From contig JAKSMO010000021.1 of the NCBI GenBank assembly GCA_024400545.1, positions 1-37,693 of the forward strand: a stretch of 37,693 nt of DNA. The letters run 5' to 3'. The position numbers and the translations under genes are program-made. The DNA comes from Bacteroidales bacterium. Its GTDB lineage: Bacteria > Bacteroidota > Bacteroidia > Bacteroidales > P3. The notes below the pieces were generated by a model, which was not told the origin of the DNA, did no database searches, and worked only from the letters and a program-made list of their open reading frames with translations. The first letter of the stretch is position 1. Each line of letters starts with the position of its first letter. Shown here piece by piece: positions 1 to 37,693 of this stretch.

Positions 1-53
1 CATCCCTTGCGGGAGATTAATTCAGCCAACAGGTTATTCACCTTTTATTAATC

Positions 54-90
54 AAAAAAGCCCCCGCCCACTATCGGTGTTGGCGGGGGC
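54..90 (-). terminator. Intrinsic terminator of the leftward beta-barrel gene
   Basis: A 9-bp GC-rich stem (GCCCCCGCC at 60-68 pairs with 82-90) has a 13-base loop. On the minus strand it is followed by a run of six T (54-59 on the plus strand reads AAAAAA). It lies 22 bases past the stop codon of the gene ending at 113, so it most likely ends that transcript. Confidence 0.85.
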
Positions 91-112
91 TAGTAGTCTT
101 CGCTGAGAAGGC

Positions 113-718
113 TTAGAATCTGTAACTTACGCCTACTCCAATTTTGCTGGATCCGGAACCCAGATATGGGTTGCCCTTCCCATTGTACAGGAACTGTCCC
201 CACATCAGGTCGCCATAGATTCCAAAATGCTTGAAGGGATAGTATGTGGCGGAGATGCCGGCACCATATTCAAGCTGGGGCGAAAGCAATGGCACCCAGT
301 AGCTGCCAATAGTGGCATTGATCCGCAGGTCCCATCTGTCGGAAGAAAGGCCTGCGTTCTCAAGCACCCTATACGACATATCAAATCCATAATGCAGACC
401 AATTGTGCGGGTCTCAAGGCAGGGAAGGCTTGACGAATCCCATTTTGCAGCTTCACCTATTCCAAGGTGTGCTCCGATGCTAAGAGAGTTTGAAACACGG
501 AAAAGGTCGGCATCGATAGTGAAAGCTCCGCATGTGCCCATGCCTAAGGAACTATTGGTGAGGAGCATCTGGCCTGCGTCGATGTGGCTACCCGTTATGC
601 CGTAGCCAATCCTTATCGACCTATTAGCCATGTCGTTTCTCGGTGTGGTGTCTTGCGCATTACATACAGCCAAGACTGAGAAAACCACTACAAGTAACAT
701 CAAAAATTTTTTCTTCAT
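113..718 (-). CDS. Small outer-membrane beta-barrel protein
   Basis: This 201-residue protein opens with a clear signal peptide (MKKKF, then a hydrophobic core, cleavage near AVCNAQ). The mature part shows alternating hydrophobic/polar strands with many Gly and aromatic residues (for example IRIGYGITGS and IGVGVSYRF) and ends in a C-terminal Phe, as barrel proteins recognised by BamA do. I infer an 8- to 10-strand outer-membrane barrel of the OmpA-like/OmpW-like size class. No specific substrate or family can be named. It is a single-gene unit, with a TAnnTTTG promoter about 110 bases upstream of the ATG and an intrinsic terminator directly downstream. The neighbouring leftward gene at 1085-1696 has a similar layout but is not an obvious recent duplicate. 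Confidence 0.75.
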   Translation of the reverse strand: MKKKFLMLLVVVFSVLAVCNAQDTTPRNDMANRSIRIGYGITGSHIDAGQMLLTNSSLGMGTCGAFTIDADLFRVSNSLSIGAHLGIGEAAKWDSSSLPCLETRTIGLHYGFDMSYRVLENAGLSSDRWDLRINATIGSYWVPLLSPQLEYGAGISATYYPFKHFGIYGDLMWGQFLYNGKGNPYLGSGSSKIGVGVSYRF

Positions 719-1084
719 AACCTGTTTGATGAATTAATTTGGTAAGTAGGCTCTAAAAATTCAACTTTCTGTTCGTAGATGTTCAGCGGAGAGCCTGGTT
801 TAACCGCTTCGCACCTAAATTCAGACTGCAAAGATACAACTTTTTTCTTATTTAGACACAATTATTTCGCATTTTTGTTATATTTTATGGGGGGGGTGAT
901 TATCAATATGTTACACAAAAACAACATTTCTAATATCTGGGCTGCTGGTTGATTCCCAAGCGAGTTATTTGTTCTAATTGGAAAGAATTATAAATTATAT
1001 TCTTTAGAAAGATTGTTGACTTATTTTGCCATCTTTTTATGATTATGCACAATATAATAATGAAGGTGAAGATGGACAGTCAAT
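719..1084. other. Non-coding gap between the two leftward barrel genes
   Basis: No credible gene is visible in these 366 bases. The gap holds the promoter at 829-861 and a run of eight G at 889-896, which is C8 on the transcribed strand and about 30 bases upstream of the -33 element. An AT-rich stretch (about 900-1080) takes up the rest. I see no clear terminator for the upstream leftward gene that ends at 1085. Confidence 0.6.
829..861 (-). promoter_or_regulatory. Bacteroidales-type promoter for the 113-718 gene
   Basis: The minus strand reads TATCTTTG at 836-829, an exact match to the TAnnTTTG -7 consensus of the Bacteroidota housekeeping sigma factor. A TTG lies at 861-859, about 22 bases further upstream, where the -33 element is expected. 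The implied 5' leader is about 105 bases. Confidence 0.65.
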
Positions 1085-1696
1085 TTAGAATCTTGTGCCG
1101 AAGTTGATGCCGACAGTGTAGTTGGGGGCGATGCCGTTGCGCGGGCCGGCATACACTTCGGGGAGATTTTTGCTGTGGCCGAAGCCCGTAGCGACACAGT
1201 TGAACGAGAGTCCGAGGAAGGCGTTGTCGGTAATATAGTAGTTGGTGCCTATGCCGAAACCGAAATTGAATCCCCAGCGTCTCATGCGGCCATCTACGCC
1301 GTTGAGGGTGTACCTGTTGTCGGCCATGGTCACGCCGCAGATGAGGTCGCACCATGCTTGGAAGTTACCGAGTCTATCGCTGTATATGCGCTGCTCGAAG
1401 TTAAGGTAGTCGAAGCTAGCCGACTCGTCGTTTGCGGGAAGGTTGGTCAAGGCAAAGCCATAACGTAGGCCGGAGGTCTTTCTGCCGTTGTGCGAGATGC
1501 CGAAGAACACAGACGGAGTCAGGGCGTGGATGCTTTCCTCAGCGTTGCCAAACATCGAGACAGCGGGGTGGCCGAAATAGGTGGACACACCCATGTTGAC
1601 AGAGATTTCCAGCCCGATGTCAGTGCTGTCCTTCTGCGCGAAAGCCATGCCTGCAAAGAGCAAGGCGGCCAGAATTGCTGTGAGTCTTTTTTTCAT
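1085..1696 (-). CDS. Outer-membrane beta-barrel protein
   Basis: I place the start at 1696 rather than the longer open frame to 1750, because MKKRL begins a textbook signal peptide (hydrophobic LTAILAALLFAGMAFA, cleavage before QKDS). The extra 18 upstream residues would spoil it. The protein is then 203 residues. The mature part begins IGLEISVNMGVSTYFG and continues with amphipathic strands, ending in GINFGTRF with the C-terminal Phe of barrel proteins. I infer an outer-membrane barrel; no named family or ligand is evident. The gene is divergent from the AraC-type regulator at 1966, and their promoters lie about 100 bases apart. Control of this gene by that regulator is therefore plausible but unproven. 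Confidence 0.7.
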   Translation of the reverse strand: MKKRLTAILAALLFAGMAFAQKDSTDIGLEISVNMGVSTYFGHPAVSMFGNAEESIHALTPSVFFGISHNGRKTSGLRYGFALTNLPANDESASFDYLNFEQRIYSDRLGNFQAWCDLICGVTMADNRYTLNGVDGRMRRWGFNFGFGIGTNYYITDNAFLGLSFNCVATGFGHSKNLPEVYAGPRNGIAPNYTVGINFGTRF

Positions 1697-1827
1697 GATG
1701 TAGATTTTAAGAATATTAAACAAAAATAATTTTTGCATTCTTGAGCCCATTCTTTTATGTGCATTTTGATGTTATCGGCCTTATTTTCAATTATTTTTAT
1801 AAAACTTTTCGTTTCTTATTTCTGATG

Positions 1828-1835
1828 CAAAGGTA
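1828..1835 (-). promoter_or_regulatory. TAnnTTTG -7 element, leftward
   Basis: The minus strand reads TACCTTTG, an exact -7 consensus match, about 130 bases upstream of the ATG at 1696. The -33 element is not obvious. It is divergent from the promoter at 1932-1939. Confidence 0.5.
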
Positions 1836-1931
1836 CTACAAGCCAACAAAATACGAAAGGTTAATTGCACGGAAGAAATGGTAATTAACACGGAATTTTT
1901 CCGAAGATTTCTCTATTTCAAATAATTTTCG

Positions 1932-1939
1932 TACCTTTG
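1932..1939 (+). promoter_or_regulatory. TAnnTTTG -7 element for the AraC-type regulator
   Basis: The plus strand reads TACCTTTG, followed by GCAAAATA. It sits 26 bases before the ATG at 1966, giving a short leader. A degenerate TTTC lies about 20 bases upstream (near 1908) as a possible -33 element. Confidence 0.65.
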
Positions 1940-1965
1940 CAAAATATTTAAAATGCTATACCACA

Positions 1966-2853
1966 ATGCAGAAAGGCACTAGTCAAAGTATCCATGTAAT
2001 TGACAACTCCATTAGGGAGCAGATGCAGCTATTTGACCGCTATGGCGACAACTTCTTTAGCGACACCATCTCGCTAATCATGAATTTCGAACCATATTCG
2101 CACAAGGTCGTGGTCGGCCGTCCCACCCGCACGCCCGACCACCGCGTGATACTTGTCCGCCGTGGAACGACGACCATCAATGTTTCCTATAATGACTACA
2201 CCCTGAAAGAGGGTCACCTATTTGTCATTCCAGCAAACAGCGTGCTGATAAAAAAGGCACAGTCGGACGACTACAACGTATTCTGCATTGCATTCCGCAT
2301 CCCCGAAATCGATCATCTTGGTCTGATTGATTATAAAGAGAGCCACATAGCCCTTTCCGACTCCGACCGCCGCATGGTAGAGAACTATTTCCGACTGCTG
2401 GAACAGCTCATCAAAAACCAAAACACCAATCGGCGAAGCGTGAACCACCTGATAATTTCCCTGCTTTACAGCGTTTACTCGCTGTATCAGGAATCCGTTC
2501 GTCCTGTTCCCCCGGTGCGTCCTGACCGCTCTCAAGAAATAATGAACGGATTCACACGCCTGCTGCTCGAACAGGAATATCCCGCCCGCAAGATGGAATT
2601 CTATGCCGACAGGCTGAATATCACCAAAGGCCATCTGGCCGACGTGGTCAAAGAGGAATCAGGCAAGACGACTATGGAATGGATCAACGAGCGCACCATC
2701 CTTCTGGCACAGGCCATGCTGGCATCGACAGATGAGGTGATAGAGAAGATTGGCGAGAACTTGTACATCGGTGACGCTTCGCAGTTCATCAAGTTCTTCA
2801 AAAAACACACTGGCGAGACCCCCAACGAGTACCGCAGGCGCATGAAAGCCTAA
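1966..2853 (+). CDS. AraC-family transcriptional regulator
   Basis: This is a 295-residue protein. The N-terminal part (about 40-140) has the beta-rich, cupin-like pattern of AraC ligand-sensing domains: a strand, then LKEGHLFVIPANS where AraC proteins carry a G-x-hydrophobic-x-P motif. The C-terminal part (about 195-295) has the two helix-turn-helix units of AraC/XylS regulators. The first is centred on the YADRLNITKGHLADVVKEES segment and the second on GENLYIGDASQFIKFFKKHT, ending in the family signature GETPNEYRRR. It probably binds DNA as a dimer and activates or represses nearby genes. The divergent barrel gene is the natural candidate target; the downstream duplicated gene at 3086 is another. 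The ligand is unknown. Confidence 0.88.
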   Translation: MQKGTSQSIHVIDNSIREQMQLFDRYGDNFFSDTISLIMNFEPYSHKVVVGRPTRTPDHRVILVRRGTTTINVSYNDYTLKEGHLFVIPANSVLIKKAQSDDYNVFCIAFRIPEIDHLGLIDYKESHIALSDSDRRMVENYFRLLEQLIKNQNTNRRSVNHLIISLLYSVYSLYQESVRPVPPVRPDRSQEIMNGFTRLLLEQEYPARKMEFYADRLNITKGHLADVVKEESGKTTMEWINERTILLAQAMLASTDEVIEKIGENLYIGDASQFIKFFKKHTGETPNEYRRRMKA

Positions 2854-3048
2854 TCAACTACCAAGATTGGTGGATAGATGTTTCGCACCTGAACATCTTG
2901 AAATCTGAACATCCCCCTTTTGCACTACTTCACAGTGCTGCCGTGGCACAGTGCTCTGCCCCATCGACACTGTCCGCCACCCACAAGCCAAGTCTTTTCA
3001 GTCAAACCAAGAAAAAAGCGTCAAGCAATTTCATGGGAAGACAGATCG

Positions 3049-3681
3049 CACAATAAATAATGTCGATCTGCGTTTCACCTATGTTATGAAACAGCGGCGC
3101 AGTCTTGGTTATTTTGTTATTGCTTTGGCGTTTACTTGCACTCCGGCATTTACCGCCGTTGCGCAGAACCCTCATGCCGCATATCCTACTTATGTGGGGA
3201 AGGTCAGTCCCCATCATCCTTCTCATATCCGCAAGGCCAGAAGTATCACATCGCTGCAGCCAAGTGGTTTCGACATATTGGCCGACATGGGCAGCATCAC
3301 CCCTGTATTGATGGATGGCAATCTGGAGAGAAGTATTTTCACCACCTCCCTGGCCGCAGCATACAAAATCACTTTTTTGCAACATTTCAGCCTGTCGGTG
3401 GGGGTAGGTGCTCGACTCATCATCAGCAGCCTTTTAGTCACACCGCAAGTCTGCCTGGCCTACCAACCGCATTCGGTTAATTTCCAGCTTGCATGGGAAC
3501 ACGCTGCCATAGAGGGCGACTACAGCCTGGTGTATTTTGGCTTCTCTAAAGGATTGGGTCTTCGTGTCGGCCTCCTTCAGTGGAACAATCATTCCCTCTC
3601 CGCCTTCTACACCCTCACGGCCACCATACCTATCCGGCCAGCACACTAGAATGCGAGGTATTTTTGCCATAGATTGAGAAA
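3049..3681 (+). repeat. Copy A of a duplicated gene unit
   Basis: The segment resembles 16736-17366 beyond the coding sequence. Upstream, both copies share CACAATAAATAATG followed by a near-identical ATCTGCGTTTCA...ATGTTATGAAACAGCGGC. Downstream of the stop both share TTTTTGCCAT(A/G)GATTGAGAAA. The two units are in the same orientation and bracket about 13 kb. The shared flanks show that one DNA event copied gene plus flanks. Confidence 0.75.
3086..3649 (+). CDS. Exported protein of unknown family, copy A
   Basis: I place the start at the ATG of MKQRRSLGYF. A longer frame opens at 2951, but the alignment to the paralogue at 16774 and the signal peptide (hydrophobic FVIALAFTCTPAFTAVAQ) both begin here. 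The mature protein has about 160 residues. It starts with a striking His/Pro/Tyr-rich stretch (HAAYPTYVGKVSPHH, then HIRKAR), followed by LADMGSIT and beta-rich segments with Gly/aromatic patterning (FSLSVGVGARLI, YSLVYFGFSKGLGLR) ending in TIPIRP. This could be a small outer-membrane barrel or a periplasmic protein. I do not recognise the family. By hand alignment about 134 of 187 positions are identical to copy B. Nothing nearby fixes a function. Confidence 0.65.
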   Translation: MKQRRSLGYFVIALAFTCTPAFTAVAQNPHAAYPTYVGKVSPHHPSHIRKARSITSLQPSGFDILADMGSITPVLMDGNLERSIFTTSLAAAYKITFLQHFSLSVGVGARLIISSLLVTPQVCLAYQPHSVNFQLAWEHAAIEGDYSLVYFGFSKGLGLRVGLLQWNNHSLSAFYTLTATIPIRPAH

Positions 3682-3695
3682 AAATCGTATCTTTG
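3663..3695 (+). promoter_or_regulatory. Promoter for the 3805-5111 gene pair
   Basis: TTTG at 3663-3666 and TATCTTTG at 3688-3695, separated by 21 bases, match the Bacteroidota -33/-7 arrangement. The ATG at 3805 is about 110 bases downstream. The -33 part lies inside the downstream flank shared with copy B, but the -7 part is not preserved after copy B. Confidence 0.6.
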
Positions 3696-3804
3696 CAAAA
3701 ATGGAATTGAATTCCATATTTGCATAAGAAATATGCACAATAGTGATACTCAAACTATTCATTGCATTACTTGCCATTAAATATTATTCAAAATAGACAT
3801 TATT

Positions 3805-4446
3805 ATGAAAGTGATCTTAACTGGTGCGACGGGCTATGTGGGCGAGGGTGTGCTGCTGGCCCTGCTGGATGACCAGCGAATTGAAAAGGTGCTGTCGGTA
3901 GGCCGCCACAGCTGCGGTGTGTCGCACCCCAAATTGGAAGAATATCTGCTGCCCGACTTGATGGCACTGCAGGCTGGCGATACGCGGCTGAGCGGTTACG
4001 ATGTGGTGTTCTTTATAGCCGGCATCACCTCGGTGGGTACGCCTAAGGATGTGTATAAGGTTATCAGCCAGGATATTCCCGTGCATTTTGCCGAGATAAT
4101 GCCTTGCAAGGATCAGCTGTCGTTCATCTACCTGAGCGGTATGGGCACCACCGACAAGGGCCGCCAATACTGGCAGAAGGTGAAGAGTGGCACCGAGCAG
4201 CGCATTGCCGGCATGGGATTCAGGCACGCCTACGGCTGGAGACCCTGCTTCATGACACCTTATAAAGGGCAGAAATCCAAGCAGGTGAAGGCGCAGAAGG
4301 CGGCCAAGCTGTTCTATCCACTGTTCCGCCTGCTGGGCATGGCCTGCACGATGACCGAGATGGTGGATGCCATGTATAAGGCCTGTACCGAAGGGTATCA
4401 TAAGCCCACGGTGGAAGCCCGCGACATTATCCGACTAGCAAAATAA
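3805..4446 (+). CDS. NAD(P)-binding Rossmann protein (atypical SDR, epimerase-like)
   Basis: This 213-residue protein opens with a classic dinucleotide-binding loop, ILTGATGYVGEGVL (GxxGxxG, residues about 4-17). A second-strand Arg (SVGRHS) suggests NADP(H) preference. YDVVFFIAGITSVG (about 68-81) matches the NNAG-like strand 4 of the atypical short-chain dehydrogenase group, and FIYLSGMGT matches strand 5. The full Tyr-x-x-x-Lys catalytic pair is not convincingly present, so it may be a redox sensor or carrier rather than a classic dehydrogenase. Its length is close to small NmrA/YbjT-like proteins. It is followed after 38 bases by a flavoprotein gene, and the two probably share a transcript from the promoter at 3663-3695, suggesting a small redox pair. 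Confidence 0.75.
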   Translation: MKVILTGATGYVGEGVLLALLDDQRIEKVLSVGRHSCGVSHPKLEEYLLPDLMALQAGDTRLSGYDVVFFIAGITSVGTPKDVYKVISQDIPVHFAEIMPCKDQLSFIYLSGMGTTDKGRQYWQKVKSGTEQRIAGMGFRHAYGWRPCFMTPYKGQKSKQVKAQKAAKLFYPLFRLLGMACTMTEMVDAMYKACTEGYHKPTVEARDIIRLAK

Positions 4447-4484
4447 TCATGGAATCAATCAATTAAGCACAATATTACACGAAC

Positions 4485-5111
4485 ATGAAAGTATTACTTA
4501 TCAATGGAAGCCCCCGACGTGAGGGCAATACGAATGTGGCTTTGAACGAGATAGCCAAGCAGCTGAACCAACAAGGCGTGGAGAGCGAGATGCTTTGGGT
4601 GGGCAACAATGCCGTGCGTGGCTGTATAGCTTGTGGGGCCTGCAAGGCAAATGGAGACAACCGCTGTGTATTTGGCGACCAGGATATTTGCAACGAGGTG
4701 ATAGCCAAGATGGAGGAGTGTGATGCCATTGTGATAGGCGCTCCCGTGTACTACGGACAACCTGCTGCTCAGGCCCTTGCCATCCAGCAGCGAATGATGT
4801 ATGCCGGCAGTGCGGTATTCCAGGGCAAATTGGCAGCCGCCGTGTGTGTATGCCGCCGAGGCGGAGCCACCGCAGCATTCCAGACATTGCAGATGCCATT
4901 CCAGATGTGCAACATGGCCCTAGTGGGATCGCAATATTGGAACATAGCCTACGGCCGCGCAGAAGGCGAGTCGGCCCAAGACATCGAAGGCATGCAGACC
5001 ATGCGCACCCTGGCCAACAATATGGCATGGATGCTGAAGAAGATGCACGGCATAGCTACCACCGATGCTCCTGAAAGCGAGCCTTGGGCACCCATGCACT
5101 TCATTAGATAG
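4485..5111 (+). CDS. NADPH-dependent FMN reductase / iron-sulfur flavoprotein-like
   Basis: This 208-residue flavodoxin-fold protein has the N-terminal FMN-phosphate loop LLINGSPRREGNTN (residues about 4-17). The segment GCIACGACKANGDNRC (about 45-60) gives the compact cysteine set seen in iron-sulfur flavoproteins and in many FMN_red/flavodoxin-2 members. The next loop, IVIGAPVYYGQPAAQ (about 85-99), binds the isoalloxazine ring in this family. It should transfer electrons from NAD(P)H to quinones, iron-sulfur proteins or other acceptors in the cytoplasm; the physiological partner is unknown. It lies 38 bases behind the Rossmann gene, in the same orientation. An intact iron-sulfur cluster is possible but not certain from the Cys spacing alone. 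Confidence 0.82.
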   Translation: MKVLLINGSPRREGNTNVALNEIAKQLNQQGVESEMLWVGNNAVRGCIACGACKANGDNRCVFGDQDICNEVIAKMEECDAIVIGAPVYYGQPAAQALAIQQRMMYAGSAVFQGKLAAAVCVCRRGGATAAFQTLQMPFQMCNMALVGSQYWNIAYGRAEGESAQDIEGMQTMRTLANNMAWMLKKMHGIATTDAPESEPWAPMHFIR

Positions 5112-5169
5112 CCGAATAGGTAGTCCGCTGGCAGAAGATTTGTTTCAGTCATACAATAATTCGGCTCAG

Positions 5170-5186
5170 TTTGCGTTATACGCAAA
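5170..5186. repeat. Short palindrome before the DUF1703-type gene
   Basis: TTTGCG-TTATA-CGCAAA is a perfect 6-bp inverted repeat with a 5-base centre, ending 15 bases before the ATG at 5202. It could be an operator or a leader hairpin blocking translation initiation; it is too short to be sure. There is no T-run after it, so it is not a terminator. Confidence 0.35.
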
Positions 5187-5201
5187 ATAATAACTATTAT
5201 C

Positions 5202-6764
5202 ATGGGCACTACTTTGCAGCGACTTCCGATTGGAATACAGGGTTTTGAGAAAATCCGTGAAGAGGGTTTTCTCTATGTAGATAAGACTCGTCAGGTCTAT
5301 GACCTTACGCATACCAATCAGTATTATTTCCTCTCCCGTCCACGCCGATTCGGCAAGAGCCTGCTGCTCTCCACCATCCGGCACTATTACGAGGGCCGGC
5401 GCGACCTGTTCGAAGGACTGTACATCGCCACCGTGGAGAAGGAGTGGAAGAAGCACCCGGTGCTGTATCTGGACTTGAATACAAATAAGTTCGACAAGCC
5501 AGAGGTGCTGGAAAGCAAACTGGACGACACACTTCACGAATGGGAAGAGGTCTATGGCGCTCCCGACCGCAATTTGCCATTGGGTATGCGTTTTGAAAAG
5601 GTGATTAGAAAAGCCCACGAGAAGACCGGCCTGCGCACAGTGATTTTGGTTGACGAGTACGACAAGCCCATGCTGCAGGCCATCGGCAACACCGAGCTGC
5701 AGGATGCCTACCGCGCTACGTTGAAAGGCTTTTATGGCGCATTGAAGTCGATGGACGAGCACATCCAGTTTGCCATGCTTACGGGAGTGACCAAGTTTGG
5801 CAAGGTGAGTGTGTTCAGCGACCTGAACAACCTCAAGGATATATCGATGGACCGCCGATACTACGACATCTGCGGCATCACCGAGGAAGAGCTCTTGGCG
5901 AACTTCCCCGCCCATATCGACCGCCTGGCCGAGGCCAACAGGCTGACACGTGACGAATGTATTGAGCGATTGCGCAAGCAATATGACGGATATCATTTTG
6001 AGGAAACTGCTCTTGGTGTTTACAATCCTTTCAGCGTACTGAACACCTTTGACCGGCAGAAATTCGGCAGCTATTGGTTCGAGACTGGCACGCCCTCGTA
6101 TCTGGCCTATCTTCTGCGCACCCACAACTACAACCTCGAGCAGATGGCCACTTGCCAGACGTCGGCCAAGGTGCTCAACAGCGTTGATGCCAACAGCACC
6201 AACCCCATCCCCGTCATCTATCAGAGCGGGTACCTCACCATCAAAGGCTACGATGAGGAGTTTGGAACTTATCAGCTGGGTTTCCCAAACAAAGAGGTGG
6301 AATCGGGTTTCGTTGACTACCTGATGGCTTATTACACTCCGCTGAATGACACCGAGACAGCCTTCAACATTCAGTGCTTCGTGCAGGATGTCCGCGCCGG
6401 CCGCACCGAGCAGTTCCTGGAACGTCTGCGCAGCCTCTTTGCCGACACCCCCTACGAACTGGTCAAGGATTTGGAGAACCATTATCAAAACGTTATCTGG
6501 ATTGTGGCCAAGCTGATGGGCTTCTATGTGCAGGCTGAATACCGCACCAGTCGCGGCCGCATAGACCTGGTGCTGAAAGCCCCCGACTACTGCTATGTGA
6601 TGGAGTTTAAACTCGACGGCACCGCCGAGGAGGCTCTGGCGCAGATCAAAGACCGCAACTACACACTCCCCTTCCAGCTCGACGGACAGAAAATTATCCG
6701 CATAGGCCTCAACTTCTCCAAGGAGCACCGCAATATCGAGCGGTACGTGGTGGAGGAGTGTTAG
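5202..6764 (+). CDS. AAA-ATPase-like / PD-(D/E)XK nuclease-like protein (DUF1703 type)
   Basis: This 520-residue protein matches the large Bacteroidota family that joins an AAA-ATPase-like domain to a C-terminal PD-(D/E)XK nuclease-like domain. The opening IGIQGFEKIREEGFLYVDKT is the family hallmark. Walker A is SRPRRFGKSLLLS (about 45-57) and Walker B is VILVDEYDKPM (about 147-157). At the C-terminus GRIDLVL then YVMEFKLDG (about 450-470) give the D and ExK of the nuclease fold. Family members often occur in many copies per genome and their cellular role is not settled; defence, regulation or selfish spread have all been considered. It is flanked by unrelated genes and a short palindrome. 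The length is normal and there is no frameshift. Confidence 0.88.
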   Translation: MGTTLQRLPIGIQGFEKIREEGFLYVDKTRQVYDLTHTNQYYFLSRPRRFGKSLLLSTIRHYYEGRRDLFEGLYIATVEKEWKKHPVLYLDLNTNKFDKPEVLESKLDDTLHEWEEVYGAPDRNLPLGMRFEKVIRKAHEKTGLRTVILVDEYDKPMLQAIGNTELQDAYRATLKGFYGALKSMDEHIQFAMLTGVTKFGKVSVFSDLNNLKDISMDRRYYDICGITEEELLANFPAHIDRLAEANRLTRDECIERLRKQYDGYHFEETALGVYNPFSVLNTFDRQKFGSYWFETGTPSYLAYLLRTHNYNLEQMATCQTSAKVLNSVDANSTNPIPVIYQSGYLTIKGYDEEFGTYQLGFPNKEVESGFVDYLMAYYTPLNDTETAFNIQCFVQDVRAGRTEQFLERLRSLFADTPYELVKDLENHYQNVIWIVAKLMGFYVQAEYRTSRGRIDLVLKAPDYCYVMEFKLDGTAEEALAQIKDRNYTLPFQLDGQKIIRIGLNFSKEHRNIERYVVEEC

Positions 6765-6879
6765 AAGGGAAATTAGGACTCATATCCCTTGTTTCATGGA
6801 TTTGCAATATCATTGCAAATGATACTAACATAGTCAATCAAATTAATGTTGATTGAAGTCGGCCGTGTTACTTTTTCGT

Positions 6880-6887
6880 TATTTTTG
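6880..6887 (+). promoter_or_regulatory. TAnnTTTG -7 element for the sigma-factor locus
   Basis: TATTTTTG matches the -7 consensus, 43 bases before the ATG at 6931. A TTG at 6853-6855 is slightly far for a -33 element. The match suggests that basal expression of the locus uses the housekeeping sigma. Confidence 0.5.
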
Positions 6888-6930
6888 CATCTAACGTATA
6901 AAAGAAGGTTCACACGAGGTAACAATTGAT

Positions 6931-7440
6931 ATGAGCCGAAAAGAGGCAAAACATATAGAATTTGAGCAGATGCTGCGCCGCTCTCGCCGCATCCTGTATA
7001 GCGTATGCCTTGCTTTCACCGATTGCCAGCCCGCCAACATCGATGACCTCTATCAAGAAATCGTTGCCAACCTCTGGCATGGATGGCCAAAATTCCGTGG
7101 CGAAAGCGACCCCACTACATGGGTCTATCGCATCGCCCTCAACACCGCAGGTATGGAACTGCGAAAAAGGGGCAAAAGAGAACTATTGAGATCTCACCCC
7201 ATTGACCCATGCCTACTTGACAGCCTTGCCGAGGCCTCCGACCCACGAAGAGCAGAACTCTACGAACTCATAGACCTCTTGCCTGATGAGGAGAAGAAGC
7301 TCCTGCTCCTCCACCTTGACCACCTCACTCATGCCCAAATTGCCCAAATTGCCGGCACCTCCGAAAATGCCGTCAAACAGCACCTATACAGAATACGCAA
7401 AAAATTAATCCAACTACATAAACATGAAGATGGAAAATAA
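6931..7440 (+). CDS. ECF-like RNA polymerase sigma factor
   Basis: This 169-residue protein is the typical size for a group 4 (ECF) sigma factor. Region 2 runs about 10-85 and includes DDLYQEIVANLWHGWPKFRG and TTWVYRIALNTA, the -10-binding and core-binding helices. Region 4 (about 115-165) has LTHAQIAQIAGTSENAVKQH, the -35-binding helix-turn-helix. There is no region 1 or 3. Its stop codon lies 17 bases inside the next gene, which encodes a membrane protein, the usual sigma/anti-sigma arrangement. I infer an envelope-sensing switch, possibly autoregulated. The targets are unknown, and I see no duplicated promoter motif that would reveal them. Confidence 0.88.
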   Translation: MSRKEAKHIEFEQMLRRSRRILYSVCLAFTDCQPANIDDLYQEIVANLWHGWPKFRGESDPTTWVYRIALNTAGMELRKRGKRELLRSHPIDPCLLDSLAEASDPRRAELYELIDLLPDEEKKLLLLHLDHLTHAQIAQIAGTSENAVKQHLYRIRKKLIQLHKHEDGK

Positions 7441-8137
7441 AGACAATCATACAATCATGAGGTCTGACATTGTTGAGATAGAAGAAGATTCCCTCTTCGA
7501 CGACCTTCAGGCCCTCTGGGATGAGCAGACCGCCCTTATCGACCGGCTTCTTGCCCAGTCCGACGCCACCCTTAAGGAATCTACTCCAAAGGGGCCGACC
7601 CCCTGCGCGCCCCTCCGACTGCGAATGCTGGCCGCCTATGTCGTCCTCACTGTGATCACCAGTGCCGCAGCCGTCTATTGGGGCATCCTCATTCCCTCGC
7701 TCGCCTACACCTCCATCGCCCTCGTTGTCAGCCTCGTAATCGAGTTGATATATATCCTCCTTGCTGCCGAATGCCTCTACCATACCGTCGGTCTCATCAT
7801 TTTCGACCCCGCCCGTGTCGGCATACTCCGCATGTCGCGCCACTTACGCCGGTCTCACCTGCTGCCCCACTACTCCCCCACCCCCCTGCACCAACCCCAG
7901 AGCACGCAGGTTATTCGCAATCATGGGCCTTATGCCACATCATTGCAGCACCAAATCATTGGCGAAATACCTGTGCAAAGAATGCACCGGGCTGCTGCGG
8001 CCAGCATTGCCGCCGTCATTGCCCTAACGATCGTATCCTGCACTATCACGGGCACCGATGGCCTCCTCGTCACTCAAAACCACCCTGGACGTGCCGCCTC
8101 CATCGAAACAGTCAACCATTTCATCAGTCAACTATGA
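7424..8137 (+). CDS. Membrane protein, possible anti-sigma factor
   Basis: This 237-residue protein overlaps the sigma gene by 17 bases and the next gene by 4 (ATGA). Residues 1-65 are acidic and hydrophilic (EIEEDSLFDDLQALWDEQTAL) and probably cytoplasmic. Two adjacent membrane segments follow (about 66-88 and 90-118), then a basic loop (MSRHLRRSHLL) and a third segment (about 186-208, ASIAAVIALTIVSCTI). I see no zinc anti-sigma His-x3-Cys-x2-Cys motif. The position and the soluble N-terminal arm suggest that it holds the sigma factor at the inner membrane, but this is inference. The Pro/His-rich stretch between membrane segments two and three is unusual. Confidence 0.65.
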   Translation: MKMENKDNHTIMRSDIVEIEEDSLFDDLQALWDEQTALIDRLLAQSDATLKESTPKGPTPCAPLRLRMLAAYVVLTVITSAAAVYWGILIPSLAYTSIALVVSLVIELIYILLAAECLYHTVGLIIFDPARVGILRMSRHLRRSHLLPHYSPTPLHQPQSTQVIRNHGPYATSLQHQIIGEIPVQRMHRAAAASIAAVIALTIVSCTITGTDGLLVTQNHPGRAASIETVNHFISQL

Positions 8138-8646
8138 AATCACCAAACATCACAAAACAACTGACATCATGGCCTTTTATAATGGCTCTCTGCCTGCTGA
8201 TAATCATCGGCACGCTAGCCGTCAAACTCTGGCCTCGCAACGTCCCCTACGACCAGTGCAGCGACATCTACAAGCATTATGCCAGTGTTGAGGGCATTGA
8301 TGCCTCCTTCATCAAAGATTTCAAGGTCAACGACTCCGTCTTTGTCGATGTCACCCTGCTGGAGGCTAAAGACTCTGCCAGTTGGGCTGTTTTGATGCAC
8401 GACTTCCCTGGACCGGATCTAAGTGATGAATTGCAACAAATAAGCATCTGTCGAGAAAATCTGGTTTTCACCCGACTTATCTCTCATGACGATTATATCC
8501 CCACTACCACTTCGGATCCCAATCGACATTATTTGCTTGCCATATCCCCTTACCTCCATATGCTTACCATATTTCATATTACAAATGATGACGAAAGTCA
8601 TGCTGTTTATTGCCATAACTTTAACAAATCTATCAACTCTAAATAA
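8134..8646 (+). CDS. Single-pass membrane protein of the sigma locus
   Basis: The frame is open from 7678, but the start is best placed at 8134, where ATG overlaps the TGA of the preceding gene, giving 170 residues. One N-terminal membrane segment (about 11-30, WPFIMALCLLIIIGTLAVKL) acts as an anchor or uncleaved signal. The remaining 140 residues should face the periplasm and contain an alpha/beta-like pattern (YASVEGIDASFIKDFKVNDS, then FVDVTLLEAKDSASW). No family is recognised. Overlapping coupling with the putative anti-sigma gene suggests a third partner of the same switch, perhaps the periplasmic sensor. Confidence 0.65.
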   Translation: MKSPNITKQLTSWPFIMALCLLIIIGTLAVKLWPRNVPYDQCSDIYKHYASVEGIDASFIKDFKVNDSVFVDVTLLEAKDSASWAVLMHDFPGPDLSDELQQISICRENLVFTRLISHDDYIPTTTSDPNRHYLLAISPYLHMLTIFHITNDDESHAVYCHNFNKSINSK

Positions 8647-8655
8647 ATAGTTATT

Positions 8656-8956
8656 ATGCGTAAAACATTTACAACGATCGCACTCATCACAGTGCTCGGA
8701 ACTATGTCCGTCAGCTGCCAAAAAGATGATACAGTTAACCCGACAAACCTCGTTGCATAAAGCAACGACATCGTTTATACGGTGCGCTACTCCGTTGACG
8801 GCACATCGCACACCATCTCACTTGTTGGCAACAAGATGTGGCACGAATTCTTAGATCATCTGTTCGCCTTAGCCGAAGAGAGGCATACGGTCAGCTTCCG
8901 CAACGGTTATCTACGACAAAGAAACGAAGAAATACATCTGCTATGCAATCAAATAA
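8656..8956 (+). pseudogene. Broken small lipoprotein gene
   Basis: The ATG at 8656 opens a lipoprotein signal (MRKTFTTIALITVLGTMSVSC, lipid-modified Cys21), but a TAA at 8758-8760 ends it after 34 codons. The same frame continues past the stop with clearly protein-like sequence (NDIVYTVRYSVDGTSH, then FLDHLFALAEERHTVSFRNG). From about 8912 the sense moves to the +1 frame: YDKETKKYICYAIK, followed by TAA at 8954-8956. One nonsense mutation plus a frameshift, probably with an internal deletion, explain this. From memory, small Bacteroidales lipoproteins with this build exist, usually somewhat longer. It lies 9 bases after the preceding gene, so the intact ancestor was probably the fourth gene of the sigma locus. 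Confidence 0.7.
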
Positions 8957-9186
8957 TATTCTCAAATAAACACCTAGCCTTTGGGGTGCTGCGGGGAAGT
9001 GGTTGCCTTGCCCTCGGAAAGCATACAGCCACCCCCACTCTCTGCACCTAAGGCACTTTTCTTAGCCTTTGCATTTCATAACGCAAAAGCGAGGTTATTA
9101 TTTTATAAGACAAGATTTTTTCTATCACTCTTATTAGAAATCACCTATAAGTAACCCAAAGAACACTTTAACAACAGTCGTCTATT

Positions 9187-12100
9187 ATGAAATGCCTTCT
9201 GTTCAGCCACTTTAAGATGTTCCGCCCTAAGGCGAACATCCAACCATCGCTATTGCTGTTGATGCTCCTGCTGTACCTGCCGGCGGCAAGAGCCCAGTCG
9301 CCCACCTCTCCCTACCCCGTCATCATCCACAGCTCCAGTCTAGCCTGCCAGCTCGAAGAACCCAAGCAGGGCTTCCGTACCGAGGACCCGAGTCCATGTC
9401 TCAAGGTGTGCGAGTACGCCGCCGAGAGCTACTCTGTCAACGCCAACCCAGGCTCATCCTACCAGTGGAGCGTCACGGGCGGCACCATAGTGGGCTCCGC
9501 CACAGGTACCACGGTCAACGTCACCTGGGGGCTGCGCGGTCACGGCACCATCAGCGTCACCGAGTGCCTGGCCAACACCTACAGCACCGCCAACCTCTGC
9601 ATCGAGATTATTTCCTCACCCGAGGCCAGGTTTACCGTGCCGCCCGCCGACAAACACACATTCTGCGTCAAGCAGGAGGTGGCATTTCTCGACATCAGCA
9701 CCATCGATTTTGGTACCATCGTCTCTTGGTCGTGGGACTTCGGCGACGGCACCTTCAGCTACGAGCAGAACCCCACCCACCACTGGGACACACCAGGTGT
9801 TTATTCCGTTGTGCTCACCGTTTACAACGAATGCCACTGCTCCAGCCAGTTCCAATACAATATCACAATCGAATACGGCACCCCCGCCACCATCGCCTGT
9901 ACCGACATCGCCTGCCAAAACCAGCGCACCAGCTACACCTCCGACATCGAATGCGGCAACCAATGGTACGTCAAAGGCGGGCAGATCACTAATGCCATGG
10001 GCAACATGGTGGAGGTTCTTTGGAACGACCCCTCCAACCTGATTGACGGTTTCGGCATCGTCGCCTATTCCACCCAGGAATGCCCCGAGGCCTGCTCACG
10101 CTTCGCTGCCATCAAAGTCCCCGTCATCCTCGAGAACGCCACCATCTCCGGCGAGACCAATGTCTGTGTCAACAGGCAGTATCACTACGGACTCCCCGCA
10201 TGGCCCGCCACCATCTTCGAGTGGCAGGTGGACAACCCTGCCGTGGCCACCATCGTTGACCCTAAGGACAAAGACATCTTTATCGACTTCCTCTCCGACG
10301 GAGCGGTCACCCTCTCCGCCCGCTACTACAACACCATGACCCACTGCAGCGGCACTGCGTCGCTCTCCATCAACATTCTCCCCCAATCCACCATCGACCC
10401 GCCCACATCCATCGACGAACCTGTCTGCCAGGGCAGCTCTGTCACCTTCACCCGCACGGCCGGCGGCACCGCCATCAGCAGCAACTGGACCGTCGCTCTC
10501 CCCGACGGCACCACCCAGTCCGCCTCCGACAGTTCGTTCACCGTCGCCTTCCCCATCCATGGCACCTCTGTCATCTCCGCCACGGGTGGCGGCTTCTGCG
10601 CCGCCGACCCTGTCACAGTCCAGGTCCTCCCCAAGCCCGCCAGACCCGCGGCCATCGTCGGCGAGAACTACGTCTGCGTGGGCCAGAGCTACGAATATAC
10701 CGTACAGAACTACGCCCCCTCCCTGCGCTACATATGGAGTTTCGCCAACCCTGCCGACGGCTATGTGCTGAATAGCGACGGCGGCACCGCCACCGTGGTG
10801 TGGAACCGCACCCCAGCAGTACTCCAGGTACAGGCCGTGCTCCCCGAGTCGCCTTTCTGCGCCAGCGATTATGCCACCCTTAACGGCCTCAACCCCAACT
10901 CCGCCACCTACACCATTGCCATCGTCGGCAGCTCCGCATGCGGACATACTTTCGAACTGCGGCGCAACGGCCTCCCCTTCCTCTCCGCCAGCAACTATGA
11001 GTGGGAGCTCCACTTCTCTTCCACAACCAACACCTTTGCCAGCATTGTCGGCAGCCCCTACAAGTACCAGTGCGACGTGGTCTCCCACCTTATCTCCTCG
11101 CCCCAGCAGTGCACCGTGCGCTGCAAATATTGGATCTGCAATACCGAGCACATCATCGAGCTCCCTGCCATGTTCGCCCCAGCACCCACCCCTGTTGTGA
11201 CCCCCAGTCCGTCACAGACCGTGTGCAGCGGCTCTCCCGTATCCTTTACCGTCACCAACAGTGCCGACTACTCCTCCATCACCTGGATCCATGAGGGCCA
11301 ATCGCATAGCGGCAGCACCTACACCGCCACTTTCCACAACAATACGGGTAGCACCGTCACCAAGAGTATCACCGCGGTGTGCGTCACCCCCTGCGGCAGC
11401 CAGTTCACAACCTCCGTCAGCGTTCAGGTTCAACCCGCCATCTTGGCTTCTATACGTCTCAATCCCTCAGGCACTCGCCTCATTATCGATTACGACCCCA
11501 GTTTGCCATATTCCTTCAGCTGGTTTTATGAAGGCAACTCGTTGGCCTGCAACACCCCGTATTACGACATCCCCTATGACCAATATGGCAGCTACACCTG
11601 TCAGATAATAGATGGCCAGTGTACGCTTTCTCTTGACTATCGGTACGGATCCGAACTCCATCCTTGCGACAATTATTCGATTGAGCTGATTCATAACAAA
11701 TGCGGAATGGTGACGGCCTCGGTTCCTGCCAACACCTTTAGTTTGGTGCACTGGATTTCATCACCCGATTTTCAGGTCAGCAGCGTCAGCAGCGATGGCT
11801 GCACTGCCACATACATTGCCACATATGCCGGATACTACCCCATCCAGGCCGAAGTTTCCTCACCTACCTGCACCGGCATACTGTCACTACAGGTGCCAGT
11901 TGGGTTGGTGGCCGACTTCGATATCCACTATGACTGCTCTGGCAGGGCACCTCATGCCTATCTGGAGAACAACTCTACCAGTTATCCTTATGGAAACCCC
12001 ATCACCACGTCGGTGGCATGGAATGGCTCGAACACTCCTGTCACCTGCCCCTGCGACCTCACAGCCCCGCCGTTCGGTTTCCGGCCAGGTCAGCCATGTT

Positions 12101-13089
12101 CGTTCACAGTAACGGCAACAACCACCGATGCTAATGGCAACATCGTCAGTTGCTCACAAGACTTCACCATCACCTTGCCCGACAATGTCGATCCTCATTT
12201 CTCCATCAGCCCCAGCCAAGCCTGCGTGAACAACCCCATTAGCTTGATTCCGGATAACCAAAGTTTTCCGAGCTACCACTGGGACCTTGGTGGTGCGGCT
12301 TCAAATCATGTGTCGGTGATAAGGTCGTTTTCGCTAAGTGGTGACTATCGTATTACTTTGAGCGTTGTTGACCTATATGGATGCAGCAATGACAGTTCAA
12401 TAATGGTACGTGTGAATGGAAACGACCTTGAAGGGATTATAGAGTATGACCCTGCGCCTGTATGCCTGGGCACCTCTGTCAATTTAAAATATCTCAACCA
12501 ACATCCTATATCGACATCCATACTGGACACATATTCATACACCTGGGATCCAAATACTCCTTTGTCATCCATACCGCCCTACAGCAAGACAGTGAATACC
12601 CCGATGCTCTATACCCTCAATGTCAGAGACAACAATGGCTGCCAGTTCAACATGGGACCCGATGGTGCCAACATTATTGTGCCAGAGCCACCCGTAATCA
12701 GCGGCAGGCTGGACATATGCCAGGGCGACCCCGTAACCCTCCGCAGCATCTGCGGCAACCCCGCCACCATGCCCGACAACGCCTACCAGTGGTACTGCGA
12801 CGGCAACGCCATAGCAGCCCCCCTGGGCACGCAGTCCGACCTCGTCAATTACCTTATCCCCCCTACCTCCTCGGCAAGCCACACCTTCCGGCTCGAGGTA
12901 ACCTATGCCGGCATCGGCTGCTCCGCCAGCTGCTCCGCCACCGTCACTGTGCACCCCTTGCCCGCCACACCCGTCATCGACCCCAACCCCAACTACAACT
13001 GCAATCCTTACGCCGTTGACCTGCAAGTGTCAAATGTAGAGACTCAGGGCTCCTACTGCTGGAGCAACGGCGACAGCGCCCCGCCATAG
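9187..13089 (+). CDS. Giant PKD/Ig-like surface protein, N-terminal part (frameshifted)
   Basis: These 1300 residues form the bulk of a T9SS-type surface or secreted protein. The signal peptide core is SLLLLMLLLYLPAARAQ; the true start may be MFRPK at 9217, since ten extra residues precede it. PKD-like domains are clear at about 155-235 (WSWDFGDGTFSYEQNPTHHW, then GVYSVVLTV) and about 998-1078 (YHWDLGG, then SGDYRITLSVVD). Between and after them are repeated Ig-like beta-sandwich units that begin with a Cys motif (VCQGSSVTF, VCVGQSYEYTV, VCSGSPVSFTV, ICQGDPVTL). Such proteins serve as adhesins or cell-surface filaments. The frame stops at 13089, just after WSNGDSA, but the downstream frame continues the same protein to a sorting domain. 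A possible weak promoter, TAGCCTTTG (9063-9071), has a 3-base rather than 2-base spacer. Confidence 0.85.
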   Translation: MKCLLFSHFKMFRPKANIQPSLLLLMLLLYLPAARAQSPTSPYPVIIHSSSLACQLEEPKQGFRTEDPSPCLKVCEYAAESYSVNANPGSSYQWSVTGGTIVGSATGTTVNVTWGLRGHGTISVTECLANTYSTANLCIEIISSPEARFTVPPADKHTFCVKQEVAFLDISTIDFGTIVSWSWDFGDGTFSYEQNPTHHWDTPGVYSVVLTVYNECHCSSQFQYNITIEYGTPATIACTDIACQNQRTSYTSDIECGNQWYVKGGQITNAMGNMVEVLWNDPSNLIDGFGIVAYSTQECPEACSRFAAIKVPVILENATISGETNVCVNRQYHYGLPAWPATIFEWQVDNPAVATIVDPKDKDIFIDFLSDGAVTLSARYYNTMTHCSGTASLSINILPQSTIDPPTSIDEPVCQGSSVTFTRTAGGTAISSNWTVALPDGTTQSASDSSFTVAFPIHGTSVISATGGGFCAADPVTVQVLPKPARPAAIVGENYVCVGQSYEYTVQNYAPSLRYIWSFANPADGYVLNSDGGTATVVWNRTPAVLQVQAVLPESPFCASDYATLNGLNPNSATYTIAIVGSSACGHTFELRRNGLPFLSASNYEWELHFSSTTNTFASIVGSPYKYQCDVVSHLISSPQQCTVRCKYWICNTEHIIELPAMFAPAPTPVVTPSPSQTVCSGSPVSFTVTNSADYSSITWIHEGQSHSGSTYTATFHNNTGSTVTKSITAVCVTPCGSQFTTSVSVQVQPAILASIRLNPSGTRLIIDYDPSLPYSFSWFYEGNSLACNTPYYDIPYDQYGSYTCQIIDGQCTLSLDYRYGSELHPCDNYSIELIHNKCGMVTASVPANTFSLVHWISSPDFQVSSVSSDGCTATYIATYAGYYPIQAEVSSPTCTGILSLQVPVGLVADFDIHYDCSGRAPHAYLENNSTSYPYGNPITTSVAWNGSNTPVTCPCDLTAPPFGFRPGQPCSFTVTATTTDANGNIVSCSQDFTITLPDNVDPHFSISPSQACVNNPISLIPDNQSFPSYHWDLGGAASNHVSVIRSFSLSGDYRITLSVVDLYGCSNDSSIMVRVNGNDLEGIIEYDPAPVCLGTSVNLKYLNQHPISTSILDTYSYTWDPNTPLSSIPPYSKTVNTPMLYTLNVRDNNGCQFNMGPDGANIIVPEPPVISGRLDICQGDPVTLRSICGNPATMPDNAYQWYCDGNAIAAPLGTQSDLVNYLIPPTSSASHTFRLEVTYAGIGCSASCSATVTVHPLPATPVIDPNPNYNCNPYAVDLQVSNVETQGSYCWSNGDSAPP
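13079..13082 (+). other. Frameshift site in a C4 run
   Basis: Reading through GCGCCCCGCCATAG stops at TAG 13087-13089. Adding one C to the run would give GAC-AGC-GCC-CCC-GCC-ATA-GCC and join the two halves without a gap in sense (D-S-A-P-A-I-A). The cause may be a sequencing or assembly error, a true mutation, or slippage; the run is short for phase variation. Confidence 0.75.
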
Positions 13090-14078
13090 CCGTACCCGAA
13101 GGCGGCGCCTTCAATGTCACTTACATATCCCCCTTCGGTTGCAAGGCCACGTCCCGCGACATCGTCATAACACGGTCGCCCGAAAGCTATTTCTGGACAT
13201 TCCCTACGGGCTGTTATGTCATGTGCCCCGGCGACACACTGCAGGCCCACGGCCCTGCCAAGTTCTGGGACAACAGCGTATGGAAGTGGGAATTCTTCAA
13301 CTACGGCACCTCCATCGCCCAGGGCGACCGCAACCACCCCGGCCTCGACAACTACGGCCTCGACCCACATCTCGTCATCACCGGGGCGGGCAGCTACGAC
13401 ATGTCGCTCGACAACGGCCACTGTGCCGAAACGGTCGGCACTGCCAATGTCACCTTGGCTCCTTCATGCTACAGCTGCAGCATCTTCATAGAGACCCACC
13501 AGTTCTGCCTCCGGCACGATGGCACGGTGATGCTCAACCTGATGGTGATTAACAACGAACTCATCCCACTCAACTACAACCTCGTAGTCCAGGGCGGACT
13601 GGTCTATACCGCCCATGGCACACTGCAGCCTGGTCCCAACCCCATCGCTCCAATCTTTGTGCCTTACGGTGTAGTCAACGTTGGCGACATGCTGGTAGGT
13701 CGGATCACCGCATTCAATCCAGACCCGAACGCCATACGCTGTTTTGTGGATTTCGACTATCCGGTTACCGACTGCGGCAAAGCCGCCGCCCTCATCGACT
13801 CCACCGACATGGACGGCATTCATACTGGCGCGCCATTCGACTTCAGGCTGTCGCCCAATCCCACCCGTGGCGGTGCCTACGCCTCGTTCTGCGGTGTCGG
13901 TGGCCATGCCTGTGTGTGCGTCATCGACATGAAGGGGCAGGAGATGATGCGCCGCGATGTGGCAGAAGGGGAGCAGAGAGTCTTCCTTGAGGTCAACAGC
14001 CTACCTCGCGGGGTATATATGGTCTGCCTCATGGGCGACGGCGAGCCCCTCTCGTGCCTCAAACTCATCAAGCAATAA
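13080..14078 (+). CDS. Giant PKD/Ig-like surface protein, C-terminal part with T9SS sorting domain
   Basis: This is the continuation of the gene that starts at 9187, in the frame one base back. It is open from 13080, and the first ATG in this frame is 13221 (MCPGDT, 285 residues to the stop). Ig-like sequence continues (AIAVPEGGAFNVTYISPFGC), followed by Cys-rich segments (CYSCSIFIETHQFCL). The end (about 13845-14078) is a type A T9SS C-terminal domain: FDFRLSPNPTRGG, then VCVIDMKGQEMM, VNSLPRGVYMVCL and CLKLIKQ. That domain directs export through the outer membrane by the T9SS and is normally cleaved on exit. If the frameshift is real, the N-terminal part lacks this signal and would stay in the periplasm or be degraded. 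Together the two parts make about 1630 residues. Confidence 0.8.
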   Translation, partial: PAIAVPEGGAFNVTYISPFGCKATSRDIVITRSPESYFWTFPTGCYVMCPGDTLQAHGPAKFWDNSVWKWEFFNYGTSIAQGDRNHPGLDNYGLDPHLVITGAGSYDMSLDNGHCAETVGTANVTLAPSCYSCSIFIETHQFCLRHDGTVMLNLMVINNELIPLNYNLVVQGGLVYTAHGTLQPGPNPIAPIFVPYGVVNVGDMLVGRITAFNPDPNAIRCFVDFDYPVTDCGKAAALIDSTDMDGIHTGAPFDFRLSPNPTRGGAYASFCGVGGHACVCVIDMKGQEMMRRDVAEGEQRVFLEVNSLPRGVYMVCLMGDGEPLSCLKLIKQ

Positions 14079-14119
14079 ATATTATCAACCTATCGTATTA
14101 TCAAATATTACAATGACTT

Positions 14120-16066
14120 ATGGACAAGTATCTTAAACTAATTGTTGCCGTTTTTGCCCTCTGCATTTTCGGTGTGCGGCTCCACGCCCAGTCCTTTCAG
14201 TGGGTCCACCAAGCGGGTCCGACCAGCGAAGATTCATATCTTAGTATAACTTCGCCTAGCAGGATATTCACCGACAGCAAGGAGAACGTTTACTTCTGTT
14301 TCGATTTTGAGGGTGTCAACGACCTGACAATTGCCGGGGAAAGGGTGTTTATATCTGAAGGTTTGGGACATAGGTGTGGTGGTGTCGCCTGCTACGACTG
14401 CCAGGGCGGATTAAAGTGGTATAGGACGTTCTTTGGGAAGAAGAAATGGGGCAATTATTATGACACCTTCTTAAACACCGCCGCCATGGTGAACGACACA
14501 CTGATTTTCTGGTTCTACGGAATCTTTGACTCCGTTTATGTTTGCGACAGCTCGCAGGTGCTCGATAAGGTTGCCTGCAACCCAAACTATGCCCTCTGGC
14601 TGAGCACCGACAGTGGCAGGGCAATCCGCACAGCGCACACCGGTGCTCTGCTACAGATGCAGTATTACAACAATCGACTGCATGTTTTAGGTGGTTGCAG
14701 CGCATACGATACAATACCTGGCATGATGGACGACTCCGTTTACATACAGATTTTCACGCCCCAGGGCGAAAAGATCAGGCATCTTTCCTTAGATTATTCA
14801 AGCTATCCTGAGGCGGGACACCAATTTGCCGTATATCATGATAAGTACTACGTCTTGTACCCGATGGGGCTTACGGACAGCTGCCGGTTCGGCGAACAGC
14901 AATATACAGGGTATGACACCCTTGCGGGGAACACCGTCTTTGCCTGTTTTGACAGCACTGGCCGCTGCCTTTGGAGCCGGCTGCTAAATAGTCACTTACC
15001 TCTCTATAAGAGAGTGTCGAAAATCACAATTGATACGCTTACCGGCCTGATATACCTTGCAGGGCTCGGATGGCCTTACGGCCCTAATATGGCTCCCAAT
15101 ATGGCAACTTTTGACGGAGACACCCTTTGGAGTGACGAAGATTCCTATGGTTTGCTCATTTTGGCATGTTACGATACACTGGGCAATAAACAGTGGATGA
15201 AATACAGCCGTGGCCCGGGTGAGATGAGGGCGCGTTGTATAGAAATGTTGCCCGACCACAAGCTGGCCTTTGGTGGTGTAGCGGCCTATGGCGATGCGGT
15301 TTTTGAGGGGTTCCATACCAATGTCCCGTCTGACGGGTTTGCGACTCATTTCACAATCTACGACTGCGTGAAGGACAGTGTGGTGCTATGTCAAGTAAAT
15401 CGTAGAGGGCAATGGATGGACCCCCCCATGCATTTCGCCACAGATAGGAACGGCAACCTGTATTTTGAGAGTCAGTTGTGGAAATTTGACTATGTCGTCT
15501 GCGGCAATGACACGCTTTACAGCTTCGGCGATGCTCACACCATCGTCTATGGCCGCTACGGCTGGGGCTGCGACACGGTGGCGCAATGGCCTGGACTCCA
15601 GCATTACACCCTCACCCTTAATGCCAACCGGGACGACATGGGGTTTGTGTCGGGCGCTGGCTCCTATGCCAGCCACTCGCAGATAGCAATATCCGCCACG
15701 CCCTACCCCGGCCACACCTTCGAGCGCTGGAGCGACGGCAGCAGTGCCAACCCTCGCACCGTCACCCTGGTATCCGACTCCGTAATCACCGCACTCTTCG
15801 CCAAGACCGAGGGCATTGCTGCTGACACGCACAGCCGCGACTTGCCGCATCTCTACCCCAACCCCGCCACCAGCCAGGTGCAGATCCTCGGCCTCAGTGG
15901 CGAGGCCCGGTATGTCGAAATCCTCGACATGACCGGCCGCACCGCCGCCACCTTCCAACACACCTCTACCCTCGACATCGCCCCCCTGCCACAGGGCAGC
16001 TACATCGTCGAAATCCATACCACCGACGGCCAGGTGCAGCACCTGAAGTTGGTGAAGGATAAATAG
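14120..16066 (+). CDS. T9SS cargo protein with beta-propeller-like and InlB B-repeat-like domains
   Basis: This 648-residue protein has a signal peptide (LIVAVFALCIFGVRLHAQ). The long middle part (about 25-490) has repeated units in which a strand such as VYFCFDFEG, TVFACFDSTGRCLWSR or LILACYDTLGNKQWMKY is followed by a conserved Trp, the pattern of SBBP/beta-propeller repeats in Bacteroidota. About 495-565 is a divergent InlB B-repeat unit (YTLTLNAN, then GHTFERWSDG and ITALFAKTE). About 575-648 is a T9SS sorting domain (LPHLYPNPATSQVQI, then VEILDMTGRTAA, LPQGSYIVEI and HLKLVKDK). It should be displayed on or released from the cell surface. It lies 41 bases after the giant adhesin gene and is probably co-transcribed. 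A C7 run at 15421-15427 is in frame. Confidence 0.85.
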   Translation: MDKYLKLIVAVFALCIFGVRLHAQSFQWVHQAGPTSEDSYLSITSPSRIFTDSKENVYFCFDFEGVNDLTIAGERVFISEGLGHRCGGVACYDCQGGLKWYRTFFGKKKWGNYYDTFLNTAAMVNDTLIFWFYGIFDSVYVCDSSQVLDKVACNPNYALWLSTDSGRAIRTAHTGALLQMQYYNNRLHVLGGCSAYDTIPGMMDDSVYIQIFTPQGEKIRHLSLDYSSYPEAGHQFAVYHDKYYVLYPMGLTDSCRFGEQQYTGYDTLAGNTVFACFDSTGRCLWSRLLNSHLPLYKRVSKITIDTLTGLIYLAGLGWPYGPNMAPNMATFDGDTLWSDEDSYGLLILACYDTLGNKQWMKYSRGPGEMRARCIEMLPDHKLAFGGVAAYGDAVFEGFHTNVPSDGFATHFTIYDCVKDSVVLCQVNRRGQWMDPPMHFATDRNGNLYFESQLWKFDYVVCGNDTLYSFGDAHTIVYGRYGWGCDTVAQWPGLQHYTLTLNANRDDMGFVSGAGSYASHSQIAISATPYPGHTFERWSDGSSANPRTVTLVSDSVITALFAKTEGIAADTHSRDLPHLYPNPATSQVQILGLSGEARYVEILDMTGRTAATFQHTSTLDIAPLPQGSYIVEIHTTDGQVQHLKLVKDK

Positions 16067-16080
16067 GTATATGGGTTTAT

Positions 16081-16148
16081 GGGCTTAGTTGTTGCCCCTA
16101 AACGATTAAGCCCCTAAGCTCTTAAACTTGCCCCCCCAAGTTGGCAAC
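16081..16148 (+). terminator. Hairpin group after the T9SS cargo gene
   Basis: GGGCTTA (16081-16087) pairs with TAAGCCC (16107-16113). Next, AACTTG (16125-16130) pairs with CAAGTT (16137-16142) around a C-run, and GTTGCC (16091-16096) can pair with GGCAAC (16143-16148). The structures start 15 bases past the stop but lack a T-run. They may stop transcription or protect the 3' end. Confidence 0.4.
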
Positions 16149-16176
16149 ATACCTACATGATATTTTAAAAGAAAAC

Positions 16177-16307
16177 GATTTGATGTGTAAGGGCTAAAGC
16201 CTGGAGCCTTGGCGGAGTGCTGGCCTTATGAGAGCAAGGCTCTCAACGCCCACCACTCCACCAATTCTCCACCCCCTTTTTCAAAGGGTGCTCTTACACA
16301 TCAAATC
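16177..16307. repeat. 131-base nested inverted-repeat element
   Basis: A perfect 15-bp stem, GATTTGATGTGTAAG (16177-16191) with CTTACACATCAAATC (16293-16307), closes three inner hairpins. These are GGC-TAAA-GCC at 16192-16201; an 11-bp stem with one G-T mismatch (16209-16219 with 16254-16264) enclosing a 6-bp hairpin GAGAGC-AAG-GCTCTC (16230-16244); and CAC..CCTTT-TTC-AAAGGGTG near 16270-16290 with a two-base bulge. The layout resembles a multi-branched RNA or a palindromic mobile element. No coding frame is convincing here. Confidence 0.7.
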
Positions 16308-16312
16308 CGAAA

Positions 16313-16369
16313 ACATTCCGACAGTCGAGCGTCCAAGAGTTCACTCTTGAGACCGAGCGAAAGGAATGT
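16313..16369. repeat. Inverted repeat with inner tetraloop hairpin
   Basis: ACATTCC (16313-16319) pairs with GGAATGT (16363-16369). Inside, CAAGAG-TTCA-CTCTTG (16334-16349) forms a perfect hairpin that GTC/GAC can extend by three pairs after a one-base bulge. It directly follows the 131-base element. Confidence 0.55.
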
Positions 16370-16390
16370 CAACGACCAGCGGAAGTTAAC

Positions 16391-16511
16391 CTCCCTTCGG
16401 TCGCAAAAATATCGCTCACTATCGTGAGCAAAAACAAGAATGACTTCTTTCACACATTTGGTGCAAGGCATTGATCGTCAAATTGTATTTCATTTTTGCG
16501 ACCGAAGGGAG
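16391..16511. repeat. Perfect 20-bp inverted repeat around an 81-base spacer
   Basis: CTCCCTTCGGTCGCAAAAAT (16391-16410) is exactly the reverse complement of 16492-16511. The spacer contains a 6-bp hairpin, GCTCAC-TATC-GTGAGC (16414-16429). The size and perfect ends would suit a small non-autonomous (MITE-like) element or a structured RNA. I see no target-site duplication that settles the matter, and no open frame of note. Confidence 0.7.
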
Positions 16512-16532
16512 CGACATTTTCGGAAATTTTCG

Positions 16533-16678
16533 CTGTTGGCAGGCAAGCCACCAAAGGCTTGCCGCTGGTGGTGAGGTTGGCGGGAGGGAGAGCATCCCGC
16601 AAGGGTGCTTTCACGCACGGCAAGCGCAACGCCAGCTTACGCCCTGCCGCAAAGCAGGGCTGCCAACAGTTTTTTTTT
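16533..16678 (+). ncRNA. Structured element ending in a terminator-like T9 run
   Basis: An outer 10-bp stem, CTGTTGGCAG (16533-16542) with CTGCCAACAG (16660-16669), is followed at once by nine T (16670-16678). Inside lie GGCAAGCC-ACCAAA-GGCTTGCC (16542-16563), a bulged AGCATCCC/GGGTGCT hairpin near 16592-16611, and GCCCTGC-CGCAAA-GCAGGGC (16641-16660). The last hairpin plus the T-run forms a plausible intrinsic terminator. The whole could be a rightward non-coding RNA or a structured leader or terminator before copy B. Calling it an RNA gene is inference from structure alone. Confidence 0.4.
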
Positions 16679-16735
16679 AAATATCATGCGAGTATGCTGC
16701 CAACTTCTGCCACAAAAGGCGCACTATAGGATAAT

Positions 16736-17366
16736 CACAATAAATAATGCCAATCTGCGTTTCATCATATGTTATGAAACAGCGGCACAATATCGGGTAT
16801 TTTATCATCACACTGGCGGTAATCTGCGCCACGGCGATGACCGCCAATGCGCAGCGACCACATGCCGCTTATCCAACTTATGTGGGGAGGATTAGTCCTC
16901 ACCATACTGCCCATATCCGCAAGGCCAGAAAAACCACAGCGATGGAGCTGAGTGGATTTAAAGTGCTGGCCGACATGGGCAGTATAACCCGGTCATTGAC
17001 AGATGGGAGACTCGGAAGAAGAGCTTTTACATTCTCATTGGCAGCAGCATACCAAATCACTTATTTGCAGCACTTCAGCCTGTCGGTTGGGGTGGGGACA
17101 CGCCTCATCAACGACGACCTTTTCGTCACACCCCAAGCCAGCCTGGCTTACCAGCCGTACTCGGTTAACTTCCGCATTGCCTGGGAACGTGCCATAGAAG
17201 GCGACTACAGCCTGGTGTATTTTGGGGTTTCGAAGGGACTGGGTTTTCGTGCCGGCCTCTTGCAGTGGGCCGAACATCCTCTTTCCGCATTCTACACCCT
17301 CACGGCCACCATTCCTATCCGACCGTCGCACTAAGAGTTTGTACTTTTTTGCCATGGATTGAGAAA
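16736..17366 (+). repeat. Copy B of the duplicated gene unit
   Basis: This is the partner of 3049-3681. It shares CACAATAAATAATG and the leader up to ATGTTATGAAACAGCGGC, the coding sequence, and the downstream TTTTTGCCATGGATTGAGAAA. Unlike copy A, the downstream flank is not followed by a TAnnTTTG element. Confidence 0.75.
16774..17334 (+). CDS. Exported protein of unknown family, copy B
   Basis: The start is placed at MKQRHNIGYF (16774), matching copy A; an in-frame ATG at 16747 would add nine residues before the signal peptide. The protein has 186 residues, with the signal core IITLAVICATAMTANAQ. The conserved blocks shared with copy A are HAAYPTYVG, SPHH, HIRKAR, LADMGSIT, SLAAAY, LQHFSLSVGVG, IEGDYSLVYFG, SKGLG and LSAFYTLTATIPIRP, separated by variable positions. 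Conservation is strongest in the C-terminal half, so that part is probably under the strongest constraint. The N-terminal His/Tyr/Arg motif could bind a metal or act as a processing or docking segment; this is speculation. No function is assigned. Confidence 0.65.
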   Translation: MKQRHNIGYFIITLAVICATAMTANAQRPHAAYPTYVGRISPHHTAHIRKARKTTAMELSGFKVLADMGSITRSLTDGRLGRRAFTFSLAAAYQITYLQHFSLSVGVGTRLINDDLFVTPQASLAYQPYSVNFRIAWERAIEGDYSLVYFGVSKGLGFRAGLLQWAEHPLSAFYTLTATIPIRPSH

Positions 17367-17372
17367 GCATAA

Positions 17373-17522
17373 ATGATATTGAACTCGACGATTATTGAAG
17401 AAAATGAGGCTATACTCTTGGGGGGACGATTGGCTGTGATTGGGCAGGCTATGAGTCGGTATGACAGGGAGAAAGGCTATGCAATATGGTGTGGGAAACG
17501 CATGGTGCCGGAGTCAGATTGA
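17373..17522 (+). CDS. Possible 49-residue small protein
   Basis: An ATG at 17373 opens a 49-codon frame (MILNSTIIEENEAILLGGRL, then VIGQAMSRYDREKGYAI and a stop at 17520-17522). The composition is protein-like, and the ATG is preceded by an A-rich stretch typical of Bacteroidota starts. It lies 38 bases after copy B and may be co-transcribed. There is no recognisable family, and it could be a chance frame or a gene remnant. Confidence 0.3.
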   Translation: MILNSTIIEENEAILLGGRLAVIGQAMSRYDREKGYAIWCGKRMVPESD

Positions 17523-17610
17523 ATGTTTTTTCAATTAGTGATATAATAATATTATGATTTTTGCGTTTATTCCTATTATTTTTTGAAAATAACAAACAAC
17601 AAACACTACA

Positions 17611-18024
17611 ATGGAGCTTTCAACCATCTTAGCCGTATCCGGCAAACCCGATTTGAATGAATTGGTATCACGCACTAAAACTGGTGCTATCGTTAAGAAC
17701 CTTGTAACCGGCGTGAAGTTCCCGGTTTTCGCCACTAGCAGCATCAGTCAGCTGAGTGAAATCCGCATGTTCACCGTCAACGACGAGAGACCTCTGGAAG
17801 AAGTTTTCGAGAGCATCTACAAAGTGCTTGACGCCAAGCCCACTGATTTCGACCCCAAGAAGGCCGACAACGACACCCTCTTTGGGCTGATGGAGAAGGT
17901 GCTGCCCGACTATGACACCGAGCGTGTGCATGCTTCGGACGCCAAGAAACTGTTTTCTTGGTACAACATCCTGCTCAACGCCGGCAAGCTGACCCCTGCT
18001 GAAGAGGAGCCCAAAGCCGAATAA
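17611..18024 (+). CDS. DUF5606 family protein
   Basis: This 137-residue cytoplasmic protein starts with MELSTILAVSGKPDLNELVS. The first half (about 1-60) is a small beta-rich domain (GAIVKNLVTG, then FPVFATSSISQLSEIRMF). The second half is helical (PLEEVFESIYKVL, then HASDAKKLFSWYNILLNAGK). This two-part build is that of DUF5606, a family restricted to Bacteroidota, widely conserved and of unknown function. The family has been seen next to housekeeping genes, as here, before metG. The acidic C-terminal tail is variable. Expression may start from a near-consensus GATTTTTG (17556-17563). A hairpin follows the gene. Confidence 0.8.
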   Translation: MELSTILAVSGKPDLNELVSRTKTGAIVKNLVTGVKFPVFATSSISQLSEIRMFTVNDERPLEEVFESIYKVLDAKPTDFDPKKADNDTLFGLMEKVLPDYDTERVHASDAKKLFSWYNILLNAGKLTPAEEEPKAE

Positions 18025-18076
18025 TGCCGATGTGTGCCTTTGTGGGTTGCTGACGCACGAAACAAAAAAGCTTAAC

Positions 18077-18101
18077 ACCCCCGACCTTTGGGTACGGGGG
18101 T
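18077..18101 (+). terminator. Hairpin between DUF5606 gene and lipoprotein gene
   Basis: ACCCCCG (18077-18083) pairs with CGGGGGT (18095-18101), extended inward by ACC/GGT with a one-base bulge and a TTTG loop. ATAATTT rather than a pure T-run follows. It is probably a terminator or attenuator; the next ATG is only 21 bases further on. Confidence 0.55.
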
Positions 18102-18121
18102 ATAATTTAAAAATATTGAAT

Positions 18122-19153
18122 ATGAAGAAAATAGTTTTAGTATTTGGTGCGTTGGCCTTGCTGGGTGCCGTGTCTTGCAAGAAAGACAACCCTGAGGCCG
18201 TTCCCACTTATGCCGAAGGCAGATATCAGCCTGTTGAGAAGATTGCCACCATTAGCGAGGATGGCAACCTGACCCAAGAATGGACATGGAGTGATAATAA
18301 TTTGGACCACATTGTGATGGCTGGTTCGGGTATGACCACAATCAGCTATACTGGCGACTTTATTTCTAAGGTGGCCAACACTGGCGGCCAGAAAGAGGAG
18401 TTGCGCTACACCTATGCCAACAATGTGTTTGCAGGTTGCGACATATACTATAATGGCAACGAGGCTATCAATTTCAGCAATATGATGCATGGTGCCAATG
18501 GCAAGATAAGCAGTGCCGATATGAAGATTGCCGATGGTTTCCTGCTGTCGATGATTGGCGATTTGTTTGGCAATGGGGGCGGCTTGTTCAAGACCTTGGG
18601 CAAACCCCTCACCAACCAGCTTGCAAATATTGCCAAGATGCGCAGCCAGATGAACAACGGCAAGTTTGAATTTGGCGGTACTACTATGAATATGAACATG
18701 GTGTGGGACGGCGATAATCTGAAACAGCAGATTATCCACGGCGATATCACGATGAATATCACCACTGAAGATATCGACCTTTTGAGTCAGTTCCTCCCCA
18801 TACCTGATGAATATAAGAGCCTCATCGAATTGGCTATGATGCTGGGTGGCGGCCGTCTGCCAATCAACATTGCCTATAACGACACTGCCAACTGCACCTA
18901 CGACAACAACTACAATCCCATGTTCTGCAACTGGACGCAGATGTTCTCGCCCCAGAATCTGTCGATCAACAATGCCACCGTGGTGGAGCACCACGGAGCC
19001 ATGACAATGGGCATCACGATGATGGGTCAGACCACCACTTTGGCCAACAACCCCCTCAATTCGACCGAAACCTATATCTACGAATACAACGACAAGAAGT
19101 ATCCCACCCGTGTGAGTGGCGAGACTAATGTCATTTATACTTATAAACAATGA
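18122..19153 (+). CDS. Exported lipoprotein of unknown function
   Basis: I place the start at 18122 ([19 protein letters not shown]) because it gives a clean lipoprotein signal with lipidation Cys19; an open frame from 18032 runs through the hairpin and is unlikely. The mature protein (about 325 residues) repeatedly alternates short beta strands, as in [30 protein letters not shown] and [18 protein letters not shown]. This resembles the DUF4595-like or RHS-like beta-sheet lipoproteins of Bacteroidales, and the tail [17 protein letters not shown] fits that pattern. It probably sits in the outer membrane, possibly as a surface-exposed lipoprotein. Its stop overlaps the metG start (ATGA), so the two are translationally coupled, which is odd for such different roles. 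Confidence 0.7.
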
Positions 19154-21213
19154 TTTACAGCGAAAAAGACCAACGTTTCAAACGTTATACCATCACTTCG
19201 GCCCTGCCCTACGCCAACGGCCCTGTGCATATCGGACACCTGGCCGGCGTGTATGTGCCTGCCGACGTTTATGCCCGCTATCTGCGTAGCGCTGGCGAGG
19301 AAGTAGTTTTTATTGGCGGTAGCGATGAGCACGGTGTGCCCATCACCATCAAGGCCCGCAAAGAAGGTGTCACCCCTCAGGACATTGTAGATCGCTACCA
19401 CGGCATTATCAAAGAGTCGTTCAAAGAGTTAGGTATCTCTTTCGACATCTATAGCCGCACTTCCAGCCCCGAGCACCACAAGACCGCAGCAGCCTATTTC
19501 AAGAAACTGTTTGAGGAAGGCAAGTTTGTGGAAAAGACCTCGATGCAGTATTATGACGAAGAGGCTCATCAGTTCCTGGCTGACCGCTATATCGCCGGCA
19601 CCTGCCCCCATTGCGGCAATGAGCGCGCCTACGGCGACCAATGCGAAGCCTGTGGCACCTCGCTGAATGCCACCGACTTGATCAACCCCAAGTCGGCTTT
19701 GAGCGGCAATCCTCCTGTGATGAAGGAAACCAAGCACTGGTATCTGCCTCTGAATGAGGATGAACAGTGGCTGCGCGAATGGATTTTGGAACAGCACAAG
19801 GGCGATTGGAAGACCAATGTATATGGCCAGTGCAAATCGTGGATTGATGCCGGTTTGCAACCCCGCGCCGTGACCCGCGATCTGGACTGGGGTGTGAAGG
19901 TTCCCGTGGAAGGTGCAGATGGTAAAGTGCTGTATGTGTGGTTTGACGCTCCTATCGGCTACATCAGCTTCACCAAGCAGCTGAAGGGCGACGACTGGGA
20001 AAAATGGTGGAAGAACGACGACACCAAACTGGTGCATTTCATCGGCAAGGATAATATTGTGTTCCACTGCATTATCTTCCCCTCGATGCTGAAGGCTGAC
20101 GGCAGCTATATCCTGCCTGAGAATGTGCCCGCCAATGAGTTTCTGAACCTTGAAGGCGACAAAATCAGCACCTCGCGCAACTGGGCTGTATGGCTGCACG
20201 AATATCTGAAAGAATTTCCCGGCAAGCAGGATGTACTGCGCTATACCCTTTGCAGCAATGCTCCTGAAACTAAAGATAACGACTTCACCTGGAAGGATTT
20301 CCAGCTGAAGAATAACTCCGAACTCGTAGCCATCCTCGGCAACTTTGTGAACCGCACATTGGTGCTTACCCACAAGTTCTACGAAGGTAAAGTGCCTGCC
20401 GCTGGCGCATGGGGCGAATTGGAGAACGAAGTAATTAAGGAAATGGCCGGTGTGCCCGAAAAGGTGGGTCGCAGCATTGAGACCTATCGTTTTCGCGAGG
20501 CACTGTCCGAGATGATGAATCTGGCACGCCTGGGCAACAAGTATCTCACTGATACCGAGCCTTGGAAACTTATCAAGACTGATCCTGAGCGTACTGCCAC
20601 CGTGATGAACCTCTCACTGCAGATTTGCGCTAACTTGGCTGTGCTGTGCGAGCCTTTCCTGCCTTTCACTGCCGAGAAGATTCGCAAGATGATGAACCTC
20701 AGCGAGGGTCTGCGCTGGCGCGATGCCGGCAATGCCGAGCTGCTGGCCGCTGGCACCCAGATGGAGAAACCCGTGCTGCTGTTTGAGCAGATTGACGATG
20801 CCACCATCGAAGGTCAAGTAAACAAGCTGGTTGAGACCAAGAAACAGAACGAGTTGCAGGCTTGGGCACCCAAGAGTGTGAAAGAGACTGTTGCATTCGA
20901 TGATTTTGGCAAGATGGATATCCGCGTGGGCACTGTGCTGGAATGCGTAAAGGTGCCTAAGGCTGACAAACTCCTGCAGTTCAAGATTGAGGACGGTATG
21001 GGCACCCGCACCATTGTGAGCGGCATTGCCAAGTTCTATCCCGAGCCGGAGAAACTGGTGGGCATGCAGGTGTGCTTTATTGCCAACTTCGCACCTCGCA
21101 AGTTGAAAGGCGTTGAGAGCCAGGGTATGATACTGAGTGCTGAGGATAAGGACGGACGTTTGGTACTGATTACCCCCAGCCAATTAGTCACTCCTGGTTG
21201 CAACGTAGGCTAA
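19150..21213 (+). CDS. metG: Methionyl-tRNA synthetase
   Basis: This 687-residue class I synthetase charges tRNA-Met in the cytoplasm. The HIGH motif is in ANGPVHIGH (about 22-30). The zinc-binding knuckle is [18 protein letters not shown] (about 152-169). The KMSKS loop appears as KISTS (about 338-342), a normal variant for MetG. The anticodon-binding helical domain follows. Residues about 583-687 form the C-terminal dimerising tRNA-binding OB domain ([14 protein letters not shown], then SGIAKFY and [24 protein letters not shown]). The length agrees with the long bacterial form. The ATG overlaps the preceding lipoprotein stop. The product is essential; one copy is seen here. Confidence 0.97.
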
Positions 21214-21217
21214 TTGA

Positions 21218-22216
21218 ATGATTGTATTACTTTTAGGCGGCAACGGGCTGTTGGGTCACAATGTGCTGAACCAACTTCTGCAGCAAGGTCATGAGGTACA
21301 TGCCTTGCTGCGGAATCCAGCCGCCTTACATTTTGACACATTCCCTAACCAACATCTGCTTCGCATTTTCAAAGGATCACTGTTAGCTGACGACGACCTT
21401 AACCAAGCTGCCAAAGGATGCGAAGCCATTATCAATTGCGCTGGAGTGACCGACATGTCGCTCTTAAAATATAGCCACTACTTACCCGTAAACAGAGATT
21501 TGTGCGACAGATTGATCGAACTGATGAAACATCATGGAATCAATCGTTTGGTGCATACAAGCACTGCCAATACCATAGGATACGGCACACCTGAGCGTTG
21601 GGCCGACGAGGAATGTGCTATGCAATCGCCTTTTGCCGAATCATTTTATGCCCAGAGCAAGAAGGAAGGGGAAGAAAAACTACAAGCCGCCGCCAAGCAG
21701 CACCCTGATTGGCACATTATCATGGTCAATCCCGGATTTATGATTGGCGCATACGACACCAAACCCAGTTCGGGGACTTTGCTCCTGGCAGGCTATCGCA
21801 AACCGATAATGGTGGCACCCAAAGGTGGTAAGAGCTTTATTCATGTGAACGATGCCGCAACCGCCATTGCCAATGCACTGACCCAAGGCAGACACGGTGA
21901 GCGATATCTGCTAACCGGCGAGAATCTTTCATTACGGGAATTCTACCATATTCAAAAACAGCAGTGCGGCTATGGCCAATACATATTGAGTGTTCCCAAC
22001 TGGCTGTTAGCCTGGGCCGGCTGCATAGGCGACGCGCTGCGCAAATGCGGAATACAGACCCAACTCTCTACCCGCAATGTGCGCCAACTGATGGTTGGCG
22101 AATATTACGACAACCAGTTGGCACGAATCGAACTAGAAATGCCTGCAACAAAGATTGAGAAAGCCATTGAAGATTTTTTCAACTGGTATCTGGCGACTAC
22201 ACAAGATAAGCGTTAG
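21218..22216 (+). CDS. NAD-dependent epimerase/reductase (extended SDR)
   Basis: This 332-residue protein opens with IVLLLGGNGLLGHNVLNQLL, the GxxGxxG dinucleotide loop of extended short-chain dehydrogenases. IINCAGVTDMS (about 72-82) is the strand 4 motif. A Thr-Ser-Thr stretch (RLVHTSTANTIGYG) and YAQSKKEGE (about 146-154) supply the catalytic Ser/Thr and the Tyr-x-x-x-Lys pair, so it is probably an active enzyme. The overall pattern is close to dihydroflavonol 4-reductase-like/NAD-epimerase proteins, which act on sugars, steroids or small ketones. The substrate is not predictable. It starts 4 bases after the metG stop, so it is co-transcribed with it. Confidence 0.82.
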   Translation: MIVLLLGGNGLLGHNVLNQLLQQGHEVHALLRNPAALHFDTFPNQHLLRIFKGSLLADDDLNQAAKGCEAIINCAGVTDMSLLKYSHYLPVNRDLCDRLIELMKHHGINRLVHTSTANTIGYGTPERWADEECAMQSPFAESFYAQSKKEGEEKLQAAAKQHPDWHIIMVNPGFMIGAYDTKPSSGTLLLAGYRKPIMVAPKGGKSFIHVNDAATAIANALTQGRHGERYLLTGENLSLREFYHIQKQQCGYGQYILSVPNWLLAWAGCIGDALRKCGIQTQLSTRNVRQLMVGEYYDNQLARIELEMPATKIEKAIEDFFNWYLATTQDKR

Positions 22217-22292
22217 CATATTTTTTAGAAATAAAAACAATAATAAACGATTATTCACGTTTTTCTGACAAGGACAATTAAAAATATTGTAT

Positions 22293-23318
22293 ATGAAGAA
22301 AATATTTTTCCTTTTAGTTATTGCATTGGCAGTAGGTGCCTGCCAAAACAAGGCAAACAACGAGGTTGAGAAAAAAGGTTCGTCGGGCAAAACGTTAGAG
22401 ATGATGATCGTTGCCGATAAGAACGTTTATCAGAGAGAGGTGAAGGAATTTCTTGACTCAATGTTTGCATCTCCACAAATCGGACTTCCTCAACCTGAGA
22501 GCAAATTCGACTTGGTGAACATTCCCAAATCGTCGTATGAAAACTCCGAGATGTTCCAAAACCATCGCAATATCATCTTATTGGACATCAATCCGAACAA
22601 TCCGAACAAGGTGTATATGCAAATAGACCAATATGCAGCACCCCAAGTAGTATTTGATTTTGCAATGACTGATATTGCTACTTTGAAAGAGAATCTGCTG
22701 AAATATGAATCGGTAATCTTGCGCGAAATCTACTCGGCAGAGCACCGCAGAGTGATTAAAGCTTTCAAAGGAATGCAGAACTATAACCTGACCCAGAAAG
22801 TGTACGACAAATTTGCCTTTAACTTGATGTTCTCCAATGAATTTCAATGGGCAAAAGAGGACGTTGACTTTGCATGGATACGCAAAGAGGCCAAAGACTT
22901 TGGCCTGGGTATTTTGGTTGACGTGTTCCCCTATGAGAATCAGAATGTTTTCACGGAGCAGAAGATCCTGGATCGTATGGATACCATTATGAAGCGACAT
23001 GTTCCGGCAAGCAAAGACAGCAGCTACATGGGGTTGGAGCGACGCAAGAATGAAAGCGGAGAATATCTGGCGCCTATCGTTCTTAAAACAGTGGATTTCC
23101 CCAATAGCGAATATTGTGTAGAGACCCGTGGATGCTGGCGTGCATTTGGCGACTTTATGGGTGGTCCTTTTGTAAGCTATACCCTTTTATCGCCCGACAA
23201 AAAGAACGTTATCATGCTGACCGGCTATGTGTATTGTCCGCGCAACAAGCCTTGGACAAAACGCGATTTGCTGATGCAGGCAGAAAGCATTTGCTGGTCA
23301 ATCAATTGGGATAAATGA
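22293..23318 (+). CDS. DUF4837 family lipoprotein
   Basis: I choose the second Met (22293, MKKIFFLLVIALAVGAC), which gives a tidy lipoprotein signal with Cys17; a Met two codons earlier is possible. The mature part matches the Bacteroidota family DUF4837. It has an early LEMMIVADKNVYQREVKEFL, then repeated alpha/beta segments (NIILLDINPNNPNKVYMQID), a long amphipathic middle and a conserved end with RGCWRAFGDFMGGPFVSY and LTGYVYCPRNKPWTKRDLL. The function is unknown. The gene overlaps the next one by 4 bases (ATGA) and sits at the head of a conserved block with DUF6089, uppS, bamA and skp, suggesting a role in outer-membrane biogenesis. Confidence 0.82.
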   Translation: MKKIFFLLVIALAVGACQNKANNEVEKKGSSGKTLEMMIVADKNVYQREVKEFLDSMFASPQIGLPQPESKFDLVNIPKSSYENSEMFQNHRNIILLDINPNNPNKVYMQIDQYAAPQVVFDFAMTDIATLKENLLKYESVILREIYSAEHRRVIKAFKGMQNYNLTQKVYDKFAFNLMFSNEFQWAKEDVDFAWIRKEAKDFGLGILVDVFPYENQNVFTEQKILDRMDTIMKRHVPASKDSSYMGLERRKNESGEYLAPIVLKTVDFPNSEYCVETRGCWRAFGDFMGGPFVSYTLLSPDKKNVIMLTGYVYCPRNKPWTKRDLLMQAESICWSINWDK

Positions 23319-24181
23319 GAAGAATATTTTACCTGTTAGCGATATTCGTCCTGCTCTCCTTCACAGTGAGAGGGCAGGGCTTTTTGTCACGTTCGGAAAT
23401 GGGATTTTCGATAGGTGGAATGAATTATTTGGGCGACCTGAACGACCAAAGCATGTTTGGCACCGTGAGTCTTGCCGGAGGATTGATGGCCAGATGCAAT
23501 CTTGATTCAAGATGGGCAATCTCCATTGGCGGCAACTACGGACATGTGAGCGGAGGCAATCCTGATGTGGACGCACTGCGCAATTTGAGCTTTAGATCGT
23601 ACATCGCCGAGGGATTTATTCGAGCAGAATTCAACTTCTTGCCCTATGGACTTGGCTCCGGCACACTAAAACGATCCACACCCTATTTATTTTGCGGTAT
23701 CGGATTCTTCAAATTCAATCCACAAGCTCAATACATCAATGCATCGGATGGAACTTCTGAATGGTATGACTTGCAACCACTCGGCACAGAAGGACAAGGC
23801 AGTTCGGCTTATCCTGACAGAGCTAAATATCAATTAATTGATGTGTGCATGCCCTTTGGGTTGGGGTACAGGTGGCGCATATCACCCGGATTACACCTTA
23901 CGGCCGAATACGGGTGGCGAAAAACTTGGACAGACTATTTAGACGATGTGAGCACCACTTATGTGGGAAGCAGTGTGTTGTTAGGCCCCGGAGGGGGCGG
24001 ATCGATAGCCGCACAACTTGCTGATAGAAGTGGTGAAGTGATTCCTGGATATGTGAACAGTCCTGGAATTAAACGTGGCGACGACTCGCTGACCGATTGG
24101 TATTCATATTTCAGCGTCACGCTTTCATTCTCGGCCGAATTGCTATTTGGATGGATGAGAGGGAAAAGATGTGAGCTATAA
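23315..24181 (+). CDS. DUF6089 family outer-membrane protein
   Basis: This 288-residue protein has a signal peptide (FYLLAIFVLLSFTVRGQ). The mature part begins SEMGFSIGGMNYLGDLND, the usual opening of DUF6089 and related barrels, and continues with strands (WAISIGGNYGHVSGG, LTAEYGWRKTWTDYLDDVS). The ATG overlaps the stop of the DUF4837 gene. The family is found in Bacteroidota next to uppS and bamA, as here. It is likely an outer-membrane beta-barrel of unknown role. The Gly-rich loop GPGGGGSIAA (about 225-234) near the DVSTTYVG segment is a variable region. Confidence 0.8.
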   Translation: MRRIFYLLAIFVLLSFTVRGQGFLSRSEMGFSIGGMNYLGDLNDQSMFGTVSLAGGLMARCNLDSRWAISIGGNYGHVSGGNPDVDALRNLSFRSYIAEGFIRAEFNFLPYGLGSGTLKRSTPYLFCGIGFFKFNPQAQYINASDGTSEWYDLQPLGTEGQGSSAYPDRAKYQLIDVCMPFGLGYRWRISPGLHLTAEYGWRKTWTDYLDDVSTTYVGSSVLLGPGGGGSIAAQLADRSGEVIPGYVNSPGIKRGDDSLTDWYSYFSVTLSFSAELLFGWMRGKRCEL

Positions 24182-24220
24182 TAGTTTGTAAAAAGAAATA
24201 CGAATTGAAATGATAATATT

Positions 24221-24964
24221 ATGAAACTTGAAGACATTGACAAATCGCGTGTACCACAACATGTGGCCATTATTATGGATGGGAATGGACGCTGGGCTCA
24301 GAAGCAAGCGCACAAGCGCATTTTTGGGCATCAGAATGCAATGACTGCAGTAAGGCAGGCTGTTGAGGCCGCAGTGGCCAGCGGAGTCAAATATCTGACA
24401 TTATATACTTTCAGTACCGAGAACTGGAATCGCCCACAGGATGAAATAGATGGCTTAATGGAATTGCTTATCAAAGCCGTGCGCGATGAGACTAAGACAC
24501 TGATGGATAATAATGTGAAGCTGGAAACAATCGGTGAAACAGAACGTATTCCAGAACGGTCGAGGAAGAAATTGCAAGAATGTATTGAGCAAACGTCGGG
24601 CAACACCGCACTCACACTTGTACTGGCTCTAAGCTATAGTGCCCGTTGGGAAACTGCCATGGCACTAAAATCGATCTGCAAAGAAGTGGCAGAAGGACAC
24701 CTTAGCGACAAGGACATCACCGAGGACACCCTGCATAACTATCTTGCTACCAAGAACTATCCCGACCCAGACCTACTGATTCGTACTGGCGGCGAATTGC
24801 GCATCAGCAACTTCTTACTGTGGCAGATGGCCTACACCGAGTTTTATTTCAGCGAACAGCTATGGCCGGATTTCCGTCACGAAGATTTCTACGATGCTAT
24901 TGTAGATTTTCAGCGTCGCCAACGCCGATTTGGTAAAACAGGAGATCAAGTTTCGGGTAAATAA
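24221..24964 (+). CDS. uppS: Isoprenyl transferase (undecaprenyl diphosphate synthase)
   Basis: This 247-residue cis-prenyltransferase condenses isopentenyl diphosphate units onto farnesyl diphosphate to give the lipid carrier for peptidoglycan and O-antigen. The N-terminal signature HVAIIMDGNGRWAQ (about 14-27) carries the catalytic Asp (Asp20 here). YLTLYTFSTENWNRP (about 64-78) and the end motif DLLIRTGGELRISNFLLWQM (about 185-204), with TEFYF after it, are standard for the family. The length is normal. It lies 39 bases after the DUF6089 gene and before bamA, a common order in Bacteroidota. Expression is probably part of the DUF4837-skp unit. Confidence 0.96.
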   Translation: MKLEDIDKSRVPQHVAIIMDGNGRWAQKQAHKRIFGHQNAMTAVRQAVEAAVASGVKYLTLYTFSTENWNRPQDEIDGLMELLIKAVRDETKTLMDNNVKLETIGETERIPERSRKKLQECIEQTSGNTALTLVLALSYSARWETAMALKSICKEVAEGHLSDKDITEDTLHNYLATKNYPDPDLLIRTGGELRISNFLLWQMAYTEFYFSEQLWPDFRHEDFYDAIVDFQRRQRRFGKTGDQVSGK

Positions 24965-25037
24965 TTGCAAAAATAAAATAAATTGCAATAATTATATAAT
25001 AAAAAAAACAAAATAGAGTTATTAATTGGCTAGGTGT

Positions 25038-25057
25038 ATAAGTGTTTGGCCACTTAT
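25038..25057. repeat. Hairpin in the uppS-bamA gap
   Basis: ATAAGTG-TTTGGC-CACTTAT is a perfect 7-bp stem 40 bases before the bamA start. It is followed by TTTG rather than a T-run, so it is a poor terminator. It may be a weak attenuator or regulatory site. The surrounding AT-rich gap (24965-25097) shows no clean TAnnTTTG element. Confidence 0.4.
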
Positions 25058-25097
25058 TTGCCATTTTATTATATAAAGACTAGACTAATTTGACTGA

Positions 25098-27632
25098 ATG
25101 AAGAAATTATTTCTTATACTGACTCTCCTCTTTGCGCTGACATACTCATCGCAAAGTTTTGCTCAGATTGTGGTGGGCAATCAGGAATACGACATTGACT
25201 ACCTTACGCCAAAAGTATATGAAATTGGTGGTATCACTTTTTCGGGTGCTGAGAATTATGACACCCGAATGATTTTGTTGATAGCTGGTTTGCAGGTGGG
25301 CGATGAAGTGCGTGTGCCTAGCGACAAGCTTGCCAATGCCGTTGACCGATTGTGGAAGCAAGGCCTATTTGAAGATGTGCAGATTTATGTGACACGCATT
25401 CAGGACAATAAGATATTTTTCGAGATTGAATTACGCAGCCGTCCCAAGCTTGCTGGCTTTGAGTTCCATGGCGTTAAAAAGAACGAGGTTGACAAGATTA
25501 AAGAGGAAATGAAGATTGCTGCTGGCGACGTGGTTACCGAGAATCTGCTTACCAATTCTAAGAACAAAATACGCGCCTACTACCTTGGCAAAGGCTACAC
25601 CAACGTGAAAGTGAATGCAACGACTTACGTTGACACTACCCAGAAGTATAAAGACGAGCGAGTGATAGTATCATTTGACGTTAAGACTGGCAAAAAGGTA
25701 AAAATTGACTCCATCCTTTTTGAAGGCAACGACAGCGTTTCTGCCAATAAACTGATGCAACAAATGAAGAATACCCATGACGTTAATTATTGGAAGAAAT
25801 TCTTTGTTTGGACACCCGGTTTCTGGAAAGCTTCTAAATATCAAGAGGCAAAATTTGATGAGGATTTGGAAAGCATCATCACTTATTATAACGAACATGG
25901 TTACCGCGACGCCCGCATCATATCTGATACCGTGTACCTCAAACCTCCTGTAGCTGACGAAAAGCTCGACAAATACATGATTAAGATAAAGGTGCACGAA
26001 GGCAAAAAATTCTACTTCAGAAATATCAATTTCTCGGGCAACACCATCTACCCATCCGATTTATTAGCAAAGCATTTGCGTATCAATAAAGGCGATGCCT
26101 ACAATCGCACTATGCTTGAAATGAATTTGAGATACAATCCTTCTGGCACTGACATTACCTCCATGTACATGGATAATGGCTATCTTTTCTTCAAAGCCAC
26201 TCCCGTAGAGGTGGGTGTCCAGAACGACTCGATTGATATTGAAATTCGAATCGTAGAAGGCAAACAGGCTCGCATACGAAACGTAATACTGGAAGGCAAC
26301 ACCATCACCAACGACCGTGTGATTATGCGCGAGCTCCACACTCGTCCTGGCGACCTTTTCAGTCGCGATGCCATCATGCGTAGCCGCCGTGAGCTTGCCA
26401 CCCTTGGGTATTTTAAAGAAGAATCCATCATGCCCGATGCCAAACCCAACGAGAAAGATGGTACTGTGGATGTTGTATATAAAGTGGAAGAAGGCAACAC
26501 TAGTCAGATCCAGTTGCAAGGCGGTTATGGAGGAAAAATGATTATCGGCCAATTAGGCCTTACCCTCAACAATTTCTCCGCACGCAACATATTTAACAAA
26601 AAAGCATGGATGCCTTTACCTGCTGGCGACGGACAGAAACTTGCAATCAACATGATTACCAACGGAACATACTACACCGCATTCAATGTTTCGTTCACAG
26701 AGCCTTGGTTAGGCGGCAAAAGACCCCAAGCACTTGGTGTTTCGCTCTATCATAATCGATACACCAATGGATTTAGCTATTCGAAAGAAAGTCCCAACTA
26801 CTATAGCTTATTCCTGAGCGGTGCCGCAGTATCGTTGTCGAAACGACTCAAATGGCCCGACGACTACTTCATTATCTCACACAGCCTGGCATTCAAGCAC
26901 TACAACTTGCACAATTACCGCCTGCTTGCCGGCTCCACATTTACCGATGGTCAGGCCAACGAATTCGCATATGGCTTAAGCATCGGTCGAAACTCACTTG
27001 ATTCGCCTATCTATGCTCGCAGCGGTTCGGAGATATCCATCTCTGGCTCAGTAACTCCCCCCTACTCGCTCTTCAGCAACAAAAATTACTCGGAGATGAG
27101 CGCACAGGACAAATATCGCTGGGTGGAATATTATAAAATTAATTTCAGAGGCTCATGGATGCTTAACCTCATTGGCGATGTGGTACTTAACGCACGAGCC
27201 AGATTTGGTTGGTTAGGCTATTATAATAAGAATGTGGGTACTTCACCCTTCGGACGTTACTTTGTGGGTGGTAATGGTTTGAGTTCATGGATGATGGACG
27301 GTAGTGAGGTAATTCCTCTTCGCGGTTATAAAGATCGTTCCCTCAGTCCTACCGATGGTTCATCCGTATTTGACAGATACGTCCTTGAAATCCGCCAACC
27401 TATTATTGAAAGCGCTAGTGCTACTATCTGGGTGCTTGGTTTCCTCGAGGGTGGTAACAGCTGGAGCGATATTCGCGAGTTTCAGCCTTTCAAACTCTAC
27501 AACTCCGCAGGTCTTGGCGTAAGAGTTTATATGCCTATGTTCGGTCTTATTGGTGTTGACTGGGGTTATGGATTTGATGGTGAATTTGGCGGATCTCAGT
27601 TCCATTTCAGCATCGGACAAAGTATTGATTAA
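25098..27632 (+). CDS. bamA: Outer-membrane assembly protein BamA
   Basis: This 844-residue Omp85 protein inserts beta-barrels into the outer membrane. A signal peptide (LFLILTLLFALTYSSQSFAQ) is followed by five POTRA domains (about 35-450), each with a beta-alpha-alpha-beta-beta pattern. Strands such as IGGITFSGAENYDT, KLAGFEFHGVKKNE, VKIDSILFEGNDSVS, YFRNINFSGNTIYP and ARIRNVILEGNTIT mark their starts. The rest is the 16-strand barrel. Its inner-loop motif reads PLRGY (V/I-RG-F/Y in the family), and the last residues resemble a closing strand (FHFSIGQSID). The usual BamA ending in an aromatic residue is missing; D is last. It is essential and acts with the two skp genes downstream, 12 bases and about 660 bases away. 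Confidence 0.95.
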   Translation: MKKLFLILTLLFALTYSSQSFAQIVVGNQEYDIDYLTPKVYEIGGITFSGAENYDTRMILLIAGLQVGDEVRVPSDKLANAVDRLWKQGLFEDVQIYVTRIQDNKIFFEIELRSRPKLAGFEFHGVKKNEVDKIKEEMKIAAGDVVTENLLTNSKNKIRAYYLGKGYTNVKVNATTYVDTTQKYKDERVIVSFDVKTGKKVKIDSILFEGNDSVSANKLMQQMKNTHDVNYWKKFFVWTPGFWKASKYQEAKFDEDLESIITYYNEHGYRDARIISDTVYLKPPVADEKLDKYMIKIKVHEGKKFYFRNINFSGNTIYPSDLLAKHLRINKGDAYNRTMLEMNLRYNPSGTDITSMYMDNGYLFFKATPVEVGVQNDSIDIEIRIVEGKQARIRNVILEGNTITNDRVIMRELHTRPGDLFSRDAIMRSRRELATLGYFKEESIMPDAKPNEKDGTVDVVYKVEEGNTSQIQLQGGYGGKMIIGQLGLTLNNFSARNIFNKKAWMPLPAGDGQKLAINMITNGTYYTAFNVSFTEPWLGGKRPQALGVSLYHNRYTNGFSYSKESPNYYSLFLSGAAVSLSKRLKWPDDYFIISHSLAFKHYNLHNYRLLAGSTFTDGQANEFAYGLSIGRNSLDSPIYARSGSEISISGSVTPPYSLFSNKNYSEMSAQDKYRWVEYYKINFRGSWMLNLIGDVVLNARARFGWLGYYNKNVGTSPFGRYFVGGNGLSSWMMDGSEVIPLRGYKDRSLSPTDGSSVFDRYVLEIRQPIIESASATIWVLGFLEGGNSWSDIREFQPFKLYNSAGLGVRVYMPMFGLIGVDWGYGFDGEFGGSQFHFSIGQSID

Positions 27633-27644
27633 TAATTCATCAAC

Positions 27645-28265
27645 ATGAAGAAAGCTCTCGTTTCAATACTATTTATCTTCGCAATAGCATCAACAATGCT
27701 TGCGCAGAAGTATGCCTGTGTCAATACCGAGCAGATTATGAATAATATGCCCGAATACAATCAGGCAATGAACAAGATAAATAAATATATTGAAGAGTGG
27801 CAAAAGGAACTTCAGGCCAAACAACTTGAAATTGATGAATTGAGAAATCAATACCAACAGGAAGCATACTTATTGCCCGACAACCTGAAACAGCGTCGTC
27901 AAGACGAAATTCGCAACAAAGAAACCGAATTGCGCACACTACAACACCAACGCTTTTCAACAGGAGGTGATCTTGATCAGAAACGAATTGAACTGATGAA
28001 GCCAGTACAAGACCGCTTATACAATGCTATCGAACGTATTGCCCGCGAGAAGAACTACGCATTTGTATTCGACAAAGCATCTTCTAATACAATATTATTT
28101 GTAGGCGAAAAATACGACATCAGCAATCAGGTGTTAGAGATGTTGGGGGTAAAACCTGGCACAAGTAGCGATGGTTCGGGTATGACTAGTGGCACAAAAA
28201 ACAATAACAACAATTCGTCAAACAATAGCTCTAGTAGTAAAGCGCCAACTAGAGCATCAAAATAG
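27645..28265 (+). CDS. skp: Skp/OmpH periplasmic chaperone with Asn/Ser-rich tail
   Basis: This 206-residue protein has a signal peptide (LVSILFIFAIASTMLAQ). The OmpH/Skp domain starts with KYACVNTEQIMNNMPEYNQA. A long coiled coil (about 40-120, MNKINKYIEEWQKELQAKQL onward) forms the tentacles that hold unfolded barrel proteins. It returns to the trimer core with NYAFVFDKASSNTILFVG. From about 172 a low-complexity tail follows (GTSSDGSGM, then runs of Asn and Ser, then KAPTRASK), which the second copy lacks. It lies 12 bases after bamA, so both are co-transcribed. It probably ferries barrel precursors to BamA. The paralogue next door arose by an old duplication common in Bacteroidota. Confidence 0.88.
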   Translation: MKKALVSILFIFAIASTMLAQKYACVNTEQIMNNMPEYNQAMNKINKYIEEWQKELQAKQLEIDELRNQYQQEAYLLPDNLKQRRQDEIRNKETELRTLQHQRFSTGGDLDQKRIELMKPVQDRLYNAIERIAREKNYAFVFDKASSNTILFVGEKYDISNQVLEMLGVKPGTSSDGSGMTSGTKNNNNNSSNNSSSSKAPTRASK

Positions 28266-28292
28266 TGAATAATAAATAAAAATTATACAACA

Positions 28293-28805
28293 ATGAAGAA
28301 AGGAATTATCGTAGTTATGGTAGCCCTGCTCGCTTTTGCCGGCAGCGCTATGGCACAGAAAACCATCAAACTCGGTCACATCAACTCCAACGAACTGATG
28401 CAGATCATGCCCGGTCGTGACACTGCCCAGAATCTGTTGCAGAAAGAAGTGGAAGAACTTCAGGCAGAAATGGAAACGATGAAAAAAGAGTATGAAGCTC
28501 GCGTAAACGACTATCTGGCTAAGAAGGACCAGCTCTCCGAGCTTATCCGCAAAACCAAAGAGAGCGACCTCCAGACTATGGGCGCTCGTATCGAAGAGTT
28601 CCAGCAGAATGCCCAGAACCTCCTTCAGGAGCGCCAGGAAGCCCTGCTCAAACCCATCGTTGACCGTGCAAAAGCTGCTATCGAAGCCGTTGGTAAAGAG
28701 AATGGCTACACCTATATTCTCGATTCTGGCGTTGGAGCAGTGCTTTACTCCCAGGATAGCGACGACATCATGCCTCTTGTGAAGAAAAAACTTGGCTTGA
28801 AATAA
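28293..28805 (+). CDS. skp: Skp/OmpH periplasmic chaperone
   Basis: This 170-residue protein has a signal peptide (IIVVMVALLAFAGSAMAQ) and then KTIKLGHINSNELMQIMPGR, the core-strand start of Skp/OmpH. A coiled coil spans about 45-120 (VEELQAEMETMKKEYEARVN onward). The final NGYTYILDSGVGAVLYSQD and the last helix close the core. The length is the family norm. Together with the preceding gene it gives the cell two Skp-like chaperones, perhaps forming mixed or separate trimers. Codons here are more biased (GC-rich third positions) than in the preceding copy, hinting at higher expression. A strong terminator follows. Confidence 0.92.
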   Translation: MKKGIIVVMVALLAFAGSAMAQKTIKLGHINSNELMQIMPGRDTAQNLLQKEVEELQAEMETMKKEYEARVNDYLAKKDQLSELIRKTKESDLQTMGARIEEFQQNAQNLLQERQEALLKPIVDRAKAAIEAVGKENGYTYILDSGVGAVLYSQDSDDIMPLVKKKLGLK

Positions 28806-28825
28806 TCCTATCGTTATAGAAACGG

Positions 28826-28861
28826 TGAGAAGTGGTTCTTCATATCACTTCTCACTTTTTC
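28826..28861 (+). terminator. Intrinsic terminator after the bamA-skp-skp unit
   Basis: A perfect 10-bp stem, GTGAGAAGTG (28826-28835) with CACTTCTCAC (28847-28856), is followed by five T (28857-28861). It lies 21 bases after the stop. Confidence 0.9.
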
Positions 28862-28928
28862 GTATTTATAAAAAACGAGAGACATCATTACTACAATACA
28901 GCAATCATCACCTAATAACAGAGCATCT

Positions 28929-30467
28929 ATGTTAGTCAAAACCTATGGAAGTGCGATATATGGCGTCAATGCATTGATGGTCACTGTGGAGGTAAGCGTT
29001 GACAAAGGTGTTGGATTCTCGATGGTAGGACTGCCCGATAATGCAGTGAAAGAGAGTCAGCAACGCATAGCCACAGCCATCAGCCAATATGGTTTGCATA
29101 TTCCAGGAAAGAAAGTTGTGGTGAACATGGCGCCTGCCGACATAAAAAAGGAAGGTGCCGCATACGACCTTACGATAGCCATAGGCATATTAGCAGCCGC
29201 AGGCAATATGAAGGCCGACGAATTAGATAAATACGTCATTATGGGCGAATTGTCTCTCGATGGTAGCCTACGTCCAATTAAAGGTGTCTTACCCATTGCA
29301 ATTGAAGCGCGAAGGAAAAAATATAAAGGCATCATTGTTCCTATCGAGAATGCACGTGAAGCAGCCATTGTGAATAACCTCGAAGTGTATGGCGCCGATA
29401 ATATCAAACAGGTAATTGACCACCTTAATGGCGAACAACTACTTGAACAAAAAATTGTTGACACAAGAGCCGAGTTTGCTAAACATCTAAACCAATACGA
29501 ATACGACTTTGCCGATGTTAAAGGGCAGGAAATCCTCAAACGCGCGTTAGAAATAGCCGCTGCCGGAGGGCACAATGTAATCATGATTGGACCTCCAGGT
29601 TCTGGCAAAACCATGCTGGCCAAACGGATGCCATCCATCCTCCCACCACTTAGTCTGGAAGAAGCTTTAGAAACCACACAGATACACAGCGTAGCTGGCA
29701 AAATGAATAAGGAGGATTCCTTGCTGGCAATCCGTCCGTTTCGCGCACCACATCACACCGTATCAGATGTCGCCCTGGTAGGTGGTGGCACCAACCCGCA
29801 ACCTGGCGAAATATCTTTAGCCCATAATGGTGTTCTTTTTCTCGACGAGCTGCCAGAATTCCGCCGTTCGGTGTTGGAAGTACTACGCCAACCTATGGAG
29901 GAACGAAGAGTGACCATTTCTCGTGCCAGAATGTCGGTTGACTATCCAGCCAGTTTCATGTTAATTGCTGCCATGAATCCGTGTCCTTGTGGCTATTACA
30001 ATCATCCAACAGTTCAATGTACGTGTCCGGCTGGGGCGGTAAAGAAATACATGAACAAAGTCTCGGGGCCACTTCTTGACCGAATTGATATTCAAATTGA
30101 AGTCATTCCTGTCCCATTCAGTCAACTAGCCAACGAAAAACCAGGCGAACCTAGTGCCGTTATCCGAGAACGAGTTATAGCTGCACGTCAAATCCAACAT
30201 GAAAGGTTCAAGGACAATCCTGGAATACACTGTAATGCGCAAATGAGTAGCAAGCTATTCCAAAAATATTGCATACTGGATGCTCCCTGTCAGGAGATGA
30301 TGAAACTGGCAATGGATCGCCTCGGTCTCTCGGCAAGAGCTTATGATAGAGTTATTAAGGTGGCACGTACTATTGCCGACCTTGACAAAAGTATCAATAT
30401 ATCCAAAGAACACCTTGCCGAAGCACTAACCTACCGCAGCCTCGACCGCGACAGTTGGGGTAAATAA
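28929..30467 (+). CDS. comM: YifB/ComM-type Mg chelatase-like AAA+ ATPase
   Basis: This 512-residue protein has the three-part build of the family. An N-terminal Lon-protease-like fold comes first (about 1-170, [19 protein letters not shown], then [20 protein letters not shown] and [17 protein letters not shown]). The AAA+ Mg_chelatase core has Walker A GPPGSGKT (about 220-227) and Walker [11 protein letters not shown]. The C-terminal lid domain has [19 protein letters not shown]. The four-Cys stretch [15 protein letters not shown] is typical. In other bacteria ComM is a hexameric helicase that extends branch migration during natural transformation; a role here is inferred by homology. It opens a new transcription unit after the terminator and is followed by smpB after 13 bases. 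Confidence 0.92.
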
Positions 30468-30480
30468 AAGCATAAATATT

Positions 30481-30936
30481 ATGGTAGAAAAAAATATAAT
30501 AGAAATCAAAAATAAAAAGGCCGAATACGAATATTTTCTGCTGGATGATTATACAGCAGGAATTGTACTCACCGGTACCGAAATCAAATCCATACGCGAC
30601 GGCAAGGCCAATCTAACGGATGCATACTGCGTATTCATCGGCCACGAACTATTTGTTCGCCAGATGCATATCTCTGAATACCGATTCGGATCATACCTGA
30701 ACCATCCGGCCAAACGTGATCGCAAATTGCTCCTCAACAAGAAAGAGTTGCACAAATTACAAAACAAGATTAAAGAGCGTGGTTTCACCATCATCCCTGT
30801 CAAACTGTTTGTCAATCCACAAGGAAGAGCCAAACTGCTCATATCTCTTGCTCGGGGTAAGAAATTCTATGACAAGCGCGAAAGCATCAAGGAAAAAGAT
30901 ACCAAACGCGATATGCAACGCAACTATAATCTGTAG
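30481..30936 (+). CDS. smpB: SsrA-binding protein SmpB
   Basis: This 151-residue protein binds tmRNA and delivers it to stalled ribosomes. The OB-fold core includes [39 protein letters not shown] and [13 protein letters not shown], all family marks. The basic C-terminal tail ([16 protein letters not shown], then KRDMQRNY) inserts into the empty mRNA channel. The length is normal. No tmRNA (ssrA) gene is seen in this window. It is 13 bases from the upstream comM-type gene and 6 bases before the aspartokinase gene, so it is part of one operon. Confidence 0.97.
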
Positions 30937-30942
30937 AGGCTG

Positions 30943-32190
30943 ATGAAAGTATTCAAATTCGGCGGAGCATCCGTCAATAGCACTGCTGCTGTACGCAATA
31001 TGGCGGCAATTGTCAAAAAATACTATGGTTCCCCACTGGTCATTGTAGTATCCGCTATGGGCAAAACCACAAATCGATTAGAGCAGTTAGTTCCCGGTGT
31101 TCGACCCAAAGCAGAGCATCCTGCTTTGCTTGAACAACTACGCGACTACCACATGAATATTATTCGTGAGCTTTTTACCGACACGCAACATCCCGTATTT
31201 CATGATTTCGAAACACTGTTTGATCAACTAACCAACACCTCGTCAAAAAATCCCACCAACTACAATTACGACTACGACCAGACAGTAAGTTTCGGCGAAT
31301 TAATTTCCACCACAATTATCAGCCACTATCTCAACTCCATCGGTTTAGAAAACAAATGGATAGATGTACGCCAGGCCATACGTACCAACAGCCATTACCG
31401 CGAAGGAATAGTTGATTTTGACGATACAAGAAAAAAATCACAACAGATATTTACTGGATCAACCACTTTTGTCACACAAGGCTTTATTGCAGGTAATGAT
31501 GAGGGATTCACCACCACGCTGGGGCGAGAAGGTAGCGACTACAGCGCCGCAATCCTATCATACTGCTTAGATGCCGAAAATATGACTATCTGGAAAGATG
31601 TGCCAGGATTCTTAAACGCCGACCCGAAATATTTTCACGACACCGTCAAAATAGAGCAAATACCTTACAATGAAGCCATTGAACTTGCCTATTATGGAGC
31701 CAGTGTCATCCATCCTAAGACGGTTAAACCCATACAAAACAAGAATATCGAACTCCATATCAAATCGTTTGTCACTCCCGAAGCAGAAGGGTCTAAAATC
31801 GGTCCCTATGAAACCATTCAACCTCTCACTCCTCTGTATATCTTCAAAAACAGACAAACCCTCTTATCCTTCCACCCCAAAGACTTTAGTTTCATAGCCG
31901 AGGACAATCTCCAAACCATCTTTGCCACCCTTGCCGAACTCAACATCAAAGTTAACCTAATGCAAAACTCCGCTCTCAGCTTCTCTATCTGTATTGATGA
32001 CAACAACATGCTCCTTGAGCAACTAAGAGAGCGCTTGTCCGACCAATTCTTATTGCATTACAACAAAGACCTTCAACTAATCACCGTTCGTTATTACACA
32101 CAAGGTATTATTGATAAGATTGTTGACGGACGCCCCATTCTTCTACAACAACGTTCCCGCACCACTACCCAACTCCTTGTTCAAGCATAA
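30943..32190 (+). CDS. lysC: Aspartate kinase
   Basis: This 415-residue monofunctional aspartokinase phosphorylates aspartate, the first step to lysine, threonine, methionine and diaminopimelate. The start KVFKFGGASVNS (about 2-13) is the K-FGG-(T/A)-S nucleotide motif. VIVVSAMGKTTN follows, and TLGREGSDYSAAILSYCLDA (about 188-207) is the substrate-binding signature. ACT-type regulatory sequence occupies about 290-410 (LQTIFATLAELNIKVNLMQN), so feedback control by an amino acid is likely. It is slightly short against most LysC proteins, and the C-terminal ACT may be trimmed. It follows smpB by 6 bases and precedes aroB, so amino-acid and aromatic synthesis are joined. Confidence 0.9.
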   Translation: MKVFKFGGASVNSTAAVRNMAAIVKKYYGSPLVIVVSAMGKTTNRLEQLVPGVRPKAEHPALLEQLRDYHMNIIRELFTDTQHPVFHDFETLFDQLTNTSSKNPTNYNYDYDQTVSFGELISTTIISHYLNSIGLENKWIDVRQAIRTNSHYREGIVDFDDTRKKSQQIFTGSTTFVTQGFIAGNDEGFTTTLGREGSDYSAAILSYCLDAENMTIWKDVPGFLNADPKYFHDTVKIEQIPYNEAIELAYYGASVIHPKTVKPIQNKNIELHIKSFVTPEAEGSKIGPYETIQPLTPLYIFKNRQTLLSFHPKDFSFIAEDNLQTIFATLAELNIKVNLMQNSALSFSICIDDNNMLLEQLRERLSDQFLLHYNKDLQLITVRYYTQGIIDKIVDGRPILLQQRSRTTTQLLVQA

Positions 32191-32200
32191 ATTAATTATT

Positions 32201-33268
32201 ATGAGCATAATTCTTCCTTCTCGCACTTCGTCGCTCAGCCGACTCAATCGTTCACTATCGGGCAAACAGTTCGACAATGCTCGCTTTTTCATCCTTGTAG
32301 ATGAAAACACCTACAACAATTGCCTAGCCCACTTAGTTTCGCATGTAGAGCGACTACAAGAAGCTGAATTTTTAGAAGTGCCTGTGGGTGAAGAATGCAA
32401 AGACATGGCTATTGCACAACAATTGTGGGACACCTTGCTTGAGAGTGGTGCAGATCGCCAGACTGTCCTGGTCAACCTTGGTGGTGGCTGTGTCAGCGAT
32501 TTAGGCGGATTTGTGGCGGCAGGCTACAAGCGAGGCATTCGATATATCAATATACCCACCACACTTATTGGAATGATAGATGCGGCTATTGGAGGCAAAA
32601 CCGCTGTTAATGTGGGAAACAGCAAAAATCAAGTTGGTTTCTTCCACCAACCCACAATCACATGCATTGAGCCTTCATTCCTCAATACCTTACCCGACGA
32701 AGAAATGTTCAACGGCACTTTCGAAATGCTCAAAACATTTATGATAGGTGACCCCGACAGATATCGGGAGCTCTGCAATATGATATTGGGTGGCAACCTC
32801 GACATTCAGCCCGACATGATAGCAGCCTGTGCCGACATCAAGAATGCCGTTGTAAAGAAAGATCCAAACGACAACAACATACGCCACATTCTCAATCTCG
32901 GACACACATTCGGCCATGCCATCGAATCTTTTAGCCACCAGCCAAACCAAAATCCCCTGGGTCATGGCTTAGCTGTTGGTGCAGGACTTATCTGTGCGCT
33001 TTACCTCTCGGTAGAAAAACTTGGATTACCACAGGACTGCCTTGACCAATATAGGGCTGTGGCAAAGAAATTTATGCCCATTCCACACTACTCCCTCCAA
33101 GACACTGAGACATTACTCTCCTTTATGCGTAATGACAAGAAAGCCACCATTGACGAGGACAGAAATACCATTATCAACTGTGTCCTTCTTCAGCAAATTG
33201 GTGCGCCGGTAATCGACCTGCCAATTTCCGAAAATGAGATCAGGCAAGCATTATTAAGAATGGATTAG
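32201..33268 (+). CDS. aroB: 3-dehydroquinate synthase
   Basis: I place the start at 32201 (MSIILPSRTS), 10 bases after the aspartokinase stop; an in-frame ATG at 32111 would lie within that gene. The 355-residue enzyme converts DAHP to 3-dehydroquinate in the shikimate pathway, with NAD+ and a metal ion. The NAD-binding motif is NLGGGCVSDLGGFVAAGYKR (about 94-113), followed by INIPTTLIGMIDAAIGGKTA and the conserved NSKNQVGFFHQP. The metal ligands are a Glu in the FEMLK segment and His residues in NLGHTFGHAIE and LGHGLAVGAG. The length fits the family. The gene faces the leftward HAD gene, 12 bases apart, with no visible terminator between. Confidence 0.94.
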   Translation: MSIILPSRTSSLSRLNRSLSGKQFDNARFFILVDENTYNNCLAHLVSHVERLQEAEFLEVPVGEECKDMAIAQQLWDTLLESGADRQTVLVNLGGGCVSDLGGFVAAGYKRGIRYINIPTTLIGMIDAAIGGKTAVNVGNSKNQVGFFHQPTITCIEPSFLNTLPDEEMFNGTFEMLKTFMIGDPDRYRELCNMILGGNLDIQPDMIAACADIKNAVVKKDPNDNNIRHILNLGHTFGHAIESFSHQPNQNPLGHGLAVGAGLICALYLSVEKLGLPQDCLDQYRAVAKKFMPIPHYSLQDTETLLSFMRNDKKATIDEDRNTIINCVLLQQIGAPVIDLPISENEIRQALLRMD

Positions 33269-33280
33269 CGTTTATACTTA

Positions 33281-34189
33281 TTAAACAAGATGATGAGGTG
33301 TTGAGTCGTTGCAACGACGACGCACCCTCTCTTCTTCCTTAATCCTTTCGGCCATACTTTTTATCTTATTACATATCCACATCGAAGCCGTTGTGCCATC
33401 ACGATAGTCGGCTTCGGCATACATGTCGATGCGATTATCCATTCTCATATTCTCCACTTGCTGCAAAGCTCTTACATCCTGCTTCGGGTAAATTGCAAAA
33501 GTTGCCCCGCCACGCTCTTTAACCACCGAGAATGCCGGAATATCGCTCGGCCCATCGGCAATATAGATCATATTATTGAACGACACACGTTTCTGCGCCT
33601 CCGACATCTTGGTATTCACCTGAACACCATCACGTTTATGCACCCCTTTGTTAATCTCAAACAATGCTCGTGTTTTAGTAGTATTGTCTATAGTAAAGCC
33701 AATCTCACTAATCACTTTCTCCCCATTGGCATTCAATCCATCAATCAAATCACATCCCCACACATGCTCCACATATTGTGCTATAGCCGAATTGGTTATT
33801 ACCTTCCTAAAGCCTGTACTCACAACATAATGCTCAACCCTGATATTATATTCCCTACACAAACTATCATTGCTTAGGAGCGACTTGGTTGTCTCAAAAA
33901 TATCCGGAATACCTTCATAGAAAGTCTGTTGCGGCCCATACGAGGCTAGCTTCTCATTATTCAAACCTGAGAATCGGCCATCACGAACATATCGAAGAAA
34001 AAGATTCAGGTAGGCCGTGTCGGGATTAATCAATACATCCTGCGCTGCCAAAGAACGCACCATCTCGTCGTTTTCCTGCCAAAACTCTTTCGGGTCAACC
34101 CCATATTCGGCAAAAATAGGATCCTGCATATACCCCTTGACAAGTGTCTTGTCAAAATCCCAAATTACTCCAATCACATTTTCCATCAC
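33281..34189 (-). CDS. HAD-superfamily hydrolase
   Basis: This 302-residue protein has motif I as WDFDKTLVKG (about 10-19; Asp11 is the probable nucleophile and Asp13 the acid/base). Motif II is likely VVSTGFRKV, where Ser or Thr contacts the phosphate. Motif III is a Lys in the middle segment. Motif IV is IYIADGPSDIPAF (about 212-224), the usual acid-rich metal site. The cap between motifs I and II is about 110 residues and helical, so this is a C1-type phosphatase related to phosphoserine-phosphatase-like proteins. The substrate is unknown. It is the last gene of the leftward group, 9 bases after the MntP-like gene. The tail from about 280 (IKEEERVRRRC) is basic. Confidence 0.82.
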   Translation of the reverse strand: MMENVIGVIWDFDKTLVKGYMQDPIFAEYGVDPKEFWQENDEMVRSLAAQDVLINPDTAYLNLFLRYVRDGRFSGLNNEKLASYGPQQTFYEGIPDIFETTKSLLSNDSLCREYNIRVEHYVVSTGFRKVITNSAIAQYVEHVWGCDLIDGLNANGEKVISEIGFTIDNTTKTRALFEINKGVHKRDGVQVNTKMSEAQKRVSFNNMIYIADGPSDIPAFSVVKERGGATFAIYPKQDVRALQQVENMRMDNRIDMYAEADYRDGTTASMWICNKIKSMAERIKEEERVRRRCNDSTPHHLV

Positions 34190-34198
34190 GCCACAAGA

Positions 34199-34762
34199 TT
34201 AATTGCCAAAGAAAGCACCTTTAATAGCAAATACCAACAAAAAAAGCACAGCAATCAACTGCCAACGACGCTCTCGCATCTGCTTTTTACGGCGTCCCAT
34301 CATGATAGCCAGATAGCACAATAGGAACAGAATAACCATCAACGGCACAGCCACTTTCCACATCTCCTCGCTTATTGAAAAAAGAAAACCGAACGCCAAT
34401 CCTATAAAAAGCGTGTTGACACCCGTAGCCACTCCTAGAAGTCCCACAGTGCCCCATCGCGAAATATCATACGGCACACGTTCTTTATCTTTCTTACGAA
34501 AAGCAGGGAAAAACAAGCGCAAAGCCACTACCACCATCAAACCCAAAAAGAAAAGGTTGTCATAATCAGGAATATCAAAACGCAGCATGTTACTTACCCA
34601 CATTCCTGCCAGAAATAGTAGCGTTTGCTCCAATGCAATCAAAAACGAGACCCCGAGACCTCGAGTAAGACGGATAGGATTCTTCAAAGCGCAGCCCCTC
34701 AATGTCACCATTACCGGCACCGAGAGTGCAAACGACAAGATAATATACTCTAAAACAGACAC
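34199..34762 (-). CDS. MntP-like membrane protein lacking the usual aspartates
   Basis: This 187-residue protein has six membrane segments (about 4-20, 36-58, 67-83, 106-124, 134-154, 165-183), the topology and size of MntP-type manganese exporters. The two halves match the internal repeat: ILSFALSVPVMVTL aligns with the first, and GVATGVNTLFIGLAFGF with the second. In characterised MntP proteins each of these stretches carries an Asp needed for export (Met-Asp-Ala-Phe, and Ser-Ile-Asp-Ala). Here the positions are Pro and Asn. The protein may have lost manganese transport or changed substrate; it may also be a distinct relative. It lies 28 bases after rsmA and 9 bases before the HAD gene, in one operon. 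Confidence 0.6.
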   Translation of the reverse strand: MSVLEYIILSFALSVPVMVTLRGCALKNPIRLTRGLGVSFLIALEQTLLFLAGMWVSNMLRFDIPDYDNLFFLGLMVVVALRLFFPAFRKKDKERVPYDISRWGTVGLLGVATGVNTLFIGLAFGFLFSISEEMWKVAVPLMVILFLLCYLAIMMGRRKKQMRERRWQLIAVLFLLVFAIKGAFFGN

Positions 34763-34790
34763 TTTAATTAATATTTAATTGTCACTTTTT

Positions 34791-35546
34791 TTATTTAACC
34801 TTTTGAGTAATCGTAACGAAATCGGCCACAGAGAGTTGCTCGGCTCTTTTCGCCAACAAATCGGCAGGCACCTCATCCATATTCATACCTAGCTGTTTCA
34901 GTGCATTACGCAGCGTTTTCCGACGCTGGTTAAATCCAATCTTCACCACTTTGGTGAATAATGCCTCGTCGCACTCAAGCCTGTCCACATCATTGCGTCT
35001 CAGCCTAATAACGGCCGACTTGACTTTGGGGGGCGGATTAAAAACATGCTCATGCACAGTAAACAGATATTCAATATCATAGAAAGCCGATAAAAGCACA
35101 CTAAGAATGCCATATGTCTTGCTACCCGGCTTGGCAGCCACACGCTCAGCCACCTCTTTTTGAAACATACCCACCACCTCGGGAATCTGATTGCGATTAT
35201 CGAAAACCTTGAATAATATCTGCGAAGAAATATTGTAGGGGAAATTACCAATCACCGCAAAAGGCTGCGTGAACAACTCAGATAAATTCAAAGCCAGAAA
35301 ATCGCCCTCAATAACATGAAGCTTAGGGTAATGGTCATGCAGATACACCACCGACTCCGAATCAATCTCAATAGCATGAAAATCGAGCAGTTCGTTAGCA
35401 TGCAGATACTTTGTAAGCACACCCATGCCCGGACCAATTTCCAGCACATGAGAAGTCCTACCTGTCAAACTTTCGGCAATCTGCCTGGCAATATTCTCAT
35501 CCTTCAAAAAATGCTGACCTAAAAATTTTTTAGCGCGTACTTCCAT
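34791..35546 (-). CDS. rsmA: 16S rRNA dimethyladenosine transferase RsmA (KsgA)
   Basis: This 251-residue S-adenosylmethionine-dependent enzyme dimethylates the two adjacent adenosines at the 3' end of 16S rRNA. The start KKFLGQHFLKDENIARQIAE (about 6-25) is the family mark. The SAM-binding loop is VLEIGPGMGVLT (about 34-45), and the catalytic NLPY motif appears as NFPY (about 101-104), with NISSQILFKV after it. The C-terminal helical domain (VKIGFNQRRKTLRNALKQLG) touches the rRNA. The length is usual. It lies 6 bases after the TPR gene and is followed by the MntP-like gene. Nothing odd is seen. Confidence 0.95.
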   Translation of the reverse strand: MEVRAKKFLGQHFLKDENIARQIAESLTGRTSHVLEIGPGMGVLTKYLHANELLDFHAIEIDSESVVYLHDHYPKLHVIEGDFLALNLSELFTQPFAVIGNFPYNISSQILFKVFDNRNQIPEVVGMFQKEVAERVAAKPGSKTYGILSVLLSAFYDIEYLFTVHEHVFNPPPKVKSAVIRLRRNDVDRLECDEALFTKVVKIGFNQRRKTLRNALKQLGMNMDEVPADLLAKRAEQLSVADFVTITQKVK

Positions 35547-35552
35547 CTATTA

Positions 35553-37373
35553 TTACTTTAAAACGTTATATCTTTTACGAGCCTCATCCACATACAGGCT
35601 AGTTGTATAGTCCAAAATCAGTTTCTCATAACACTCGCGAGCCCGCACAACATTATTCAGCTGTTCCTCGTTAAGCTGTGCACGAAGCATCAGTCCGTCA
35701 TCGGCCAAAATATCATCTGGATATAATGCTACCAGCTGAGCCAGCAGCGAGTCGGCTTCTTCGTAACGTTCCTGCCTAATGCGGATCTTGGCTTTTTGGA
35801 GCAGCACCTCATCAAACAAAGGATGCGAAAGAGCACCCGTGGCTATGGCATCAAAGGCCATCCATGCCGAATCCAACATATTTCTATACAATAGCAATTC
35901 CGCCTCTGCGTAATGCTCCAACATATCAAACGTGCTGTCCTCCTCCATATTATCGCTGATAAGCAATGATAGCTCCATCGCATCATTTGCAATCAGTTTG
36001 CTCGTGGAGGAGCGTAGCACATCCAACTGCGTCTTAGCCCACAAAAAATCATGATTATAATACGACAGCTTGGCATTCTTAAACTTAGCCTTCGAACCAA
36101 TCACCTCGCTCTTGTTAGCTTTTTCCACCTGCATGTATAGTAGCGAAGCATCCCACACCTCGCCAGCCAACAGCAGCAAATCGCCCAAAGCCAACTTAGT
36201 CTCGTCACGTTGCTGAGGAGATATTTTGGGCAAATCCAAAATATCATACAGCATATCCACTGCCTGCTGCAAACTATCAGCGTAATACGCCATCAAATCA
36301 GCATAATTGCGCATTAAAGGTATCGTTTGCACATTCTTTCCCAATTCATCAAAGGCAGCCTCATATTCTTTGATCAAACGCCACAGCTTTTTATTCTCTA
36401 TCGGGAAATTACGGTTAACTGCGGCAAACTTCACATCCATCTCCCCCACCCTGCTGTCGAAATAATACGCGCCATCTTTGCCGCGTTTTGCCACAGCCTC
36501 GTAGCACTCACGGGCCACATCGTAGGCCCCATTGCTCTGCGCTATCTTTGCCACTCGCATCAGCACCTCGCCCTCCTGATTCGGGAAACGGGCATCCACC
36601 GCCTTAGCCTGCACCATGGCAAACTGGAAATCCTTCTGCTGCAAAGAAAACCAGATCATCATCTCCAAATAAGTGTTGTTATCCGGCTGCTTCTGTACAC
36701 GTTGCACCAAGGCACTCCGCAATCCATCCACCACGGCAGCATTAGTCGTTTCTTTCAGTACACGCTGCAGCGAGATCTGCACTTGATTAAGCATTTTGGG
36801 CTGCTTGTCCAATAAGTCAAAATACTCCTGCATCATAGCCTCATACTCACCAGATCGCTGGTACAGCGTGGCCAATTCACTCACAAAAAGATACTCATTG
36901 TGCATTACCTTGCGTGCGGTAAGATACACCTTTATCGCATAATCCTGACGGCCTATCGACTCAAAAGCCTGTGCCAAGTCGCCAATCTGCTTCATATCAA
37001 AGCCCACGGCATCCACCGCAGCATCGTACTTCTTCATTGCCTTCTTTACCTCGCCTCTTTGCTCCATCACACTACCCATATCCACATACAAGTCAAGCTC
37101 CTTGGCATACTGCTTCAGCCTGCGTTCGGCCAGCTGTTCGGCCTCCTTATAACGCTCAAGCTGCTTATACGAACGGAAAAGCATTTGATAATAAAACTTG
37201 TTGGGTGCACGCTTGTACATACCCTCATACAGCTCTGCCGCCTGGGCAAAATCACCATTAGAATAATAATGTTGTGCCAATTGCTCCTGCGACTGCTGTG
37301 CGCGACAAGGCAGTGCCCACAACATTGCAAACACCACTATCACCAAAATCTTTCTTCCTGCCATTGCCAACAT
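35553..37373 (-). CDS. Exported tetratricopeptide-repeat protein
   Basis: I choose 37373 (MLAMAGRK) as the start; MAGRK at 37364 is equally possible, and the frame is open to 37424 without a good reason to use it. The signal peptide is ILVIVVFAMLWALPCRA, with cleavage before QQSQE. The rest (about 580 residues) is almost wholly helical, in repeats of about 34 residues. Units with the TPR pattern are QLAQHYYSNGDFAQAAELYE, YYQMLFRSYKQLERYKEAEQ, and FVSELATLYQRSGEYEAMMQ, with others later (YEEADSLLAQLVALYPDD). It should act in the periplasm as a scaffold. It is the first gene of the leftward operon with rsmA. The partner is unknown; it could belong to envelope assembly or to T9SS-related complexes. 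Confidence 0.82.
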   Translation of the reverse strand: MLAMAGRKILVIVVFAMLWALPCRAQQSQEQLAQHYYSNGDFAQAAELYEGMYKRAPNKFYYQMLFRSYKQLERYKEAEQLAERRLKQYAKELDLYVDMGSVMEQRGEVKKAMKKYDAAVDAVGFDMKQIGDLAQAFESIGRQDYAIKVYLTARKVMHNEYLFVSELATLYQRSGEYEAMMQEYFDLLDKQPKMLNQVQISLQRVLKETTNAAVVDGLRSALVQRVQKQPDNNTYLEMMIWFSLQQKDFQFAMVQAKAVDARFPNQEGEVLMRVAKIAQSNGAYDVARECYEAVAKRGKDGAYYFDSRVGEMDVKFAAVNRNFPIENKKLWRLIKEYEAAFDELGKNVQTIPLMRNYADLMAYYADSLQQAVDMLYDILDLPKISPQQRDETKLALGDLLLLAGEVWDASLLYMQVEKANKSEVIGSKAKFKNAKLSYYNHDFLWAKTQLDVLRSSTSKLIANDAMELSLLISDNMEEDSTFDMLEHYAEAELLLYRNMLDSAWMAFDAIATGALSHPLFDEVLLQKAKIRIRQERYEEADSLLAQLVALYPDDILADDGLMLRAQLNEEQLNNVVRARECYEKLILDYTTSLYVDEARKRYNVLK

Positions 37374-37610
37374 ATTTTCTAATAAATATATTAATAACGC
37401 AAAACTGCCGATATTGTTGTGCATCCCCCACGATTTTCTCTTACCAAACTCATCTGCAACACTATATCTTGCCCAGTTTTGCTTTGCTCTCTTTGTCTAG
37501 ACCCTAGAAAAGCACCATCTTGGCTAAATCCTGACAGCAACCTTACTTGCTATTGCAACCTATAATGAATAAATACCAAAAGACGGGGCTTATACTTTGG
37601 CACACAAAAT
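37374..37610. other. Non-coding gap between tRNA-Lys and the TPR operon
   Basis: These 237 bases must hold the promoter of the leftward TPR-rsmA group. I find no exact TAnnTTTG match on the minus strand. No gene is visible. Confidence 0.5.
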
Positions 37611-37637
37611 AAAAAAGCCGAGACTAGGCCTCGGCTT
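37611..37637 (-). terminator. Intrinsic terminator after tRNA-Lys
   Basis: AAGCCGAG (37615-37622) pairs with CTCGGCTT (37630-37637), an 8-bp stem. On the minus strand it is followed by a T-run (37616-37611 reads AAAAAA on the plus strand). It lies 4 bases past the tRNA 3' end. Confidence 0.85.
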
Positions 37638-37640
37638 GTG

Positions 37641-37693
37641 TGACTAAGCTGGGATTCGAACCCAGGACCCCATCCTTAAAAGGGATGTGCTCT
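37641..37693 (-). tRNA. tRNA-Lys (anticodon TTT), 3' part, cut by the window end
   Basis: Read on the minus strand, the anticodon stem CATCC/GGATG encloses the loop CTTTTAA, giving anticodon TTT (37678-37680 on the plus strand). The T-arm is CTGGG-TTCGAAT-CCCAG. The 3' acceptor strand is CTTAGTC with discriminator A at 37641. CCA is not encoded. The 5' acceptor strand and most of the D-arm lie beyond 37693. It is a plain Lys tRNA with its own terminator. Confidence 0.93.

What the first reader, a model, noticed from the sequence alone, without database searches (positions are those of the whole stretch)
16067..16680. A 600-base non-coding stretch built from nested inverted repeats
Between a T9SS cargo gene and copy B of a duplicated gene lie at least six separate inverted repeats in a row, with almost no unpaired sequence between them. 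Chance would not give a perfect 20-bp repeat, a perfect 15-bp repeat and a perfect 10-bp repeat with T9 within 500 bases. They may be a cluster of palindromic mobile elements or one or more structured RNAs. No coding frame fits.
Basis: partly seen in the sequence, partly recalled or inferred. Interest (0 to 1): 0.75.

Follow-up and report, generated by a model that had tools for sequence, protein, structure and literature searches.

The report
Multi-hairpin mobile DNA element, gene-less
The 600-base stretch is one of about five copies of a gene-free DNA element that folds into a stem with several arms, and the tip of one arm is shared with small elements found next to transfer-RNA genes in many related bacteria.

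Summary
RNA fold z = -16.7, DNA z = -14.0. It occurs at about five places in its own genome. The other near-complete copies have three arms (H1, H3, H4); the window copy has a fourth, H2.

The tip of H1 defines a family. Its pattern hit 11 genome contigs, all Bacteroidales/Bacteroidia. In four surveys, 58 of 79 opened non-own loci lie 18-42 nt from the 3' end of a tRNA or tmRNA gene, a feature not selected for. A second copy of the tRNA 3' end often follows, as after site-specific insertion. In the window's own genus, 0 of 11 loci are tRNA-linked, though several keep the fold; the window copy belongs with these.

Best reading: a non-autonomous, MITE-like mobile DNA element of a 'trident' family that I found described nowhere in ten open-text searches. 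The enzyme is unknown, and mobility of the window copy is inferred, not shown. A structured RNA is the main rival.

The parts
16138..16174 (+). left arm of outer stem P1 (terminal inverted repeat)
   Evidence: I1, 37 nt, 84% complementary to 16670-16706; present in copies C74 and C85, replaced by other sequence in C17
16177..16307 (+). arm H1 (motif arm)
   Evidence: I4; folds as one long arm on either strand
16205..16269 (+). conserved tip of H1: CTTATGAGAGC..GCTCTCAACGC hairpin with a UUA/AC internal loop; match of covariance models R1 and R2
   Evidence: 49.4 bits, E 2.8e-9 in 69 kb with R2, which holds no window sequence, though its members were gathered by likeness to this tip
16312..16387 (+). 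extra module holding hairpin H2 (16313-16369); absent from copies C17, C74 and C85; its 3' end is shared by fragment C31
   Evidence: alignments; a 75%-identical partial relative of 16316-16412 in congener G003
16391..16511 (+). arm H3 (perfect 20-bp base)
   Evidence: I3; in the copies, only in part in C31, and split between contigs C74 and C18
16533..16669 (+). arm H4; internal deletion between GGCAAGC direct repeats in copy C85
   Evidence: I10
16670..16706 (+). right arm of outer stem P1
   Evidence: I1; present in C17, C18 and C85

Best explanation
A non-autonomous, gene-free mobile DNA element. Single-stranded or extruded, it folds into a junction of one outer stem plus three arms (four in the window copy). 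A trans-acting recombinase or transposase, not identified here, is inferred to recognise the fold, in particular the conserved tip of the motif arm, and to insert the element at new sites. In most relatives opened, the sites are the 3' ends of tRNA and tmRNA genes, where insertion leaves a second copy of the tRNA 3' end (T-loop to acceptor) beyond the element. In the window's genus a branch sits at other intergenic sites, and the window element is an enlarged, about five-copy member of that branch. Shown: multicopy, the fold, a shared tip motif with covariation among species, tRNA linkage and second tRNA 3' ends in relatives. Inferred: DNA-level recognition, the enzyme, present-day mobility, and mobility of the window copy itself.
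For: Copies at C20 (window), C17, C74+C18 (two contig ends sharing 46 nt, probably one copy), C85 and a fragment at C31; of 60 other genomes only two gave short partial matches. C17 and C85 keep arms H1, H3, H4 in the fold. Tip pattern: 11 of 11 records hit among the genome contigs are Bacteroidales/Bacteroidia; by my own estimate, random sequence would give about 3 hits in any phylum. Motif arm: 19 of 28 pairs change on both sides, score 0.430 vs 0.133 shuffled, in 13 sequences found by sequence pattern or as own copies; 25 of 28 and 0.464 vs 0.162 in 23 tRNA-linked sequences. R2, holding no window sequence, finds window H1 and the four own motif arms genome-wide. tRNA/tmRNA 3' end 18-42 nt from the motif arm in 58 of 79 opened non-own loci (10 of 11; 15 of 19; 18 of 24; 15 of 25). 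Second copy of the tRNA 3' end at +110 to +230: score 10 or more in 11 of 41 vs 2 of 672 control windows, 14 or more in 9 of 41 vs 0 of 672. Outer stem with exactly three arms in 36 of 59 loci vs 218 of 1180 flank-shuffled controls.
Against: No consistent target-site duplication and no empty site for the window copy. No element with this outer repeat plus a transposase seen in the own genome. No tRNA by ARAGORN in the window or the stretches around the own copies. Own copies show no compensatory change: 0, against 8 one-sided and 11 broken cells. The ends may not be P1: C74 and C17 share about 28 nt to the left, and C17 and the window about 25 nt to the right, beyond it. R2's members were gathered by likeness to the window tip (directly, or with R1, which holds four own sequences), so its score is not an independent homology test. 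The arm order varies in the genus relatives (motif arm first, middle or last). Compensatory tip changes at orthologous tRNA-Ser sites are not expected of a purely parasitic insert.
Confidence: 0.57

Rival explanations
1. A large structured non-coding RNA (or RNA processing/termination element): the fold is selected at RNA level, and tRNA-linked relatives are co-transcribed trailers.
For: Covariation around a conserved tip; compensatory tip changes, by eye, at tRNA-Ser sites of G722 and G619 that share downstream genes; paired positions differ less than unpaired ones between the window copy and C17 (10/269 vs 22/199) and C85 (5/237 vs 20/177). In one search a sub-threshold Rfam match (SpF41 sRNA, 35.6 bits, gathering 52) covers the tRNA 3' half and first hairpin of L104.
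Against: No Rfam gathering match to the element. In tRNA-linked relatives a GC hairpin plus T-run, terminator-like by eye, precedes the motif arm. G-U not in clear excess over A-C on either strand. Sporadic presence and a decayed copy at the tRNA-Asp site in G619. The paired/unpaired contrast is biased, since the pairs were taken from the window's fold; C17 vs C85 gives only 10/218 vs 13/173.
Confidence: 0.21
2. A composite of unrelated palindromic MITEs inserted into one another, the junction shape being incidental.
For: Module H2 is whole in one copy only; C31 carries only part of H2 and H3; the arms differ greatly in sequence.
Against: Small relatives with quite different sequences often have an outer stem plus three arms; H1, H3 and H4 occur together in C17, C85 and, if one copy, C74+C18.
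Confidence: 0.13
3. A chromosomal protein-binding or domain-organising site kept for the host and spread by recombination.
For: Conserved tip, intergenic positions, sometimes retained at matching sites in two species.
Against: Sporadic: 42 of 395 class genomes at E 1e-4; second copies of tRNA 3' ends imply insertion events.
Confidence: 0.06

Closest known systems
MITEs, e.g. BrickBuilt of Porphyromonas gingivalis (PMC4596501: abstract and section list seen)
   Same: gene-free, multicopy, intergenic, inverted-repeat ends, Bacteroidales
   Different: BrickBuilt is a 23-nt minisatellite between leader and tail; here several unlike long arms stand on one outer stem, with a tip motif found across the phylum, and no parental IS was found in the own genome
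Elements inserting at tRNA 3' ends through tyrosine recombinases (ICEs, P4-type; PMC8138268: two passages seen)
   Same: relatives of the window element sit at tRNA 3' ends and are often followed by a second copy of that end
   Different: the insert is about 150-190 bp, too short for an integrase gene; the window copy is not at a tRNA
REP palindromes (PMC3733652: start of abstract and four passages seen)
   Same: palindromic DNA repeats
   Different: REPs are given there as 20-40 bp; the window element is about 570 bp; GTAG/CGTC tags were not scanned for
Integron attC sites, casposons, rRNA intervening sequences (recalled only)
   Same: folded ssDNA substrate; tRNA 3' end target; stem-closed inserts
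   Different: no attC boxes recognised by eye, Cas1 not searched for, not in rRNA

Membership tests
MITE | terminal inverted repeats | tested here: met
   37-nt arms, 84% complementary; paired in the fold of C85
MITE | multicopy, no coding capacity | tested here: met
   about five places; of ORFs of at least 90 aa only 16605-16895 overlaps the element, at its right end; that ORF was not searched against families
MITE | target-site duplication | tested here: inconclusive
   no consistent duplication by eye at the copies; few copies, some with lost or uncertain ends
MITE | autonomous parent with the same ends | tested here: not met
   P1 found only in these copies in the own draft genome; its core pattern in no genome or viral contig; a diverged parent elsewhere is not excluded
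tRNA-linked trident family (defined here) | motif-arm tip | tested here: met
   49.4 bits with R2; members were gathered by this tip, so the test is not independent
tRNA-linked trident family (defined here) | outer stem plus three arms | tested here: met
   by eye on MFE folds: C85 in full; C17 has the arms but lost the left outer arm; the window copy has a fourth arm; C74+C18 not folded together
tRNA-linked trident family (defined here) | position at a tRNA/tmRNA 3' end with a second tRNA 3' end | tested here: not met
   no tRNA by ARAGORN in the window or in L021-L025; 0 of 11 scanned genus loci within 50 nt
Rfam structured RNA | gathering-score match | tested here: not met
REP | 20-40 bp palindrome | tested here: not met
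   about 570 bp; tags and RAYT transposase not searched
Tyrosine-recombinase integrative element | own integrase gene | not tested
   the window element has no room for one; for 12 relatives only the starts of flanking ORFs were listed, without a family search

The most novel reading that the evidence does not exclude
A new class of mobile DNA across Bacteroidota: gene-free elements whose identity is a folded junction with a conserved arm tip, recognised as structure by an unknown recombinase, most of them inserting at the T-loop/3' end of almost any tRNA or tmRNA gene and carrying their own terminator-like hairpin, with branches such as the window's that enlarged their arms and spread to intergenic sites.
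Probability: 0.35. Interest if true: 0.9.

Novelty: new variant of a known kind. Interest (0 to 1): 0.7.

Why it matters
If the reading holds, Bacteroidota carry a widespread, overlooked family of tiny elements that use tRNA gene ends as landing sites without encoding an integrase. A defined fold and motif make the enzyme findable and testable, and would explain many unannotated hairpins beside tRNA genes. The window copy would show that such elements can grow and amplify away from tRNAs.

Tried and rejected
Outer-stem pattern in genome and viral contigs: no hit. A looser tip pattern in the genus gave mostly matches without a palindromic stem; the one palindromic newcomer, G023, was without any wider hairpin fold. 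One viral-contig match (L155) matched R2 only at positions 22-42, lies in what reads as coding sequence and was dropped. Plasmid and phage blastn of the element: no match. PDDEXK_3 (GxxExxY) genes as mobiliser: within about 110 bp of the arm at 4 of 10 genus places in the eight congeners searched for the gene, but with no match in seven genomes that have tRNA-linked elements (G722, G639, G596, G619, G876, G641, G313), so not adopted. An empty site for the window copy: no congener of 119 was seen to match both flanks side by side, but only two candidates per genome were scored. An empty site at tRNA-Asp in G619: a decayed element was there instead. Ten paper searches (two were for named things) listed no paper that I recognised as describing this family; only open-licence full text is searched, and only listings plus parts of four papers were seen.

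What the counts leave out. The 79 loci are those opened in the four surveys, best matches first; own-genome loci, and the weaker class hits for which no locus was opened, are not in it. The fifth survey, in the genus (12 non-own places, 11 scanned), is given apart: 0 of 11. By the better-scoring strand 57 of the 58 have one orientation; L235 scores 47.4 against 46.1 for the expected strand. One search took 43 loci of the first three surveys (L125 left out, L134 put in), two of them too short, leaving 41; its register count (32 of 41) has no control. One search's criterion was set after folds had been seen, and its 59 loci leave out the own copies and some edge or duplicate loci. Fifteen of the 23 sequences were found with a structure-scoring model, which leans its pair counts towards that structure. 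After this check the leading reading was lowered from 0.60 to 0.57, because R2 proved not to be an independent test.

Full report
What is there. The stretch is one element, 16138-16706, closed by 37-nt arms (84% complementary), with inner arms H1 16177-16307, H2 16313-16369, H3 16391-16511 and H4 16533-16669. RNA folding gives -269.9 kcal/mol, z -16.7, 0 of 100 shuffles as good; the other strand z -12.9; as DNA z -14.0. The pair 16067-16127 lies outside. No Rfam family reaches gathering score here.

Copies. The own genome (2.64 Mb draft, 105 contigs, contamination 8.27) has it at C20 (window), C17, C74/C18, C85 and as a fragment at C31. C74 and C18 are contig ends sharing 46 nt, so probably one copy. 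C17 lost the left outer arm, C85 has a deletion within H4, and only the window copy has the full 76-nt H2 module, of which C31 keeps the 3' end. The usual form is thus H1, H3 and H4 on an outer stem. Of 60 other genomes searched with the whole element, G003 and G032 gave short partial matches and the rest none. Plasmid and phage records gave none. C74 and C17 share about 28 nt of left flank, and C17 and the window about 25 nt of right flank, beyond the outer repeat, so the true ends are not certain.

The motif. The G032 match fell on the tip of H1. A pattern for that tip hit 11 records among the genome contigs, all Bacteroidales or Bacteroidia by their titles, and none among viral contigs. Outside the tip fixed by the pattern, the arm covaries: 19 of 28 pairs change on both sides, score 0.430 vs 0.133 shuffled. 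With 23 tRNA-linked sequences it is 25 of 28 and 0.464 vs 0.162, but 15 of these had been found with R1, a structure-scoring model. R2, built from those 23 and holding no window sequence, finds the window hairpin at 49.4 bits, E 2.8e-9 in 69 kb, and the four own motif arms in the whole genome, E 3.8e-8 to 3.5e-6. This is no independent homology test, since its members were gathered by likeness to the window tip. The independent points are the restriction of the pattern hits to one lineage and the tRNA linkage, for which nothing was selected.

tRNA linkage of relatives. Distances, worked out by hand from the tables, between motif arm and tRNA/tmRNA 3' end: 25-42 nt in 10 of 11 named contigs; 24-39 nt in 15 of 19 order loci; 18-38 nt in 18 of 24 phylum loci; 18-38 nt in 15 of 25 new class loci, with 3 more at 153-155 nt. 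Together 58 of 79, in one orientation except L235, which scores almost equally on both strands. Of the rest, some are contig edges or tandem copies, and some carry only a tRNA 3' fragment by eye; others, such as L106, L107 and L230, show none. Genes include tRNA-Ser, Leu, Pro, Arg, Met, Lys, Gln, Asp, Glu, Phe, Ala, His, Gly, Cys and tmRNA. Prevalence, own genome included: 16 of 393 order genomes at E 0.01 (R1), 9 of 395 phylum genomes at E 0.001 (R2), 42 of 395 class genomes at E 1e-4 (R2).

Signs of insertion. A second copy of the tRNA 3' end lies beyond the element: score 8 or more in 22 of 41 loci against 23 of 672 control windows, 10 or more in 11 against 2, 14 or more in 9 against 0. In 32 of 41 the best match starts between tRNA positions -20 and -14 at +140 to +200, many of these short and without a control. 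Tandem partial copies, often beginning near the arm tip, follow some elements (by eye). Anatomy of the tRNA-linked form, by eye: outer arm, GC hairpin with T-run, motif arm, third hairpin, outer arm, then often a GGGATC..AATCCC-type hairpin. An outer stem with exactly three arms is the MFE fold in 36 of 59 loci versus 218 of 1180 flank-shuffled controls; 23 of 59 do not meet the criterion.

The window's branch. In its genus 11 of 120 genomes, own included, have hits. None of the 11 loci scanned has a tRNA within 50 nt. L159, L161 and L162 have the motif arm first, as the own copies do; in others it is in the middle or last. At 4 of 10 genus places in the eight congeners searched, the arm lies within about 110 bp of a PDDEXK_3 nuclease gene. 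This is a lead only: seven genomes with tRNA-linked elements have no match, and the own genome's two genes are on other contigs than the copies.

RNA or DNA. For RNA: covariation, and compensatory tip changes at tRNA-Ser sites of G722 and G619 that share downstream genes. For DNA: the insertion signs, a terminator-like hairpin before the motif arm, no clear G-U strand bias, and decay at tRNA-Asp in G619. Own copies show no compensatory change (0, with 8 one-sided and 11 broken cells); their paired positions differ less than unpaired ones, but the pairs were chosen on the window's fold. I favour a mobile DNA element at 0.57 and RNA at 0.21.

Against known kinds. It works like a MITE and, in its relatives, like an element that targets tRNA ends. 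It fails the parent-IS test in its own draft genome, and the window copy fails the tRNA-site test, so it is filed as a non-tRNA relative of the family and not as a full member. Ten paper searches listed no description that I recognised; BrickBuilt (PMC4596501, abstract and section list seen) is the nearest Bacteroidales MITE met.

Noticed in passing
window 3049-3681 and 16736-17366: Duplicated gene of unknown family, 77% identical between copies; the likeness starts about 30 bp beyond the element. No Pfam match for copy B; a homologue in G020.
   Followed up: partly
window 37641-37693: Partial tRNA at the window's edge.
   Followed up: no
G000 many contigs, e.g. C95:14215-14329, C37:7188-7375: Low-complexity GCTTAG/TTGTTTAG word runs at dozens of places.
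   Followed up: no
L161, L163, L159, L165: PDDEXK_3 (GxxExxY) nuclease genes beside three-arm elements, in L161 with motif arms on both sides.
   Followed up: partly
L132, L133, L118, L149: Tandem partial copies of the element's 3' part, often starting near the motif tip, downstream of the full element (by eye).
   Followed up: partly
L141 (G596:C41, 4977 bp): Contig bounded at both ends by inverted copies of the tRNA-linked element, probably an assembly break at repeats.
   Followed up: partly
L027 1280-2300: Further palindromic runs (GTCATTGCGGGC..GCCCGCAATGAC type) near the H2/H3 relative in G003.
   Followed up: no
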